A stretch of 64,000 bases of DNA. Origin: Gemmobacter caeruleus. GTDB lineage: Bacteria; Pseudomonadota; Alphaproteobacteria; Rhodobacterales; Rhodobacteraceae. The notes under the pieces are model-generated. The model worked only from the letters and a program-made list of their open reading frames with translations, was not told the DNA's origin and made no database searches. Below, in pieces: positions 1 to 64,000 of the stretch (positions are counted from its first letter, which is position 1; every line of letters starts with the position of its first letter). Location of the stretch: assembly GCF_008271655.1 (NCBI RefSeq), contig NZ_VKKX01000044.1, positions 109,763-173,762 of the forward strand. Direction: 5' to 3'. The translations under genes and the position numbers were made by a program.

Positions 1-446
1 ATGTGGAGGATGACGCGGCGCGTTTTGCCCTGATGAGCTGGTTTTTCGAGGAAAATCTGGCCAGCTTTTCGCCCTATAACGCCGACAATCCGCGCGAGGG
101 GTTCCAGATCATCGGCACCTCGGGCACGGTGACGACGGTGGCGGCCAGTTTCCTGAACCTGCGCCGCTATGACCGGACCAAGGTGGACGGGCTGTCGATG
201 ACCTCGGACCAGATCGACAGCGTGATCCGCGAATATCTCTCGCTCGGCCCCGAGGGCCGGCGCAGCGACCCGCGCATCGGGCGTGACCGGCATTCGCTGA
301 TCATGTCGGGCGCGGCGATTCTTCAGGCCCTGATGCGCATCTGGCCGACCGACCGCCTTTCGGTGGCGGATCGCGGTCTGCGCGAGGGGCTGCTATATGC
401 CCAGATGAGCGCCGATGGCGTTCTCGGAGATGGACCCTACAGATGA
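1..446 (+). CDS. ppx: Ppx/GppA phosphatase family protein, C-terminal part (5' end outside window)
   Basis: This is the last 147 codons of a Ppx/GppA-type exopolyphosphatase/guanosine pentaphosphatase; the frame is open at the left edge, so the N-terminal half of the ASKHA fold is missing. Visible family signatures are the glycine-rich phosphate-binding stretch GTSGTVTT, the segment [16 protein letters not shown], and the C-terminal [13 protein letters not shown]. Known members hydrolyse inorganic polyphosphate or pppGpp in the cytosol and so link phosphate storage to the stringent response; which substrate applies here cannot be told. The stop codon overlaps the next start as ATGA, so rlmE is probably translationally coupled, an arrangement I regard as usual in Rhodobacterales. 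Confidence 0.88.
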
Positions 447-1204
447 AGACACCTTCCAAGTCCGGCGACGGCAAGAATAGTTCGGGGCGCGGCCAGCGTG
501 ACCTGCGCGTCAAGGTCAAGACCGCCAAGGGGCGGAAACTATCCTCGACGCTCTGGCTCGAACGGCAGTTGAACGACCCCTATGTGCAGCGCGCCAAGCG
601 CGAGGGCTATCGCGGTCGCGCGGCGTTCAAGATCATGGAACTGGACGACCGCTATGGTTTTCTGAAGCCGGGGGCGCGGGTCGTCGATCTGGGCTGCGCG
701 CCGGGCGGCTGGTGCCAGGTGGCGGTGCCCCGCATCAATGCCCTGGGCGAGAACAGCAGGAAACCGCAGGGCCGCATCATCGGCGTCGATCTGCAAGAGG
801 TGGAGCCGATCGCCGGGGTGGAGCTGCACCAGCTCGATTTCCTGTCCGATGACGCGGATGAAAAGGTCAAATCCTGGCTGGGCGGGCGTGCGGATGTGGT
901 GATGTCGGACATGGCCGCCGCCGCCTCGGGGCACAAGGGCACCGATCACCTGCGCATCATCGCACTGATCGAGGCGGCGCTGGCCTTTGCCTTTGACGTG
1001 CTGGAGGATGACGGCACCTTTGTCGCCAAGGTGCTGGCCGGCGGCGCGGAAAACGAGATGCAGACGATCCTGAAGCGCAACTTCAAGAAGGTCGCGAATG
1101 TCAAACCGCCCGCCAGCCGGTCGGACAGTTCCGAGAAATTCGTGGTCGCCATGGGCTATCGCGGCCGGCAGGCCGACCCCGCGCCCGAGGATGACGGGAT
1201 GTGA
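443..1204 (+). CDS. rlmE: 23S rRNA (uridine-2'-O-)-methyltransferase RlmE (FtsJ/RrmJ)
   Basis: A 253-aa FtsJ-family SAM-dependent methyltransferase, expected to 2'-O-methylate U2552 (E. coli numbering) of 23S rRNA in late 50S assembly. The SAM-binding loop [15 protein letters not shown] lies near residues 80-95. The K-D-K-E catalytic tetrad can be placed: K63 in [12 protein letters not shown] in [14 protein letters not shown] in [12 protein letters not shown] in [13 protein letters not shown]. The basic N-terminal 40 residues (many K/R) form a tail longer than in E. coli RrmJ and may add RNA contacts (inference). The start overlaps the ppx stop by 4 nt, and a strong bidirectional terminator follows directly. 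Confidence 0.95.
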
Positions 1205-1208
1205 CACG

Positions 1209-1237
1209 AAAAAGGGCGCCCGAGGGCGCCCTTTTTT
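1209..1237. terminator. Bidirectional rho-independent terminator between convergent genes
   Basis: A run of five A, a 7-bp GC stem (GGGCGCC / GGCGCCC, 1214-1220 with 1225-1231) with a 4-nt loop, then six T. The A and T flanks make it work for both rlmE (+) and the DUF882 gene (-). Confidence 0.9.
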
Positions 1238-1261
1238 CTGCCGGTCTGCCGAAAGGGGCGG

Positions 1262-1831
1262 TCAGCCGCCCCAGTGCCGCACCGGGCCGCAATCCATATG
1301 CACGAAATTCGACCCGGAATAGCGCCCGACCCCGCCCGAGGCGCAGGCCTCAGCCGCGCGGGCCATCTGCCCGACCGAGCGCGATTTCAGCCGCAGGTCG
1401 GCCGCCTGGCCCTTCATATGCAGCGAATTCTTGGCAACGCCGCTGGATTTCGACCGCAGCATCGCATTGGTGCGCGGGCTGCGATAGCCCGAGAGCAGCA
1501 TGAAGGGTTCGGACACGTCAAGCAGCCGATGCGAGGCCGCCATGATATCGACGGTGCGGGGGTCCATGGTCATGGAGTCATCCGTGCGCCAGTCGCGCAT
1601 GAAGTGATTGATTTCAACCAGAACTTCCTTGATGTATTTGCCTTCGATCCAATAGATCGTGTCCATGCTTTCGCCGGTGCGCCCCGAATACATGCGGATG
1701 CGGCGAATGTCGCCGGCGCCCCGCAGCAGGCCGAAAGCGTTGGAATAGGTCGGTGCGGCGACGGCGGCCGTCGCTGCAAACACGCCAAGAAGGCCCCGCC
1801 GCGAAAACCCGGTTTGCGCAAGTCTGGTCAT
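1262..1831 (-). CDS. Tat-exported DUF882/YcbK-like peptidase M15-type protein
   Basis: A 189-aa protein with a twin-arginine signal peptide (SRRGLLG at about residues 10-16, then an Ala-rich hydrophobic stretch). The mature part resembles DUF882/YcbK, a branch of the peptidase M15 (VanX/VanY) superfamily. Metal-binding motifs are visible as LHMKGQAADL (H and D) and FVHMDCG (H, D) near the C-terminus. It probably acts on peptidoglycan peptides in the periplasm; substrate and activity are inferred from the superfamily. It runs convergently to rlmE and divergently from an L,D-transpeptidase gene, so the two flanking transcripts may be a cell-wall pair. An AGGGACAGG-type ribosome-binding region precedes the ATG. 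Confidence 0.88.
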   Translation of the reverse strand: MTRLAQTGFSRRGLLGVFAATAAVAAPTYSNAFGLLRGAGDIRRIRMYSGRTGESMDTIYWIEGKYIKEVLVEINHFMRDWRTDDSMTMDPRTVDIMAASHRLLDVSEPFMLLSGYRSPRTNAMLRSKSSGVAKNSLHMKGQAADLRLKSRSVGQMARAAEACASGGVGRYSGSNFVHMDCGPVRHWGG

Positions 1832-2149
1832 GAAAGCCTGTCCCTCGGTCTTCTACCGCATGTGCCTGCGGTTCCTGCCACTTTCCTCAAGTGCCTTTAT
1901 CTTATGGCACAGGACGAATCGCAACAGAAGCGCAAGTTTGCTCTCCGCTGCCCATCTGACACCCGATCGGCAAAGATTTGCTGAATCCGAAAATGCGTGG
2001 GAACCGTTTCAAGCCAGGTTCCGCTCTGTTGCCCAAATGTGACAAAATAGCCCCTTGCCTGCGTCCCGGCGGCCACCCTCACGGCGGTTGTGAATGGACT
2101 CGCCCCCGGAAATCCCGGAAATTGGAGAGACGTTCTTGCCGAGGATCCG
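1832..2149. other. Divergent intergenic region (DUF882 / L,D-transpeptidase)
   Basis: No gene is supported here. It must hold the promoters of both flanking divergent genes. It is richer in A/T than the coding DNA, and 2105-2122 is an exact tandem 9-bp repeat of CCCGGAAAT just before the ribosome-binding region of the rightward gene. I could not assign -35/-10 boxes with confidence. Confidence 0.5.
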
Positions 2150-3757
2150 ATGCCTGTTTTTTCCGCCCCGTTTCGCCGCCCGCATCTGACATTTGCGCTT
2201 GCGCTGGCTGTCTGTGGGGCCTTTGCGGCGCCCGGTGCGGCCCAGGTCATCGACCCTTTCACCCAATCGCTTGCCGTGGCCGCCGCCGAGGATGAGGCGA
2301 TCGCAAGCTTTTACGCGGCGCGCGCCTATCAGCCGGTCTGGACCGGCGCCGCCGATGCGGAGCGGCGTCAGCAGCTTCTGGCGGCCTTTGTGACGGCGGC
2401 CGATCACGGGCTGCCGGTGCAGCGCTATGATGCGCGCGCGCTGGCCGATGCCTTTCGCGCCGCGGTGACCGAAGGCGATCGTGGCCGGCTGGAGGTGCGG
2501 ATGACCCGCGCCTACCTGACCTTCGTGCATGACCTGCATTCCGGCGTGCTGGACCCCAAGCGGATCGACCCGACCATCGTGCGGGATCTGCCGCGCATTC
2601 CGGCAGCGGCATCGCTGGCCGCGATCACCGGGCCGGATTTTCAGGGCTGGCTGGCCGCGCTGCCGCCTTCGGCGCCAGCCTATGCGCAACTGATCAAGGC
2701 CAAGCTTCGGCTGGAGGGCCAGATCGCCAAGGGTGGATGGGGGCCGGCGCTGGCCAAGACCACGCTGCAACCGGGCAGCAGCGGCGAGGCGGTGGTGGCG
2801 CTGCGCGACCGGCTGGTCGCCATGGGCTATCTCGGGCGGTCCTCCACCCGCGAATTTGACGGCGAAGTGCAAAAGGCGGTGCAGCGGTTCCAGGTAAGCC
2901 ACGGGCTTGAACCCGATGGAATTGCTGATGAATCCACGATTGCCGAGATCAATGTCGCCCCCGAGGCGCGGCTGCAATCCGTGCTGGTCGCGCTGGAACG
3001 CGAACGCTGGATCAACATCCCGCGCGGCAAGCGCCATATCTGGGTCAATCTCACCGATTTCACCGCCCGCATCATGGATGACGGCAAGGAAACCTTCGTC
3101 ACCCGTGCCGTGATCGGCAAGGAGGTGAAGGACCAGCGCACGCCCGAATTCTCGGACGAGATGGAATATATGGTCGTGAACCCGAGCTGGTCGGTGCCGC
3201 GCTCCATCACGACCAAGGAATATCTGCCGCTTTTGAAGAAAAACCCCAATGCCGCCGGGCATTTGCAGATCGTGGATCGCAATGGCCGGGTGGTCAGCCG
3301 GGGGTCGGTGAATTTCGGCAAATATACCGCCGCGAATTTCCCCTTTGCCATGCGTCAGCCGCCCTCGGATGGCAACGCGCTTGGGCTGGTGAAGTTCATG
3401 TTCCCCAATCAGTGGAACATCTATCTGCATGATACGCCGTCGAAATCCCTGTTCGACCGCGAAGTGCGCGCCTTCAGCCATGGTTGTATCCGGCTGGGGC
3501 AGCCCTTTGAATTCGCGCAGGCGCTGCTGGCGGTGCAAAGCGACGATCCGGTCGGCATGTTCAAGGCAGCCCTTTCCAGCGGCCGCGAACAGGCGCTGAA
3601 GCTGGAACAGCATGTGCCGGTGCATCTGGTCTATTTTACCGCTTTCCCCGGCGCCAAGGGCGAAATGAACTATCGCCGCGACATTTACGGCCGCGACGCG
3701 CTGATCCATGACGCGCTGATCGAGGCCGGGGTGGCGCCGGGCGGTCATCAGGGCTAA
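2150..3757 (+). CDS. L,D-transpeptidase (YcbB/LdtD-like, YkuD domain)
   Basis: About 535 aa, secreted. The start at 2150 is chosen because the protein then opens with a clean signal peptide (FRRPHLTFALALAVCGAFAAPGAA starts near residue 8) and GAGG lies 5 nt upstream; an in-frame GTG at 2090 would add 20 residues that spoil the signal. Order: signal peptide, helical N-terminal domain, peptidoglycan-binding repeat (LQPGSSGEAVVALRDRL, about residue 205), YkuD catalytic domain with the active-site motif HGCIRL near residue 443 (Cys nucleophile, His). Known enzymes make 3-3 cross-links between meso-DAP residues or attach lipoproteins to peptidoglycan. Length fits the large YcbB type rather than the short ErfK type. 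A 39-nt gap separates it from lpxD. Confidence 0.92.
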   Translation: MPVFSAPFRRPHLTFALALAVCGAFAAPGAAQVIDPFTQSLAVAAAEDEAIASFYAARAYQPVWTGAADAERRQQLLAAFVTAADHGLPVQRYDARALADAFRAAVTEGDRGRLEVRMTRAYLTFVHDLHSGVLDPKRIDPTIVRDLPRIPAAASLAAITGPDFQGWLAALPPSAPAYAQLIKAKLRLEGQIAKGGWGPALAKTTLQPGSSGEAVVALRDRLVAMGYLGRSSTREFDGEVQKAVQRFQVSHGLEPDGIADESTIAEINVAPEARLQSVLVALERERWINIPRGKRHIWVNLTDFTARIMDDGKETFVTRAVIGKEVKDQRTPEFSDEMEYMVVNPSWSVPRSITTKEYLPLLKKNPNAAGHLQIVDRNGRVVSRGSVNFGKYTAANFPFAMRQPPSDGNALGLVKFMFPNQWNIYLHDTPSKSLFDREVRAFSHGCIRLGQPFEFAQALLAVQSDDPVGMFKAALSSGREQALKLEQHVPVHLVYFTAFPGAKGEMNYRRDIYGRDALIHDALIEAGVAPGGHQG

Positions 3758-3796
3758 ATCAGGGGCGGGGCCGGTTGCCCCGCTGATGAGGGTGCC

Positions 3797-4876
3797 ATGA
3801 GCTATACGATCCGGGAAATTGCGGCGGCGCTTGGCGCCGAGGCGGCAGGCGATCTGGAACTGCGCGTGTCGCGCGCGGCCGAGCCGCAGGCGGCGGGGCC
3901 GCAGGATCTGGCACTGGCGATGGACCCGAAATATGCCGAAGGGCTGCGCGCCGGCGCCGCAGAGGCGGCGATGCTGTGGCCGGGGGCCGACTGGCAGTCG
4001 CTGGGCCTGAAGGCCGCGCTTTTCGCCCCGCGTTCGCGTCTGGCGATGGCGGGCCTCAGCCGGATGATGGATCCTGGCCCCGAGATCGCGCCAGGCATCC
4101 ATGCCAGCGCGGTGATCGACCCGAGCGCCGAGATCGGCGCCGAGGCCGCCATTGGCCCCTTTGTGGTGATCGGGCGGGACGTGCGGATCGGCGCGCGGGC
4201 GCGGATCGCCAGCCATGTCAGCATTTCCGAAGGCGCCTCAATCGGTTGCGATGCGTTACTCATGCAGGGTGTGCGGATCGGGTCGCAGGTTACCATCGGC
4301 GACCGCTTCATCGGGCAGCCGGGCTGCGTGATCGGGGGCGACGGGTTTTCCTTCGTCACGCCGGAAAAGAGCGGGGTAGAGGAAATCCGCGCAACCCTTG
4401 GACATCGCGACGAAATCCGCGAACAGACCTGGACGCGGATCCACAGCCTGGGCGCTGTGACGCTGGGCGATGACGTGGAGGTCGGCGCCAATGCCACCAT
4501 CGACAAGGGCACGATCCGCGACACCTCGGTCGGGCGCGGCAGCAAGATCGACAATCTGGTGCATCTGGGCCATAACGTGCAGGTCGGCGAGGATTGCCTG
4601 ATCTGCGGCCAGGTTGGCGTTGCCGGATCGACCCGGATCGGCAATCGCGTGGTGCTGGCGGGGCAATGTGGGGTCAGCGACAACATCTTTGTCGGCGATG
4701 ACGTGATCGCGGGCGGGTCGTCCAAGATCTTTACCAATGTGCCGGCGGGTCGGGTGATCCTGGGCAATCCGGCGGTGAAGATGGAAACCCAGGTCGAGAT
4801 CAACAAGGCGCTGCGCCGCCTCCCGCGTCTGGCGGCAACGGTGGCCGAGCTTCAGAAACTTGTTTCAAAACTGTGA
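3797..4876 (+). CDS. lpxD: UDP-3-O-acylglucosamine N-acyltransferase LpxD
   Basis: A 359-aa member of the left-handed beta-helix acyltransferases; it adds the 3-hydroxyacyl chain to N2 of UDP-3-O-acyl-glucosamine in lipid A synthesis, using acyl-ACP. The N-terminal uridine-binding domain is followed by many hexapeptide repeats (for example IGPFVVIGRDVRIG, VGEDCLICGQVGVAG). The catalytic His is in NLVHLGHNVQVGED near residue 257. Length matches the family (about 340-360). It is not in the usual bamA-lpxD-fabZ-lpxA cluster; instead it is followed within 42 nt by an acyl carrier protein and a ketoacyl synthase, suggesting that those two serve a special lipid A acyl chain (inference). Confidence 0.95.
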   Translation: MSYTIREIAAALGAEAAGDLELRVSRAAEPQAAGPQDLALAMDPKYAEGLRAGAAEAAMLWPGADWQSLGLKAALFAPRSRLAMAGLSRMMDPGPEIAPGIHASAVIDPSAEIGAEAAIGPFVVIGRDVRIGARARIASHVSISEGASIGCDALLMQGVRIGSQVTIGDRFIGQPGCVIGGDGFSFVTPEKSGVEEIRATLGHRDEIREQTWTRIHSLGAVTLGDDVEVGANATIDKGTIRDTSVGRGSKIDNLVHLGHNVQVGEDCLICGQVGVAGSTRIGNRVVLAGQCGVSDNIFVGDDVIAGGSSKIFTNVPAGRVILGNPAVKMETQVEINKALRRLPRLAATVAELQKLVSKL

Positions 4877-4918
4877 GATGACCCCCATATCTTCCCGGCA
4901 AGGGATCAGGAGGTGCAT

Positions 4919-5188
4919 ATGACGCAGAACGTGACCGAGCGGGTGATCGCCATTCTGGCCGATCAGGCGATGATGGATCCGGCGGCGATCCGGCTGGAGG
5001 ATACGCTGGCGGATCTGGGGCTCGACAGTCTGGGGCTGGTGGAAAGCCTGTTCGCCCTTGAGGAGGCGTTCGACATTTCGGTGCCGTTCAACGCCAATGA
5101 GCCGGCCAAGTCGGATTTCGACCTGTCGTCGGTCGCCGCGATCATCGCGGCGGTGGAGGGGCTGGTCGCCGAAGCGCGGGCCGCATGA
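4919..5188 (+). CDS. Acyl carrier protein linked to lpxD
   Basis: An 89-aa ACP. The motif LGLDSLGLVE carries the serine (S37) expected to receive 4'-phosphopantetheine, followed by an acidic helix II (ESLFALEEAFDI). The ATG at 4919 is preferred over a GTG 6 nt upstream because AGGAGG sits exactly 5 nt before it. It differs from a canonical AcpP (the typical DSLDTVEL sequence is DSLGLVESL here), so it is probably a specialised ACP. The stop overlaps the next start (ATGA), so ACP and ketoacyl synthase should be made in a fixed ratio. Similar dedicated ACPs such as AcpXL supply long acyl chains to lipid A in Rhizobiales; homology to AcpXL itself is not obvious by eye. Confidence 0.9.
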   Translation: MTQNVTERVIAILADQAMMDPAAIRLEDTLADLGLDSLGLVESLFALEEAFDISVPFNANEPAKSDFDLSSVAAIIAAVEGLVAEARAA

Positions 5189-6396
5189 GGCGGGTCGTCA
5201 TCACCGGGGCGGGCACGATCAACGCGCTGGCGCGCGACGTGCCCGGAACCCTGGCCGCCTTTCGCGAGGGGCGCTGCGGCATCGGCCCGCTGGAGTTTCG
5301 CGATGTGGAGCGCCTGTCGATCCAGATCGGCGGGCAGGTGCGGGACTGGAACCCGGAACAGCACTTCAACCGCCAACAACTTGTCATCTATGACAAATTC
5401 ACGCAGTTCACCCTGCTCGCCGCCCGCGAGGCCGTGGCGCAGTCGGGGCTGAATTTCGACGGCCATCTGGGCTATGAGGCCGGTGTCGTGCTGGGCACCG
5501 CCGGCGGGGGCGTCAACACCTGGGACGAGAATTACCGCACGGTCTATGAGGAGGGGAAGAACCGCGTTCACCCCTTTGTCGTGCCGCGCCTGATGAACAA
5601 TGCCGCCGCCAGCCATCTGTCGATGGAATTCAACCTGCGTGGCCCGGTCTTCACCGTCTCCACCGCCTGCGCCTCCAGCAATCACGCCATGGGGCAAGCC
5701 TTTCAGATGATCCGCGCCGGGCAATGCAAGGCGGTGCTGACCGGCGGGTCGGAATCCATGCTGTGCTTCGGGGGCATCAAGGCGTGGGAGGGGCTGCGCG
5801 TCATGTCAAAGGACGCCTGCCGCCCTTTCAGCCTCAATCGCAACGGGATGGTGCAGGGCGAGGGCGCGGCGGTCTTTGTCTTTGAGGATTACGAACATGC
5901 CGCCCGGCGCGGGGCGGAGATTCTGGCCGAGGTGGCGGGTTTTGCCATGACCTCGGATGCGGGCGATATCGTCATGCCGTCGCAGCAGGGCGCCGCGCGG
6001 GCGATGGCCGGGGCGCTGCGCGATGCGGGGCTGGCGCCCGATGAGGTGGGCTATATCAACGCCCATGGCACGGGCACCGCCGCGAATGACCGCACCGAAT
6101 GCGCGGCGGTGGCCGAGGTGTTCGGCGCGGCGGCGGATCGGGTGATGATCTCCTCCACCAAGGCGATGCACGGGCATCTGATCGGCGGCACCGGCGCGGT
6201 GGAATTGCTGGCCTGCATCATGGCGCTGCGCGACGGCGTGATCGCGCCGACCATCGGCCATGACGAGCCGGACCCGGAATGCGCGCTGGACGTGGTGCCG
6301 AATGTCGCGCGCATGGCGCGGGTGAAGGCGGTTCTGTCCAATGCCTTTGCCTTTGGCGGGCTGAACGCGGTGCTGGCGCTGCGGGCGGCGCCCTGA
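5185..6396 (+). CDS. Beta-ketoacyl-ACP synthase, FabF/KAS II-like
   Basis: A 403-aa thiolase-fold condensing enzyme. The catalytic triad is complete: C162 in VSTACASSNHAMG, H294 in NAHGTGTAANDRTE, and H331 in KAMHGHLIGGTGAVE, with the conserved Lys at 326. It condenses malonyl-ACP with an acyl-ACP to lengthen it by two carbons. It is translationally coupled to the upstream ACP and lies downstream of lpxD, so it probably belongs to a dedicated elongation system for one lipid A or related acyl chain rather than bulk fatty acid synthesis (inference). A terminator follows 20 nt after the stop. Confidence 0.93.
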   Translation: MRRVVITGAGTINALARDVPGTLAAFREGRCGIGPLEFRDVERLSIQIGGQVRDWNPEQHFNRQQLVIYDKFTQFTLLAAREAVAQSGLNFDGHLGYEAGVVLGTAGGGVNTWDENYRTVYEEGKNRVHPFVVPRLMNNAAASHLSMEFNLRGPVFTVSTACASSNHAMGQAFQMIRAGQCKAVLTGGSESMLCFGGIKAWEGLRVMSKDACRPFSLNRNGMVQGEGAAVFVFEDYEHAARRGAEILAEVAGFAMTSDAGDIVMPSQQGAARAMAGALRDAGLAPDEVGYINAHGTGTAANDRTECAAVAEVFGAAADRVMISSTKAMHGHLIGGTGAVELLACIMALRDGVIAPTIGHDEPDPECALDVVPNVARMARVKAVLSNAFAFGGLNAVLALRAAP

Positions 6397-6416
6397 ATGC
6401 GGAAAAGGCGAATGCG

Positions 6417-6446
6417 AAAAGGCCGCGCCGGGGGGGCGCGGCCTTT
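6417..6446. terminator. Bidirectional rho-independent terminator
   Basis: AAAA, then a 9-bp GC stem (GGCCGCGCC at 6421-6429 with GGCGCGGCC at 6435-6443), then TTT. It ends the lpxD-acp-KAS unit on + and the IalB-like gene on -. Confidence 0.85.
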
Positions 6447-6468
6447 CCAATGGGCGATCCCGGGCGCG

Positions 6469-7110
6469 TTACTGCGCGGCCGGCACCGGCATCGAGTCAT
6501 AGGACTTGGTAAAGCCCTTGAGAGAGATCGACAGATTGACCTTCTGGTCGGGGGCGATTACCGGCACGATGGTCATCGTGGCCTTGTTGCCGCCCTTGAG
6601 CGCGGCCAGATCCTCGGCGGTGAAGCCCACGCGGGCGACGCAGCTCTGACGGTCGCACCAGGTATAGGGGTAGATGCGCGGTTTGCCCGAATCGACCTGG
6701 ATCACCAGATTTTCGGTCAGCAGCGTTTCCAGCGGCACCGAGACGGTGGCGCCGGTCACCGCCTTCTGGCCGGTGGCCAGCGGGAAGACCGAGATTTCGG
6801 CGACCGAATTGCCCTTGTCGTCCTTCAGCAGCTGATACATCTGGCAAGGCTCGGTCTGGCCGGCCTCGACGCGGATGCAGCGCATTTCCCAGTCGCCCTC
6901 GGTGCCCTTGAGGTAGACCGAGCCCGGGCCATCGGCCGGCTGGGCCGCTGCGGGGGTCTCGGCCGGGGCGGCCGGGGTGGTTGCCGGTGCTTCGGCGGCG
7001 GGCGTTTCTGTCGGGGCGGGCTGGGTCGTGTCCTGCGCGACAGCGGCGCCTGCGACCAGGCCCAGCGACAGGGCGAAGGCGACGGCCTTGGTCGTGTCAA
7101 TCATCGACAT
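6469..7110 (-). CDS. Invasion-associated locus B (IalB) family protein
   Basis: About 213 aa. The ATG at 7110 is chosen because GAGGA lies about 9 nt upstream; a TTG 6 nt earlier is less likely. Order: signal peptide (AVAFALSLGLVAGAAVAQ), a low-complexity Pro/Ala/Thr linker of about 45 residues, then the IalB domain (WEMRCIRVEAGQTEPCQMYQ) with paired cysteines including YTWCDRQSCVARVGF, likely disulfides in the periplasm. The name comes from Bartonella, but the family is widespread in non-invasive Alphaproteobacteria and its biochemical role is unknown. It is monocistronic, facing the previous operon across a shared terminator. Confidence 0.9.
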   Translation of the reverse strand: MSMIDTTKAVAFALSLGLVAGAAVAQDTTQPAPTETPAAEAPATTPAAPAETPAAAQPADGPGSVYLKGTEGDWEMRCIRVEAGQTEPCQMYQLLKDDKGNSVAEISVFPLATGQKAVTGATVSVPLETLLTENLVIQVDSGKPRIYPYTWCDRQSCVARVGFTAEDLAALKGGNKATMTIVPVIAPDQKVNLSISLKGFTKSYDSMPVPAAQ

Positions 7111-7296
7111 CTGCAATGGTCCTCAAATGATGATGGGGCGGCTTTAGCATGGCGGCCTGCCACTGTCACGCCGGCGCCTGCTGGCAAAGGCCGGTTTCCG
7201 CCGGTTGTGACCGGGGCAAGTGTGCGGCGGCAAAGTAGAAACTCCGGCATGGCCGGCCTGCGGGCAGGGGCGCAGCGGGCCGGGCGTCGGGAATAA

Positions 7297-7364
7297 GAAA
7301 AGGGCCGGCGGTGCCGACCCTTTTCCTGTCTTTATGCTCCCTGTCGGACTGGCCGACTTCATTG
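7297..7364 (-). ncRNA. Candidate small RNA B (about 68 nt)
   Basis: A leftward two-hairpin transcript is predicted. First hairpin: GTCGG/CCGAC (7343-7347 with 7353-7357). Second: a terminator with AAAAGGG (7298-7304) pairing CCCTTTT (7318-7324) and inner CGGC/GCCG (7306-7309, 7313-7316), giving a T-run on the minus strand. A sigma70-like promoter stands at the right distance. No coding sequence is supported in this region. The existence of the RNA is inferred from promoter-hairpin-terminator order only. Confidence 0.45.
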
Positions 7365-7370
7365 AGGCAG

Positions 7371-7411
7371 ACGCTAGTGCCTGTCAGGCCACAGGTCAAC
7401 ACAATTTTGTG
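7371..7411 (-). promoter_or_regulatory. Candidate promoter and operator for small RNA B
   Basis: On the minus strand TTGACC (7399-7394), a 17-nt spacer, and TAGCGT (7376-7371). The -35 matches 5 of 6 consensus bases, the -10 only 3 of 6. An inverted repeat CACAA-TT-TTGTG (7400-7411) abuts the -35 and could be an operator. Confidence 0.4.
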
Positions 7412-7445
7412 CATGACCCTTGCGAGGCTGCGAAATGGCGCGGGC

Positions 7446-7551
7446 GGAAAAAGGCCGCGATCCGCAACGGGATCGCGGCAAGGTCAGAGGGAGGAAGTCA
7501 CACCGGCATCCGACCCGAACGGATGCGGCAAGATGAGGGTGGCACGAAGCG
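7446..7551 (-). ncRNA. Candidate small RNA A (about 106 nt) with anti-Shine-Dalgarno stretch
   Basis: On the minus strand: a good promoter, then a 7-bp hairpin GCATCCG/CGGATGC (7506-7512 with 7520-7526), an unpaired segment CTTCCTCCCTC (7487-7497), then a terminator with a perfect 10-bp stem GCCGCGATCC/GGATCGCGGC (7454-7463 with 7470-7479) and five T on the minus strand (7452-7448). The C/U-rich single-stranded segment could pair with Shine-Dalgarno sequences, as CCUCC motifs do in alphaproteobacterial trans-acting small RNAs. There is no protein gene upstream for this minus-strand terminator to serve, which is the main argument that the RNA is real. Confidence 0.6.
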
Positions 7552-7557
7552 GTTAAC

Positions 7558-7586
7558 ATTGTATTTTCGGGGCGAACCGGCGTCAG
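7558..7586 (-). promoter_or_regulatory. Promoter for small RNA A
   Basis: Minus-strand CTGACG (7586-7581), a spacer of exactly 17 nt, and TACAAT (7563-7558), a 5 of 6 match to the sigma70 -10. It is divergent from, and only a few bases from the ribosome-binding site of, the HerA-like gene. Confidence 0.6.
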
Positions 7587-7599
7587 GCAGGAGATGGAT

Positions 7600-9174
7600 G
7601 TGAGCGGTGAGGCAGGGACGATTTTCGTGGGTGGCGGCGGCGAGGGCTATGGCCTGCCGCAGTCGCTCTTGCTCAAATATGGCAACCGCCACGGGCTGAT
7701 CGCGGGCGCGACCGGCACCGGCAAGACGGTGACCTTGCAGATTCTGGCCGAAGGGTTTTCGGCGGCGGGGGTGCCGGTATTCCTGTCGGATGTGAAGGGC
7801 GATCTGTCGGGCCTCGCCGTGGCGGGATCGGCGGCGCACAAGCTGCATGAACCCTTCATGAAGCGCGCGGCCACCATCGGGCTGGATCTGCACTATGCCG
7901 CCTGTCCGGTCACCTTCTGGGATCTGTTCGGCGAACAGGGCCACCCGATCCGCGCCACGGTGACAGAGATGGGCCCCTTGCTGCTGTCGCGGCTGCTGGA
8001 ACTGACCGAGGCGCAGGAGGGCGTGCTGAACGTGGCCTTCCGGCTGGCCGACGAGGAAGGGCTGCCGCTGCTCGACCTCAAGGATTTGCAGGCGATGCTG
8101 GTCTTCATCGGCGAGAATGCCGAGACGATCTCCACCCGCTATGGCCTGGTGGCCACCGCGTCGATCGGGGCGATCCAGCGGCGGCTGCTGGTGCTGGAGA
8201 ATGAGGGCGGCGCGCGGCTGTTCGGGGAACCGGCGCTGGCGCTGTCCGACCTCATGCTGACCGATGCGGCGGGGCAGGGCCGGGTCAATATCCTGGCCGC
8301 CGACAAGCTGATGAACAGCCCCCGGCTTTATGCGACCTTCCTGCTGTGGCTCTTGTCGGAACTGTTCGAGGAACTGCCCGAGGTGGGCGACCCCGACAAG
8401 CCGAAGCTGGTCTTCTTTTTCGACGAGGCGCATCTGCTGTTCAACGATGCGCCCAAGGCCCTGGTGCAAAAGGTGGAACAGGTCGCGCGGCTGATCCGGT
8501 CCAAGGGGGTGGGGGTCTATTTCATCACCCAGAACCCGGCGGATGTGCCCGAGGCGATTCTGGGCCAGTTGGGCAACCGGGTGCAGCACGCGCTGCGCGC
8601 CTTTACCGCCAAGGACCAGAAAGACCTTCGTCTGGCGGCCGAGACCTATCGCCCCAATCCGCGCTTTGCCACCGAGGATGCAATCCGCGAGGTCGGCACC
8701 GGCGAGGCGGTGACTTCCTTCCTGGAGGCCAAGGGCGTGCCGGGCGTGGTGGAACGCACGCTGGTTCGCCCGCCCGCGTCGCAGGTCGGCCCGATCGACG
8801 CGGTGACCCGCGCTATGGTGATGGCCGGATCGCCGGTCAAGGGCAAGTATGACACCATCGTCGATCGCGAATCGGCCTATGAAAAGCTCAAGGCCCGGGC
8901 CGAGGTGGCGGCCAGGGCGGCGGCCGAACAGGATCAGGCGGCAACGCGCGATGACCTGCGCATCGACGACAGCGACCTGCGCGAGTTCAAGAAGGGCCGG
9001 CGCTATGAGGGCGGGGCGGCAGACAAGCCTGCGCCCAAACCGCGCAGCAGTTCCAGCCGGTCCGACAGCGTGACCGAGGCCTTTGCCAAGAGCTTTGCCC
9101 GCCAGCTGGGCTCGCGCTCGGGTCAGGCATTGGTGCGCGGCGTGCTGGGCACCATCTTTGGCACCAAACGCTAA
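7600..9174 (+). CDS. HerA-like/DUF853 (YjgR) family NTPase
   Basis: About 524 aa. GTG at 7600 is preferred because AGGAG ends 6 nt before it; the ATG at 7594 directly abuts that AGGAG and leaves no spacing. An ATPase of the HerA/FtsK superfamily: Walker A GATGTGKT near residue 36, Walker [14 protein letters not shown] near residue 272. The C-terminal third is charged and Ser-rich, ending in [26 protein letters not shown]-like sequence (a Gly-rich tail typical of YjgR). The cellular function of YjgR/DUF853 proteins is not established; no NurA nuclease partner is adjacent, so a HerA-NurA end-resection role is not supported. Confidence 0.88.
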
Positions 9175-9178
9175 GGGG

Positions 9179-9239
9179 GGCAGGGCGCGCGTCACCGATC
9201 TGGAAACAGTCCGTTTCCGCCATGACAATGCGCCCTGCC
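9179..9239. repeat. Nested inverted repeat in the 9175-9314 gap
   Basis: An outer 10-bp pair GGCAGGGCGC (9179-9188) / GCGCCCTGCC (9230-9239) encloses an inner hairpin GGAAAC/GTTTCC (9202-9207 with 9213-9218). There is no T-run, so it is not an ordinary terminator; it may stabilise the 3' end of the upstream mRNA. Confidence 0.45.
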
Positions 9240-9314
9240 TGCCACAATTGGCCGTCACCCCTGTCCTCGACGCCCCGCTTCTGTCGGGGGCGCCCGTAAC
9301 GAGGAGAGGGTCTG

Positions 9315-10631
9315 ATGGCACTGACGGCAGCCGAGCAATATGCGATCGAACTGTTGAACCGGGCGCGGCTTGACCCCGCGGCCGAGGCGCGGCGGCAGGG
9401 CATCGGGTTGAACGACAATCTGCCGGCGGGCACCATCAAGGCGCTGCCGATGCAGGTGGTCGCGCCCTATAGTCCGGGCGAAAAGGCCGCGGTGCTGCAT
9501 GCGGTCTGGATGATCGAGAATGACGTCTTTTCGCATAATCAGGGCGGCAAGCTGGATCGCGCGGATTCGCGGCTCATGGCCTCGGGCTTTGACACCGGGT
9601 CGGGACGCTGGGGCTGGGGCGAGAATCTGGGCGCGCAGACCACGTCGGGGCGCAGCGACCAGACCCTGATCCAGGAATTCCAGAAGGGCTGGATGCTGAG
9701 CGCGAGCCACCGCGAGGGCATGCTTGACCCCAATCAGCGCGAGATCGGCTATGCCCATGTGAAGGGCGACCTTTCGGTGCAGGGCGTCACCTTCCAGGAA
9801 ATCGGCGTCGAGGTGTTTTCCTATTCCGCCAGCCGCGTCTATGTGACCGGCGTCGCCTATGCCGATCGGGACGGCGACGGCTTCTATTCCATGGGTGAGG
9901 GGCAGGGCCGGCTGGCCATGTCGATCGTCGGCGGCAAAGCCACCACCACCGCCAGCGCGGGGGGCTATGCGCTTTTGGCCAATGCGGGCGACGAGGTGAC
10001 GGTGCAGATCGGCAGCGGCGCCTCGGTCACGCGGGTCAGGGTCGATCTGGAGCCGGGCAATGCCAAGCTCGACGTGGTCGGCGGGTCATGGCTCAAGGTC
10101 TCGGGCGATACGACGCTGGTTTCGGGCGCGATCCGCAAGGTCGAGGCGCTTGGCATCGGGCATATCGACCTGACGGGCAACGGCTATGCCAACCGGCTGG
10201 TCGGCAATCGTGGCAACAATGATCTGACCGGCAAGAACGGTGCCGACCGGCTGTTCGGCAATGGCGGGCATGACAAGCTGGATGGCGGCAACGGCGCCGA
10301 TGTGCTGAATGGCGGGGCGGGCCGTGACCGGCTGATCGGTGGGGCGGGCAATGACCTGCTGACCGGCGGCGCCGGCCCCGACAAGTTCGTCTTTGCCCTT
10401 GGCGGCGATCAGGACCGCATCAGCGATTACAACCTGCGCCAGAACGACCGGCTGCTGCTGGATGATGCGCTCTGGTCTGATGCGGGCACGCTGACCGGCG
10501 CGCAGGTGGTCAGCCGCTTTGCCGAGGTGACAAGGGCGGGTGTGCTGTTCGACTTTGGCGATGGCGATACGCTGCAACTGAACGGGGTGAAGTCGCTGGC
10601 CGGCCTTGCCAGCCATATCGACATCATCTGA
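9315..10631 (+). CDS. Secreted CAP-domain protein with RTX calcium-binding repeats
   Basis: A 438-aa protein. The N-terminal half is a CAP (SCP/PR-1-like) domain: DVFSHNQGG with its His, WGWGENLGAQ with its Glu, and LSASHREGML with the second His form the usual cleft. A beta-rich middle segment with a DRDGDGFYSMGEG EF-hand-like loop follows, then RTX nonapeptides at about residues 295-355 (NGADRLFGNGG, GGAGNDLLTGG). There is no N-terminal signal peptide, as expected for type I secretion directed by the C-terminus. Bacterial CAP proteins are extracellular; their substrates are mostly unknown. No type I secretion genes are adjacent, so the exporter must lie elsewhere. It is convergent with the CNNM gene, 6 nt apart. 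Confidence 0.9.
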   Translation: MALTAAEQYAIELLNRARLDPAAEARRQGIGLNDNLPAGTIKALPMQVVAPYSPGEKAAVLHAVWMIENDVFSHNQGGKLDRADSRLMASGFDTGSGRWGWGENLGAQTTSGRSDQTLIQEFQKGWMLSASHREGMLDPNQREIGYAHVKGDLSVQGVTFQEIGVEVFSYSASRVYVTGVAYADRDGDGFYSMGEGQGRLAMSIVGGKATTTASAGGYALLANAGDEVTVQIGSGASVTRVRVDLEPGNAKLDVVGGSWLKVSGDTTLVSGAIRKVEALGIGHIDLTGNGYANRLVGNRGNNDLTGKNGADRLFGNGGHDKLDGGNGADVLNGGAGRDRLIGGAGNDLLTGGAGPDKFVFALGGDQDRISDYNLRQNDRLLLDDALWSDAGTLTGAQVVSRFAEVTRAGVLFDFGDGDTLQLNGVKSLAGLASHIDII

Positions 10632-10637
10632 CCGGGG

Positions 10638-11969
10638 TCAGAGCGGGCGGATCTTCAGCCGGGTCAGGCGGTTTTCCCGTCGGGCCGCCACCTCGAAGCG
10701 AAAGCCGTGAAAGCTGAAGGCCTGCCCCTCATTCGGGATCATCTGCGCCTCGTGGATGACCAGACCGGCGATGGTATTGGCCTCGTCATCGGGCAGGTTC
10801 CAGTCCATCGCGCGGTTGAGGTCGCGGATCGTCATCGCGCCATCCACCACGAAATCGCCATTGGCGTCGCGCTTCAGCCCCTCGTCCTTTTTCACCACGT
10901 CGAATTCGTCGGTGATCTCGCCCACGATTTCCTCGATGATGTCTTCCAGCGTGATCAGGCCCTGAAGCGCGCCATATTCATCGACCACCAGCGCGAAATG
11001 CGTGCGGCGTTTCAGGAATTCGCGCATCTGTTCATCCAGCGTCGTCGTCTCGGGCACGAAATAGGGCTTCATCGCCACTTTCAGCACATCGAGCCGCGCC
11101 AGCCCCTCGGCGCCGTCATCGGCCTCGGAGGTGCCGCGCATCAGGCGTTCCACCTCGCGCAGCAGATCCTTGGCATGGATCACGCCCACGATGTTTTCGG
11201 GGTCGTCGCGATAGACCGGCAGGCGGGTATGGGGCGAGGACAGAACCTGATTGAGCAAGATCTCCACCGGCAGGTCGGCATCGATCATCTCGATATGGCG
11301 GCGGTGCTTCATCACCTCTTCTACCGTGCGTTCGCCCAGATCGAGCGCCCCCAGCAGGCGGTCGCGATCTTCCTTTTCCACCGCGCCCTCGCTATGGCCA
11401 AGCGCAATGGCCCCCACGATTTCCTCACGCATGGCCAGCATGCGGCCATCGTCATTGGGCCGCAGCCCGAACAGCCGCAGCAAGCCGCGCACCAGCAGCC
11501 GCACCACCGACACGATGGGCGAGAACAGCGCCATCAGCACCCGGATCACCGGGGCCACGCGGGTTGCCACGGGTTCGGGATAGGTGATCGACAGAGTCTT
11601 GGGCAGCACCTCGCCAAAGACCAGCACCAGGACGGTCATCACGATCGTCGCCACCGCCACGCCATTGGCACCGAACAGCTTGGTCAGCAGCGCCGTGGCC
11701 AGCGAGGCGGACAGGATGTTGACGATGTTGTTGCCCAGAAGCAGCGCGCCGATCATGCGTTCGCTGTCCTCGGTCACCCGCATCGCGGCATGGGCCCCGC
11801 GCGAGCCCCGGTCGGCCTGCGCCTTGAGCTTGCCGCGCGAGGCGGCGGTCAGCGCGGTCTCGGATCCGGAAAAGAACGCCGACAGCACCAGCAGCAGCAG
11901 GATGGCGGCGCCCATCATCCAGTCACCCGGCGTCAGCAGGGGGGCGGCGGCGGTGGCGTCGGGGGTCAT
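10638..11969 (-). CDS. CNNM/CorC-type membrane transporter (DUF21-CBS-CorC_HlyC)
   Basis: A 443-aa inner-membrane protein. An N-terminal DUF21 domain with about four membrane segments (AAILLLLVLSAFFSGSETAL starts the first) is followed by a CBS-domain pair (from about residue 210; HAKDLLREV, YGALQGLITLEDIIEEIVGE) and a C-terminal CorC_HlyC domain (DFVVDGAMTIRDLN...). Related proteins handle Mg2+/Co2+ efflux and bind ATP-Mg through CBS. It is the last gene of a four-gene leftward unit and overlaps the xerD stop by 4 nt, so it is co-translated with a recombinase, a pairing with no obvious functional logic. Confidence 0.9.
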   Translation of the reverse strand: MTPDATAAAPLLTPGDWMMGAAILLLLVLSAFFSGSETALTAASRGKLKAQADRGSRGAHAAMRVTEDSERMIGALLLGNNIVNILSASLATALLTKLFGANGVAVATIVMTVLVLVFGEVLPKTLSITYPEPVATRVAPVIRVLMALFSPIVSVVRLLVRGLLRLFGLRPNDDGRMLAMREEIVGAIALGHSEGAVEKEDRDRLLGALDLGERTVEEVMKHRRHIEMIDADLPVEILLNQVLSSPHTRLPVYRDDPENIVGVIHAKDLLREVERLMRGTSEADDGAEGLARLDVLKVAMKPYFVPETTTLDEQMREFLKRRTHFALVVDEYGALQGLITLEDIIEEIVGEITDEFDVVKKDEGLKRDANGDFVVDGAMTIRDLNRAMDWNLPDDEANTIAGLVIHEAQMIPNEGQAFSFHGFRFEVAARRENRLTRLKIRPL

Positions 11970-12910
11970 GTCTTGTCGGTCCTGTCAGCAAGGGGGTGGT
12001 GATCCAGCACGAGCGAGGTCAGATGCTCGTCAAGGACATGGGTATAGATCTCGGTCGTGGCAACATCGGCATGGCCCAGCAGGGTCTGGATCACCCGCAG
12101 ATCGGCGCCGCCCGCCAGCAGATGCGTGGCAAAGGCATGGCGCAGCGTATGGGGCGTGACCTTGGCGGGGCTGACCCCGGCCAGAACCGCGATCTGCTTG
12201 ATCAGCACATAGAAATGGTTGCGCGTCAGGTGCCCGGCGGCGCCGCGGCCGGGAAAGAGGTGCTTCGCCGCGGGCTGGCCGGCCTTGCGCGCGATATCCT
12301 CGGCGCGGTCGCGGCGCTCCAGCCAGTCGGCCACGGCCTCGCGCGCGGGGGGCGACAGCGGCACCATGCGTTCCTTGCCGCCCTTGCCCCGCACCAGGAT
12401 CATGCGCGGATCGCCCCGCACCGCGGCGACCGGCAGTTCCACCAGTTCGGACACGCGCATGCCGGTGGCATAAAGCAGTTCCAGCAGGGCGCGGTTGCGG
12501 ATCTGGTCATCGAGCGAGCGGCCCTTGTCGCGCGCGGCCTCCAGCAGGCGGTCCACCTCGTCATGGGTCAGCACCTTGGGCAGCCGCTGGTCCAGCCCCG
12601 GCCCCTTGAGCCGCAGCGCCGGATTGTCGGCGCGCCAGCCCTCTTCATGCGCGAAACGATACAGTTGGCGGATCGCCGACAGACGGCGGGCGCGGGTGGC
12701 CTTTGACAGGCCCTCGGCCTCGCAGGAAACCAGATAGGCCTCGACCTCGTCGCGGGTGGCCCCGGCGAAATCCTGCCCGCGATGGCCCAGCCAGCCCGCG
12801 AAATCCAGCAGGTCGCGGCCATAGGCCAGCCGGGTATTGCGCGCGGCATCGCGCTCGGCGGCCTGCGCGTCGAGAAAGGTGGAAATCCAGCGTTGCATCG
12901 CATCGGCCAT
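11966..12910 (-). CDS. xerD: Tyrosine recombinase XerD
   Basis: A 314-aa site-specific recombinase; with XerC it resolves chromosome dimers at dif. It has the N-terminal SAM-like core-binding domain (to about residue 95) and a complete catalytic set: R in ATGMRVSELVELP, K in VRGKGGKERMVPL, HxxR in HTLRHAFATHLL, H in LGHADVATTEIYTHV and the Tyr nucleophile in the same segment. Length and motifs match XerD rather than phage integrases, and the neighbours are housekeeping. It lies 8 nt after the helical periplasmic protein and overlaps the CNNM gene. Confidence 0.93.
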   Translation of the reverse strand: MADAMQRWISTFLDAQAAERDAARNTRLAYGRDLLDFAGWLGHRGQDFAGATRDEVEAYLVSCEAEGLSKATRARRLSAIRQLYRFAHEEGWRADNPALRLKGPGLDQRLPKVLTHDEVDRLLEAARDKGRSLDDQIRNRALLELLYATGMRVSELVELPVAAVRGDPRMILVRGKGGKERMVPLSPPAREAVADWLERRDRAEDIARKAGQPAAKHLFPGRGAAGHLTRNHFYVLIKQIAVLAGVSPAKVTPHTLRHAFATHLLAGGADLRVIQTLLGHADVATTEIYTHVLDEHLTSLVLDHHPLADRTDKT

Positions 12911-12918
12911 GGCGCGGT

Positions 12919-14553
12919 TCAGCCCCGCCGTTCCAGCAGCAGCAATTCCAGTGCGGTGCGGCGGGCGACATCCTCCAGCCCCAGCCGGCGCAACAGCGAC
13001 AGCCCTTCGGCCACGCCGCGCGGATCGCCGGTCACCCCGCGCCCGACATCGTCCAGTGCCAGCAGCAGCGCCTCGCCCACGCGGCGATCCTCCAGCAGAT
13101 GCAGCGCCTCGTCGGTGACCTGCGGCGCCAGAAAGGCCGGGCGGATGGCGCGGGACATGCTGTCGGGCGGGGCCAGCCCCTCGACCCGACCGCGCGCGAG
13201 GCCGATCAGAAAGGCCTCGGTCAGGTCGGGCGGCGGGCTGGCGGCGGCGCGCGCCTGCGCGGCCTCTTGGTATTGCGGAGAAAGCAGGCCCACGCGAAAG
13301 GCCAGCGCGGCCGCCTCGCCGGTCAGCGGCACCTTCATCAGCCTTTCGCCATAAAGCTGCGCGAAGGGGATCTCCAGCTCGACCGAGGTCATGGCGGACC
13401 AGGCCTCGGGCAGCGCCTCGGCGATGGCGGCGGGTTCGCCCACCGACAGGGCGCGGTCGAAGCGCTGAAAGGCCGCGACGCGATCCCAGACCCCGCCCGA
13501 GGCTGCAGGGCGGCGTTCGGTATAAAGCCCGAGCAACTGGTTGGGGTCGATCGCGCCCATGCGGGCCAGCCGCTCTGCCGCTTCGATCTGCGCCTTCCAG
13601 CCGGCTTGCGGGCGCAGCTCGGCATGGCTGAAGGCCACGGGCAGGCCCAGCGTCGGCAGCGGCTCGCCGATTGCCTCATAAAGCCGCCAGACCAGCGGCG
13701 TGGGCTGATCGGGCGGCGGCAGCGGATCGGCGCCATCGGCAAGGCCGGGGTCGAGAAAGCGCACCAGCAATTCTTCCTCGGCCGGATCGACCTGGCCAAG
13801 CGCCTGCGCCGTGCCCAACGTCAGCGCCGCGGCCTGCCAGTCGCCGGCCCGGGCCAGACAGAAGATGCGCGCGGGCAATGTGGGCGCCAGATGCGGCGCG
13901 GCCTGCATCTCGGCGCAGGCGGCATCCTCGGTGCCGGTCAGCAGCGCGATGTCAAAGCGGCGGCGGAACAGGTCGGGCGAGGTGGTTTCCACCATGGCCG
14001 TCAGCGCCTGCGCCTGTTCCAGTGCGCCCATCGACAGCAGCTTGTCGATCCGCGCCAGCAACAGCATGCCCTGACCGCCGCTATCGACCGGCGGCTCCGC
14101 CTCGGCCAGCAAGAGCGTGAGCAGCAGCCCCTGAAGCGCGGGCAGGGTATCGGTGCGCTCTGCCGTCAGGCGGCGGGCGATATCCTCGGTGCGCGCCAGC
14201 GCCCAGAGCCGGTAGGGCAGCCCGGTGCGCGCCGCCGACAAGAGCCCGACCGCATCGGGCGAGGGTTTGCCCAGCACCGTCGCGGTGATCGGGGCGGGGC
14301 TCGCATCCTTTGTGATGGCGGGTTCGCCCGGCAGCTTGCGCGGCAGCGGCACCGAGGCGGGCAGGGCCGTGCCGCGCGGCAGGCTGGAACCGGGCTTGAC
14401 CCCGCCGGCGGGCGGGGCGACCTGCGTGCCCTTGGGCGTCGTCACCGATTTCGACAGCCAGTCGATCGCCGAAAGCGGGCCCTCGGCCCGGGCGGGCAGC
14501 GCGACCAGCGTGGCGGCGAGGCAGGCCGCGATCAGCCGCGGGTCAATTGCCAT
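12919..14553 (-). CDS. Predicted periplasmic alpha-helical protein, uncharacterised
   Basis: 544 aa from the ATG at 14553, chosen because it gives a clear signal peptide (MAIDPRLIAACLAATLVALP, cleavage after ARA) and overlaps the preceding 44-aa gene by 11 nt. After a Pro-rich linker (residues about 45-90) the rest is Leu/Ala/Glu-rich helices without membrane segments, resembling an alpha-solenoid of TPR-like repeats (for example GALEQAQALTAMVE, RAGDWQAAALTLGTAQALG). I recognise no catalytic motif and no characterised family. Its fixed place between a small membrane peptide and xerD suggests an envelope role, possibly in division, but this is inference. Confidence 0.8.
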   Translation of the reverse strand: MAIDPRLIAACLAATLVALPARAEGPLSAIDWLSKSVTTPKGTQVAPPAGGVKPGSSLPRGTALPASVPLPRKLPGEPAITKDASPAPITATVLGKPSPDAVGLLSAARTGLPYRLWALARTEDIARRLTAERTDTLPALQGLLLTLLLAEAEPPVDSGGQGMLLLARIDKLLSMGALEQAQALTAMVETTSPDLFRRRFDIALLTGTEDAACAEMQAAPHLAPTLPARIFCLARAGDWQAAALTLGTAQALGQVDPAEEELLVRFLDPGLADGADPLPPPDQPTPLVWRLYEAIGEPLPTLGLPVAFSHAELRPQAGWKAQIEAAERLARMGAIDPNQLLGLYTERRPAASGGVWDRVAAFQRFDRALSVGEPAAIAEALPEAWSAMTSVELEIPFAQLYGERLMKVPLTGEAAALAFRVGLLSPQYQEAAQARAAASPPPDLTEAFLIGLARGRVEGLAPPDSMSRAIRPAFLAPQVTDEALHLLEDRRVGEALLLALDDVGRGVTGDPRGVAEGLSLLRRLGLEDVARRTALELLLLERRG

Positions 14554-14677
14554 CCAGCGGCACCGGCTTGACCACCTGATTCTGCGCGGGCGCCAGATCG
14601 CCCAGATAGGCATAGCCCGTCAGCCCGACAAACCCCACGATCCCCAGCAACAGCACCAGTTTGATGATCCGACCCAT
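14543..14677 (-). CDS. Small membrane protein, 44 aa
   Basis: An ORF too short for most gene callers: 44 codons from ATG at 14677, with AAGGAAG about 9 nt upstream. The peptide begins MGRIIKLVLLLGIVGFVGLT, a single membrane-spanning helix, then a short Tyr/Pro/Val-rich tail outside the membrane. Its last codons overlap the start of the helical periplasmic protein by 11 nt in another frame, a coupling pattern that argues it is translated. Function unknown; it may anchor or chaperone the downstream exported protein. It is divergent from aroK across 178 nt. Confidence 0.7.
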   Translation of the reverse strand: MGRIIKLVLLLGIVGFVGLTGYAYLGDLAPAQNQVVKPVPLDGN

Positions 14678-14855
14678 GGGCGCGTCTTCCTTCTCGTCTT
14701 CCAGCCCCTAAATGACGCCCCCGCCCACCGATGCCAAGGGGGGCGCCCCGGCTTCGCGCCGCTTCGTGCAGATTATATATGGCATTCGCCGCGACTTCAC
14801 GCCATTCAGGGAAAGAGGGGACGTCGCGGGGCGAACATCCGCCAACGGGGACAAG

Positions 14856-15413
14856 ATGGGAACAATCGTGGCCGAGCGCCTGAAAAAGACGGTCGTGCTG
14901 GTCGGAATGATGGGGGCGGGCAAGACGGCGGTCGGCACCGCGCTGGCGCGGCTTCTGGGTGTGCCGTTCTGCGATTCCGATGAAGAAATCGTGAAGGCCG
15001 CACAGCGCAGCATCGCCGAGATCTTTGAGCGCGATGGCGAACCGTTCTTCCGCGCCCGGGAATCGCAGGTTCTGGCGCGGCTGGTCAACGGCCCGCCCTG
15101 CATCCTGTCTACCGGCGGCGGCGCCTTCCTCTCGGCCCAGAACCGCGAGATTGTGGGTGCGGCAGGCATCTCGGTCTGGCTGCGGGCCGATCTGGAATTG
15201 CTGTGGAGCCGGGTGCGCCACAAGACGACCCGCCCGCTGCTGCGCACCGCCAATCCCAAGGAAACGCTGCGCGACCTCTACGCCGCGCGCGTGCCGCTTT
15301 ATGGTCTGGCCGATCTGGCGGTGGATGCCGCGCCCGAATTGTCGATCGACGACATGGCGCATCGCGTGCTGGAGGCGTTGCGCGGCCGCGACGATGTGCT
15401 GGAAAGGATCTGA
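14856..15413 (+). CDS. aroK: Shikimate kinase
   Basis: A 185-aa P-loop kinase that phosphorylates shikimate at O3. Walker A GMMGAGKTAVGTALA near residue 17; DSDEEI binds substrate; RARESQVLARL carries the substrate Arg; the glycine triad LSTGGGAFL and the lid segment RTANPKETLRDLY are present. The ATG at 14856 gives family-typical length; an open extension to 14712 would add 48 residues with no family similarity, so it is rejected. It sits 4 nt before aroB, the standard aroKB pair. Confidence 0.94.
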   Translation: MGTIVAERLKKTVVLVGMMGAGKTAVGTALARLLGVPFCDSDEEIVKAAQRSIAEIFERDGEPFFRARESQVLARLVNGPPCILSTGGGAFLSAQNREIVGAAGISVWLRADLELLWSRVRHKTTRPLLRTANPKETLRDLYAARVPLYGLADLAVDAAPELSIDDMAHRVLEALRGRDDVLERI

Positions 15414-15417
15414 GAGG

Positions 15418-16533
15418 ATGAACGGTTTGGATGTGGTGCCGGTCGCACTGGGCGCGCGGTCCTATGAGGTGCGCATCGGGCGCGGGCTGATCGGCCGGGC
15501 GGGGGCCGAGATCGCGCCGCTGTTGCGCCGCAAGCGCGTGGCGATCGTCACCGATGAAACCGTCGCCGCGCATCATCTGGCCGCGCTGGAGGCCGCACTG
15601 GCCGCCGAGGGCATCGCCTGCACCAGCCTTGCGCTGCCACCGGGCGAGGCGACGAAAGGCTGGCCGCAATTCGCCCGCTGCGTGGAATGGTTGCTGGAGC
15701 AAAAGGTCGAACGGCGCGATGTGGTGGTGGCCTTTGGCGGCGGGGTGATCGGCGATCTGGTCGGTTTTGCCGCATCCGTGCTGCGCCGGGGTGTGCGCTT
15801 CGTGCAGATCCCCACCACGCTCCTGGCCCAGGTGGACAGTTCTGTCGGCGGCAAGACCGGCATCAATACCGCGCAGGGCAAGAACCTGGTCGGCGCCTTT
15901 CACCAGCCCAGCCTGGTTCTGGCCGATATCGACGCGCTTGACACCCTCGCGCCGCGCGATTTTCTGGCCGGCTATGGCGAGGTGGTGAAATATGGCCTGC
16001 TGGGGGATGCCGATTTCTTTGACTGGCTGGAGGTGAACGGCCCGGCCCTCGCCGCCGATCCGGCGCGGCGCCAGCGTGCCGTGCGCCGCTCGGTCGAGAT
16101 GAAGGCCGAGATCGTTGCCCGCGACGAGACCGAGGAAGGCGACCGCGCGCTGCTCAATCTGGGGCATACCTTCTGTCATGCGCTGGAAAAGGCCACCGGC
16201 TATTCCGACCGGCTCTTGCATGGCGAGGGCGTGGCGATCGGCTGCGCGCTGGCCTTTGAACTGAGCCAACGGCTTGGCCTGTGCAGCCAGGAGGCGCCAA
16301 GCCGTGTGCGCGCCCATCTGCGCGCCATGGGGATGAAGGTCGATCTGGCCGATATTCCGGGTGATCTGCCCGATGCGGCGGGGCTGCTCGCGCTGATGGG
16401 GCAGGACAAGAAGGTGGTTGATGGCCGCCTGCGTTTCATCCTGGCGCGCGGGATCGGCGCCGCCTTCGTGGCCGATGACGTACCGGGCGAGGCGGTGACC
16501 GCCGTGCTGACCGAGGCGCTGCACCGCCGCTGA
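15418..16533 (+). CDS. aroB: 3-dehydroquinate synthase
   Basis: A 371-aa NAD- and metal-dependent enzyme converting DAHP to 3-dehydroquinate. Motifs: AFGGGVIGDLVGFAASVLRRG (NAD and substrate binding), TTLLAQVDSSVGGKTGIN with the substrate Lys, and metal ligands Glu in GYGEVVKYG and His in NLGHTFCHALE and LLHGEGVAIG. The ATG at 15418 follows the aroK stop by 4 nt; the open frame continues upstream inside aroK but that part is aroK read in another frame. With aroK and the class II DAHP synthase at 45.3 kb, three shikimate-pathway enzymes are encoded in this window. Confidence 0.95.
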   Translation: MNGLDVVPVALGARSYEVRIGRGLIGRAGAEIAPLLRRKRVAIVTDETVAAHHLAALEAALAAEGIACTSLALPPGEATKGWPQFARCVEWLLEQKVERRDVVVAFGGGVIGDLVGFAASVLRRGVRFVQIPTTLLAQVDSSVGGKTGINTAQGKNLVGAFHQPSLVLADIDALDTLAPRDFLAGYGEVVKYGLLGDADFFDWLEVNGPALAADPARRQRAVRRSVEMKAEIVARDETEEGDRALLNLGHTFCHALEKATGYSDRLLHGEGVAIGCALAFELSQRLGLCSQEAPSRVRAHLRAMGMKVDLADIPGDLPDAAGLLALMGQDKKVVDGRLRFILARGIGAAFVADDVPGEAVTAVLTEALHRR

Positions 16534-16596
16534 AGCGGCGGTGGCTCTTGCGGATAGGGCCGGATCACCGAAGGACGAGACAGGCGCGGCCTGTCG

Positions 16597-18366
16597 CTAC
16601 AGCGGAAAGGCCCAGAGGATCACCGGGATGCCGACCGCCGCGACGACGATCTCCAGCGGCAGGCCAAGCCGCCAGTAATCGCCAAAGCGAAAGCCGCCGG
16701 GGCCCAGGATCAGCGTGTTGTTCTGATGCCCGATGGGCGTGAGGAAGGAACAGGAGGCGCCGACCGCGACCGCCATCAGAAAGGCGTCGGGGTTGACGCC
16801 AAGCGCCCCTGCGGCGCCTATGGCGATCGGGCACATCACCGCCGCGGTGGCGGCATTGTTCATCACATCCGACAGCGTCATCGTCACCACCAGAATGAGC
16901 CCGAGCGCCAGCACCGCATGGCCGCGCGCGACATGGGTCATCAGCGCCTCGGCGATCAGGGCGGCGGTGCCCGATGTCTCCATCGCGCGGGCGACCGGCA
17001 TCATCGCCGCCAGCAGCACGATCACCGACCAGTCGATGCTGTGATAGACCTCGGACAGCGGCAGGATGCGCGTCAGCATCACCGCCAGCATCCCGCCGGC
17101 AAAGGCGATGGCCGGCGGCGCAAGGCCCATGGCGGCGGCGGCCACCGCGCAGCCCATGATGGCGGCGGCCAGCAGCGCCTGTTTCGGGTCGGGCAGGCGC
17201 AGGTCGCGTGCGGCCAGCGGCACGAAACCCGCCGTCTGCGCAAAGGCCGACAGCGCCTCGGCCGCGCCTTGCAGCAAGAGCGTGTCGCCCGCCCGGAACC
17301 GCCAGGCCCGCAGCCGCGTCGCGGCCCGCGTGCCTGACCGGCCGACCGCCAGCAGGTTGATGCCATGGCGCGTGCGCAGCGACAGGTCGGTCGGCGTCGA
17401 TCCGGCGATGCCGCTGTCGGGGCGCACCACATATTCGCGCAGCACGATTTCGTCGCTGCGTTCGGCGCGGGGCGTGTCCTCGCGCTGCGCGAGTTTCAGG
17501 CCCAGCGGCCGCACCACCTCGATCAGCGCCGAAAGGTCGGCCTCCAGCACGAGGATGTCGCCTTGCTGCACCCGGCGCGACGGGCGCGGCGCCGAAAGAA
17601 AGGCGCCGCCACGTTCCAGTGCCACCACCTGACCGCCGGCCTCGGCCAGCGCGGCCTCGATCTCGGCCAGGGTGGCGCCGATGGCGGGGGCGCCCTCGGG
17701 CACGGTCAGTTCGGCCATATAGGCGCCGGGATCGAATTCGTCGCCGCCGCTGCCCGACCGGCCCGGCACCAGGCGCCAGCCCGCCAGCACGATGAAGACC
17801 AGCCCCGCCAGCGTCACGGCCAGACCCGCAGGGGTAAAGTCGAACATCTCGAAGGGCTGGCCGGCCTCGCGGCCGCGAAAGCCCGCGACGATCAGGTTCG
17901 GCGGCGTGCCGATCAGCGTGACCGTGCCGCCCAGCACCGTGGCAAAGGCCAGCGGCATCAGCACCTGGCCCGGCATCAGCCCGACCCGCGTCGCCGCCTG
18001 AAGCGCCACCGGCATCAGCAAGGCCAGCGCCCCCACATTGTTCATGAAGGCCGACAGAAAGGCCCCCAGCCCGCACAGCGCCGCCAGCGTCAGCACCGCG
18101 CCGCCCCGCGCCGGCAGCACATGCCGCGCCAGCCAGTCCACCGCGCCGCTGACCTGAAGCGCCCGGCTCAGCACCAGCACGCAGGCGACCGTGATCACCG
18201 CGGGATCGGCGAAGCCGGCAAAGGCCTCGCGCGCCGGCACCAGCCCGACCGCCACCGCGGCCAGCAGGGCCGACAGCGCCACCACGTCATGCCTGAGCCG
18301 CCCGGACAGGAACAGCAACACCGTCGCACCGATCAACAGAAGGGTCAGGCCCTGATCCTGGGTCAT
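16597..18366 (-). CDS. SLC13/DASS family permease with internal RCK_C (TrkA-C) domains
   Basis: A 589-aa inner-membrane protein. It has N-terminal membrane helices, the family signature FMNNVGALALLMPVA with the Asn-containing reentrant loop, and TVTLIGTPPNLIVAG (the SNT-like motif). A cytosolic insert at about residues 210-370 contains two RCK_C-like domains (VQQGDILVLEADLSALIEV; FRAGDTLLLQGAAEALSAF). The C-terminal half repeats the transport fold (SDVMNNAATAAVMCPIAI). Members carry dicarboxylates or sulfate with Na+; the RCK_C-bearing branch is often annotated as a sulfate or anion permease, but substrate is not decided here. It is convergent with aroB, and exonuclease III lies 11 nt upstream on the same strand. 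Confidence 0.88.
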   Translation of the reverse strand: MTQDQGLTLLLIGATVLLFLSGRLRHDVVALSALLAAVAVGLVPAREAFAGFADPAVITVACVLVLSRALQVSGAVDWLARHVLPARGGAVLTLAALCGLGAFLSAFMNNVGALALLMPVALQAATRVGLMPGQVLMPLAFATVLGGTVTLIGTPPNLIVAGFRGREAGQPFEMFDFTPAGLAVTLAGLVFIVLAGWRLVPGRSGSGGDEFDPGAYMAELTVPEGAPAIGATLAEIEAALAEAGGQVVALERGGAFLSAPRPSRRVQQGDILVLEADLSALIEVVRPLGLKLAQREDTPRAERSDEIVLREYVVRPDSGIAGSTPTDLSLRTRHGINLLAVGRSGTRAATRLRAWRFRAGDTLLLQGAAEALSAFAQTAGFVPLAARDLRLPDPKQALLAAAIMGCAVAAAAMGLAPPAIAFAGGMLAVMLTRILPLSEVYHSIDWSVIVLLAAMMPVARAMETSGTAALIAEALMTHVARGHAVLALGLILVVTMTLSDVMNNAATAAVMCPIAIGAAGALGVNPDAFLMAVAVGASCSFLTPIGHQNNTLILGPGGFRFGDYWRLGLPLEIVVAAVGIPVILWAFPL

Positions 18367-18377
18367 CGCGTCCGCTC

Positions 18378-19187
18378 TCAGGCCTCCAGCTCGATCCAGA
18401 CCGGCACATGGTCCGAGGGTTTCTCTCCGGCGCGCTCGGCCTTGTCGATGCCGCTGCCCGTCAGCAGGTCGGCCGCCTGGGGCGACAGCAGCAGATGGTC
18501 AATGCGGATGCCGTTGTTCCGTTCCCAGGCGCCGGCCTGATAATCCCAGAAGGTATACACCCCCGGCTGCGGGTGCTGCGCCCGGATCGCCTCGGTATAG
18601 CCGAGGTTCAGGATCCGCCGGAACGCGGCGCGGCTTTGCGGCAGGAACAGCGCGTCGCGGGTCCAGGTTTCGGGGCGGGCGGCGTCTTCGGGCTGGGGGA
18701 TGATGTTGTAATCGCCCGCCAGCACCACCGGCTCTTCGGTCGCCAGCAGATCGGCGGCGCGCGCGCGCATCCGCTCCATCCAGGCCAGCTTGTAGCCGTA
18801 TTTGCCGCTGGCCTCGGGCTGATCGGCGGCGTCGAAGGTGACGGGGTTGCCGTTGGGCAGATAAAGCCCGCACAGCCGCACCGCGCGGCTTTCGCCGATC
18901 ACCGTCGCTTCGATCCAGCGGGCCTGTTCGTCGCTCTCGTCGCCGGGCAGGCCGCGCCTCACATCCTCCAGCGGCAGGCGCGACAGGATCGCCACGCCGT
19001 TAAAGCCTTTCTGCCCATGGGTTTCCACGCGCCAGCCCAGATCCTCGAACAGGGCGCGGGGAAAGGCCTCGTCCACCGACTTGATTTCCTGCAAGGCCAC
19101 GACATCGGGCCGCGCGTGATCGAGCCAGCGGGGCAGGGCCTCCAGTCGCGCCTTGATGCCGTTGATGTTGAAGGTTGCGATCTTCAT
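18378..19187 (-). CDS. xthA: Exodeoxyribonuclease III (XthA/ExoA family)
   Basis: A 269-aa Mg-dependent AP endonuclease/3'-exonuclease of the endonuclease-exonuclease-phosphatase fold, acting in base excision repair. It begins MKIATFNINGIKARLEALP (metal and phosphate site Asn), then LQEIKSVDEAFP (metal Glu), AGDYNIIPQPEDAA (catalytic Asp, Asn), YTFWDYQAGAWERNNGIRIDHLL, and the terminal SDHVPVWIELE (catalytic His). Length is typical. It is divergent from the LMPCSN-peptide locus, so their control region is shared. Confidence 0.95.
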   Translation of the reverse strand: MKIATFNINGIKARLEALPRWLDHARPDVVALQEIKSVDEAFPRALFEDLGWRVETHGQKGFNGVAILSRLPLEDVRRGLPGDESDEQARWIEATVIGESRAVRLCGLYLPNGNPVTFDAADQPEASGKYGYKLAWMERMRARAADLLATEEPVVLAGDYNIIPQPEDAARPETWTRDALFLPQSRAAFRRILNLGYTEAIRAQHPQPGVYTFWDYQAGAWERNNGIRIDHLLLSPQAADLLTGSGIDKAERAGEKPSDHVPVWIELEA

Positions 19188-19519
19188 GCCGGTGCCCTTT
19201 TCCCGCCGCTGACCCCCTCTATCGCCCGCGCCCTGCTATATCGCAAGGCTTTCGCGGTTTGGGGGCGAGAACCGCCGTGTTAACACATTGTTAATACTTG
19301 CGAATCAATCTTGCCGCGTCTCCCTGTGGACAATTTACCCGCTCCGGTGCGGTGGATAACTCGGTCGGGGCGCAGTATTCTGAATGCCGCCATATGGTTA
19401 ATGGCCCCCGGCTGTGTGGACAAGTCGGCGCGCAACCTGTGGATGCAATTTTGTTTGAAAAAACAATCATTTGGCGCAACCGTGAGAGGACAATCCTGCT
19501 CAATTACGGAGATCCCATC
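19188..19519. other. Divergent control region of exonuclease III and the LMPCSN-peptide cassette
   Basis: 332 nt without a supported gene. From 19278 to 19316 it is A/T-rich with GTTAAC and TTGTTAATA; 19325-19446 holds four DnaA-box-like sites; 19451-19466 is a perfect hairpin TTGTTT-GAAA-AAACAA. An in-frame open stretch leads from 19298 into the peptide gene, but it lacks a ribosome-binding site and covers these sites, so it is treated as leader. Confidence 0.55.
19325..19446 (-). promoter_or_regulatory. Cluster of four DnaA-box-like sites
   Basis: All four face the same way (given on the minus strand): TTGTCCACA at 19325-19333, TTATCCACC at 19351-19359, TTGTCCACA at 19415-19423, GCATCCACA at 19438-19446. 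Against the consensus TTATCCACA they have 1, 1, 1 and 2 mismatches. They lie between an A/T-rich stretch and the peptide gene. Binding by DnaA is inferred. Confidence 0.5.
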
Positions 19520-19774
19520 ATGAGCGCACTGCGGAAAATCCAAGCCGAAACCACGCTGGAGACCATCGCCGACATGTCGATGGGCCTCGCGGCCGATCTG
19601 ATGCCCTGCTCGAATGTCGAGGGCACCGAGATGATCCTGGGCGGCGCGACCGCGCTGATGCCCTGCTCCAACGTGGAGACCGGCGTCGCCGCCGACCTGA
19701 TGCCCTGCTCCAACATCGAAACCGGCGACATGACCGCAGGTGCCGGCGTGGCGCTGATGCCCTGCTCGAACTGA
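19520..19774 (+). CDS. LMPCSN-repeat peptide (84 aa), candidate multi-core precursor
   Basis: 84 aa from ATG 19520, with GGAG 8 nt upstream. The first 26 residues (MSALRKIQAETTLETIADMS at the start) look like a leader helix with charged and hydrophobic faces. The rest is four repeats of LMPCSN, each preceded by A(A/T/V)(D/A) and, except the last, followed by (V/I)E and G or TG. Cysteines are at 30, 49, 63 and 82, so spacing alternates 19, 14, 19; every Cys lies in Pro-Cys-Ser-Asn and the protein ends exactly after the fourth LMPCSN. There is no signal peptide and no membrane segment. It resembles repeated-core precursors of ribosomally made, modified peptides (RiPPs), but a metal- or redox-binding protein is also possible. 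A GC hairpin without T-run separates it from the next gene, which could keep this mRNA more abundant. I recognise no characterised homologue. Confidence 0.75.
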   Translation: MSALRKIQAETTLETIADMSMGLAADLMPCSNVEGTEMILGGATALMPCSNVETGVAADLMPCSNIETGDMTAGAGVALMPCSN

Positions 19775-19785
19775 GCGGAACGCGA

Positions 19786-19821
19786 CCCCCGTTTCCCGTG
19801 CCGCCCGGCCGGGAACGGGGG
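19786..19821 (+). terminator. Strong intercistronic stem-loop after the peptide gene (attenuator or stabiliser)
   Basis: CCCCCGTTTCCCG (19786-19798) pairs with CGGGAACGGGGG (19810-19821), a 12-bp stem with one bulged T. No T-run follows, so partial termination or protection of the 3' end of the peptide message is more likely than full termination. Confidence 0.5.
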
Positions 19822-19888
19822 CTCCCCGTCGTGACGGCCGGGCCAGAGTTGCGTCCCGGCGCCACATGCACGGGACGGGGAGGGTGAC

Positions 19889-20998
19889 ATGTCCAATGTG
19901 GTTTCCTTTGCAAGCCTTGCGCGGGCGCCGCGCGTAGCGGGGCAGGCTGTGCCGCAGGCCAACGGGGCCGGGGCGCTGCTGGCCGTTTTCGCCCATCACC
20001 GCCGCCGTCAGGGCGATGCCTGGTGGCTGAAGGAAAATGCCGAACTCCTGATGATCCTTGCCGCACTCGGGCGCAAGCCGGGCGATCTGGGCCTGGCGGC
20101 CTATCAGCCGTTTTACGAGGGCGCGGCCGAGATGGTGACTTTTCACCCGCAATATTACCGGCTGATCCTCGGCGTGGTGACCGCGCTCGAATCGCTGGGC
20201 TATCCCGGCGATCTGGGGCCGCGCCTGGCGCAATGGATCGCCGCCGAGGGCTGGATCGAGAGCGAGGTGAACGACCTGCAACGCGCCGAGGTGCGGCATC
20301 TGCTGGCGCGCAATGGCGTGACGCTGGACTGCCCGGGGCTGGATCAGCGGCTGATCGGCTTTCTGTCGCGGCCCGCCAGTTTTGCCCTGCCCAATCCGCG
20401 CGCGGCCTATGATCTGCTGCATGTGGTGTTCTACCTGTCCGATTACGGCCGGCGCCTGATCGACCTGCCCGAAGCCGCGATCGAAAGCCTGCTGATGCTG
20501 GGTTGCCTCGCGCATCTGGAACAGAATGGCGATCTCTTGGGCGAGGTGCTGCTGGCGCTGCATTATGCGGGTCAGGCGCTGCCGCCGCTCTGGCGCGATC
20601 ATCTGCGCGCCGAGACCGCGGCCTTTCGGGTGGAAACCGTGCCCTGCCGCGATTCTTCGGACGCTTACCACAATTTTCTTGTCAATCAGTGGTTGATGGG
20701 CACTATGGGGGAAAGTGCTTTTCAGGATATTCCTTCGGCAGGTGCCATGAGCTTTCGCCTTACCCGCCCCGTTATCGCACCACTGCTGGAGTGGTCGCAG
20801 GCCCTCAAGGGCCTTGGCGCGCAGCGAAGCGGCGACTGGCCGGAGATGCGCGTGGCCTGCGCGCCGCAACTCTCCGATCAGGCACTGGCAGTGGCCGATG
20901 CGGGGGCGGCGGGGTCGCCCTTGTTCGACCGCTTCTTCACCAGTTTTGCGCGCGCCGCCGGACCGGCCGCGCCGCCGCTGCGCCGGAAGCTCGCATGA
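19889..20998 (+). CDS. Uncharacterised 369-aa partner protein of the LMPCSN peptide
   Basis: ATG at 19889 with GGGGAGG 5 nt upstream. The protein is soluble and almost wholly helical by composition. Notable segments: FHPQYYRLILGVVTALESLG, AYDLLHVVFYLSDYGRR (a His-x5-Ser-Asp arrangement that could be a catalytic or ligand site), LLMLGCLAHLEQNGDLLGEV and VPCRDSSDAYHNFLVNQWL with Cys, Asp and His. The helical-repeat pattern suggests an alpha/alpha-type barrel, but I do not recognise a characterised family. It overlaps the exporter gene by 4 nt (ATGA) and follows the repeat-peptide gene by 114 nt, so a role in binding, modifying or releasing the peptide is the simplest reading (inference). Confidence 0.75.
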   Translation: MSNVVSFASLARAPRVAGQAVPQANGAGALLAVFAHHRRRQGDAWWLKENAELLMILAALGRKPGDLGLAAYQPFYEGAAEMVTFHPQYYRLILGVVTALESLGYPGDLGPRLAQWIAAEGWIESEVNDLQRAEVRHLLARNGVTLDCPGLDQRLIGFLSRPASFALPNPRAAYDLLHVVFYLSDYGRRLIDLPEAAIESLLMLGCLAHLEQNGDLLGEVLLALHYAGQALPPLWRDHLRAETAAFRVETVPCRDSSDAYHNFLVNQWLMGTMGESAFQDIPSAGAMSFRLTRPVIAPLLEWSQALKGLGAQRSGDWPEMRVACAPQLSDQALAVADAGAAGSPLFDRFFTSFARAAGPAAPPLRRKLA

Positions 20999-21915
20999 CG
21001 CTGCCGCAGCCCCGCACCGCGCTGAAGCTCAGCGCCCTGCTCGGGGCCGCGCTGACCATTGTGAATACGCTGGTGGGCGTTTCGACCGATGCCCTGGCCA
21101 AGGGGCTGGTGGCGCATCATGCCGCGCCGCAACTGATGGCGCTGTCGGCCAGCCTTGCGGTGGTGATCGGGCTGGGCGCCGTGGCAGGCGGGCAGGGGCG
21201 CCGCATCCTTGCGACCGCGACGCCGCGCCGGGTGGCGCTGCGCTCGACGCTGGCCGCGTTCAGCACGATCGGGTTCTTTCTGGCGCTGCGCGATCTGCCC
21301 TTCGTGCAGATGTTCCTTTTCATGGGGTTGATGCCCATCCTGGGCGCGCTGCTGTCGGGGCTGATCCTGCGGGAAAGGCTGCGCCCGGGCATCTGGGCGG
21401 CTTTGGCGCTTGGCTTTGGCGGCATGGTGCTGATGGTGCCGGGCGGGCTGACGGGCCTGGGCCCGGGCCATGGCTGGGGGTTTTTCGCCACGCTGTGCGG
21501 CGCGGGATCCATCGTGCTGTCGCGCGGCATCTGCCGCAGCCATACCCATGCCTTCGCGCAGGTTTTCTACGCGCAACTGGCCTGTGCCACGCTGGGCCTC
21601 GTGCTGCTGCCCTGGTATTGGCAGCCGATGACCGCGGCCGATCTGGGGTTGCTCGGGCTCTATACGCTCTGCCTGCTGACGACGCGCTGGCTCATGGTGG
21701 TGATCGTGCGGCTGCTGCCGGCCTATGTCGCCATGCAGATCGCCAATATCCAGTTCGTCTGGATGGTGCTGGTCGGCGAAACCGTATTCGGCGAGACGAC
21801 GGCGCTTGCCACCTGGGCGGGCTCCGCGCTGATCATCGCTGCCGGGGTCTGGCTGGTGCTGGCGCAGCGCAGCCCCGCCCCGCCGGTCGCGGCCGCGCCA
21901 GTGCCGGCCGAGTGA
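20995..21915 (+). CDS. DMT-superfamily (EamA) exporter coupled to the peptide cassette
   Basis: A 306-aa inner-membrane protein with about ten membrane helices in two EamA halves; the first half includes LPFVQMFLFMGLMPILGALL and LILRERLRPGIWAALALGFGG (the conserved E-R-P region), the second LLPAYVAMQIANIQFVWMVL and VGETVFGETT. EamA proteins export small metabolites, often amino acids, nucleosides or pigments. The ATG at 20995 overlaps the preceding stop by 4 nt; the open frame upstream is a shadow of the 369-aa gene. If the cassette makes a modified peptide, its cleaved product could be the substrate, though DMT proteins exporting peptides would be unusual. Confidence 0.88.
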   Translation: MTLPQPRTALKLSALLGAALTIVNTLVGVSTDALAKGLVAHHAAPQLMALSASLAVVIGLGAVAGGQGRRILATATPRRVALRSTLAAFSTIGFFLALRDLPFVQMFLFMGLMPILGALLSGLILRERLRPGIWAALALGFGGMVLMVPGGLTGLGPGHGWGFFATLCGAGSIVLSRGICRSHTHAFAQVFYAQLACATLGLVLLPWYWQPMTAADLGLLGLYTLCLLTTRWLMVVIVRLLPAYVAMQIANIQFVWMVLVGETVFGETTALATWAGSALIIAAGVWLVLAQRSPAPPVAAAPVPAE

Positions 21916-21928
21916 CCGGCGCCGGATT

Positions 21929-22279
21929 TCAGACCGAAAAAGACGTGCCGCAGCCGCAACTGGTGGTCGCATTCGGGTTTTCGATGACGAAGCGCGCGCC
22001 GATCAGTTCCTCGGTGAAGTCGATCACCGCGTTTTGCAGAAAGGGCAGCGAGACCGGATCGACCAGCACCTGCTGGCCGTCCTTTTCCAGAATCAGGTCA
22101 TCGGCAGCGGCATCGTCCAGCCGGATGTCATATTGAAAGCCCGAACAGCCGCCGCCCTCTACCGCGACACGCAGCGCCTTGCGGGCGCCGGTCAGTTCGG
22201 CGATTTCGGCCAGACGGGCAAAGGCGCGGTCGGTCACGCGGGGTTGTGCGGCATCGGGGGGAAGATGCAGGTCGATCAT
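21929..22279 (-). CDS. erpA: Iron-sulfur cluster insertion protein, HesB/IscA/ErpA family
   Basis: 116 aa from ATG 22279 (AAGGAAAATCCG before it); the frame runs further upstream but without family similarity. An A-type Fe-S carrier: the three conserved cysteines are C in EGGGCSGFQYDI and the C-terminal pair in TTSCGCGTSFSV. These proteins pass [2Fe-2S] or [4Fe-4S] clusters from the ISC/SUF scaffold to target enzymes. ErpA versus IscA cannot be separated by eye. It is convergent with the exporter gene (13 nt) and divergent from dgt (67 nt). Confidence 0.92.
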   Translation of the reverse strand: MIDLHLPPDAAQPRVTDRAFARLAEIAELTGARKALRVAVEGGGCSGFQYDIRLDDAAADDLILEKDGQQVLVDPVSLPFLQNAVIDFTEELIGARFVIENPNATTSCGCGTSFSV

Positions 22280-22346
22280 CGGATTTTCCTTAGCCTTCAT
22301 GGGCTTTTCCCCATATAGGGAAGCCAGCCTTTTGAAACAAGTTCCG

Positions 22347-23519
22347 ATGACCCAGACCTTCGCTCCCTTTGCCTGCCAGCCCGACGCCTCGCGCGGGCGG
22401 CGCCATGCCGAAATCATGTCCACCTTCCGCTCGCCCTTTCAGCGCGACCGCGACCGGATCATCCATTCCTCGGCCTTTCGCCGGTTGAAACACAAGACGC
22501 AGGTCTTCATCGAACATGAGGGCGATTACTATCGCACCCGCCTGACCCATTCGATCGAGGTGGCGCAGGTGGCGCGCACCATCTCGGGCGTGCTGGGGCT
22601 GAACAGCGATCTGGCGGAATGTATCGCGCTGGCGCATGATCTGGGGCACACCCCCTTTGGCCATACCGGCGAGGATGCGCTGGCGCGGCTGATGGAACCC
22701 TATGGCGGTTTCGATCACAACGCGCAGGCCCTGCGGATCGTCACCCGGCTGGAGCGGCACTATGCGGGCTTTGACGGGCTGAACCTGACCTGGGAAAGCC
22801 TGGAGGGCATCGCCAAGCATAACGGGCCGGTCACCGGCCCCAATGCCGATGCCAAACATGCCGGCCCCTTGCCCTATGCCCTGGCCGAGGTGAATGGCGA
22901 CTGGGATCTGGAACTGGACACCCATGCCAGCGCCGAGGCCCAGGTGGCCGCCATCGCCGATGACGTGGCCTATAGCCATCACGACCTGCATGACGGTCTG
23001 CGCTCGGGCCTGTTCACCGAGGAAGACCTGATGGAGCTTCCGGTCACCGCGCCCGCCTTCGAGGAGGTGGACCGCCTCTATCCCGGGCTGGAAAAGATGC
23101 GTCGCCGCCACGAGGCGCTGCGCCGCGTCTTCGGCCGCATGGTCGAGGACGTGATCCATGTCGCCCAGAACCGGCTGGAGGCCGCGCAGCCGAAATCGGT
23201 TGATGACATCCGGCATATGGGCATGACGATCATCCGCTTTTCCAAGCCGCTCTATCAGGAACTCAAGGCGGTGCGCAGCTTCCTGTTCCACCGGATGTAT
23301 CGCGCGCCCTCGGTGGTGAAGATGCGGGCCGAGGTGACGGCGATGCTGGATGATCTGTTCCCGCTCTTTCTCAGTCGCCCCGAACTGCTGCCCGAGGAAT
23401 GGCGCGCCGATATCGAGGCGGCGACGGACGAGACGCAACTGGCGCGCATCGTCGCCGATTACGTCGCCGGCATGACAGACCGCTTTGCGATCCAGGAACA
23501 TGGACGTTTGATCGGCTGA
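22347..23519 (+). CDS. dgt: Deoxyguanosinetriphosphate triphosphohydrolase-like protein
   Basis: A 390-aa HD-domain dNTP triphosphohydrolase, producing deoxynucleoside and triphosphate and thereby limiting dNTP pools. Metal-binding HD residues: H in YRTRLTHSIEVAQVART, HD in IALAHDLGHTPFGHTGE, and a downstream D in AAIADDVAYSHHDLHDGL. N-terminal PFQRDRDRIIHSSAFRRLKHKTQVF is the family signature. The start at 22347 is chosen because upstream codons overlap the erpA gene on the other strand. The Alphaproteobacterial type is shorter than E. coli Dgt (505 aa), as here. Confidence 0.93.
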   Translation: MTQTFAPFACQPDASRGRRHAEIMSTFRSPFQRDRDRIIHSSAFRRLKHKTQVFIEHEGDYYRTRLTHSIEVAQVARTISGVLGLNSDLAECIALAHDLGHTPFGHTGEDALARLMEPYGGFDHNAQALRIVTRLERHYAGFDGLNLTWESLEGIAKHNGPVTGPNADAKHAGPLPYALAEVNGDWDLELDTHASAEAQVAAIADDVAYSHHDLHDGLRSGLFTEEDLMELPVTAPAFEEVDRLYPGLEKMRRRHEALRRVFGRMVEDVIHVAQNRLEAAQPKSVDDIRHMGMTIIRFSKPLYQELKAVRSFLFHRMYRAPSVVKMRAEVTAMLDDLFPLFLSRPELLPEEWRADIEAATDETQLARIVADYVAGMTDRFAIQEHGRLIG

Positions 23520-23531
23520 TCCGTTGCTCGC

Positions 23532-23631
23532 GGGGGCTGTCTGCCCCCGCACCCCCGAGGATATTTTTGAACAGATGAAGGGGAAGGGCGCGTTTCTTGC
23601 CCCTCATCTGTTTCAAAATATCCTCAGGGGG
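23532..23631. repeat. Dispersed intergenic palindromic repeat, full copy
   Basis: Two parts: a hairpin GGGGGC/GCCCCC (23532-23537 with 23543-23548), then a long imperfect inverted repeat of 32 nt per arm (23552-23583 with 23600-23631; core CCCCCGAGGATATTTTTGAA against TTCAAAATATCCTCAGGGGG). A half copy lies at 53576-53629 and a fragment at 63986-64000. Confidence 0.8.
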
Positions 23632-23681
23632 TGAATTGAGCCGTGAGGCTCAAGAGGGGGCGCGAGCGCCCCCTGCCGGTC

Positions 23682-24158
23682 TCACCGCCGCGCGGCGGTG
23701 AACCAGATCGCGGCGAGGATCACCGAGGCGATCACGTTCCAGCCAGCCATGGAGATGCCCATCAGGCTCCAGGCGATGGCGTCGCAGCGCACCACCTGCG
23801 CCACATCGACCGCCGGGTTCAGCAAGTCGCTGGCGCTGATGCCGCTGATCGAGCCGGCGGTGCAGGATTGCAGCCCCGCCCACCAGCCCTGTTCCACGCC
23901 GACATGGAACACACCGATCCCGGCCGAGGTCAGCGCGGCCAGCCCCCCCAGCACCGCCAGCCCGCGTGCACCGAATGTGACGGCCACCACCCCGATCAGC
24001 ACCGCCGCGAGATGCGGCCAGCGTTGCCAGATGCACAATTGGCAGGGCGCCAGCCCACCGAGATACTGAAAGGCCAGCGCGCCGAGCAGCAGTCCCGCCG
24101 ATCCGGCGGCGGCGATGGCGATTTGCAGGCGTTGCGGGGTGGGCAGGGATGTCGTCAC
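23682..24158 (-). CDS. dsbB: Disulfide bond formation protein DsbB
   Basis: A 158-aa inner-membrane protein with four membrane helices that re-oxidises DsbA and passes electrons to quinones. The first redox pair is APCQLCIWQRWPH in the first periplasmic loop; the second loop carries SCTAGSISG and VVRCDAIAWS. The Arg in IWQRWPH is the conserved quinone-binding residue. Length is typical. The start overlaps the stop of the YqaA-like gene by 4 nt, so the two membrane proteins are co-translated. Confidence 0.93.
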   Translation of the reverse strand: MTTSLPTPQRLQIAIAAAGSAGLLLGALAFQYLGGLAPCQLCIWQRWPHLAAVLIGVVAVTFGARGLAVLGGLAALTSAGIGVFHVGVEQGWWAGLQSCTAGSISGISASDLLNPAVDVAQVVRCDAIAWSLMGISMAGWNVIASVILAAIWFTAARR

Positions 24159-24733
24159 AGGAATTTCACCGCATAGAAGCCGCCGAGCAGGAGCGCCACG
24201 GCAAGTGTGAACATAAGGCCAAGGCGGCGTTCGATAAAGTCACGGATCGGTGCGCCGAATTTCCACAGCAGCGCCGCCAGCACGAAAAAGCGCAGGCCGC
24301 GTGCCACGATGCTGGCCAGCATGAAGACCGGCAGCGACAGGCCCGTCGCCCCCGACAGGATGGTGATCACCTTGTAGGGAAAGGGGGTCACGCCGGCGAT
24401 CAGCACCGCCCATGCGCCCCAGTCGTTATAGGTCTGGCGGAAGGTGTCGAACTCGGCCGCCATGCCGTAGAAATCCAGCACCGGCTGGCCGACCGCGTCG
24501 AACAGGAAGGCGCCGATCAGATAGCCGGCCAGCCCGCCCAGCACAGAGGCGAGGGTGGCGATGCCGGCCAGCACGAAGGCCCGGCCGGGGCGCGCGACGA
24601 TCATCGGGATCAGCAGGATATCGGGCGGGATCGGAAAGACCGAGCTTTCGACAAAGGCCACGACCGCCAGTGCCCATGTGGCGTGGCGATGCGACGCCAG
24701 CGACAGCGTCCAGTCATACAGCGCGCGGATCAT
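24155..24733 (-). CDS. YqaA/DedA (SNARE-associated) family membrane protein
   Basis: A 192-aa protein of the VTT/DedA superfamily with about five membrane segments. The family signature is spread over VAFVESSVFPIPPDILLIPM and AGYLIGAFLFDAVG, with the amphipathic reentrant loops and AGVTPFPYKVITILSGATGL. DedA proteins include flippases for undecaprenyl phosphate or phosphatidylethanolamine; the shorter YqaA branch has no proven substrate. It is co-translated with dsbB, an arrangement I take to be a small envelope operon, and divergent from the YpfJ gene. Confidence 0.88.
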   Translation of the reverse strand: MIRALYDWTLSLASHRHATWALAVVAFVESSVFPIPPDILLIPMIVARPGRAFVLAGIATLASVLGGLAGYLIGAFLFDAVGQPVLDFYGMAAEFDTFRQTYNDWGAWAVLIAGVTPFPYKVITILSGATGLSLPVFMLASIVARGLRFFVLAALLWKFGAPIRDFIERRLGLMFTLAVALLLGGFYAVKFL

Positions 24734-24872
24734 CGCTTCTCCTTGGGGATTGCGGCACCGGCTTGCCGCAGGAATGTCGCGCCGTCAAGCAGCGGTGCGG
24801 GGCGTGAAGCGGGCTTTTCGCCGGGGCCAAGCCTGCGCTATGCTGCGCCAAACAGGGTGAGGGTCACAGGTC

Positions 24873-25715
24873 ATGGAATGGCGCGGACGCCGGGGCAGCC
24901 GGAACATCGAGGATCGTCGCGGGCAGGGTGTGGGGCGCGGCGGAGTCGCCGTGGGCGGCGTGGGGGCGCTGGTCCTCTTGCTGATCGGGGCCTATTTCGG
25001 CGTCGATGTCTCGCCCATGCTGGACGGCGGCGCCCCCAGCCCGGGCAAGACCGAACTGACCCACGCCGATCAGGAGGCGGCGCAATTCGTCTCGGTCGTG
25101 CTGGCCGATACCGAGGAGGTCTGGGCCACCGTCTTTCCCGATCAGGTGGGCAAGCCCTACAAGGCGCCGGTGCTGGTTCTGTATTCCGGGGTCACGCAAT
25201 CGGCCTGTGGCGGGGCGAGCGGGGCGACGGGGCCGTTCTATTGCCCGGGCGACCGCAAGGTCTATCTCGATACCGATTTCTTTGGCACCATGTCGCGCGA
25301 ACTGGGGGCGCGGGGCGATTTCGCCGCCGCCTATGTGGTGGCGCATGAGGTGGCCCATGGCGTGCAGGATCAGCTGGGCATCCTGAGCAAGGCCAATCAG
25401 GTGCGCGCGCAATCGTCCGAGGCCGACAGCAACGCCATTTCGGTGCGGATCGAATTGCAGGCCGATTGCCTGTCGGGCATCTGGGCGCGCGGCGCCGAGG
25501 AGATGTTCGGCAGTCTGCATGCCGGCGATGTCGAAGAGGCGGTGAATGCCGCGCATCGTATCGGCGACGATACCTTGCAGCGCAATGCGGGCCGTGTGCC
25601 GATGCCGCATACCTTTACCCATGGCACGTCGGAGCAGCGCGCACGCTGGTTCGTGCGCGGCTATGAAAGCGGCGACATGGGGCAATGCGATACCTTCGCG
25701 GCGCGCCAGCTCTGA
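24873..25715 (+). CDS. YpfJ-type neutral zinc metallopeptidase
   Basis: A 280-aa protein with a charged Gly/Arg-rich N-terminus (residues 1-25), one membrane helix (VGGVGALVLLLIGAYFGVDV) and a large extracytoplasmic domain. The zincin motif HEVAHGVQDQLG gives two His ligands and the catalytic Glu; a downstream Glu in RIELQADCLSGIWA is the likely third ligand, and the C-terminal GTSEQRARWFVRGYESGD is typical of the family. Substrate unknown. It is monocistronic, ending 51 nt before the tRNA. Confidence 0.92.
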   Translation: MEWRGRRGSRNIEDRRGQGVGRGGVAVGGVGALVLLLIGAYFGVDVSPMLDGGAPSPGKTELTHADQEAAQFVSVVLADTEEVWATVFPDQVGKPYKAPVLVLYSGVTQSACGGASGATGPFYCPGDRKVYLDTDFFGTMSRELGARGDFAAAYVVAHEVAHGVQDQLGILSKANQVRAQSSEADSNAISVRIELQADCLSGIWARGAEEMFGSLHAGDVEEAVNAAHRIGDDTLQRNAGRVPMPHTFTHGTSEQRARWFVRGYESGDMGQCDTFAARQL

Positions 25716-25766
25716 CACGCTTCGCCGGTTGACGCCCGCCCGGCGGCGGGCTAAATCCGGCCCTGT

Positions 25767-25850
25767 GCCCGAGTGGCGGAACGGTAGACGCAGGGGATTC
25801 AAAATCCTCCGCCGCAAGGTGTGTGAGTTCGAATCTCACCTCGGGCACCA
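25767..25850 (+). tRNA. tRNA-Leu (anticodon CAA), CCA encoded
   Basis: The acceptor stem GCCCGAG (25767-25773) pairs with CTCGGGC (25840-25846), followed by A and CCA. The anticodon loop TTCAAAA is at 25798-25804 with CAA at 25800-25802, reading UUG. A long variable arm (class II) and T-loop GTTCGAATC are present. The encoded CCA and full set of arms make it a functional gene. Confidence 0.97.
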
Positions 25851-26571
25851 CTTTCCGCAAGAATGACAAAATCATGGCCGCCCCGCCGGAGTTGTGCGGG
25901 GCTTGGCGTCTTGATTCGGCCTTTATCAACCTTTCCAGTATGTTGACCGTCGCGCTGATGGCGCCGGTCCGCGATTCCCGTGGGGATTGGTGCCCCCGCG
26001 CGAACGCCCGTCTCGAAATGCGGCGAAAATGTCCTACAGGGTTAACGGCGGCGTGGGCCGAGCGACCAGGCGGGTTTGCGGAAACAATCCGATGGGTTTT
26101 GCCGTTGCCGGGCCGCAGACCTGCACCTTTGTTGCAAAGTCGGAAACAATGCCGCCCATACCCCCCGCTTTTCCGACGCCTCTGGGGCGGCCAAACCGGG
26201 CAGAACTGGGGCAAAGGGGGAATTTGCCGTATTTTTTGCACTTTTCGTAAAGGATAACAAAAGGTATCAAGAAGGGGTCTTGCTGGGAAAGACATCTGGC
26301 CGTGGGGGCGGTCTCAAATGGTGTGTGGCGTCTTTGGGCGCAGGAGTATGGTTAAGGCTGCCAAGGGACCGGGTGCTGCGCCCGGTTTACAGAAACGATG
26401 ATTTCCCGCGTCCGCTTCGGCGGTTCTGGCACTTTTCCCTGATCTACCACATCGCGCGACCTGGCCTTCTGGGCGCAGGGCCTTTGCACAAGGCCGCGCC
26501 GGTCAACGCCCTTTCGGGGGCACATGAACGGTTGGACGGGCCACGGCCCTGCTGGGATGAGGAAGATCAAT
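25851..26571 (+). other. Gene-free region between tRNA-Leu and the first RTX-Hint gene
   Basis: 720 nt. Short open frames on both strands lack ribosome-binding sites and overlap the tRNA or each other, so none is called. Visible items: a weak hairpin GCCCCGC/GCGGGGC (25880-25886 with 25896-25902), perhaps the tRNA terminator; a 10-bp direct repeat CGGAAACAAT at 26079-26088 and 26141-26150; an inverted repeat CTTTG-TTG-CAAAG at 26127-26139; and an A/T-rich stretch at 26221-26275 that is the best candidate for the RTX promoter and leader. Confidence 0.5.
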
Positions 26572-29500
26572 ATGCCGGTTTTCGCGCTGTACAACTTGGA
26601 TGATGCAGGCAGCACCGTTCAGGATGCCGCGCTTGGCAATGGCGCGCAGAACGGCGTTTACCTGAATGGCGCGGGGTCGAATGGCACCCAGGCCGTGCTG
26701 GATGGCACGGATGACCTGGTGAAGATCTGGCCGTCCGAGACGTTCCAGCTGGATCGCGGCACGCTGGAGGTGCAGTTCACCTCCTCGACCACGCCGCAGA
26801 CCGAAGTGCAGACCATTCTGGCGCGCGACAGCATCGGCGACCATGCCGGCGGCTACAGCATCGAGCTGCTGCCCGACGGGTCGCTGCTGATCACCCATGA
26901 AACCGAAGGCGGCAGCGTCACCTACTCGACCGGCGCGGGCTTCATGTCGCCGGGCGACGAGGTCAACCTGTCCTATTCCTGGGATGTCGCCAATGGCGGC
27001 CATCTGGTGATCGAGAACCTGACCGACGCGACCAGCTTCAACGCCGAAACGCCGGCAGGGCTGACCATGGATCAGGGCGATATCAGCCAGCCCTGGACCG
27101 TCGGCGCCGGGCAGAACACCTCGGCCCCCGATCTGCTGAACAATATCGACCAGCATTTCGCCGGGTCGTTCGAATATTTCTCGCTTTCAGATACGGTGGA
27201 CAATTTCGGCGGGCCCGATGGCATCGTGCGCGGCACCGAGGGCGGCGATCTGATCGACCTGACCTATGTCGATCCGACCGATGGCGACCGGATCGACGCG
27301 AATGACGCGCTGATCCCGGGCGATGCGCCCAATGACGACCGCGTGGTCGCGGGCGGTGGCGATGATACTATCCTGGCCAATCTGGGCGATGACACGGTGG
27401 ATGCCGGCGCGGGCAATGACCAGGTCGATGGCGGCGACGGCAATGACCTCTTGGAAGGCGGCGCCGGCGACGACACGCTGTATGGTGGCGCGGGCGATGA
27501 CACGCTGCTGGGCGGCGATGGCAATGACGTGGTTGATGGCGTCACCGGCAATGAGCTGATCGACACCCGCAATTCCGGCGACGAAGGCTCGCCCGACCGT
27601 GCCTTCCCGGGGCTTTACCCCGCCGATGGCAACCCCGATGACGACCGCGATCTGGTGCGCGCGGGCGCCGGGGCCGACACGATCATGACCGGCGACGACG
27701 CCGATACGATCCATGCCGGCGGCGGCAATGACCTGATCTATGCCGGCGTCGATGCCGACAGCGTGACCGCGGCCGGCGGCGACGATACCGTCTATGCGGG
27801 CGAGGGCAGCGATACCGTGACCGGCGATCTGGGCGATGACCTGATCTATGGCGGCACGGGCGACACGGCCTCCGATCCCACCCATCTGACCGATGACACC
27901 GACCCCGACCCGGACAATAACCGGGACGCGCTTTATGGCGGCCTGGGCGATGACACGATCTATGGCGAGGATGACGACGACACCATCTATGGTGGCCAGG
28001 ACAATGACCTGATCTTTGGCGGGATCGACGAGGATCTGGTCTATGGCGGCGAAGGCAATGACACGCTGCATGGCGATGCAGGGGCCGATACGCTGATCGG
28101 GGGCTACGACCGCGATCTGTTCATCGGTGGCAATGTCGGCGATTTCGTGGACGGGTCGGAAACCGGCGACGATTACGATACGCTCGACCTGCGCGGCTCG
28201 GGTCCGCTGTCGATCGTCTATGATGCCGACAATGCCGAAAACGGCACCGTCACCTTCTATGATGCCGATGGCGCGGCGACCGGCACCATGCGCTTTGTGA
28301 ATATCGAGAATGTCATCACCGACCCGCCGGTCCGCGATGGCTGGGTCGATGGCACCGGCGGCGGCGATCTGATCGACACCGGCTATACCGGCGACCCCGA
28401 TGGTGACCGGATCGACGCCAATGACGCGATCCTGCCCGGCGATGCCCCGAATGACGACCGCGTGCGCGCGGGCGACGGCGATGATACCGTGCGGTCTGGC
28501 GCGGGCGACGATCTGGTCTATGGCGGCGCCGGCAATGACGATGTCGATGGCGGCGAGCGCGATGACAGCCTGCTGGGCGAGGGCGGCAATGACACGCTGA
28601 CTGGCGGGCAGGGCAGCGATCTGGTCGATGGCGGCGATGGCAATGACGTGATCGACACCGCCGGCGGCGGCGCCTATCCCATGCCCGACATGGGCTATCC
28701 GGGGCTTTATCCCGCCGACAGCGACCCGACCGACGATCTGGACACTGTCTATGGCGGCGCGGGCGATGACACGATCCGCACCGGCGACGATGCCGACCTG
28801 ATCGACGGCGGCACCGGCAATGACCTGATCGACGGCGGCATCGACGCCGACACCATCACCGCGGGCGATGGCAACGACACCGTCATCGGCGGCGAGGGGT
28901 CGGATCTGATCGACCTCGGCGCGGGCGACGATCTGGTCTATGGCGGGCTGGATCCCAGCTTCCCCGACGAGCTGAACGTGCCCGACGCCACCGATCTGCG
29001 GCCCGACAATGGCCGCGACACCATCGACGGCGGCGCCGGCAATGACACCATCTTCGGGATGGATGACGATGACAGCCTGAGGGGCGGCGACGGCAATGAT
29101 CTGATCGACGGCGGTATCGACGAGGATACGATCCTGGGCGATGCCGGCAATGACACGATCATCGGCGGCGACGGGGCCGACAACATGGCGGGCGGCGATG
29201 ACCGCGACACCTTCCTTGTCTCGGAGGCGGGTCAGGGCATCGGCGATGTGATCGACGGCAATGAGGGCGGCGACGATTACGACACGCTCGACCTGCGCGG
29301 TGCCGGCCCGCTGCACATCACCTATGACCCGGACAATGTCGAAAACGGCGTGGTCGATTTCCTCGACGGCGACGGCAATGTCACCGGCTCGCTCACCTTC
29401 ACCAATATCGAGAACGTCATCCCCTGCTTCACCCCCGGCACGATGATCGCCACCCCGCGCGGCGAGATCCCGGTCGAGGAACTGAAGGCCGGCGATCGCG

Positions 29501-30006
29501 TCATCACCCGTGACAACGGCATCCAGCAGATCCGCTGGGTGGGCCAGAAATCGCTGAGCTGGGCGGATCTCTCGCTCAACCCGCATCTCAAGCCGATCCT
29601 GATCCGTCAGGGCAGCCTGGGCAATGGCCTGCCGGAACGCGACATGATGGTCAGCCCCAATCACCGCGTGCTGGTGGCCAATGACCGCACCGCGCTCTAT
29701 TTCGACGAACATGAGGTGCTGGTCGCGGCCAAGCATCTGGTGGCCGGGCGTGGCGTGCATGAGGTGGACAGCATGGGCACCGCCTATATCCACTTCATGT
29801 TCGATCGCCACGAGGTCGTGCTGTCGAACGGCGCCTGGACCGAAAGCTTCCAACCCGGCGACTATACGCTCAAGGGCATGGGCAATGCGCAGCGCAACGA
29901 GATCTTCGAACTGTTCCCCGATCTCAAGACCGAACAGGGCCGCGACGATTATGCGGCGGCGCGTCGCACACTGAAAAAGCACGAAGCGCGGCTTTTGCTG
30001 AAATAA
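26572..30006 (+). CDS. RTX calcium-binding protein with C-terminal Hint domain (1144 aa)
   Basis: The ATG at 26572 (MPVFALYNLDDAG...) is chosen over one at 26524 because GAGGAAG lies 6 nt upstream and the family normally opens this way. Order: N-terminal LamG/concanavalin-like domain (about residues 1-210, ending SFEYFSLSD), RTX nonapeptide repeats (GGxGNDxxx) at about 215-940 in two super-blocks each opened by a DPTDGDRIDANDA or DPDGDRIDANDA segment, then a Hint (hedgehog/intein) module from C952 (CFTPGTMIATPRGEIPVEEL) with the second-block HRVLV and HFMFDRHEVVLSNG. There is no N-terminal signal; export by a type I system using C-terminal information is expected. Function is not known: adhesin, surface-layer or matrix protein are options. 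A terminator follows. Confidence 0.9.
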   Translation: MPVFALYNLDDAGSTVQDAALGNGAQNGVYLNGAGSNGTQAVLDGTDDLVKIWPSETFQLDRGTLEVQFTSSTTPQTEVQTILARDSIGDHAGGYSIELLPDGSLLITHETEGGSVTYSTGAGFMSPGDEVNLSYSWDVANGGHLVIENLTDATSFNAETPAGLTMDQGDISQPWTVGAGQNTSAPDLLNNIDQHFAGSFEYFSLSDTVDNFGGPDGIVRGTEGGDLIDLTYVDPTDGDRIDANDALIPGDAPNDDRVVAGGGDDTILANLGDDTVDAGAGNDQVDGGDGNDLLEGGAGDDTLYGGAGDDTLLGGDGNDVVDGVTGNELIDTRNSGDEGSPDRAFPGLYPADGNPDDDRDLVRAGAGADTIMTGDDADTIHAGGGNDLIYAGVDADSVTAAGGDDTVYAGEGSDTVTGDLGDDLIYGGTGDTASDPTHLTDDTDPDPDNNRDALYGGLGDDTIYGEDDDDTIYGGQDNDLIFGGIDEDLVYGGEGNDTLHGDAGADTLIGGYDRDLFIGGNVGDFVDGSETGDDYDTLDLRGSGPLSIVYDADNAENGTVTFYDADGAATGTMRFVNIENVITDPPVRDGWVDGTGGGDLIDTGYTGDPDGDRIDANDAILPGDAPNDDRVRAGDGDDTVRSGAGDDLVYGGAGNDDVDGGERDDSLLGEGGNDTLTGGQGSDLVDGGDGNDVIDTAGGGAYPMPDMGYPGLYPADSDPTDDLDTVYGGAGDDTIRTGDDADLIDGGTGNDLIDGGIDADTITAGDGNDTVIGGEGSDLIDLGAGDDLVYGGLDPSFPDELNVPDATDLRPDNGRDTIDGGAGNDTIFGMDDDDSLRGGDGNDLIDGGIDEDTILGDAGNDTIIGGDGADNMAGGDDRDTFLVSEAGQGIGDVIDGNEGGDDYDTLDLRGAGPLHITYDPDNVENGVVDFLDGDGNVTGSLTFTNIENVIPCFTPGTMIATPRGEIPVEELKAGDRVITRDNGIQQIRWVGQKSLSWADLSLNPHLKPILIRQGSLGNGLPERDMMVSPNHRVLVANDRTALYFDEHEVLVAAKHLVAGRGVHEVDSMGTAYIHFMFDRHEVVLSNGAWTESFQPGDYTLKGMGNAQRNEIFELFPDLKTEQGRDDYAAARRTLKKHEARLLLK

Positions 30007-30041
30007 GGTTTATGCAGCGAGGGCCGGTTCGCCGGCCCCTG

Positions 30042-30067
30042 AAAGGCCCCCCGCGTGGGGGCCTTTT
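30042..30067. terminator. Rho-independent terminator after the first RTX-Hint gene
   Basis: AAAGGCCCCC (30042-30051) pairs with GGGGGCCTTT (30057-30066), 10 bp with a 5-nt loop, then another T. A smaller hairpin GGGCCGG-TTCG-CCGGCCC-like sits just before it (30021-30038). Confidence 0.9.
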
Positions 30068-30421
30068 GTCATGCAATTCAGGCGATTGCGCCATGTTTTT
30101 GCCATGAAGTGCCACTTGTGCCGCCAAGGCTCCACAGCGGCCCCACGAAATCAACACAATTGAAAACGACATGATTGCTTAAGGCTTTGTCCCGATTTTG
30201 GGGCAGGTCCAGATGTGGATATCAGTAGCATGACGTTTTTCGCTGCCGCAGCATTGACAGGTGTCAAGGCGCCCCGGGCATCAGGCCACGGGGTTTTGGG
30301 CTGCGCGCGCGTCATGCAGCGACGGAAAGGAACAGGGTCATGACACCGCTTGCCTTCGGGCCGTGCCTGACCCCCGCCCTTTCCCTGCCCAACCGCCCCC
30401 TTTCAGTGAACGAGTGACATC
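30068..30421 (+). promoter_or_regulatory. Leader/promoter region of the second RTX-Hint gene, with palindrome
   Basis: No gene is supported. The region is A/T-richer than its surroundings. A perfect inverted repeat TTGACA-GG-TGTCAA lies at 30254-30267; its left half equals a -35 consensus, but no acceptable -10 stands 16-18 nt later, so an operator is as likely as a promoter. No strong Shine-Dalgarno sequence precedes the ATG at 30422 (only ACGAGTG). Confidence 0.45.
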
Positions 30422-33400
30422 ATGGCCATTGCAAACGAACTCTCGATCAACACCACCGCAACCGCGGAACAGATGTTCAACGCCATCTTCGGGAATGGCG
30501 TGCAACTGGTCAGCGGCAGCGCGACCTTCAGCGGCGATGCGCAGTCTTCGGGGATCTATAGTGGCGGTCTGACCACCATCGCGGGCGTGAGCCCGACCGA
30601 TACCGGGGTCATCATCTCCACCGGCAATGTCTCCGATTTCACCAACAGTTCGGGCACCACGAATACCAACGTCAATACCGGCACCGGCACCAATGTTGCC
30701 GGCGGCGTGGATGGCGATGCGCAGTTGAACGCGCTTTCCGGCGTTGCCACCTTTGACGGCGCGATCCTCCAGGCGAATTTCATTCCCGACGGTGACATGA
30801 TCACGATGCAATTCGTGTTCACGTCCGAGGAATATCCCGAATATGTCAGCGGCGGTGTGAACGATGCCTTTGGCGTCTGGGTGAACGGGGTCTTTGCCCC
30901 GATCAGCGTCACCACCTCGGGCAATGTCGCGATCGACACGGTCAATTCGGGCAGCAACGAAAACCTCTATCGCGACAACACGCTGGATCAGTTCAACACC
31001 GAGATGGACGGGCTGACCTATGTCCTGTCGATCAAGGCGCCGGTCAATGCGGGCCAGGTGAACACGATCAAGATCGGCATCGCCGATGGCGGCGATGCGG
31101 TCTACGATTCCAACCTGCTCATCATGGGCGACAGCGTCCAGACCTATACGCTGGCCAATGACGATACGGTCAATGTGGTCAGCAATTCCACGCGGACCTT
31201 CGACATTCTGGCCAATGACGAACATCCCGCGGGCAGCAACCTGACGATCACCCATCTGAACGGGCAGAGCGTGGTTGCCGGGCAGACCATTACCCTGCCG
31301 TCAGGTCAGCAGGTGCGGCTGAACGCCGATGGCACGATCACCGTCTTTGCCAATGGCACCACCGGGGATGAGCCGTTTTCCTATACGATCTCGGATGGAA
31401 TGGGGAATACCGATGTCGGCTTTGTCACCATCCATACCTCTGCCGCGGTAACGAAGGACGGCATCGTTTCCGGCACCAGCGGCAATGACGTGATCGACGG
31501 CTCTTATGTCGGCGACCCGGATGGCGACCGGATCGACAACAATGACGGGCTGGGCGTGCAGGGCACCACCGGCAATGCCGACCTCGTCTATGCCGGGGCG
31601 GGCAACGATACCGTCACCGCGGGCGAGGGCAATGACATCGTCTATGGCGGCACGGGAACCGACGTGCTGTATGGCGGCAATGGCGGTGACTCGCTCTATG
31701 GCGACGAGGGCAATGACACCGTTTATGGCGGGGCCGGCAACGACCTGATCCATGGCGATCTGGGGGCCGACAACCTGCTGGGTGAAGCCGGCAATGACAC
31801 GCTGTTCGGCGATGACGGCAATGATGTGCTGCGCGGCGGCACCGGCAGCGACAGCCTCGTGGGCGGGGCGGGCGATGACAGTTTCTATCTGGGTGATGGC
31901 GCGGGCAGCGATGTCGATACCGTTATCGGCGGCGAAACCGGCGAAACCGCGGGCGACAGCCTTGATGCGATCCTGGTCACCACCGGGGTCAATGTCACCT
32001 TCACCGGCAATGAAAGCGGCACGGCCACCTATACCGGCGGGTCCACCACCTTCTCGGAAATCGAGAATGTCTATGGCGGCACCGGCAATGACACGATCAA
32101 CGCCGCCTCCAGCACGACCAGCCATCTCTTCGACACGGCAGGCGGCAATGACAGCATCACCGGCGGTTCGGGGGCCGAAAGCATCTATGGCGGCGCCGGT
32201 AATGACACGATCACCGGCGGCGGCGGGGCCGATATCTCCAGCGGCGGCGCGGGCGATGACCGTTTCGTGCTGTCGGGCAGCTATGGCAATGACACGATCA
32301 CCGGCGGCGAAACGACCGAAACCACGGGCGACAGCCTGGACGCGTCGGGCCTGACCACCAATGCCACGCTGACCTTCTCGGGCGCCGAGGCGGGGACGCT
32401 GACCTCGAGCAGCGGCACGGCCAGTTTCAGCCAGATCGAGACCTTCACCCTGGGTGCGGGCAATGACACGGTCTATGGCGGCGTCGGCAATGACAGCGTG
32501 GCGACCGGGGCGGGCAACGATTCCATCCTCGCGGGCGCCGGAAATGACAGCATAGACGCGGGCGCGGGCAATGACATCGTCTATGGCGGCGATGGCAACG
32601 ACCTGCTGATCGGCGGCATCGGCAACGACATCGTGGATGGCGGCACCGGCAATGATACGGTGGATGGCGGCACCGGCAATGACGTGATCTATGGCGGCGC
32701 CGGCAATGACAGCCTGTCGGGCGGGGCCGATGCCGACACGATCTGGGGCGGCGCGGGCGATACCATCGTCGGCGGCGAAACCGGCGACGACAATGACGTG
32801 CTGGTGGTCGAGGCCGGTTCGGTCGTCACCTATGGCGGCGGCACCAACGAGGCGGGCACCATCGCCCTGGCCTCGGGCGGCACGCTGACCTTCAGCGAGA
32901 TCGAAAAGATCGTCTTTGCCGGCCCGGTGGATGGCACCTCGGGCAATGACGTGATGAATGTCGGCTATACCGATCTGAACGGCGATCAGATCGACGGCAC
33001 CGACGGCATCAACGACACGATCTTTGGCTATGCCGGCGATGACAGCATCACTGCCGGCACCGGCAATGACACCGTCTATGGCGGCACCGGCAATGACACG
33101 ATCAATGGCGGCGCGGGCGACGATACGCTTTATGGCGAGGCGGGCAACGACACGCTGTCCAACGTTCAGGGTAACTCGGCCCAGTATGGGGGTGATGGCA
33201 ACGACACCATGGGTGGCGGTCTTGGCAATGACAGCTACTATGGCGGCACTGGCGACGACTATGTGATGGATAGCGGCGGTCAGAACCTTGCCCAGATGGG
33301 CGATGGCAATGACACGGTCTATACGGACTGGGGCAATGACACCCTCTATGGCGAGGCCGGCAATGACTGGCTGGATGGCGGCACCAACGACGACCTGATT

Positions 33401-36400
33401 TACGGCGGTCTGGACAACGACACGCTGCGCGGCAACGACGGTAACGACCAGCTTTATGGGGGTGCGGGGGCGGATTCGCTGGAAGGCCAGGTCGGCAACG
33501 ACTGGATCTTTGGCGACGCTGGCGCGGACACGCTTTCTGGCGGCGATGGCAACGACTATCTCGACGGCGGCGATGGCAATGACCTGATCTATGGCGGTCT
33601 GGGCAATGACTCGCTTTCCGACGGTGACAGCGGCAACGATCAGCTTCTGGGCGGCGATGGCGATGACCAGATCTCGCTGAACAGCGGCAATGACACGGCT
33701 TGGGGTGACGCTGGCAATGACGATCTGTCGGCCAGCTCGTCGCTGGGCACGGCTACCCTTTATGGTGGCACCGGCGATGACAGTGTCTACGGCAGCTGGG
33801 CCGGTGGCGACAGCCTGATGGGCGATGCGGGCAATGACCGGCTTTACGGTAATGCCGGCAATGACTCGATCTATGGGGGCACTGGCAACGACTATGTCGA
33901 TGCGGGCGATGATGCCGACCTCGTCTATGGCGGCGACGGCAATGACACGCTCGACGGCGCGCTTGGCAACGATACGCTTAACGGCGAACTCGGTGACGAC
34001 AGCATGCTTGGCGGCGACGGCAATGACGTGTTCATCGGTGGTGCCGGTGCGGACACCATGTTCGGCCAGAATGACAGCGACACCTTCTTTGGCGGCGCGG
34101 GAGATTCGATCGTCGGCGGTGAAGGCTTCACCACCGGCACCGACAACGACACCCTGATCCTGAACTACGCCGATGTCCAATCCATCACCTATGGCGGCGG
34201 CAACAACGAGGCGGGCACGGTCACCTTCACCGCAGCCTCGGGCGGTGGCACGCTCACCTTCAGCGAGATCGAGAACATCCAGTTCACTGGCGCGGTCGAT
34301 GGCACTTCGGGCGACGACTTCATGCCCATCGGCTATACCGATGCGCAGGGCGACCAGATCGACGGCACCGACGGGATCAATGACACGATCTATGGCTATG
34401 CCGGCAATGACGAGATTTACGCAGGGGCAGGCAGCGACCTGGTCTACGGGGGCATCGGCAATGACTCGGTCTATGCCAGCGACGGTGCGGATACCGTCTA
34501 TGGTGAGGCGGGCAACGATGGCCTCTCGGGCGAGGCGGGCAATGACCTGCTTTATGGCGGCGCGGGTGACGACACCGTTTCGGGCGCGGAAGGCGATGAC
34601 ACGGCCTTTGGCGATGCGGGCAACGACTATATCGACACCGGCATCGGCAATGACAGCGTCGACGGCGGCGACGGCGATGACCTGATCTTCGGCCAGGACG
34701 GCAACGATACGCTGATCGGCGGCGCCACGGGCGAAGACACCATCTATGGTGGCGCGGGCAATGACCTGATCGACGGCGGCACCAGCAACGACACGCTGGT
34801 TGGCGATGACGGCGATGACACGGTCTATGGCGGAGACGGCAACGATCTCATTCAGGGCAATCTTGGCAACGACAGCATCGTCGGCGGTCTGGGGGATGAT
34901 TACATCAATGCTGGCGACGGCAATGACTTTGTCGATGCGGGCGTTGGCAACGACACCATCTTCGGCTTTGGCGGCAATGACACGCTTTATGGCGGAACCG
35001 GGAATGACGCGATCGATTCCGGTGACAATGGCGACGTTGTGGATGGCGGCGACGGAAAAGACACGCTGACGACCGGCATTGGCAATGACATTGTCATTGG
35101 CGGGCTGGGCAATGACGAAATCTATGCTGGCGGGGACGCGGACACGATCTATGGCGGCGTCGGCGATACCGTGGTGGGCGGCGAAACCGGGCTCGACAAT
35201 GACATCCTGGTGCTGAACTACGCCGATGTCGAATCCATCACCTATGGCGGCGGCGACAACGAGGCCGGCACGGTCAATTACTATGGTGGCGGCACGCTGA
35301 CCTTCAGCGAGATCGAGAATGTGGTCTTTGCCGGCCCGGTGGATGGCACCTCGGGCAATGACACGATGCTGCCGGGCTATACCGACCTGAACGGCGATCA
35401 GATCGACGGCACCGACGGGATCAACGACACGATCCTGGGCTATGGCGGCGATGACCTGATCGTCGCCGGGGCGGGCAATGACACCGTCTATGGCGGCACC
35501 GGCAATGACGAATTGCAAGGCAGTGCCGGCAATGACGTGCTTTATGGTGATACCGGCAATGACTTCCTGAATGGCGGGGCGGGCGATGACCTGTCCTATG
35601 GCGGGGCGGGCAATGACAGCTTTGCCACCGGCGGGGCCTATGGCACCGGCGCCGACACCATGTATGGCGGCGATGGCTGGGATACCTTCACTGTCTATTC
35701 CGATGCCGGCACCGAAACCATTGTCGGCGGCGAGGATCCGGGCGACCGCGACGTGGTCTGGTTGCAGAACCTGGGCACCGCCGGGGCGACCGTTACCTAT
35801 ACTGGCAATGAGACGGCGAATTTCGGCTTTGCCGGCGGCACCAGCGGCACCTATTCCGAGATCGAGGTGCTTTGGGGCTCCAACGCCAATGACCTGGTCG
35901 ATGCGTCGGTCACGACGCAGGGCACCACGATCCTGGGCTTTGACGGCGATGACACGATCACCGGTGGCAGCGGCAATGATTATTTCACCGGCGACGCGGG
36001 CAATGACCAGCTCTTTGGCGGGGCGGGCGGCGATACGCTGGATGGCGGCGCCGGCAATGACACGCTGGATGGCGGCGCCGGCAACGATCTGCTGACGGGC
36101 GGCGACGGGGCGGATACCCTGTCGGGCGATGATGACCGCGACCTGTTCACCGGGCTTGGCATCGGCGATGTCGTCGATGGTGGCGAAGGGGGCGACGACC
36201 TCGATACGCTGGATCTCAGCGATTGGGGCAAGGCGCTGACCAATATCATCTATGACAGCGCCAACCCCGAAAACGGCACGGTGCAGTTCCTCGACAGCAC
36301 CGGGGCGGTGGTCGGCACCATGGCCTTCTCGAATATCGAGACGGTCATCCCCTGCTTTACCCCCGGCAGCCTGATCGCCACCGCACGCGGTGAGGTGCCG

Positions 36401-36928
36401 GTGGAGGCGCTGGAGGTTGGCGATTGGGTGTTGACCCGCGACAACGGCTATCAGCCGCTGCGTTGGATTGGCCAGCGGGCGCTGACGGCGGGCGAACTGG
36501 CGGCGAACCCCAACTTTACCCCTGTGCGCATCGCGCGCGGTGCGCTTGGCGATGGCCTGCCGCAGCGCGACATGATGGTCAGCCCGCAGCACCGCATGCT
36601 GATGTCCAGCGCCAGGTCCGAGATGTATTTCGGCGAACGCGAGGTGCTGGTCGCCGCGCTGCATCTGCTGGGCCAGCCTGGTATCGAACGGGTGCAGCCC
36701 GAGGGCGTGACCTATCTGCACCTGCTGTTCGACCAGCATGAGGTGATCCGCGCCGATGGTGCCTGGACCGAAAGCTTCCAGCCGGGCGACCTGACACTGG
36801 CGGGGATGGATGACGCGCAGCGCAACGAGGTGCTCGCGCTGTTCCCGGAACTGCTGCAAGGCGCGAGCTTTGTCGCGGCGCGGCGTAGCCTGAAATCGCG
36901 CGAGGCGCGGGTCTTGCTGATGGCCTGA
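30422..36928 (+). CDS. Giant RTX protein with choice-of-anchor L and Hint domains (2168 aa)
   Basis: Domains in order: a choice-of-anchor L-type N-terminal domain (residues about 1-240; FVFTSEEYPEYVSGGVNDAF is its hallmark), a cadherin/Ig-like VCBS segment with NDDTVNVVSNSTRTFDILAND and a dyad of beta strands (about 240-345), a very long array of RTX nonapeptides (about 350-1900) broken by three related beta-rich inserts, then a Hint domain from C1978 (CFTPGSLIATARGEVPVEAL) close to that of the gene before it. Expected to be secreted by a type I system and folded by extracellular Ca2+. The Hint may cut or ligate the chain. Codon choice in part of the repeat array (about 33.17-34.10 and 34.43-35.13 kb) is visibly less G/C-ended than in the rest, as if repeats were recruited from another gene. 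Confidence 0.9.
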   Translation: MAIANELSINTTATAEQMFNAIFGNGVQLVSGSATFSGDAQSSGIYSGGLTTIAGVSPTDTGVIISTGNVSDFTNSSGTTNTNVNTGTGTNVAGGVDGDAQLNALSGVATFDGAILQANFIPDGDMITMQFVFTSEEYPEYVSGGVNDAFGVWVNGVFAPISVTTSGNVAIDTVNSGSNENLYRDNTLDQFNTEMDGLTYVLSIKAPVNAGQVNTIKIGIADGGDAVYDSNLLIMGDSVQTYTLANDDTVNVVSNSTRTFDILANDEHPAGSNLTITHLNGQSVVAGQTITLPSGQQVRLNADGTITVFANGTTGDEPFSYTISDGMGNTDVGFVTIHTSAAVTKDGIVSGTSGNDVIDGSYVGDPDGDRIDNNDGLGVQGTTGNADLVYAGAGNDTVTAGEGNDIVYGGTGTDVLYGGNGGDSLYGDEGNDTVYGGAGNDLIHGDLGADNLLGEAGNDTLFGDDGNDVLRGGTGSDSLVGGAGDDSFYLGDGAGSDVDTVIGGETGETAGDSLDAILVTTGVNVTFTGNESGTATYTGGSTTFSEIENVYGGTGNDTINAASSTTSHLFDTAGGNDSITGGSGAESIYGGAGNDTITGGGGADISSGGAGDDRFVLSGSYGNDTITGGETTETTGDSLDASGLTTNATLTFSGAEAGTLTSSSGTASFSQIETFTLGAGNDTVYGGVGNDSVATGAGNDSILAGAGNDSIDAGAGNDIVYGGDGNDLLIGGIGNDIVDGGTGNDTVDGGTGNDVIYGGAGNDSLSGGADADTIWGGAGDTIVGGETGDDNDVLVVEAGSVVTYGGGTNEAGTIALASGGTLTFSEIEKIVFAGPVDGTSGNDVMNVGYTDLNGDQIDGTDGINDTIFGYAGDDSITAGTGNDTVYGGTGNDTINGGAGDDTLYGEAGNDTLSNVQGNSAQYGGDGNDTMGGGLGNDSYYGGTGDDYVMDSGGQNLAQMGDGNDTVYTDWGNDTLYGEAGNDWLDGGTNDDLIYGGLDNDTLRGNDGNDQLYGGAGADSLEGQVGNDWIFGDAGADTLSGGDGNDYLDGGDGNDLIYGGLGNDSLSDGDSGNDQLLGGDGDDQISLNSGNDTAWGDAGNDDLSASSSLGTATLYGGTGDDSVYGSWAGGDSLMGDAGNDRLYGNAGNDSIYGGTGNDYVDAGDDADLVYGGDGNDTLDGALGNDTLNGELGDDSMLGGDGNDVFIGGAGADTMFGQNDSDTFFGGAGDSIVGGEGFTTGTDNDTLILNYADVQSITYGGGNNEAGTVTFTAASGGGTLTFSEIENIQFTGAVDGTSGDDFMPIGYTDAQGDQIDGTDGINDTIYGYAGNDEIYAGAGSDLVYGGIGNDSVYASDGADTVYGEAGNDGLSGEAGNDLLYGGAGDDTVSGAEGDDTAFGDAGNDYIDTGIGNDSVDGGDGDDLIFGQDGNDTLIGGATGEDTIYGGAGNDLIDGGTSNDTLVGDDGDDTVYGGDGNDLIQGNLGNDSIVGGLGDDYINAGDGNDFVDAGVGNDTIFGFGGNDTLYGGTGNDAIDSGDNGDVVDGGDGKDTLTTGIGNDIVIGGLGNDEIYAGGDADTIYGGVGDTVVGGETGLDNDILVLNYADVESITYGGGDNEAGTVNYYGGGTLTFSEIENVVFAGPVDGTSGNDTMLPGYTDLNGDQIDGTDGINDTILGYGGDDLIVAGAGNDTVYGGTGNDELQGSAGNDVLYGDTGNDFLNGGAGDDLSYGGAGNDSFATGGAYGTGADTMYGGDGWDTFTVYSDAGTETIVGGEDPGDRDVVWLQNLGTAGATVTYTGNETANFGFAGGTSGTYSEIEVLWGSNANDLVDASVTTQGTTILGFDGDDTITGGSGNDYFTGDAGNDQLFGGAGGDTLDGGAGNDTLDGGAGNDLLTGGDGADTLSGDDDRDLFTGLGIGDVVDGGEGGDDLDTLDLSDWGKALTNIIYDSANPENGTVQFLDSTGAVVGTMAFSNIETVIPCFTPGSLIATARGEVPVEALEVGDWVLTRDNGYQPLRWIGQRALTAGELAANPNFTPVRIARGALGDGLPQRDMMVSPQHRMLMSSARSEMYFGEREVLVAALHLLGQPGIERVQPEGVTYLHLLFDQHEVIRADGAWTESFQPGDLTLAGMDDAQRNEVLALFPELLQGASFVAARRSLKSREARVLLMA
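32770..35455 (+). repeat. Three-fold super-repeat inside the giant RTX gene
   Basis: Units beginning near 32,770, 34,110 and 35,160 share the series YGGGxNEAGT, GGTLTFSEIE, GPVDGTSGND or GAVDGTSGDD, GYTD, and GDQIDGTDGINDTI. Units 1 and 3 are nearly identical at the DNA level over roughly 32,922-33,050 and 35,330-35,455. They separate blocks of RTX nonapeptides, so the gene grew by duplication of a whole module. Confidence 0.8.
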
Positions 36929-36952
36929 GCCGGGCAGGGGCGCAACAAGCAG

Positions 36953-36977
36953 AAGGGGCGCCGAGGCGCCCCTTTCT
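36953..36977. terminator. Bidirectional terminator between the RTX giant and livM
   Basis: AAGGGGCGC (36953-36961) pairs with GCGCCCCTT (36966-36974) around a CGAG loop, with T/C-rich sequence after it. The livM stop codon overlaps its right edge. Confidence 0.75.
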
Positions 36978-38275
36978 CATTTCTCCGGGATCAGGCCGCG
37001 CGGGCTGAATCGCAAGACCAGCAGCAGGATCACCCCCAGCGTCAGCAAGCGCATATGTTGCGCGCTGTCCACCAGATGCGCCTTGAGCGGTCCTTCGGCC
37101 ATGCCGGCGGTGATCCAGCCCATGAGCTGCGGGCCAAGCGCCTCCACGATCAGCCAGAGCCAGCCGATCAGCATCGCGCCCAACACGGCGCCCCAGTTGT
37201 TGCCCGAGCCGCCGACGATGACCATCACCCAGATCAGGAAGGTAAAGCGCAGCGGTTGATAGGTGCCGGGGTTCAGGATCCCGTCCATCGAGGTGAGGAT
37301 GGCGCCCGCCACCCCGATCACAGCCGAGCCCAGGATGAAGACCTGCAAATGCCGCGCGGTCACATCCTTGCCCATGGCGCGGGCGGCGTCCTCATTGTCG
37401 CGGATCGCGCGCATCATCCGGCCCCAGGGGCTGTTCAGCGCGCGTTCCGACAGCCAGATCACCAGCCCCAGCACCACCAAGATCATCGCCATATAGACCA
37501 GCTTGACGAAGATCGACGAGCCGGTGACCGGGTCGAAACCCAGCGTGCTGGCCAGACCGAGGAAGGTCTCGTTCTGTTGCAGGTTGACCTCAAAGGGCAC
37601 CGGCCAAGGCCGTTCCTTCAGGTTCACCATCTTGACGCCGCGCGCCAGCCAATCCTCGTTCTTCATCACCGCGATGATGATCTCGGCAATGCCCAGCGTG
37701 GCGATGGCGAGGTAATCCGACCGCAGGCCAAGCGCGGTTTTCCCGATGGCCCAGGCCGCGCCAGCGGCCAGAACCCCGCCCAGCGGCCAGGCCAGCAGGA
37801 CCGGCAGGCCCAGCCCGCCCAGGTTGCCGGTGACCGAGGGGTTGATCGCCTCGACCGCCGTCACCGCCGGATCGAACACCCAGCGGAACAGCATGAAGCC
37901 CCCGACCAGCAGCGCCAGCATGGCCAGCGCGCGGTTGCGCCCCTTGGGCATGCGCCTCCACAGCGCGACCCCGGCCGCGACGGTGGCCACACCGATCGCC
38001 AGCCCCAGCAGGATGCCAAAGCCGCCAACCCGCCAGGCCTCGCCCACGGGGGGCGTGGCGACCAGCGCCACCGCCAGACCGCCAAGCGCGGCAAAGCCCA
38101 TGACCCCGGTATTGAACAGCCCGGCATAGCCCCATTGCATGTTCACCCCAAGCGCCATGATCGCCGAGACCAGCCCGAAATTCAGGATGAACAGCGCCTG
38201 GTTCCAGGACAGAAGCAGCCCGGTGGCCAGAAACAGCAGCCCGACGCCGAGAAAGAGTTTCAGGTTCTTCGACAT
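36977..38275 (-). CDS. livM: Branched-chain amino acid ABC transporter permease LivM
   Basis: A 432-aa inner-membrane permease with about ten helices. The family signature appears as LRSDYLAIATLGIAEIIIAVM and, near the C-terminus, the ABC contact loop RAIRDNEDAARAMGKD. It forms the channel with LivH. Length is longer than E. coli LivM because of an N-terminal helix pair and a loop at about residues 100-140. The start codon shares one base with the livH stop (TGATG), so the two permease subunits are co-translated. Confidence 0.94.
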   Translation of the reverse strand: MSKNLKLFLGVGLLFLATGLLLSWNQALFILNFGLVSAIMALGVNMQWGYAGLFNTGVMGFAALGGLAVALVATPPVGEAWRVGGFGILLGLAIGVATVAAGVALWRRMPKGRNRALAMLALLVGGFMLFRWVFDPAVTAVEAINPSVTGNLGGLGLPVLLAWPLGGVLAAGAAWAIGKTALGLRSDYLAIATLGIAEIIIAVMKNEDWLARGVKMVNLKERPWPVPFEVNLQQNETFLGLASTLGFDPVTGSSIFVKLVYMAMILVVLGLVIWLSERALNSPWGRMMRAIRDNEDAARAMGKDVTARHLQVFILGSAVIGVAGAILTSMDGILNPGTYQPLRFTFLIWVMVIVGGSGNNWGAVLGAMLIGWLWLIVEALGPQLMGWITAGMAEGPLKAHLVDSAQHMRLLTLGVILLLVLRFSPRGLIPEK

Positions 38276-39285
38276 CAGTAAGCCTTCCCCTTGAAGATCC
38301 CGGTCGGCATGAACAGCAGCACCAGGATCAGGATCCCGAAGCTGACGGCATATTTGTAGTCCGTCCCCATCAGTTGCAGCAGCCCGTCCGGCGCCATGTC
38401 GGCCGGCAGGACATAGGTGACGACCTTTTTCCAGGCATAGGTCACCATCACCTCGGAAAAGGCGATGATGAAACCGCCGGCAATGGCGCCCAGCGGGTTG
38501 CCAAGCCCGCCCACGATGGCCGCGGCAAAGATCGGCAGCAGCAGCTGGAAATAGGTGAAGGGGCGGAAGCTCTTGTCGAGGCCATAGAGCACCCCGGCAA
38601 TCGTTGCCAGCGCGGCGGCGATGACCCAGGTCACCTGCACCACGCGGTCGGGGTTGATGCCCGACAGCAGCGCCAGATCCTCGTTATCGGCGAAGGCGCG
38701 CATGGATTTGCCGGTGCGCGTCTTTTGCAGGAACCAGAACAGCACCGCCACGGTCAGCCCCGCGGTGATCACGGTCACCGCCTGGCTGCCCTTGATCGCC
38801 AGCCCCTCGGCCAGCCCGGTCGCCGCCTTGAAATCGCCGGCCGAAATCAGGAAGCGCCCGCCATCGGCGAAATTCTGGTCATCGACCCCGATGAACAGGC
38901 GCACGATACCGTTCATCACGAACATCACCCCCATGGAGACGATGACGAGGATGGTCGGGGTGGCCTTTTGCCGGCGGTAGAACTGATAGACCACCTTGTC
39001 GGTCGCCAGCACCAGCAGCGCCGTCGCCGCGATGCCGAAGGGCAGAGCAAGCAGCGCCGTCGGCAGCACGCCCGCGGTCAGCCCGATCGACTGGAAGAAC
39101 CAGGTCACGAAGATCGTGACCATGGTGCCGAAGGCCATCGTGTCGCCATGGGCAAAGTTGGAAAACCGCAGGATGCCATAGATCAGCGTCACGCCAAGCG
39201 CGCCAAGCGCCAGCTGCGCGCCATAGGCCAGCCCGGGAATGAAGACGAAGTTGAGAAAGGCCGCAAGGGCGTTGAGGATATCCAT
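38275..39285 (-). CDS. livH: Branched-chain amino acid ABC transporter permease LivH
   Basis: A 336-aa permease. The ATG at 39285 (MDILNALAAFLNFVFIPGLA) has GAGGGG 7 nt upstream; the longer open frame before it belongs to shadow sequence. Conserved segments: LGVTLIYGILRFSNFAHGD near the N-terminus and AFADNEDLALLSGINPDRV, the cytoplasmic loop that contacts the ATPases. About eight to nine helices. It lies between a possible 36-aa ORF and livM. Confidence 0.94.
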   Translation of the reverse strand: MDILNALAAFLNFVFIPGLAYGAQLALGALGVTLIYGILRFSNFAHGDTMAFGTMVTIFVTWFFQSIGLTAGVLPTALLALPFGIAATALLVLATDKVVYQFYRRQKATPTILVIVSMGVMFVMNGIVRLFIGVDDQNFADGGRFLISAGDFKAATGLAEGLAIKGSQAVTVITAGLTVAVLFWFLQKTRTGKSMRAFADNEDLALLSGINPDRVVQVTWVIAAALATIAGVLYGLDKSFRPFTYFQLLLPIFAAAIVGGLGNPLGAIAGGFIIAFSEVMVTYAWKKVVTYVLPADMAPDGLLQLMGTDYKYAVSFGILILVLLFMPTGIFKGKAY

Positions 39286-39395
39286 CAGCGGCCCCTCTGA
39301 TTGGCGGCGGCAGTCGCGATTCTGCGGTTTCCTGCGGTTGTCACGGCGGTTATCCCCAAGGCGCAGGCCAAAAATGTTGCAAATGTGAAAATCAT
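39285..39395 (-). CDS. Possible 36-aa hydrophobic peptide in the liv operon
   Basis: Between livF and livH lies an ATG-initiated frame of 36 codons (39395-39285). The ATG comes 2 nt after the livF stop and its own stop overlaps the livH start (TGATG). The peptide starts MIFTFATFLACALGITAVTT, hydrophobic enough for one membrane segment, and ends with an Arg/Ala-rich tail. It fills the whole 112-nt gap in a coupling geometry, which chance would seldom give, but it has only a weak G-rich ribosome-binding site and I know no homologue. If real it could be a small accessory subunit or serve only to couple translation. Confidence 0.4.
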   Translation of the reverse strand: MIFTFATFLACALGITAVTTAGNRRIATAAANQRGR

Positions 39396-39397
39396 GT

Positions 39398-40108
39398 TCA
39401 GCCCCCCAAGAACGACCGGCGCACCTCCGGGTCGGCCAGAAGGGCCTGCCCGGTATCGGTGAAGCGGTTGGCACCCTGCACAAGGACATAGCCCTTGTCG
39501 GCGATTTCCAGCGCCTGCCGCGCGTTCTGTTCCACCATCAGGATGGAAATGCCGGTGCGGGCGATCTCGATAATGCGGTCGAACAATTCGTCCATCACGA
39601 TGGGCGACACGCCCGCCGTCGGTTCGTCCAGCATCAGCACCTTGGGGCGCGTCATCAGCGCGCGACCGACCGCCACCTGCTGCCGCTGCCCGCCCGACAA
39701 TTCGCCGGCCGGCTGGTGCCGCTTGTCCTTGAGGATGGGGAACAGGTCATAGATCTGGCCCATGGTGCCGCTGAAATCGTCGTCGCGGATGAAGGCCCCC
39801 ATTTCCAGATTTTCCTCGACCGTCATCGAGGGAAAGATGTTGTGGGTCTGCGGCACGAAGCCCATGCCCTTGGCCACGCGGGCCTGCGGGCTGAGCCGGG
39901 TGATATCCTCGCCATCCAGCGTCACATGGCCTTCGCGCAGCTTGAGCATGCCGAAGACCGCCTTCATCGCGGTGGATTTGCCGGCGCCATTCGGGCCGAC
40001 GATCACCGCGATCTCGCCCTTTTCCACGGCGATGGTGCAGCCATGCAGGATATCCGCCCCGCCATAGCCGCCGGTCATGGCGGAGCCGATCAGAAAGGGG
40101 TCAGCCAT
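39398..40108 (-). CDS. livF: Branched-chain amino acid ABC transporter ATP-binding protein LivF
   Basis: A 236-aa ABC ATPase: Walker A VGPNGAGKSTAMKAV, signature LSGGQRQQVAVGRAL, Walker B PKVLMLDEPTAGVSP, switch His replaced by the usual Q of LivF in ILMVEQNARQAL. It begins 8 nt inside livG, so the two ATPases are co-translated. It pairs with LivG to drive uptake through LivHM. Confidence 0.95.
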   Translation of the reverse strand: MADPFLIGSAMTGGYGGADILHGCTIAVEKGEIAVIVGPNGAGKSTAMKAVFGMLKLREGHVTLDGEDITRLSPQARVAKGMGFVPQTHNIFPSMTVEENLEMGAFIRDDDFSGTMGQIYDLFPILKDKRHQPAGELSGGQRQQVAVGRALMTRPKVLMLDEPTAGVSPIVMDELFDRIIEIARTGISILMVEQNARQALEIADKGYVLVQGANRFTDTGQALLADPEVRRSFLGG

Positions 40109-40892
40109 GGGCGGCCTCCTCCTTGACCTTGTTCTTCAACCCGGTGCCGAGATAGGCCTCGATCACCCGTTCGTCGTTCTTCACCTCGTCCACCGTGCCT
40201 TGTGCCAGCACCTTGCCCTCGGCCATGCAGATGACCGGGTCGCAGATGCGGCCGATGAATTCCATGTCATGTTCGATCACGCAGAACGTATAGCCGCGTT
40301 CGCGGTTCAGCCGCTGGATCGCGTCGGCGATGGTATAAAGCAGCGTGCGGTTCACGCCGGCGCCCACCTCGTCCAGGAAGACGATCTTGGCATCCACCAT
40401 CATGGTGCGGCCCAGTTCGACCAGCTTTTTCTGCCCGCCCGAGATCTGCCCGGCCTTGAGATCGGCGATATGGCTGATCGTCAGGAATTCCAGCACCTCG
40501 TCGGCCTTGTCGCGAATCTTCGCCTCTTCGCGCGCGACATGGTCACGGCGGAACCAGGCGTTCCACAGGGTTTCGCCCGATTGCAGCGCGGGCACCATCA
40601 TCAGGTTCTCGCGCACGGTCATCGAACTGAATTCATGCGCGATCTGAAAGGTGCGCAGCAGGCCCTTGCCGAAAAGCTGATGCGGCGGCATGCCGGTGAT
40701 ATCCTCGCCATCCATGATGACGCGGCCCGAGGTGGGCGGCAGGCGCCCGGCAATGACGTTGAACAACGTCGATTTGCCCGCGCCATTCGGCCCGATCAGC
40801 CCTGTGATGGAGCCCTTGGCAATTTCAAGCGTCGCCCCGTCAACGGCGCGAAAGCCGCCGAAATGGCGATGCAGATTTTCTACACGGATCAT
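40101..40892 (-). CDS. livG: Branched-chain amino acid ABC transporter ATP-binding protein LivG
   Basis: A 263-aa ABC ATPase. The ATG at 40892 has AGGGGA 6 nt upstream; a GTG 24 nt earlier is less likely. Walker A IGPNGAGKSTLFNVI, signature ISGGQKKLVELGRTM, Walker B KIVFLDEVGAGVNRTL (Glu then Val where many have EPxxG), switch CVIEHDMEFIGRIC. The C-terminal extension QGTVDEVKNDERVIEAYLGTG is the LivG hallmark. Confidence 0.95.
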   Translation of the reverse strand: MIRVENLHRHFGGFRAVDGATLEIAKGSITGLIGPNGAGKSTLFNVIAGRLPPTSGRVIMDGEDITGMPPHQLFGKGLLRTFQIAHEFSSMTVRENLMMVPALQSGETLWNAWFRRDHVAREEAKIRDKADEVLEFLTISHIADLKAGQISGGQKKLVELGRTMMVDAKIVFLDEVGAGVNRTLLYTIADAIQRLNRERGYTFCVIEHDMEFIGRICDPVICMAEGKVLAQGTVDEVKNDERVIEAYLGTGLKNKVKEEAAHG

Positions 40893-40974
40893 CCCGTTTC
40901 CCCTGGGGGCCGCCACGGTGCCGGGGTTTGCCCCGATCGCCGTCCCTGCGGTCCGGTTGGTTTTTCAGTACAGA

Positions 40975-40996
40975 GGCCCGGGCGTTACCCCGGGCC
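40975..40996 (-). terminator. Stem-loop between livK and livG
   Basis: GGCCCGGG (40975-40982) pairs with CCCGGGCC (40989-40996), a perfect 8-bp stem. On the minus strand no T-run follows. Such hairpins commonly protect the abundant binding-protein message and lower expression of the membrane genes downstream. Confidence 0.6.
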
Positions 40997-41026
40997 GCTG
41001 CCGATCACAAGTCCGCGCCTGATGGC

Positions 41027-42211
41027 TCAGCGGAACTTGATGGTCTCGAAGCCGCCATCCTTGACTTCATATTCGCGGAAATTGCCGGCGCTTTCGCCCG
41101 AGCCGATCATCTCCACCGAGGTGGCACCGACATAGTCGATGTCCTGACCGGCGGCCAGCAGCTCCAGCGCCTTGCCCAGTTCGCCCGGATAGATCGGCTC
41201 GCCCGGGGCATTGGCCACGTCCATCACCTTGGTGGTCCAGTCCTTGCCGGCGGTCGATTTCGCGGCTTCCATCGACAGCAGGATCAGCGCGGCGGCGTCA
41301 TAGCTTTCGCCCGAATAGGCGGTGCCGCCGTCAAAGCCCGCGGCCTTGGCCAGTTCGACATATTTCGCGGCGCCGGGGCTGTCGGTGCCCGGGACCGAGC
41401 CATAGGAGCCGTTGAGCGGCGCGCCGATGGCGTCAACAAGGCTCTGGCCATACATCCCGTCGGGCAGGAAGAAGGTCGAGAAGGCGCCCGAGTCGACCGA
41501 GGCCTGGATCATGCCCTTGCCGCCCTGATCGACATAGCCCGCGACGACCAGCACATCGCCACCGGCCGAGGCCAGCGCCGCGACTTCGGCCGAATAGTCG
41601 GCCTTGCCGTCTTCATGCGGGGCCGACAGGGTGACATTGCCGCCCTTGGCCGCGAAAGCCGCGGCAAAGGCATCGGCCATGCCCTTGCCATAGTCGTTGT
41701 TGGTATAGGTCACGGCGACCGATTTCACGCCACGATCCGACAGGATGTCGGCCATGATCTCGCCCTGACGCGCATCCGACGGGGCGGTGCGGAAGAACAG
41801 GCCGTCATCCTCGGCGGTGGAAAGCGCGGGCGAGGTGGCCGAGGGCGAGATCATGCCCACGCCATTCGGGCGCGCCACGTTTTGCAGCACGGCCCCGGTG
41901 ACGCCCGAGCAGTCGCCGCCCATGATGCCAGCCACCTTGTCCGAGGTGACCAGACGTTCGGCCGCCGATTGCGCCGCCGCCGCGTCCACGCAGGTCGTGT
42001 CGCCGCGCACCGGCGCCACGGTCGAGCCGCCCATGAACTTGCCCGAATCGGACACTTCCTTGATCGCCAGTTCAGCGCCATTGGCCATGTTCGGCACGGT
42101 GGTTTCCAGCGGGCCGGTGAAGCCCATCAGCACGCCGATCTTGACCTCTTCGGCAGTGGCAGCGCCGGCCATCAGAGCGGTCGCCGCAGTGGCGAGCAGC
42201 AGTTTTTTCAT
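41027..42211 (-). CDS. livK: Branched-chain amino acid ABC transporter substrate-binding protein LivK/LivJ-like
   Basis: 394 aa from ATG 42211 (GGGAG about 7 nt upstream). Signal peptide MKKLLLATAATALMAGAATA, then a type I periplasmic binding fold (EEVKIGVLMGFTGPLETTVP; the ligand Ser-Ala-Thr pocket in ISPSATSPALS; YTNNDYGKGMADAF at the hinge). Two cysteines (TTCVDAAAA and GGDCSGV) probably form the disulfide typical of the group. First gene of the leftward liv unit, separated from livG by a stem-loop. Ligand could be Leu/Ile/Val or another amino acid or amide. Confidence 0.93.
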   Translation of the reverse strand: MKKLLLATAATALMAGAATAEEVKIGVLMGFTGPLETTVPNMANGAELAIKEVSDSGKFMGGSTVAPVRGDTTCVDAAAAQSAAERLVTSDKVAGIMGGDCSGVTGAVLQNVARPNGVGMISPSATSPALSTAEDDGLFFRTAPSDARQGEIMADILSDRGVKSVAVTYTNNDYGKGMADAFAAAFAAKGGNVTLSAPHEDGKADYSAEVAALASAGGDVLVVAGYVDQGGKGMIQASVDSGAFSTFFLPDGMYGQSLVDAIGAPLNGSYGSVPGTDSPGAAKYVELAKAAGFDGGTAYSGESYDAAALILLSMEAAKSTAGKDWTTKVMDVANAPGEPIYPGELGKALELLAAGQDIDYVGATSVEMIGSGESAGNFREYEVKDGGFETIKFR

Positions 42212-42427
42212 TTTTGACTCCCATGTCGGATGCATATCCTGCGGGCAGGCTAGACCGCATGTGATCAAAAGAAAAGCACCGTTTTCCTGCCCCTGGGTCA
42301 GCCTTGGCCCGGCGATTGGCGAGGCCCCGCCGGTCGTGGCGCAAGGCGGTTGATCCCCGCCCGCGCCGCCCCCAGATTGGTCTTGTTCGCCCCGCTTCGC
42401 CCCAGCCCCCTGACGAAAGGACGTTCC

Positions 42428-43534
42428 ATGCCGCCCCACGCCGCCCTTGCCCTGAGCCTTATCCTTGTCGGGATCGCCGCCCCGGCCGGGGCCGGCACGG
42501 TTGCCACCTCGGCCGGTCCGATGCAGATCGCGCCGCTGCTGACCGGGCTGGAGGAACCCTGGGCCGTCGCCGTGCTGCCCGATGGCACGATACTGATCAC
42601 CGAACGCGAGGGGCGGCTATTGGGGTTTCGCAACGGGCGGCGCCAGGAAATCCAGGGCCTGCCCAATGTGCATGTTGAGGGGCAGGGCGGTCTGCTCGAC
42701 ATTCTGGTGCCGCGCGACTTTGCCGAAAGCCGGGAAATCTGGCTCAGCTATGCGCTGCGCGTGGCGGGGGGCGCGGCTACGGCCGCGGGGCGCGGGCGGC
42801 TGACCGAGGCGGGGCGGCTTGAAGGATTCGAGACGGTCTTTGCCGGAGAGGGCTATCCCGGCGGGCGGCATTTCGGCGCGCGCCTGGTCGAGGCGGCCGA
42901 TGGCGCGATCTATCTGACCACCGGCGAACGCGGCACCGGCCCGCAGGGGATGGAGGCGCAAGACCCCGCGTTGGTTGCGGGCAAGGTCATCCGCCTGACC
43001 CGGCAGGGCGAGGCCGAGGTCATCGTGCCCGGCTGGGCGCCGGGAGTCCTGTCGCGCGGGCATCGCAACATCCAGGGCGCCACCCTCGCGCCCGATGGCA
43101 GCCTGCTGACGGTCGAACATGGCGCCCGCGGCGGGGATGAGCTGAACCGGGTGGAGGCGGGGCGCAATTACGGCTGGCCGGTCATCACCTATGGCCGCAA
43201 CTACAACTTTCTGCCCATCGGCGAGGGCAGCGAAAAGCCCGGCATGGAACAGCCGCTGCATTACTGGGATCCCTCCATCGCGCCCTCGGGGCTGATGGTC
43301 TATTCCGGCGCGCTGGTGCCGGAATGGGCGGGCGACATCTTTACCGGCAGCCTCAACAGCGGCTTCATCAGCCGGCTTGACCCTGACAGCCCCGCCGAGA
43401 CCGGCTATGCCGAGGAACAGATCGCCGCCGATGAAACCGGGCGGGTACGCGATATCATCGAGGCCCCGGATGGCGCGATCTGGTTCCTGTCGGTGATCGA
43501 CGGCGCGCTCTATCGGATGGCGCCCGAGGGGTGA
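42428..43534 (+). CDS. PQQ-dependent sugar dehydrogenase family protein (YliI/Asd-like)
   Basis: 368 aa from ATG 42428 (AAAGGA upstream). Signal peptide (ALALSLILVGIAAPAGAG) and a six-bladed beta-propeller of the glucose/sorbosone dehydrogenase family. Family motifs: EEPWAVAVLPDGTILITEREG, VEGQGGLLDILV, SRGHRNIQGATLAPDGSLLTVEHGARGGDELN (a catalytic His and PQQ-contact region), NYGWPVITYGRNYN, and PSIAPSGLMVYSG. Known members oxidise aldose sugars in the periplasm with PQQ. Real substrate unknown; PQQ synthesis genes are not in the window. It is divergent from livK. Confidence 0.9.
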   Translation: MPPHAALALSLILVGIAAPAGAGTVATSAGPMQIAPLLTGLEEPWAVAVLPDGTILITEREGRLLGFRNGRRQEIQGLPNVHVEGQGGLLDILVPRDFAESREIWLSYALRVAGGAATAAGRGRLTEAGRLEGFETVFAGEGYPGGRHFGARLVEAADGAIYLTTGERGTGPQGMEAQDPALVAGKVIRLTRQGEAEVIVPGWAPGVLSRGHRNIQGATLAPDGSLLTVEHGARGGDELNRVEAGRNYGWPVITYGRNYNFLPIGEGSEKPGMEQPLHYWDPSIAPSGLMVYSGALVPEWAGDIFTGSLNSGFISRLDPDSPAETGYAEEQIAADETGRVRDIIEAPDGAIWFLSVIDGALYRMAPEG

Positions 43535-43604
43535 TGCCCGCAAGGCGCTGGATTTCCGGCGCGGTCAGGCGCAGTCTTGCATCAGGTTCAGGAGGGCGCG
43601 CGCC

Positions 43605-44015
43605 ATGACATTCCTCGAAGCCGTGAAATCGGCCTATCGCAACTATTTCCGTTTCTCGGGCCGCGCCGTGCGGTCGGAATATTGGTGGTATTTCCTGTTC
43701 AACATCGCCGTCGCGGCGGTCATCGCGCTGGTCGAGGGCGGCACATCCAGCGTGTCCGGCCCGGGGGGCGTGTCGGCCAGCTACAATGCGGGTCTGTTCG
43801 GCTCGCTCTGGTCGCTGGCCAATCTGGTGCCGGGGCTGGCGGTCGGGGTGCGGCGCCTGCATGACACCGACCGGTCGGGCTGGTGGTTGCTCATTGCATT
43901 CGTGCCGTTGATCGGTGCGCTTTTGCTGATCTACTGGCTCGCCTCGCGCGGGACGCCCGGCAGCAACCGCTTTGGCGCCGACCCGATGGGCGCCGATGCC
44001 CGCATCTTCAACTGA
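43605..44015 (+). CDS. DUF805 family membrane protein
   Basis: A 136-aa inner-membrane protein with about three to four membrane helices. The N-terminal YRNYFRFSGRAVRSEYWWYFLF and the middle VPGLAVGVRRLHDTDRSGWW are the DUF805 signature. AGGAGG lies about 9 nt before the ATG. Function unknown for the family (YhaH/YhaI in E. coli). It follows the dehydrogenase gene by 70 nt and ends facing the GlxA-type regulator. Confidence 0.9.
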   Translation: MTFLEAVKSAYRNYFRFSGRAVRSEYWWYFLFNIAVAAVIALVEGGTSSVSGPGGVSASYNAGLFGSLWSLANLVPGLAVGVRRLHDTDRSGWWLLIAFVPLIGALLLIYWLASRGTPGSNRFGADPMGADARIFN

Positions 44016-44062
44016 CCCCGGCAGCGCTTTTGGCAGCGATCTTTCGACGAAAGATCGCGGCC

Positions 44063-45085
44063 CTAGACCGCCAGCCGCGTGCCCAGCCCAGGGACCGCGC
44101 CCTGGGTGCCGCGTTCGCGGTAAGGCGTGGTGTTGTAATGGCTGCGGTAGCATTTCGAGAAATGCGACGGGCTGGCAAAGCCGCAGGCGAGGGCGACATT
44201 GATCACGCTCATATCGGTCTGCATCAGCAGGTTGCGCGCCTTTTGCAGCCGCAGTTCCATGTAATAGCGCTTGGGGCTGCGGTTCAGATAGCGGCGGAAC
44301 AGGCGCTCCAGTTGCCGGGTGGACATGCCCACATCCTCGGCCAGATCGGCAGGCGATATCGGATCCTCGATATTGCGCTCCATCATCTGAATGACCTGGC
44401 TCAGCTTCGGATGCCGCACGCCGATCCGGGTCGGGATCGACAGGCGCTGCGTGTCCTGATCGGTGCGGATCGCGTTATAGACCAGCTGGTCGGCCACGGT
44501 ATTGGCCAGATCCTCGCCATGATCGGCGGCGATGATCTTGAGCATGAGGTCGATGGACGAGGTGCCCCCGGCGGTGGAGATCCGGTTGCCGTCGATCACG
44601 AAGACCGATTTCGTCAGCTTCACCTCCTCGAATTCCTCAAGGAAGCCATCCTGGTTTTCCCAATGGATCGTGGCCTTGCGCCCGTCCAGCAGACCCGCCC
44701 GCGCCAGCGCATAGGATCCGGTGCAGAGCCCGCCCATCACCGCACCGCGCCGCGCCTCGCGCCGCAGCCAGCCGGTCACCGCCTTGGTGGTGGCGCGTGC
44801 AACGTCGATGCCGCCGCAGACAAAGACGGTGTCGTCGCGCTCGATCTCGTCCAAGCCCATGTCCAGCCGGAAGGCCGCGCCATTGGAGCAGACCGCCTCC
44901 TGCCCGCCTTCGCCGGCCAGCCGCCAGGCATAAAGCTCGCGCCCCGCGACGCGATTGGCGATGCGCAGGGGTTCGATGGCCCCCGCGAAAGAGATCATGG
45001 TGAACCGATCGAGCAGCAGAAAGACAAAGCGGCGGGGACCGCCCTCCTTGGCCAGATTGGTAGCTTTGCGCGGAGCGACAGTCAT
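44063..45085 (-). CDS. GlxA-type AraC-family transcriptional regulator
   Basis: A 340-aa regulator. The N-terminal DJ-1/PfpI-like glutamine amidotransferase-fold domain ([20 protein letters not shown] at the start) keeps the nucleophile-elbow Cys in [19 protein letters not shown]. The C-terminal AraC helix-turn-helix pair begins [20 protein letters not shown] and ends with [21 protein letters not shown]. Relatives in this class control choline, carnitine, glycine betaine or dimethylglycine catabolism in proteobacteria, but no such genes are adjacent, so the inducer is unknown. It is divergent from the DAHP synthase gene. Confidence 0.9.
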
Positions 45086-45285
45086 GTGCGACCTGTAAGC
45101 GTCGGAATCGTTGCATCACATCAGGATTTGACCGCCTGTTCAAGGGGCCACATCACGCCGCCGCCGGCAATTCTGCGCGGTCGCTGCGCCGCCTATCCGG
45201 GGCGCGTGCGGCGCCCTTGCCCCATTGCCTTTTCCGTCCGTTTCACTATAGGCGTTGCGCTACCGCTAACGCACGGAGGACAGCC

Positions 45286-46656
45286 ATGACCAAATCCTGG
45301 TCGAAATCGGATTGGCGCGCCAAGCCGCGGGTGCAGATGCCGGATTATCCGGATCAGGCCGCGCTGAACGGGGTCGAGGCCCAATTGGCGAAATATCCTC
45401 CGCTGGTCTTTGCCGGCGAGGCCCGCCGGCTGCGCAAGGAACTGGCCGCTGCCGGCGAAGGCCGGGCCTTCCTGCTGCAAGGCGGCGACTGTGCCGAAAG
45501 CTTTGCCGAATTCAGCGCCGACAATATCCGCGACACCTTCCGCATCATGCTGCAAATGGCCGTGGTACTGACCTATGGCGCCAAGGTGCCGGTGATCAAG
45601 GTCGGCCGCATGGCGGGCCAGTTCGCCAAGCCCCGCTCGGCCCCGACCGAGGTGATCGGCGGCGTGGAATACCCGTCCTATCGCGGCGATATCATCAATG
45701 GCTTTGACGCCACGATGGAGGCCCGCCAGCCCGATCCGGGCCGGATGCTGCAAGCCTATACCCAGGCCGCGGCCAGCCTGAACCTGCTGCGCGCCTTCTC
45801 GACCGGGGGCTTTGCCGATATCCACCGCGTCCATAGCTGGACGCTGGGCTTTGCCGAACATGACAAGGCCGAACGCTATCGCGAATTGTCGAACCGCATC
45901 TCGGACGCGCTCGATTTCATGGCGGCGGCGGGCGTTACCTCGGATACCGCAAACGAACTGGCGCGCGTGGATTTCTACACGAGCCATGAGGCGCTGCTGC
46001 TGGAATATGAAGAGGCGCTGTGCCGGGTGGATTCGATCACCGGCCAGAACATCGCCGGCTCCGGCCACATGATCTGGATCGGTGACCGCACCCGCCAGCC
46101 CGACGGCGCCCATGTCGAATTCTGTCGCGGCGTGCTGAACCCGATCGGCCTGAAATGCGGCCCTTCCACCACGGCGGAAGACCTCAAGGTGCTGATGGCC
46201 AAGCTGAACCCGGCGAACGAGGCCGGCCGGCTGACCCTGATCGCGCGCTTTGGCGCCGGCAAGGTGGGCGACCATCTGCCGCGCCTCATCAAGGCGGTGC
46301 AGGAGGAAGGCGCCAATGTCGTCTGGTCCTGCGACCCGATGCATGGCAACACCATCAAGTCCTCGACCGGTTACAAGACCCGGCCCTTCGACAGCGTGCT
46401 GCGCGAGGTGCGCGAATTCTTTGCCATTCACAAGGCCGAAGGCACCGTCCCCGGCGGCGTGCATTTCGAGATGACCGGCAAGGACGTGACCGAATGCACC
46501 GGCGGGTTGCGCGCGGTGACGGACGAGGATCTGTCGGATCGCTATCACACCGCCTGCGACCCGCGGCTCAACGCCTCGCAATCGCTGGAACTGGCCTTCC
46601 TCGTCGCCGAGGAGCTGACCGCCCGGCGCGAGGAACAGCGCCGCGTCGCGATGTGA
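45286..46656 (+). CDS. 3-deoxy-7-phosphoheptulonate (DAHP) synthase, class II
   Basis: A 456-aa plant-type (class II) DAHP synthase, joining phosphoenolpyruvate and erythrose 4-phosphate as the first shikimate step. The ATG at 45286 has GGAGGA 7 nt upstream. Motifs: [15 protein letters not shown] (metal Cys), [51 protein letters not shown] (metal His) and [18 protein letters not shown] (metal Glu). Class II enzymes are regulated differently from E. coli AroFGH. Monocistronic, ending in a UUCG-loop terminator. Confidence 0.95.
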
Positions 46657-46721
46657 CCACGCGCGGGCCGGGGGCTTTGTGCCCCCCGGCACCTGCGGGG
46701 GTGAATGCGCCGTAGGCGCAG

Positions 46722-46746
46722 AAGGGGGCGTTCGCGCCCCCTTTTT
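46722..46746. terminator. Bidirectional terminator with TTCG tetraloop
   Basis: AAGGGGGCG (46722-46730), loop TTCG, CGCCCCCTT (46735-46743), then TTT. It stands between the convergent DAHP synthase and Gfo/Idh/MocA genes; the stop of the latter begins 5 nt away. Confidence 0.9.
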
Positions 46747-46750
46747 GGTG

Positions 46751-47881
46751 TCAAAGATGGATGCGCGTGCCGCCGGAGCGGGCCGAATCCGCGACCGCAT
46801 GGATCACCCTTTCGATGCGCAGCGCGTCATCGAAATTCGGATGCGCCGCTTCCAGCCCGGCAATCGCGCGCAGCAGCGCCGCACATTCGATCACCTTCAG
46901 GTCGTTGAAGCCCAACTGATGCCCCGGCGCGGGGCAGAACTCGCCATAGGGCGGATGGGCGGGGCCGGTGAGGATGGTCTGAAAGCCCTGCCGGTCTTTC
47001 GGCCCGTCATTGCGGTAAAGCTGCAATTCATTCATGCGTTCCTGATCGTAGACGATCATGCCCTGGGTGCCATGCACCTCGAATCCCAGGCGCGACTTGC
47101 GCCCCCAGGCCGCGCGCGAGATCACCATGCTGCCCTGCGCGCCGCTGGCAAAGCGCAACAGCACGGCGGCGGCGTCCTCGTTTTCGACCACGCCGCGGCC
47201 GGACCCGTCGGGCAGGGGGCGGGTTTCGTGGATGGTCTGCATATCGGCCAGCAGCGAGGCGATCGGCCCCATCAGCCCCTGCGCCATCGAGACGAGGTGC
47301 GACCCGATATCGCCAAGCGCGCCCAGACCCGCCTCGGCCAGCTTCGCCCGCCAGCTCCAGGGCAGGTCGGGGTCGGCCTGGTAATCCTCGTCCACCCAGC
47401 CGCGGAACTGCACCACGCGGCCAATGGCGCCGCTGGCGATCAGGCGTTGCGCATGGGTGAAGGCGGGGTTTCGCAGGTAATTGTAGCCGACCATCGTCAC
47501 CACGCCCCTTTCGCGCGCGGCCGCGGCCATTTCCTCGGCCTGGGCAAGGGTCAGCGCCATTGGTTTTTCGCACCAGACATGCTTGCCGGCGGCGATGGCG
47601 GCCATGGCCATCGGGTGATGCAGTCCGTTGGGCGTGGTGATCGAGACTACATCGACGCCCGGATCGTTGACCAGTGCGCGCCAGTCGTCGGTGGCGGCGG
47701 CAAAGCCGAATTGCGCGGCCATGTCGCGCGCCTTTTCCGCCGGCGTCTCGCACAAGAGGCGCAGTTCGGGCACCGGCACCGCGCCCATGCTGCCGCCCAT
47801 CACCGCCCGCACCGCCCGCCAGGCCAGGATATGGGTCTTGCCCATGAAGCCCGTGCCGATTACGCCAACTCCCAGTGACAT
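46751..47881 (-). CDS. Gfo/Idh/MocA family oxidoreductase, probable inositol-type dehydrogenase
   Basis: 376 aa from ATG 47881 (GGGAG 7 nt upstream); a second ATG 21 nt earlier is less likely. The Rossmann motif GVGVIGTGFMGKTH starts the protein, VWCEKPMALTLAQAEEM carries the conserved EKP, and GDIGSHLVSMAQGL the catalytic Asp-His. Such NAD(P)-dependent enzymes oxidise a sugar or inositol hydroxyl. Because it shares its control region with an RpiR regulator whose other flank is iolC-D-E-B, it likely supplies an inositol (myo-, scyllo- or chiro-) dehydrogenase step; IolG identity is not certain, and a canonical iolG may lie elsewhere. Confidence 0.85.
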   Translation of the reverse strand: MSLGVGVIGTGFMGKTHILAWRAVRAVMGGSMGAVPVPELRLLCETPAEKARDMAAQFGFAAATDDWRALVNDPGVDVVSITTPNGLHHPMAMAAIAAGKHVWCEKPMALTLAQAEEMAAAARERGVVTMVGYNYLRNPAFTHAQRLIASGAIGRVVQFRGWVDEDYQADPDLPWSWRAKLAEAGLGALGDIGSHLVSMAQGLMGPIASLLADMQTIHETRPLPDGSGRGVVENEDAAAVLLRFASGAQGSMVISRAAWGRKSRLGFEVHGTQGMIVYDQERMNELQLYRNDGPKDRQGFQTILTGPAHPPYGEFCPAPGHQLGFNDLKVIECAALLRAIAGLEAAHPNFDDALRIERVIHAVADSARSGGTRIHL

Positions 47882-47904
47882 TCTGCGCTCCCCCGCATTC
47901 ATAT

Positions 47905-47920
47905 TGGAATATTTTTTCCA
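47905..47920. promoter_or_regulatory. IolR-type operator between the dehydrogenase and regulator genes
   Basis: TGGAA-TATTTT-TTCCA (47905-47920) fits GGAA-N6-TTCC, the motif reported for IolR of Sinorhizobium meliloti. It lies between divergent starts at 47881 and 47961, so one site could control both. Confidence 0.65.
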
Positions 47921-47960
47921 CGCATGTTAGGGTGATGCAAGCGAAAAGAAGGAAGGCGCC

Positions 47961-48785
47961 ATGCAGACCAGCCCAGCCCAAGCCCCCGCAACGGTCGAGG
48001 CGTTTCGGGCGCGGCTGGCCGAGATCTCGGGCGGGTTGCCCAAGCGGCTGCGCCAATGCGCCGAACATATCGCGGCCAATACCGACCGGATCGCCGTATC
48101 CACCGTGGCAGAGCTGGCGGCGGGGGCGGATGTGCCGCCCTCGGCCTTGATGCGTTTCTGTCAGCTCATGGGGTTTTCCGGCTTTTCCGAGATGCAGAAG
48201 CTGTTCCGCGAGGCCTATAGCCCCGGCTGGCCGGATTATGCGACGCGGCTGGAAAATCTGCGCAAGGGGCAGTCGGGCGGGCCGGCGGCGCTTTTGGCAG
48301 AATTCATCGAGGCGGGCCGCGCCAGCCTTGAAATGTTGGCGCGCACTACCGACGAAGCCGCGCTGTCAAAGGCGGTTTCGCTGCTGGGTGCGGCGGGAAC
48401 GCTGCATGTGGCGGGGTTTCGGCGCGCCTTTCCGGTGGCCAGTTACCTGACCTATGTGCTGGACAAGATGTCGGTCCCGGCAATGCTGCATGACGGGGTG
48501 GGCAAGCTGGATCACCGCCATGCGCTGCGCCCCGGCGATGCGTTGATCGCGATCACCTTCGCGCCCTATTCCGAAGAAACGCTGGCGATTGCCGCCGATG
48601 CCCGGGCGCGCGGCCTGTCGGTCGTCGCGCTGACCGATCACCTGACCAGCCCGCTGGCGGCGCATGCCAGTGCCGTCATCACCGTGCCCGAGGTCGATTT
48701 CGGCGCCTTCCGGTCGCTGTCGGCGACAATCGCCCTGGCGCTGGCGCTGGCGGTCGCTGTGGGCACCGCGCGCAGCGACAGGTGA
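47961..48785 (+). CDS. iolR: RpiR/MurR-family regulator, IolR-like
   Basis: A 274-aa repressor type: N-terminal RpiR helix-turn-helix (TVAELAAGADVPPSALMRFC near residue 50-70) and C-terminal SIS sugar-phosphate-binding domain (AAGTLHVAGFRRAFPVASYL; RPGDALIAITFAPYSEETLA; GLSVVALTDHLTSPLAAHAS). Placed at the head of the inositol genes with a palindrome on each side, it is probably the repressor released by an inositol-derived phosphorylated intermediate (known for other IolR; here inferred). It is divergent from the dehydrogenase gene and 96 nt before iolC. Confidence 0.9.
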   Translation: MQTSPAQAPATVEAFRARLAEISGGLPKRLRQCAEHIAANTDRIAVSTVAELAAGADVPPSALMRFCQLMGFSGFSEMQKLFREAYSPGWPDYATRLENLRKGQSGGPAALLAEFIEAGRASLEMLARTTDEAALSKAVSLLGAAGTLHVAGFRRAFPVASYLTYVLDKMSVPAMLHDGVGKLDHRHALRPGDALIAITFAPYSEETLAIAADARARGLSVVALTDHLTSPLAAHASAVITVPEVDFGAFRSLSATIALALALAVAVGTARSDR

Positions 48786-48812
48786 ATTTGGGGCTTCCTT
48801 CATCGGCGGAAA

Positions 48813-48828
48813 TGGAATAATTATTCCA
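48813..48828 (+). promoter_or_regulatory. IolR-type operator upstream of iolC
   Basis: TGGAATAATTATTCCA is a perfect 16-bp palindrome and contains GGAA-N6-TTCC. It stands 53 nt before the iolC start, in the gap after the regulator gene. Confidence 0.75.
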
Positions 48829-48881
48829 AACAAGGCCCGCCGGATGCGAATCCCGGCACGCCGAGGGCGAGGGAGGATGCC

Positions 48882-50789
48882 ATGAAGACGCTGGACGTGA
48901 TCACCATTGGCCGCGCGTCGGTTGATCTTTACGGCGCGCAGGTGGGCGGGCGGCTGGAGGATATGGGGTCGTTCGAGAAATATATCGGCGGCTCACCATG
49001 CAACATGGCGGCCGGGACGGCGCGGCTGGGGTTGCGCTCGGCGCTGATCAGCCGGGTGGGCGACGAACATATGGGCCGCTTCATCCGCGAGGAACTGGCG
49101 CGCGAGGGCGTCGATGTGCGCGGCGTCATCACCGACCCGGAGCGTCTGACCGCGCTGGTGCTGCTGGGCATCCGCGATGACAGCCAGTTTCCGCTGATCT
49201 TCTACCGCGAGAATTGCGCCGACATGGCGCTTTGCGAGGCCGATATCGACCCCGCCTTCATCGCCGAGGCCCGCGCCGTGGTGGCGACGGGCACGCATCT
49301 GAGCCATCCGCAGACCGAGGCGGCGGTGCTGAAGGCGCTTGGCCTGGCGCGCGAAACCGGCGGGCTGACCGCGCTCGATATCGACTATCGCCCGAACCTC
49401 TGGGGCCTTGCCGGCCATGGCGACGGCGAGAGCCGCTTCATCGCCAGCGCTGCCGTCACCGCAAAGCTGCAATCGACGCTGCACCTGTTCGACCTGATTG
49501 TCGGCACCGAGGAGGAATTCCACATCGCGGGCGGCAGCACCGATACGGTGACGGCGCTGCGGGCTGTGCGGGCGGTGTCGGGGGCGACGCTGGTCTGCAA
49601 ACGCGGCGCGGCGGGGGCGGTGGCCTTTACCGGCGCGATCCCCGATACGCTGGACGAAGGCGAAACCGGCCCCGGTTTCCCGATTGAGGTGTTCAACGTG
49701 CTGGGGGCGGGCGATGGTTTCATGTCGGGGTTGCTGAAGGGCTGGCTCGATGGGGAAAGCTGGCCGGTCGCGTTGAAATACGCCAATGCCTGCGGGGCCT
49801 TCGCGGTCAGCCGGCACGGCTGTACCCCGGCCTATCCGAGCTGGGCGGAGTTGCAGTTCTTCCTGGATCGCGGCGTGGTCGAAAAGGCGCTGCGCAAGGA
49901 TCGCCGGCTGGAGCAGATCCATTGGGCGACCAACCGGCATGACGACTGGTCCACCATGCGGGTCTTTGCCTTTGACCACCGGATGCAGCTGGAGGCGATG
50001 GAGGGCGCGAGCCCGGAAAGAATAGGCGCTTTCAAACGCTTGTGCCTTGAAGCTGCGAAAGTGGTTCAGGCGGGCCGCCCCGGCTATGGCATTCTGTGCG
50101 ACAGCCGTCTGGGCCGCGAGGCGCTGTTTGCTGCGGCGGGCAGCGGGCTGTGGATCGGGCGCCCGGTGGAATGGCCCGGCTCGCGCCCGCTGGTGCTGGA
50201 ACCCGAGATCGGCCCCGATTTCGGCGGCGTTTCGGAATGGCCGCTGGCGCATGTCTGCAAGGTTCTGTGCTTTTGCCACCCCGACGACACGCCCGAGATG
50301 CGCGCGGAACAGGAGGCGACGGTGCTGCGCCTGTTCCATGCCTGCCGGCGCAACCGGCTGGAGATGCTGCTGGAGATCATCCCCTCCAAGGTGGCGCCGG
50401 TGGATGACCAGACCTCGGCCCGGCTGATCCAGCGGTTCTACGATCTGGGGGTCTATCCCGACTGGTGGAAGCTGGAGCCGTTTACCAGCGCCGCCGCCTG
50501 GGAAAACGCCTGCGCCGCGATCACCCGCAACGATCCGCATGTGCGCGGCATCGTGGTGCTGGGGCTGGACGCGCCGCCCGATCAACTGGCCGCCAGCTTT
50601 GCAATCGCGGCGCGGCACGATCTGGTCAAGGGCTTTGCCGTGGGGCGCACGATCTTTGCCGATGCGGCGCGCGGCTGGCTGAAGGGCGAGATCGACGATG
50701 CAGCGGCGATTGCCGACATGGTGGCGAAATACGAAAACCTCTGCCGTGTCTGGGACGCGGCGCGCGCGGCGAAAGGGCTTGCGGCATGA
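48882..50789 (+). CDS. iolC: 5-dehydro-2-deoxygluconokinase IolC fused to a DUF2090 aldolase-like domain
   Basis: A 635-aa two-domain protein. The N-terminal half is a PfkB/ribokinase-type kinase (residues about 1-325): IGRASVDLYGAQVGGRLEDM, IGGSPCNMAAGTARLG, and the ATP/anion-hole motif NVLGAGDGFMSGLLKGW with catalytic Asp. It phosphorylates 5-dehydro-2-deoxy-gluconate. The C-terminal half (from about residue 335; RVFAFDHRMQLEAMEG) is a DUF2090 TIM-barrel related to class I aldolases, which probably performs the IolJ step splitting the product into dihydroxyacetone phosphate and malonate semialdehyde. The fusion is common in Proteobacteria. The stop overlaps the iolD start by 4 nt. Confidence 0.93.
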   Translation: MKTLDVITIGRASVDLYGAQVGGRLEDMGSFEKYIGGSPCNMAAGTARLGLRSALISRVGDEHMGRFIREELAREGVDVRGVITDPERLTALVLLGIRDDSQFPLIFYRENCADMALCEADIDPAFIAEARAVVATGTHLSHPQTEAAVLKALGLARETGGLTALDIDYRPNLWGLAGHGDGESRFIASAAVTAKLQSTLHLFDLIVGTEEEFHIAGGSTDTVTALRAVRAVSGATLVCKRGAAGAVAFTGAIPDTLDEGETGPGFPIEVFNVLGAGDGFMSGLLKGWLDGESWPVALKYANACGAFAVSRHGCTPAYPSWAELQFFLDRGVVEKALRKDRRLEQIHWATNRHDDWSTMRVFAFDHRMQLEAMEGASPERIGAFKRLCLEAAKVVQAGRPGYGILCDSRLGREALFAAAGSGLWIGRPVEWPGSRPLVLEPEIGPDFGGVSEWPLAHVCKVLCFCHPDDTPEMRAEQEATVLRLFHACRRNRLEMLLEIIPSKVAPVDDQTSARLIQRFYDLGVYPDWWKLEPFTSAAAWENACAAITRNDPHVRGIVVLGLDAPPDQLAASFAIAARHDLVKGFAVGRTIFADAARGWLKGEIDDAAAIADMVAKYENLCRVWDAARAAKGLAA

Positions 50790-52657
50790 CGACGATCCGG
50801 CTGACGGCGGCGCAGGCGATGGTGAAGTGGCTGGGCGTGCAGATGACGCCGGGCGGCGAGCGGTTCATCGAAGGCATGTGGGCGATCTTCGGGCACGGCA
50901 ATGTGGCCGGGCTGGGCGAGGCGTTGCAGCAGGGCTTGCAGGGCGATCTGTGCGGCAATGACCCGTTCCCGACCTGGCGGGGCCAGAATGAACAGACCAT
51001 GGCCCATGCGGCGATTGCCTTTGCCAAGGGGCGGGGGCGGCGGCAGGCGATGGCGGTGACCTCGTCGATCGGGCCGGGGGCCACCAATATGGTGACGGCG
51101 GCGGCGCTGGCGCATGTGAACCGTCTGCCGGTGCTGTTCGTGCCCGGCGATGTCTTTGCCAATCGCCGCCCCGATCCGGTCTTGCAGCAGATCGAGGATT
51201 TCGACGATGGCACGGTCAGCGCCAATGACTGTTTCCGCCCGGTGGTGCGCTATTTCGATCGCATCACCCGGCCCGAACAATTGCTGAGCGCCCTGCCGCG
51301 GGCCTTGCGGGTGATGACCGACCCGGCGAATTGCGGGCCGGTCTGCCTGTCCTTCTGTCAGGATGTGCAGGCCGAAGCCTTTGACTGGCCTGCGGAATTC
51401 TTTGCGCCGAAGGTCTGGCACATCCGCCGGCCCGCCCCCGATGCGCGCGAGCTGGATGAGGTGGCGGCGCTGATCCTTGCGGCGAAACGCCCGGCGATCA
51501 TTGCGGGGGGCGGCGTGATCTATTCCGGCGCCGAGGCGACGCTCGCGGATTTTGCGAGTGCGCATCGCATCCCGGTGGCGGAAACCCAGGCCGGCAAATC
51601 GGCGCTGGCCCAGGCGCATGAGATGAACTTTGGCGCGGCCGGGGTCGATGGATCGGCTGCCGCCAATGCGGCGCTGCGGGCGGCCGATCTGGTGATCGGT
51701 GTCGGCACGCGGCTCCAGGATTTCACCACCGGCTCGCGCACGCTGTTCGCGCCCGAGGCCCGGCTGGTCAGCCTCAATATCCATGGCCATGACGCCGCCA
51801 AGCATGGCGCGACCAGTCTGGTCGCCGATGCGAAAGTGGCGCTGGAGGCGCTGACGGCGCGGCTGGGTGCCTATCGCGCCAGCCCCGATACCGGGGCGCG
51901 GGCCGACTGGCTGCGCGCGGTGGATGCCCATTGCGGCGCTCCGGTCGCGGCGGGCGCGCTGCCCAGCGATGCGCAGGTGATCGGCGCGGTGCAGCGCGCG
52001 ACCGGCGCGGAGGCTATCGCCATGTGTGCCGCCGGCACCATGCCCGGCGCGCTCAAGCTGTTGTGGCAGCCGTCGCAGGGCGGCTATCACATGGAATATG
52101 GCTTTAGCTGCATGGGCTATGAGATCGCCGGCGCCATGGGGCTGAAGCTGGCGCAGCCCGGGCGCGAGGTGATCTGCTTTGTCGGCGATGGCAGCTATAT
52201 GATGGCCAATGCCGAGCTCGCGACAGCGGTGATGCGGCGTATTCCCTTTACGGTCGTGCTGACCGACAATCGCGGCTATGGCTGCATCAACCGGCTGCAA
52301 ACGCTGGGCTGCGGCGGGGCGGCCTTCAACAACATGTATGTGGATTGCCTGATCGAGGATCAGCCGCAGATCGACTATGTGGCCCATGCCGCCAGTATGG
52401 GCGCCCATGCGGTGAAGGCGCGCGATCTGGACGATCTGGCGGCGCAGATCGCGGCGGCGCGAGGGCGCCCGATCCCGACGGTGATCGTGATCGACACCAC
52501 CGCGAGGGATTTTCCCGGCACCGGGATCGAAACCACCGCCGGCCCGCATGGCCAGTTCTGGGATTTGGCCATGCCAGAGGTCGGCGACCATGACAATCTG
52601 CGCGCGGCCTATGCGCGCTACCTTGAAAATGCCGCGCTGGTGCGGCTGACCAATTGA
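50786..52657 (+). CDS. iolD: 3D-(3,5/4)-trihydroxycyclohexane-1,2-dione hydrolase IolD
   Basis: A 623-aa thiamine diphosphate enzyme that opens the inositol ring by hydrolysing the diketone to 5-deoxy-glucuronate. [21 protein letters not shown] and [15 protein letters not shown] form the PYR domain (Glu-type cofactor contact); the ThDP signature is [18 protein letters not shown]...[16 protein letters not shown] in the PP domain. ATG 50786 overlaps the iolC stop (ATGA); open frame before that is a shadow of iolC. Length matches the family (about 620-640). Confidence 0.95.
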
Positions 52658-52664
52658 GGCATCC

Positions 52665-53561
52665 ATGATCCGTTTCGGAACCAACCCGATTGCCTGGGCC
52701 AATGACGACGACCAGACGCTGGGCGCCGATATTCCCACGGCCCGCATCCTTGACGAGGCCGGCCGCCAGATCGGCTTTGACGGAATCGAGAACGGCCATC
52801 GCTGGCCTGACGACCCCGAGGCGCTGCGCGCGCTTCTGGCCGAATACGGTCTGGCCTTCATCTCGGGCTGGTATTCGACCAATCTGCTGCTGCACTCGGT
52901 CGAGGCCGAGATCGCGGCGGTGCAGGGCCATCTGGCCAAGCTGAAGCATAATGGTTGCAAGGTCTGCATCGTCTGCGAGACCTCCAACGCCATTCACGGC
53001 GATGCGGGGCGCGCGCTGAAGGACCGCCCGGTGCTGACTGCCGGCGAGATGGTGGATTTTGGCGCCAGGCTGGAGGCCTTTGCCGCCTATCTGGCGACCG
53101 AGGGGGTGACCTTGGTCTATCATCACCACATGGGCACCATCGTCGAGACCCCGGCCGAGATCGACGCGCTGATGGCCGCGACCGGGCCTGCGACGCATCT
53201 GCTGTTCGATGCGGGCCATTGCGCCTTTGGCGGCGGCGACCCCGCAGCCGTGCTGGCGCGCCATGTGGGCCGGGTGCGGCATTTCCACGCCAAGAACATC
53301 CGCCCGGCAGTCACCGCGCGGGTGCGCGCCGAGGGGCTGAGTTTTCTGCAAGGGGTGCGGGCTGGGGCCTTTACCGTGCCGGGCGACCAGGAGGGCGGCG
53401 TCGATTTCGCGCCGCTGCTGAAGATCCTCGCCGGCGCGGGCTATGACGGCTGGATCGTGATCGAGGCCGAGCAGGATCCGGGCCTGCGCAACCCGCTGCT
53501 CTATCAGACCCTTGGCCTCGCGACGCTGAAGCGCCTGGCCCGCGACGCCGGTCTGATCTGA
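52665..53561 (+). CDS. iolE: Inosose (2-keto-myo-inositol) dehydratase IolE
   Basis: A 298-aa xylose-isomerase-like TIM-barrel protein that dehydrates 2-keto-myo-inositol. It begins [20 protein letters not shown], which is the IolE signature, with metal ligands in [44 protein letters not shown] and [13 protein letters not shown]. It is 7 nt after iolD and 74 nt before iolB; the iolE-iolB gap carries a half copy of the dispersed palindromic repeat. Confidence 0.94.
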
Positions 53562-53575
53562 ACCCGATGGCGACG

Positions 53576-53629
53576 GGGGGCTGTCTGCCCCCTGCACCCC
53601 CCGAGGATATTTGTGAACAGATGAAGGGG
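53576..53629. repeat. Dispersed intergenic repeat, half copy inside the iol operon
   Basis: GGGGGC-tgtct-GCCCCC (53576-53592) followed by CCCCCCGAGGATATTTGTGA ... CAGATGAAGGGG, the left arm of the element at 23532-23631. The right arm is absent. The closing AAGGGGCGAGGG also serves as the ribosome-binding region of iolB. Confidence 0.75.
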
Positions 53630-53635
53630 CGAGGG

Positions 53636-54430
53636 ATGGCCGATCTGCTGGTGAAACCGCAAGGCACGCGCGGCAAGGTGCAGGATGTGACGCCCGAAAG
53701 CGCGGGCTGGGGCTATGTGGGGTTTGGCCTTTACCGGCTGGAACCGGGCGACCGCGTGGCCGAGGCGACGGGCGGGCGCGAGGTGATCCTTGTTCTGGTC
53801 GAGGGCAAGGCGCGCATTCACGCCGCCGGGCAGGACTGGGGCGTGATGGGTGCGCGGATGGATGTCTTTGAAAAGACCCCGCCGCATTGCCTTTATGTGC
53901 CCGATGGCAGCGACTGGGCCGCCGAGGCGGTGACGCCCTGCACGCTGGCGGTCTGTTCGGCGCCCGGCAAGGGCGGCCATGCGGCGCGGCGGCTTGGCCC
54001 CGAGGGGATCGAACTGACGCAGCGCGGCACCGGGCCGAATACCCGCTGGATCAACAATATCGCCATGGAAATGCACGATGTCGCCGACAGCCTGCTGGTG
54101 ACCGAGGTCTTTACCCCCGCCGGCAACTGGTCGAGCTATCCGAGCCATCGCCATGACGAGGATGATTTTCCCCGCATCACCTATCTGGAGGAAACCTATT
54201 ACCACCGCATCAATCCCGGCAATGGCTGGGCGCTTCAGCGGGTCTATACCGATGACGGCACGCTGGACGAGGTGATGGCGGTCAAGGATGGCGATGTTGT
54301 CCTGGTTCCGCGCGGCCACCATCCCTGTGGGGCGCCGCATGGGTTCGAGCTCTATTACCTCAATGTCATGGCGGGCCCGCGCCGGAACTGGCGCTTTGTC
54401 GCCGCCCCCGAGGTCGCGCATCTGTTCTGA
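53636..54430 (+). CDS. iolB: 5-deoxy-glucuronate isomerase IolB
   Basis: A 264-aa bicupin enzyme converting 5-deoxy-glucuronate to 5-dehydro-2-deoxy-gluconate, the IolC substrate. ATG 53636 is used because the upstream open codons lie in the repeat element. Cupin motifs: GGREVILVLVEGKARIHAAG in the first barrel and SSYPSHRHDEDDFPRITYLEE (metal His and Glu) in the second, with VLVPRGHHPCGAPHGFELYY completing the metal site. It ends the cluster; iolA and an inositol transporter are not present in this window. Confidence 0.94.
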   Translation: MADLLVKPQGTRGKVQDVTPESAGWGYVGFGLYRLEPGDRVAEATGGREVILVLVEGKARIHAAGQDWGVMGARMDVFEKTPPHCLYVPDGSDWAAEAVTPCTLAVCSAPGKGGHAARRLGPEGIELTQRGTGPNTRWINNIAMEMHDVADSLLVTEVFTPAGNWSSYPSHRHDEDDFPRITYLEETYYHRINPGNGWALQRVYTDDGTLDEVMAVKDGDVVLVPRGHHPCGAPHGFELYYLNVMAGPRRNWRFVAAPEVAHLF

Positions 54431-54442
54431 CCCGCGCGCCGC

Positions 54443-54787
54443 TCAGCCGGCCGGCATGGTGTAGAATCGCAGCTCGAATTGCGGATGGCTGGCGCGCAAT
54501 TCGGCCTCCACGATGGCCGGGGCGGGCAGGGGCGGCGCGAAGATGCAGACCGGCCCGGCATAGCCAAGGCGCGCCAGCCGATCCAGCCCTTGCAGCGCAT
54601 CATAGCCCGGTCGCAGCAGCGGCAGCACCACGCAATCGGGGCGCACCATCGCCAGCAATTCCGGCCCGAGCTGGCGCAGCCGGATCAGCACCGCCGACGG
54701 CCGAGGCTCCAACCCTTCGATGCAGGGCAGCGCCTCGGGGGCGTCGATCACCAGAACGGCGTGAACGGGCGGGGCAAAGTCATCCAT
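54443..54787 (-). CDS. Degenerate response-regulator receiver-like protein
   Basis: A 114-aa protein shaped like a receiver domain: VHAVLVIDAPEA at beta-1, RPDCVVLPLLRPGYDALQGLDRL at beta-3, YAGPVCIFAPPLP at beta-4. The position that should hold the phospho-accepting Asp (PDxVLLDL) is Pro, the acidic pair after beta-1 is reduced to one Asp, and the beta-4 Thr/Ser is Ala. It therefore cannot be phosphorylated the normal way. It has no output domain. It is divergent from a PhoR-like kinase gene. The receiver relation is by eye and could be coincidence of an alpha/beta fold. Confidence 0.65.
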   Translation of the reverse strand: MDDFAPPVHAVLVIDAPEALPCIEGLEPRPSAVLIRLRQLGPELLAMVRPDCVVLPLLRPGYDALQGLDRLARLGYAGPVCIFAPPLPAPAIVEAELRASHPQFELRFYTMPAG

Positions 54788-54905
54788 GGGCCGGGTCTTT
54801 CATGGGGGTGGTCTGCGGGGTGTTCGACGGGGTGTTAGGCGCGGGCAGGGCATTGCGCATTCCGCGCCATCCCGGCAGAACGGGGGCAATGACAGGAGGA
54901 TCGCG

Positions 54906-55937
54906 ATGGATCGCCCCGACCTTGCCCCGCTGCTGGAGGCGGTGCCGCTGCCCATGCTGGAGATCGGCGCCGACTGGCGTATCCGCGCGATGAACGACGC
55001 GGCGCGGCAGGTCTTTGGCGTGGCCGGGCTGGAGCGGCATTTCGGCCTGACCTTCCGCAAGCCCCGGCTGGTCGAGGCGATCGAGGCCGTGGGCCGTGGC
55101 GCCGCGCGCCAGCAGTTGCGGCTGGCCCTGCCCATGGCCGGGCATGACGCAACCTGCGATGTGACGGTGGCGCCGGTGCCGGGCGGCGGCGCGCTGGTGA
55201 GCTTTGTCGATATCACCGAACAGGAGATGGTCACCCAGTTCCGCCGCGATTTCGTGGCCAATGTCAGCCATGAGCTGCGCACGCCGCTGACCGCGCTTCT
55301 GGGATTCATCGAGACGCTGCAAGGGCCCGCGCGCGACGATGCGGCGGCGCGGGAGCGGTTTCTGGGCATCATGGCGCGCGAGGCCGGGCGCATGACACGG
55401 CTGGTGCGCGATCTGCTGTCGCTCAGCCGGGTGGAGGCGCAGGAGCGGCAGCGCCCCGATGCGCAGGTCGATCTGGCGGGGCTCTTGGGCACCGTCGCCG
55501 CCACGTTGCGCCCGGTGGCCGAGGAGGCGGGCGTGACGCTGACGCTCGATCTGTGCGACAGCACGCTGTTGTTGCGCGGCGATGGTGATCAGCTGACCCA
55601 GGTCTTTCACAACCTGGTGGAAAATGCCGTGAAATATGGTGGTGGCGGCAAGGCGGTGACGGTGCGACTGCGGCGCGGCGCCGATCTGCCCGGCGTGCCC
55701 GGCCCCGCGGTGGAGGTGGCGGTGATCGACCAGGGCGAGGGGATCGAGCCGCAGCACCTGCCACGGCTGACCGAACGGTTCTACCGCGTGGATTCGCACC
55801 GCTCGCGCGAGAAGGGCGGCACCGGGCTGGGTCTGGCCATCGTCAAGCATATCGTCAACCGGCATCGTGGCCGCCTTCGGATCGAGAGCGAGAAGGGCAA
55901 GGGCAGCACCTTTGCGGTCATTCTGCCCGGCGCCTGA
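54906..55937 (+). CDS. phoR: PhoR-like sensor histidine kinase, soluble
   Basis: 343 aa from ATG 54906 (CAGGAGG 7 nt upstream). There are no membrane helices: the N-terminus goes directly into a PAS domain (LLEAVPLPMLEIGADWRIRA), then HisKA with the phospho-acceptor His in DFVANVSHELRTPLTALLGF and HATPase_c (N box FHNLVENAVKYGG; G1 VIDQGEGIEP; F box LTERFYRVDSHRS; G2 GGTGLGLAIVKHI). The family is that of phosphate-starvation PhoR, in which Rhodobacterales members seem to lack the N-terminal membrane anchor. No phoB, phoU or pst gene is adjacent, so the phosphate role is from family resemblance. Confidence 0.85.
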   Translation: MDRPDLAPLLEAVPLPMLEIGADWRIRAMNDAARQVFGVAGLERHFGLTFRKPRLVEAIEAVGRGAARQQLRLALPMAGHDATCDVTVAPVPGGGALVSFVDITEQEMVTQFRRDFVANVSHELRTPLTALLGFIETLQGPARDDAAARERFLGIMAREAGRMTRLVRDLLSLSRVEAQERQRPDAQVDLAGLLGTVAATLRPVAEEAGVTLTLDLCDSTLLLRGDGDQLTQVFHNLVENAVKYGGGGKAVTVRLRRGADLPGVPGPAVEVAVIDQGEGIEPQHLPRLTERFYRVDSHRSREKGGTGLGLAIVKHIVNRHRGRLRIESEKGKGSTFAVILPGA

Positions 55938-55952
55938 TCCCGCGCGCCCCGA

Positions 55953-56900
55953 TCAGAGGCGGGCAATCCTTTCGGTCAGCAGCGCATAAAAACCCTCGGC
56001 TTCGACATCGCCGATGAACAGCGCATTGGCGGGGCGGTCTGTCACCCCCCACCAATCGGCCACGGTCATGCCCAGCGTCAGGTCGGATTGCGTCTCGATC
56101 TCCACATTGATGCGGCGGCCGGTGAACAGGTCGGGGCGGATCAGCCAGGCGATCACGCAGGGGTCATGCAGCGGCGCGCCGTCATGGCCGTATTTAGCCA
56201 TGTCATAGCGTTCAAAGAAATCGGTCCATTCCGCCACCATGCGCCCGGGTTCGGTGCCCAGCGACCGGAAGGCCTCGATCCGCGGGCGGGTGGTCAGCGC
56301 CTTATGGGTGACATCGAGCGGCAGCACCACCAGGTCAACGCCTGATTTGAACACAATGTCAGCGGCTTCCGGGTCAACGTAAATGTTGAACTCGGCGGCC
56401 GGGGTGATGTTGCCCACTTCGAAATAGGCGCCGCCCATCAGCACGATCTGTTGCACGCGGCCGATGATGTCGGGCGCGCGCAGAAAGGCCGTGGCGATAT
56501 TGGTCAGCGGCCCCAGCGGGCACAGCGTGACCGTGCCCGGCGCCTCGCGTCGCAGGGTTTCGATGATGAAATCGACGGCATGGGTCGGTTGCAGCGCCAT
56601 GGTCGGTTCGCGCAGTTGCGGCCCGTCCAGCCCGGTCTTGCCATGCACATGTTCGGCGGTGACCAGATTGCGCTGGAGCGGCGCTGCGCAGCCCGCAAAG
56701 ACCGCCATGTCGGGCCGCCCCGCCAGTTCGCAGATGATGCGCGCATTCCGTTCGGTCAGCGGCAGCGGCACATTGCCGGCCACGGCGCAGATGCCCAGCA
56801 CCTCCAGATCCTCGGGGCTGGCCAGGGCCAGCAGGATGGCGACGGCATCGTCCTGCCCCGGGTCGGTGTCGATGATGATCTTGCGCGGTGCTTGGGTCAT
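55953..56900 (-). CDS. Nucleoside hydrolase (IunH family)
   Basis: 315 aa from ATG 56900. The Ca2+-binding nucleoside-hydrolase signature KIIIDTDPGQDDAVAILLAL is at the N-terminus; further motifs are VAGNVPLPLTERNA, AEFNIYVDPEAADIVF and the C-terminal HDPCVIAWLIRPDLF. It splits the N-glycosidic bond of purine or pyrimidine ribonucleosides for salvage; specificity (inosine-uridine or broader) cannot be assigned. It is convergent with phoR, 15 nt apart. Confidence 0.92.
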   Translation of the reverse strand: MTQAPRKIIIDTDPGQDDAVAILLALASPEDLEVLGICAVAGNVPLPLTERNARIICELAGRPDMAVFAGCAAPLQRNLVTAEHVHGKTGLDGPQLREPTMALQPTHAVDFIIETLRREAPGTVTLCPLGPLTNIATAFLRAPDIIGRVQQIVLMGGAYFEVGNITPAAEFNIYVDPEAADIVFKSGVDLVVLPLDVTHKALTTRPRIEAFRSLGTEPGRMVAEWTDFFERYDMAKYGHDGAPLHDPCVIAWLIRPDLFTGRRINVEIETQSDLTLGMTVADWWGVTDRPANALFIGDVEAEGFYALLTERIARL

Positions 56901-57069
56901 GAGAGCCTTCTGGAGCGGGAGGGAACTGGGAACCACGGCACCGGCAGCGCCAGGCGGCCGGCGAAAGGAGGCACTTTAGCCCCTGCGACAAAATGCGCAA
57001 GGCATAGAGGAATGAGCGCGCGTTTACGACAATGCGCGTCGTATACCCTTGATCCAGCGCAAGATCATG

Positions 57070-57097
57070 AAAAAAGGGGGCCATGCAAGCCCCCTTT
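57070..57097 (-). terminator. Rho-independent terminator of the iron-binding protein gene
   Basis: AAAGGGGGC (57073-57081) pairs with GCCCCCTTT (57089-57097), with six T on the minus strand after the stem. It lies 25 nt beyond the stop of the leftward gene at 57122. Confidence 0.88.
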
Positions 57098-57121
57098 ATG
57101 ATTGTTTTTAGGGTTTTCCGT

Positions 57122-58123
57122 TCAACCGTCGAAATTGATCTCTTCCATGATCTTCAGCGCCTCGGCGCGATGGCCCGACACATCGGTCAGCGGGATCGCG
57201 TCGGGGGTGAAGCTGCCCCAGCCCTGCACCAGTTCCGAGGCCGGCACGCCCGGCTTGACCGGGAATTCGTTGTTCGTCTCGGCATAGATACGCTGCGCCT
57301 CATCCGAGGACAGCCATTCCATCAGCTTCAGCGCGGCATCCTTGTTCGGCGCCGATTTCGTCATCGCCACGCCCGAAATGTTCATATGCGTGCCGGCGCC
57401 CTCGAAGACCGGAAAGACGATGCGCACGCTGTCGGCCCAGACTTTCATTTCCGGGTCTTTCACCATCTGGCCCATGTAATAGGTATTGCCGATCGAGATG
57501 TCGCATTCGCCGGCCCAGATCGACTTGACCTGATCGCGGTCGCCGCCTTCGGGTTTCTTGGCGAGATTGGCTTTCAGCCCCTCGGCCCAGGTTTTCGCGG
57601 CATCGGCGCCGTGATGGGCGATATAGGCCGAGAGCAGCGCCACATTATAGTCATTGGTGCCCGAGCGCGAACAGATGCGGCCCTTCCATTTCGGATCGGC
57701 CAGATCCTCGTAGGTGGTCACCTCGCCATCCTGCACCCGCTCCCGCGAGGCATAGACGATGCGGGCGCGGGTGGTCAGGCCGAACCACTGATTGTCGGTG
57801 TCGCGGAAGGCGGCCGGAATATTGGCCGCCAGCACCTCGGATTGCACCGGCTGCACGACGCCGGCATCGACGATCTGCTTGAGCCGGGCAATATCGACCG
57901 TCAGCACGATATCGGCGGGCGAACGATCACCCTCTGCCAGAAGACGTTCCGCCATGCCCTTGTCCACAAAGGCAATATTCGCCGCGATGCCCGTCTCGGC
58001 AGTAAAGGCGTCGAGCAGCGGCTGGATCAGCTCCGGCTGACGATGGGAATAGATGTTCACCTCATCGGCAAGGGCGGGCAGCGCGGCGCTGGTCATCAGG
58101 GCTGCAAGAAGGGCGCGGTTCAT
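57122..58123 (-). CDS. Fe(3+) ABC transporter substrate-binding protein, FbpA/FutA-like
   Basis: 333 aa from ATG 58123 (AGAGGTCAG upstream). Signal peptide MNRALLAALMTSAALPALAD, then a class II periplasmic fold: EVNIYSHRQPELIQPLLDAF, SPADIVLTVDIARLKQIVDA, LTTRARIVYASRERV, GRICSRSGTNDYNVALLSAY, and the paired Tyr in ISIGNTYYMGQMVKDPE that bind ferric iron in FutA/FbpA. The partner permease and ATPase are not adjacent, so this binding protein is orphan here. It follows mazG on the same strand but has its own terminator and a 76-nt upstream gap with a CCCGAG-TTTTTTG-CTCGGG hairpin (58161-58179). Confidence 0.9.
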   Translation of the reverse strand: MNRALLAALMTSAALPALADEVNIYSHRQPELIQPLLDAFTAETGIAANIAFVDKGMAERLLAEGDRSPADIVLTVDIARLKQIVDAGVVQPVQSEVLAANIPAAFRDTDNQWFGLTTRARIVYASRERVQDGEVTTYEDLADPKWKGRICSRSGTNDYNVALLSAYIAHHGADAAKTWAEGLKANLAKKPEGGDRDQVKSIWAGECDISIGNTYYMGQMVKDPEMKVWADSVRIVFPVFEGAGTHMNISGVAMTKSAPNKDAALKLMEWLSSDEAQRIYAETNNEFPVKPGVPASELVQGWGSFTPDAIPLTDVSGHRAEALKIMEEINFDG

Positions 58124-58199
58124 TTCTGACCTCTTTTGTCGGAATATCTGCCGCCATAAGCCCGAGTTTTTTGCTCGGGTCAATAGCCAATCAAAACAG

Positions 58200-59039
58200 T
58201 CAGCCTTTCTTCGCCGCTTTTTCCTCGGCCTTGGCGCGGTTCCACAGCGCATCCATCTCGGCCAGATCGCTGTCTTCGGGGCGGCGGCCGGTTTCGGAAA
58301 GAATGTCCTCTATCCTGTTGAAACGCCGCAGAAACTTGGCATTGGCGGCGCGCAGGGCCTCTTCCGGGTCCACCGCGAAATGCCGCGCGAGATTGGCCAT
58401 GACGAACAGCAGATCGCCGAATTCCTCGGTCACTTCGGCCTGCGTCATCTGATCGCGCGCCTCGGTCAATTCGCGCGCTTCCTCGGCGATCTTGTCCACC
58501 ACCTCATCGGTGGAGGGCCAGTCAAAGCCCACCCGCGCCGCGCGTTTTTGCAGCTTGACCGCGCGCGTCAGCGCCGGCAGGGCCAGAGCCACCCCGTCCA
58601 GCGTGCGGGCAGGGCCGCGCTCGGCTGCCTTGATGCGTTCCCAGTCCAGGCTTTGCTGTTCGGGGCTCTTGTCGCGGCTTTCGCTGCCAAAGACATGCGG
58701 ATGGCGCGCGACCATCTTGTCGGCAATCGCCGCCACCACATCGGCAAAGCCGAACAGCCCGCGATCCGCCGCGATCTGGGCGTGGAACACCGACTGGAAC
58801 AAGAGATCGCCCAGTTCGGATTTCAGCTCGGCCCAATCCTGCCGGGCGATGGCATCGGCCACCTCATGCGCCTCCTCCAGCGTATAGGGGGCGATGGTGT
58901 CGAACCCCTGTTCGATATCCCAGGGGCAGCCGTCGGGCGCGCGCAGCCGGGCCATGATTTCCAGCAGGCGCTCCATGCCTGCCGTAGCGTCATGCACCAG
59001 CGCGTCGCTTTCGGGTCGGGGCAAAGGGCGTTCGGGCAT
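58200..59039 (-). CDS. mazG: Nucleoside triphosphate pyrophosphohydrolase MazG
   Basis: 279 aa from ATG 59039 (GAGGAAG 6 nt upstream); the same frame stays open further upstream only as a shadow of the M20 gene. Two MazG domains, each with an EExxE metal site: TLEEAHEVADAIA...ELGDLLFQSVFHAQIA near residues 55-90 and EEARELTEARDQ...EFGDLLFVMANLARHF near 185-220, joined by a linker. It hydrolyses non-canonical or excess NTPs to NMP and PPi. The first domain begins with CPWDIEQGFDTIAPYT, the family hallmark. It is divergent from the M20 amidohydrolase. Confidence 0.95.
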   Translation of the reverse strand: MPERPLPRPESDALVHDATAGMERLLEIMARLRAPDGCPWDIEQGFDTIAPYTLEEAHEVADAIARQDWAELKSELGDLLFQSVFHAQIAADRGLFGFADVVAAIADKMVARHPHVFGSESRDKSPEQQSLDWERIKAAERGPARTLDGVALALPALTRAVKLQKRAARVGFDWPSTDEVVDKIAEEARELTEARDQMTQAEVTEEFGDLLFVMANLARHFAVDPEEALRAANAKFLRRFNRIEDILSETGRRPEDSDLAEMDALWNRAKAEEKAAKKG

Positions 59040-59102
59040 TGCGGCTTCCTCGGAATTGCGCTTCCCTGCGGGCTTAGACCTGATCGCCCCGAGGAGTCCA
59101 CC

Positions 59103-60272
59103 ATGCCCGTTCTCAACCGCATCGCCGATTTCTCGGACGAGATGAAGGGCTGGCGCCAGCACCTGCACCGCCACCCGGAACTGGCCTTCGACTGCCATCA
59201 GACCGCCGCCTATATCGTGGAGCGGCTGGAGGAGATCGGCGTGGATGAAATCCATACCGGCATCGCGCAAAGCGGTATCGTGGCGATCCTGAACGGGCAG
59301 GGCGACGGGCCGACGATCGGGTTGCGCGCCGATATGGACGCGCTGCCGATCGACGAGGCGACCGGGGCGGAACATGCCTCGACCGTGCCGGGCAAGATGC
59401 ATGCCTGCGGCCATGACGGGCACGTCACCATGCTGCTGGGCGCGGCGAAATACCTGGCCGAGACGCGGCGCTTTTCGGGCCGGGTCGCGCTGATCTTCCA
59501 GCCCGCCGAAGAGGATGGCGGCGGCGGTCAGGTCATGGTGCAGGAAGGCGTGATGGACCGTTTCGGCATCGCCGAGGTTTACGGCATCCACAACGCGCCC
59601 GGCGTGCCCTTCGGCCAGTTCCAGACCACGCGCGGCGCGCTCATGGCTTCGGTCGATACGGCGGTGGTGCATGTCACCGGGCGCGGCGGCCACGCCGCCA
59701 CCCCGCATGAAACCATCGACCCGATCCCGCCGCTGGTCGCCATGGTGCAGGGGCTTCAGACCATCCTGTCGCGCAACATCTATGCGATGGACGAGGCGGT
59801 CTTGTCGGTCACCATGATCCAGGCCGGCACCGCCAGCAATATCGTCCCCGAAGAGGCGATGTTCGCCGCCACCATCCGCTGCTTCAAGCCCGAGGTGCGG
59901 GCGCTGCTGAAAAAGCGGATTTACGAGATTGTCGAGGGCACGGCATCGGCCTTCAACGTCTCGGCGCGGATCGACTATGACTGGGGCTATCCGCCCACCA
60001 TCAACCACGAGGCGCAGGCGATTTTTGCCGCCGCCGCCGCCGCCGAGGTGGTGGGCGAGGGCATGGTCGATCTGGATGCCGGGCGCGAGATGGGGTCCGA
60101 GGATTTCAGCTACATGCTTGAAGCGCGCCCCGGCGCCTATCTGTTCATGGGCACCGGCCCCGGCGCCGGCCTGCATCACCCCGCCTTCGATTTCAACGAC
60201 GAGGCCGCGCCGGTCGGTGCCAGCTTCTTTGCCCGCCTGGTGGAACGGGCGCTGCCGCTGGCGGCGGGCTGA
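59103..60272 (+). CDS. M20 family amidohydrolase (hippurate hydrolase-like)
   Basis: A 389-aa dinuclear metal amidohydrolase. Metal ligands: H in ACGHDGHVTMLLGAAKYL, the catalytic Glu pair in IFQPAEEDGGGGQVM, H in YGIHNAPGVPFGQ, and a late H in AGLHHPAFDFND. The substrate-lid region contains VTGRGGHAATPHETIDP. The group removes acyl groups from amino acids (N-acetyl or benzoyl-glycine type); substrate unknown. The frame is open far upstream, but family start MPVLNRIADFSDEMKGWRQH and the divergent mazG fix the start. Confidence 0.92.
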   Translation: MPVLNRIADFSDEMKGWRQHLHRHPELAFDCHQTAAYIVERLEEIGVDEIHTGIAQSGIVAILNGQGDGPTIGLRADMDALPIDEATGAEHASTVPGKMHACGHDGHVTMLLGAAKYLAETRRFSGRVALIFQPAEEDGGGGQVMVQEGVMDRFGIAEVYGIHNAPGVPFGQFQTTRGALMASVDTAVVHVTGRGGHAATPHETIDPIPPLVAMVQGLQTILSRNIYAMDEAVLSVTMIQAGTASNIVPEEAMFAATIRCFKPEVRALLKKRIYEIVEGTASAFNVSARIDYDWGYPPTINHEAQAIFAAAAAAEVVGEGMVDLDAGREMGSEDFSYMLEARPGAYLFMGTGPGAGLHHPAFDFNDEAAPVGASFFARLVERALPLAAG

Positions 60273-60429
60273 GCGAATCGTCCGGGCCGCGCAAAGCCGT
60301 TGCCCGGACGCGCTTCAACCCCTTGGGGCCGGGGCAGGGGCGACCACAGCCTTTGCCTGCCCGTCCGGCTGGCGATAATTTGATCAAAATGCTACACTCC
60401 GGCGATCTGTCCCCGCAACGGAGTGTCCC

Positions 60430-61836
60430 ATGACCGGCGATTTCCCCCGCAACCTGCCCAGTCCCCAGGATCTGCGCGCCATGGATCAGGCCCATCACCT
60501 GCATCCCTGGACCAATTTCGGCCCCTTTGAGGAACGGGGCGCGCTGGTGATGGCGCGGGGCGAGGGCTGTTGGCTGTGGGATGCCGAGGGGCGGCGCTAT
60601 TTCGACGCGATTGGCGGCATGTGGTGCACCAATATCGGCCTCGGCCGGCGCGAGATGGCCGAGGCGATTGCCGATCAGGTGACGCGGCTGGCCTTTTCCA
60701 ACACCTTTGTCGATATGACCAACGAACCCGCGGCGCTGCTGGCGGCAAAACTGGCCAGCCTCGCGCCCGGCGATCTGAACCGGGTGCATTTCACCACCTC
60801 CGGTTCGGCCGCCGTGGATACCGCCTATCGCATGGTGCAGTATTACCAGACCGTGATGGGGCGGCCGGAAAAGACGCAGGTCATCGCGCGGGATTACAGC
60901 TATCACGGATCGACTTATATCGCGCAATCCATCGGCAAGCGGCCGGGCGATCGCGTGCCGTTCTTTCGCTATCACGAGGCGGGCATCCACCACCTGACCG
61001 CCCCCAACCCCTATCGCGCCCCCGATGGCATGGACGAGGCGGACTTCTGTGACTGGCTGGTCGCCGAATTCGAGGCGAAACTGGCCGAGATCGGCCCCGA
61101 AAATATCGGCGGTTTCTTTGCCGAACCGATTCAGGCCTCGGGCGGGGTGATCGTGCCCCCGGTGGGCTATCTGCCCCGCATGGCCGCGATCTGCCGCCAG
61201 CATGACATCTTGTTCGTCGCCGACGAGGTGGTCACCGCCTTTGGCCGTCTGGGCCACTGGTTCGCCAGCGAGGCCGAATTCGGCATCCAGCCCGACATCA
61301 TCACCTGTGCCAAGGGGCTGACCTCGGGTTATCTTCCCCTTGGCGCCCTGATCTTTTCCGACCGGATCTGGCAGGCCATGGCGGCGGATGGGGCGCGCTG
61401 GTTCACCAGCGGCTTCACCTATTCCGGCCATCCCGTCGCCTGCGCCGCCGCGCTCAAGAATATCGAGATTCTCGAACGCGAAGACCTGCTGGGCAATGCC
61501 ACCCGCATCGGCGCCCTGTTCGAGACGCGGATGAAGGCGCTGGAGGCGCTGCCCATGGTGGGGCAGGTGCGCGGCCGCAAGCTGATGATCTGCGTGGAGA
61601 ATGTCGCCGACAAGGCCAGCAAGGCGCTGCTGCCCGAGGGGCTGGACGTGGGCACCCGCATCGCGGATGCCTGCGAGGCCATGGGCCTTCTGGTGCGGCC
61701 GATGGGCCATCTGAATGTGATGTCACCGCCGCTGACCCTGACGGCCGAGGATGTGGAGAGGGTGGGCGACACGCTGGAGCGCGCGATCCGCCAAGTGGCC
61801 GACGGGCTGGTGCGCGAAGGCATCCGGCTGGGGTGA
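60430..61836 (+). CDS. Class III aminotransferase (PLP-dependent, omega-type)
   Basis: A 468-aa fold-type I aminotransferase. The PLP-binding Lys is in PDIITCAKGLTSGYLPLGALI; DEVVTAFGRLGHWFASEAEF precedes it, FTTSGSAAVDTAYRM binds the phosphate, and the N-terminal HHLHPWTNFGPFEERGALVM is typical of the taurine/beta-alanine/putrescine-pyruvate group. The amino donor is not decidable by eye; putrescine or another omega-amine would fit with the agmatinase 700 nt downstream (inference). It ends 81 nt before dps. Confidence 0.9.
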   Translation: MTGDFPRNLPSPQDLRAMDQAHHLHPWTNFGPFEERGALVMARGEGCWLWDAEGRRYFDAIGGMWCTNIGLGRREMAEAIADQVTRLAFSNTFVDMTNEPAALLAAKLASLAPGDLNRVHFTTSGSAAVDTAYRMVQYYQTVMGRPEKTQVIARDYSYHGSTYIAQSIGKRPGDRVPFFRYHEAGIHHLTAPNPYRAPDGMDEADFCDWLVAEFEAKLAEIGPENIGGFFAEPIQASGGVIVPPVGYLPRMAAICRQHDILFVADEVVTAFGRLGHWFASEAEFGIQPDIITCAKGLTSGYLPLGALIFSDRIWQAMAADGARWFTSGFTYSGHPVACAAALKNIEILEREDLLGNATRIGALFETRMKALEALPMVGQVRGRKLMICVENVADKASKALLPEGLDVGTRIADACEAMGLLVRPMGHLNVMSPPLTLTAEDVERVGDTLERAIRQVADGLVREGIRLG

Positions 61837-61868
61837 TTGGAACTGACGGGCGGGATGCACGTTCCCTT

Positions 61869-61904
61869 CCTGACCGCCGGGGCACCTCGCCCCGGCCCTT
61901 CAGG
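61869..61904 (+). promoter_or_regulatory. Stem-loop overlapping the dps ribosome-binding region
   Basis: Inner stem CCGGGGC/GCCCCGG (61877-61883 with 61889-61895) and outer stem CCTGA/TCAGG (61869-61873 with 61900-61904). The 3' arm runs into AGGAAAGGA before the dps ATG at 61918, so folding could limit ribosome access. Confidence 0.45.
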
Positions 61905-61917
61905 AAAGGATACCATC

Positions 61918-62412
61918 ATGACCGAGGTTCTGGACACCATTCCGAAAGCCGACCGGATCGACACCGGCGTCGCCAATGTCAAGGCGATCACGCAGGGCCT
62001 GTCGCAGGCGCTGGCCGATACCTACCGGCTGGTGTTCAAGTCGCATGCCTATCACTGGAACGTGGAAGGCCCGCTGTTCCACCCGATCCATGTGCTGACC
62101 GAGGCGCAGTATACCGACCTGTTTGCCGCCGCCGACGCGCTGGCCGAACGGATCCGCGCGCTTGGCCAGCTGGCGCCGTTCCAGCTGGATGCGATGGCGG
62201 AAATGTCCATCGTCAAGGATGCGGGCAAGCTGCCTTCGGCGCAGGATATGGTGGCCGATCTGGCCGCCGATCACGAGGCCGTGGCCAAACGCATGCGCAA
62301 GGCGATCGAGGCGGCCGAGAAGGGCAATGATCCCGTCACCGCCGATCTGCTGACCGGGCGCTGCGCCGCGCATGAAAAGGCGGCCTGGATGCTGCGCGCC
62401 ACGGCAAAATGA
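61918..62412 (+). CDS. dps: Dps/ferritin-like DNA-protection protein
   Basis: A 164-aa Dps-type miniferritin. The ferroxidase residues sit in FKSHAYHWNVEGPLFHPIHVL (His, His, Asp/Glu region at the inter-subunit site) and LFAAADALAERIRALGQLAP. It should form a 12-mer that oxidises and stores Fe2+ and protects DNA under oxidative or starvation stress. The ATG at 61918 has AGGAAAGGA about 6-8 nt upstream; a longer open frame from 61837 covers only intergenic sequence. C-terminal GRCAAHEKAAWMLRATAK is typical. Confidence 0.93.
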   Translation: MTEVLDTIPKADRIDTGVANVKAITQGLSQALADTYRLVFKSHAYHWNVEGPLFHPIHVLTEAQYTDLFAAADALAERIRALGQLAPFQLDAMAEMSIVKDAGKLPSAQDMVADLAADHEAVAKRMRKAIEAAEKGNDPVTADLLTGRCAAHEKAAWMLRATAK

Positions 62413-62432
62413 TCAAATTTTCTTGACAAGCC

Positions 62433-62465
62433 GATCCGGGGCGGCAATCTCGCCGCACCCGGATC
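62433..62465 (+). terminator. Nested stem-loop between dps and agmatinase
   Basis: GATCCGGG (62433-62440) pairs with CCCGGATC (62458-62465) around an inner CGGC/GCCG (62442-62445 with 62452-62455). No T-run follows, so it may attenuate rather than end dps transcription. A TTGACA (62423-62428) directly upstream may be a -35 for the next gene. Confidence 0.45.
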
Positions 62466-62517
62466 CGGCGCGTCTCCGATGACCAGAATGACGACCTTCA
62501 GACCCGAGGAGCGTTCC

Positions 62518-63483
62518 ATGGCCCTTGAAGACGCCAAGAACGAAGTCGATACCGCCTTCACCCGCAAAAGCCCGCGCGGCTATGCCTTTGAAAACGCCTT
62601 TGCCGGCGCCACCAGCTTTCTGCGCCGGACCTATAGCAAGGATCTGACCGGGGTCGATGTCGCCGTGACCGGCGTGCCCTTCGATCAGGCGGTGACCCAT
62701 CGCACCGGCACCCGTTTCGGCCCCCGCGCCATCCGCGAGGCGTCGAGCCTGCAACCCTATGATCCGCCGCAGGGCTGGGGCACCGACCCGCTGGAGGATC
62801 TGGCGGTGATCGACTACGGCGATCTGGCCTTCGATTATGCCAAGGTCTCGGATTTCCCCGACCGGCTGACCGATCACATCCGCACCATCCTGAACGCAGG
62901 CGCGGCCAGCATCACGCTGGGCGGCGATCACTTCATCACCTGGCCGATCCTCAAGGCCTATGCCGAGAAATTCGGCCCGATGAGCGTGATCCATTTCGAC
63001 GCCCATTCCGACCTCTGGGCCGATGACGACCTGACCCGGATCGACCACGGCACCATGATGTACAAGGCGGTCAAGACCGGCATCGTGGACCCGAAACGCT
63101 CGGTCCAGATCGGCATCCGCACCTTCTGCGACGATTATCTGGGGATGAACGTCATCGACGCGCGCGAATGCCACGAGATCGGCGTGGCGCGGATCGTCGA
63201 GAAGGTGAAGGCGATCGTGGGCGACCATCCCGCCTATCTGACCTTCGACATCGACGCGCTCGACCCCGCCTTCGCCCCCGGCACCGGCACGCCGGTCTGG
63301 GGCGGGCTGGCGAGTTGGCAGGCGGCGGCGATCCTGCGTGACCTCGCGGGGGTCAATCTGGTGGGCGGCGATGTGGTGGAGGTCTCGCCCCCCTATGATA
63401 CGACCGGCGCCACCGCGATTGCCGGCGCCCATGTGGCCTACGAGATCCTCTGCCTGCTGCATTGGGCCAAGACCCGCAGATGA
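62518..63483 (+). CDS. speB: Agmatinase (ureohydrolase family)
   Basis: A 321-aa Mn-dependent ureohydrolase. Metal-binding motifs: LGGDHFITWPILKAY, VIHFDAHSDLWADDD, LTFDIDALDPAFAPGTGTP, and VVEVSPPYDTTGATA. These give the two His and four Asp ligands of the binuclear centre. It converts agmatine to putrescine and urea; guanidinobutyrase or a related specificity cannot be excluded. The ATG at 62518 has GAGGAG about 6 nt before it. Its stop overlaps the DUF1499 start by 4 nt. Confidence 0.92.
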   Translation: MALEDAKNEVDTAFTRKSPRGYAFENAFAGATSFLRRTYSKDLTGVDVAVTGVPFDQAVTHRTGTRFGPRAIREASSLQPYDPPQGWGTDPLEDLAVIDYGDLAFDYAKVSDFPDRLTDHIRTILNAGAASITLGGDHFITWPILKAYAEKFGPMSVIHFDAHSDLWADDDLTRIDHGTMMYKAVKTGIVDPKRSVQIGIRTFCDDYLGMNVIDARECHEIGVARIVEKVKAIVGDHPAYLTFDIDALDPAFAPGTGTPVWGGLASWQAAAILRDLAGVNLVGGDVVEVSPPYDTTGATAIAGAHVAYEILCLLHWAKTRR

Positions 63484-63941
63484 AGTGGATCGCGCTTGTC
63501 ACCTTCGGCCTGCCGCTCCTGGCCGCGCTGTGCTTTTCGGCCTTCGTGCGGCTGGCCCCGGTAGACCCGGCGCGCTGGCATGTGACGCTGGCGGATCACC
63601 CCGCCAGCATCAAGCCGAATGACGCCACTGCCTATGCCGAAGGCGGCGATCTGGCAGCCCCGATCCTGCCCGACAGGCCCGAGGCGGTGCTGGAGCGGCT
63701 GGCGGCCATAGCGCTGGCCGAACCCCGCAGCCGCCTGATCGCCGGCACCCCGGCCGAAGGCCGGATCACGCTGATGCAGCGCTCCGCGCTTTGGGGCATG
63801 CCCGATTTCATCACCGCCGAGGCACGCGCGACCCCGCAAGGCACGCGGCTGGAGATCTGGTCGCGCGCCCGCTTCGGCTTCAGCGATTTCGGCACCAACC
63901 GCGCCCGGCTGGAACGCTGGATCGCCGGCCTGCGCGGCTGA
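63480..63941 (+). CDS. DUF1499 family protein
   Basis: 153 aa from ATG 63480, which overlaps the speB stop (ATGA). An N-terminal membrane or signal helix (MKWIALVTFGLPLLAALCFS) is followed by the DUF1499 domain, recognised by the C-terminal WSRARFGFSDFGTNRARLERW. Function unknown; members are widespread in Alphaproteobacteria. Translational coupling to agmatinase is a fixed-looking pair here but has no known reason. Confidence 0.85.
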   Translation: MKWIALVTFGLPLLAALCFSAFVRLAPVDPARWHVTLADHPASIKPNDATAYAEGGDLAAPILPDRPEAVLERLAAIALAEPRSRLIAGTPAEGRITLMQRSALWGMPDFITAEARATPQGTRLEIWSRARFGFSDFGTNRARLERWIAGLRG

Positions 63942-63950
63942 GACCGGGCA

Positions 63951-63985
63951 GGGGGCGCTCGCGCCCCCTCTGGGCCTTGCGGCCC
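63951..63985 (+). terminator. Stem-loops at the right edge of the window
   Basis: GGGGGCG/CGCCCCC (63951-63957 with 63962-63968) and GGGCC/GGCCC (63972-63976 with 63981-63985). No T-run; it may be a terminator of the speB unit or part of the dispersed repeat, a fragment of which ends the window. Confidence 0.5.
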
Positions 63986-64000
63986 ATTCACCCCCTGAGG
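63986..64000. repeat. Fragment of the dispersed intergenic repeat
   Basis: The last bases read TTCACCCCCTGAGG, the reverse complement of the right end of the element at 23532-23631. The rest lies outside the window. Confidence 0.6.

Follow-up and report, generated by a model that had tools for sequence, protein, structure and literature searches.

What is made by a cassette of three genes in one direction that encode a peptide with four LMPCSN repeats, a helical protein and a transporter? The cassette lies in the window, the whole 64,000-nt stretch of Gemmobacter caeruleus DNA analysed here, and the sequence-only reading had proposed a multi-core RiPP precursor with a partner protein and an exporter. 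We find that this observation is confirmed and that its interpretation is partly supported. The cassette belongs to a large family. Its features in the window are as follows.

19280..19294, + strand: TTAA-N7-TTAA palindromic site (sequence)
19325..19333, + strand: DnaA-box-like site TGTGGACAA (sequence pattern)
19415..19423, + strand: second DnaA-box-like site TGTGGACAA (sequence pattern)
19520..19774, + strand: P0001, multi-core precursor peptide, 84 aa (direct reading)
19598..19615, + strand: core unit 1, LMPCSN, residues 27-32 (sequence)
19655..19672, + strand: core unit 2, LMPCSN, residues 46-51 (sequence)
19697..19714, + strand: core unit 3, LMPCSN, residues 60-65 (sequence)
19754..19771, + strand: core unit 4, LMPCSN, residues 79-84, abutting the stop codon (sequence)
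19786..19821 (about), + strand: hairpin in the precursor-enzyme intergenic gap (folding)
19889..20998, + strand: P0002, DUF6902 protein, 369 aa, putative peptide-modifying enzyme (Pfam, structure model, invariant residues)
20995..21915, + strand: P0003, EamA (DMT-type) transporter, 306 aa, putative exporter (Pfam)

P0001 begins with MSALRK, carries Cys at residues 30, 49, 63, and 82, and ends on the fourth LMPCSN, so direct reading agrees with the peptide as first described. The coordinates likewise bear out the one-direction layout, in which the P0003 ORF overlaps the P0002 ORF by 4 nt. The 114-nt gap between P0001 and P0002 folds as a whole at -65 kcal/mol, and the strong hairpin reported after the peptide gene is found there without a T-run after it. 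P0003 is assigned to EamA by Pfam (E 2.1e-10), as expected of a DMT-type exporter, and most of its NCBIfam matches, none of which reaches its cut-off, are to transporters of small metabolites or amino acids. The 369-aa protein had been said to belong to no recognised family, but P0002 is a member of Pfam DUF6902 (PF21843; E 8.5e-102, 341.1 bits vs. a curated cut-off of 27). It also matches DUF6895 (PF21836) over residues 35-236 (E 1.3e-19, 71.1 bits vs. a cut-off of 23.8); DUF6902 is the far better match, and by these profile scores P0002 is a relative of DUF6895 rather than a core member.

A role in anti-phage defence was dropped, as P0001-P0003 show zero matches to PADLOC up to E 0.1. A known structured RNA was also dropped: the region 18900-22400 gave zero Rfam matches up to E 1. 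Elsewhere in the window, positions 26524-30006 encode a 1160-aa protein rich in Asp/Gly repeats, which we take to resemble calcium-binding RTX repeats; its C-terminal region resembles a Hint domain.

The precursor family and its pairing with DUF6902

Within the genus, 11/11 genomes searched contain both the homologous peptide and DUF6902, and identity with P0002 is 58-67% for eight DUF6902 proteins from Gemmobacter. Among these relatives the leader is kept while the units number from four to seven, the variation that the sequence-only reading had proposed to look for, and the cores read PCSN, PTSN, PASN, and LCSN. DUF6902 occurs in 108/394 Rhodobacteraceae genomes in a sample of nearly one genome per genus, so that roughly one sampled genus in four of this bacterial family has the cassette. 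Named genera with the system include Ruegeria, Roseovarius, Shimia, Salipiger, Leisingera, and Marivita.

A contig scan yielded 425 pattern stretches, of which 360 encode relatives. The best 80 of these 360 were used together with 94 further loci, and the resulting 174 were collapsed by shared last 250 residues of DUF6902 to 148 distinct loci. A repeat precursor lies directly upstream at 145 of them, 141 found by a mechanical repeat search and four (L148, L153, L154, and L158) by reading. At 141/148 loci an upstream ORF contains a 4-mer that occurs three times or more, vs. 82/3645 background ORFs; each locus was scored by the best among several candidate ORFs, and repeated DNA counted in whatever reading frame. 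The three loci without a precursor are L112, where a run of N occupies the upstream position, L230 at a contig edge, and L159, whose divergent DUF6902 gene (3831-4928) has no upstream precursor visible on reading; the L159 protein may have lost its partner or may use another. A precursor query matches 89/394 genomes, and DUF6902 is present in 89/89 of these and the query matches 0/286 DUF6902-negative genomes; this pairing is scored as same genome rather than adjacency, and the query misses the Gemmobacter type. Judged by these sequence comparisons, the pairing of precursor and enzyme is near-strict, in keeping with the expectation that the peptide travels with the 369-aa gene. Homologues with no conserved leader or repeat, and homologues with no such gene nearby, were looked for, and the outcome does not refute the proposal.

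The precursors at the 145 loci carry 2-20 units behind a leader whose start, M[S/T]A..K, is kept across the family. The core statistics cover 139 of the 141 mechanically found precursors, as 2 without a core call were left out; these hold 1035 units in total, 3-20 each, with a median of 7. The core consists of Phe/Met, any residue, Ser/Thr/Cys, mostly Gly/Ser/Trp, and mostly Ser/Leu/Ala/Asn/Cys. Its third position is Ser/Thr/Cys in 136/139 precursors, Ala in two and Asn in one. Core types by genus include FTSGS, FTSWS, FTSSL, and MPCSN, and 44 distinct consensus pentamers occur among the 139 precursors. The text before the core is often DAVEM or DAVEA and that after it AP, GP, or SP, the units are spaced by 20 or 21 residues in 786/883 cases, and the precursor terminates on a core in 98/139. 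Cys is not an essential feature of the core: 114/139 consensus cores lack it and Gemmobacter relatives carry PTSN or PASN; a Cys-based metal or disulfide role is therefore rejected as the general function. At one locus on the reverse strand (L261), what matched DUF6895 within the family proves to be a gene of the DUF6902 type, preceded by a repeat precursor whose repeated end STSSF falls outside the core rule used for the 139 precursors.

Units within a precursor are 97% alike, a value inflated by picking units at 3 or more of 5 matches, and consensus cores between precursors are 52% alike. Against six equal-length orthologues, P0001 has a pN/pS of 0.32-0.58, and change in its core codons is mostly silent (pN 0-0.09 vs. 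pS 0.12-0.35). These codon patterns, the recurrence of the peptide throughout the genus, and the excess of repeat ORFs at DUF6902 loci show that the P0001 gene is not a chance ORF. Cores that are uniform inside a precursor and different between precursors could reflect a ligand with specificity, and gene conversion alone could give the same pattern. Distances between enzymes correlate with distances between cores after xth distance is controlled for (partial r 0.48, 132 loci, 0/999 permutations). Controlling for eamA weakens the correlation to 0.23 (85 loci, 1/999 permutations), and eamA tracks the core beyond the enzyme (0.16, 10/999 permutations); shared operon history thus explains much of the correlation. 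The operon moves as a unit, and the coupling of enzyme and core supports specificity, short of proof.

Exporter, genomic site and promoter

An EamA gene was found by tblastn downstream in 113/148 loci, a search that a more distant transporter could escape. The other 35, among them the Marivita loci and one locus that lacks downstream sequence, gave no such match, which leaves export unexplained in all 35. The EamA and enzyme genes overlap by 4 nt in 75/96 loci with EamA called as an ORF. Of the layout first proposed, precursor and partner hold; the exporter is optional and does not define the system. The site of the cassette is fixed: xth adjoins it in 142/148 loci, and it precedes erpA in 132 (plus one ambiguous) and dgt in 131, names that we assume for the flanking markers from their sequences. 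In cassette-free genomes erpA lies within the stretch fetched around xth in 43/53, and gain or loss of the cassette at one site is therefore likely.

The sequence TGTGGA[T/C]AA, which we take to be a DnaA box, is present on the coding strand in 80/132 precursor upstream regions (9/141 were omitted for an unclear start codon or too little upstream sequence). These promoter sites are conserved in position: of 128 copies, 68 fall between -120 and -101 and 32 between -200 and -181 relative to the start of the precursor, and the usual distance from one box to the next is 75-77, 52-54, or 64-65 nt, near whole helical turns. In the window the two exact sites are spaced by 90 nt, and near matches begin at 19351 and 19438. 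Boxes occur upstream of xth at 87/142 cassette loci vs. 0/53 cassette-free genomes, a control that covers 700 nt upstream in 53 genomes (265 nt in one), drawn from the 64 cassette-free genomes that have an xth match; this leaves boxes as a part of xth unsupported. A single box is not rare genome-wide, with 30 matches in the genome G000 vs. 20 for the reversed control, and background ratios overstate the enrichment because the A+T content of the upstream regions appears to exceed that of coding background. The case for the boxes, drawn from sequence patterns, rests on position, spacing, and the negative control.

The palindromic site TTAA-N7-TTAA presumably resembles a CtrA site and is found in 18/132 upstream regions. 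The window shows no lasting GC-skew switch, with a small dip near 18-19 kb; a chromosomal origin at the boxes was therefore rejected, and a regulatory reading is preferred, in which DnaA or CtrA would bind at the promoter sites. The intergenic hairpin is probably functional in Gemmobacter, because nine other gaps of the genus also fold into long stems despite diverged sequence, some with short T-runs after them. As a family-wide feature it is unsupported, with z < -2 in 25/116 gaps and a mean of -0.8 against mononucleotide shuffles.

Proposed chemistry and comparison with known systems

The structure model of P0002 is nearly all-helical (pLDDT 90.7, pTM 0.90), as the description of a helical protein had implied. 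DUF6902 has no significant sequence match among PDB chains, and no fold in PDB or BFVD matches P0002 at an E value of 0.001 or lower; weaker hits, GH154 among them, were set aside, and function was not assigned from the fold. In an alignment of eight DUF6902 and four DUF6895-type proteins, the latter with only 15-19% identity to P0002, seven positions are invariant (Y174, H178, G187, D215, E219, Y260, and H261). The set H178/D215/E219/H261 would suit acid-base or metal-assisted catalysis. A DUF6895 member is called a lasso-peptide epimerase in the title of Shi et al. (ACS Catal. 2026), as given in the reference list of PMC13352647. The partner had been expected to be of a new type; it is a non-standard enzyme, but it is related to the family that contains this titled epimerase.

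DUF6895 matches outside Rhodobacteraceae are rare in the sampled genomes, and a search for further ones in the families of G779 and G849 returned the starting genomes only (1/101 and 1/100). In 4/5 loci read, all but the short match L260 where no peptide gene is visible on reading, the DUF6895-type gene follows a small peptide gene. These peptide genes, from other bacteria, lie at L257:6506-6703, L258:7437-7868, L259:6269-6685, and L051:7962-8198; the peptides have leader-like text (AGIID, GIINK) and Trp-containing ends, and two of the four have two repeated units. They possibly form a further RiPP-like family. In the open literature searched, we found no paper on DUF6902, alone or with five of its motifs, and no RiPP paper on a Rhodobacteraceae precursor or core; among the matches listed for roseobacter, RiPP, EamA, and DUF terms, none fits by title.

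We propose, with a probability of about one half, that the cassette represents a new RiPP-like class: the enzyme would modify every repeat, with epimerisation as the likeliest reaction, and the products would be exported, genus-specific peptides. The ribosomal precursor would provide a short leader followed by a small core in several copies, and the DUF6902 enzyme would recognise the repeated unit and modify every copy. Its most likely chemistry would be epimerisation of a core residue at H178/D215/E219/H261 by an acid-base or metal-assisted mechanism, by analogy with the related DUF6895. Housekeeping proteases may release the units, and EamA, where present, or another exporter may move the product out. 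The most likely role of the product would be that of a signalling peptide, because the cores are uniform within a genome and different between genera. The epimerase link, made through one DUF6895 title, is the weakest link in the chemistry. A bolder version, a previously unreported Rhodobacteraceae RiPP class in which a DUF6902 peptide epimerase would set D-residues in every repeat, DnaA would control the operon by way of the spaced boxes, and the products would be genus-specific D-amino-acid peptide signals with an output tied to replication initiation, seems unlikely to us.

The same RiPP-like pair could carry another DUF6902 chemistry, such as dehydration, cyclisation, proteolysis, or a different change to the side chains or the backbone, with core position 3 as a possible site. 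We hold this tentatively, as a minority view. The prevalence of Ser/Thr/Cys at that position speaks for it, and DUF6902 and DUF6895 are separate Pfam families whose chemistry may differ at 15-19% identity; however, the seven residues invariant in both families suggest one shared active site. A hydroxyl or thiol at core position 3 is also not strictly required, because cores with Ala or Asn and the PASN of one Gemmobacter relative occur.

Two further explanations depart more from modification of the repeats, and we consider each of them improbable. If the peptide were a scaffold for a small metabolite that is then cut off and exported by the EamA (DMT) transporter, the frequent EamA gene and the sub-cut-off transporter matches of P0003 would be accounted for, but the many consensus pentamers poorly fit one fixed small product and the cassette has a single enzyme gene. 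The peptide might instead stay unmodified and be bound by the DUF6902 protein, as a repeat protein with a structural, regulatory, or metal-binding role. The regular Cys placement in P0001 is consistent with this, and a nearly all-helical protein might merely bind a peptide. Against it stand the scarcity of Cys in the consensus cores, the P0001 model, which is mostly disordered (pLDDT 42.8, pTM 0.20) with a helix at residues 3-25 in the leader, the conservation of DUF6902 His, Asp, and Glu positions even at 15-19% identity, and the sister-family member titled an epimerase.

The precursor-enzyme system, which is real and widespread, links DUF6902 and DUF6895, two Pfam domains that lack an assigned function, to ribosomal peptides. 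What is new is the DUF6902 family of enzymes, the relation of that family to DUF6895, and a promoter that carries DnaA-box-like sites. The system is compact, with a single enzyme and a single peptide, and suited to testing in a laboratory host, and the natural variety of cores would supply a ready-made set of substrates if the enzyme is a peptide epimerase. Rhodobacteraceae are best known for acyl-homoserine lactones; if the peptides are signals, they would open a peptide language in this family.

Among known systems, the DUF6895 lasso-peptide epimerase is the nearest, to the extent that its title describes it: P0002 matches the DUF6895 profile and shares the seven invariant positions, and genes of the DUF6895 type likewise have small peptide genes as neighbours in 4/5 loci read. 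Unlike it, the cassette enzyme belongs to a separate Pfam family and has a multi-core repeat partner, and neither a lasso cyclase nor a leader peptidase gene is recognised among the three cassette proteins, the flanking markers being xth, erpA, and dgt. MslH is the lasso-peptide epimerase of MS-271, for which the title states a metal-dependent acid/base mechanism (PMC10406935). It resembles DUF6902 in the function proposed for the latter, epimerisation of a peptide precursor made by the ribosome. MslH differs in having a reported structure, whereas DUF6902 has no significant PDB sequence or fold match, and in acting on the C-terminal residue, whereas DUF6902 must act on internal repeats.

Multi-core precursors are known among RiPPs, for example in cyanobactins and in fungal or plant repeat precursors. 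Unlike these in general, the cassette has no recognised class-defining enzyme: as had been pointed out from the sequence, no LanB/LanC/LanM or other lanthionine enzyme, YcaO, radical-SAM enzyme, protease, peptidase, or second enzyme is recognised in the three proteins scanned. It does have a small ribosomal precursor with a leader and core and an enzyme gene tied to that precursor (145/148 loci; 89/89 genomes), for which we infer a modifying role. The system has one leader, several near-identical cores, and recognition-like text around each core; it works like a multi-core RiPP and is a candidate for formal membership.
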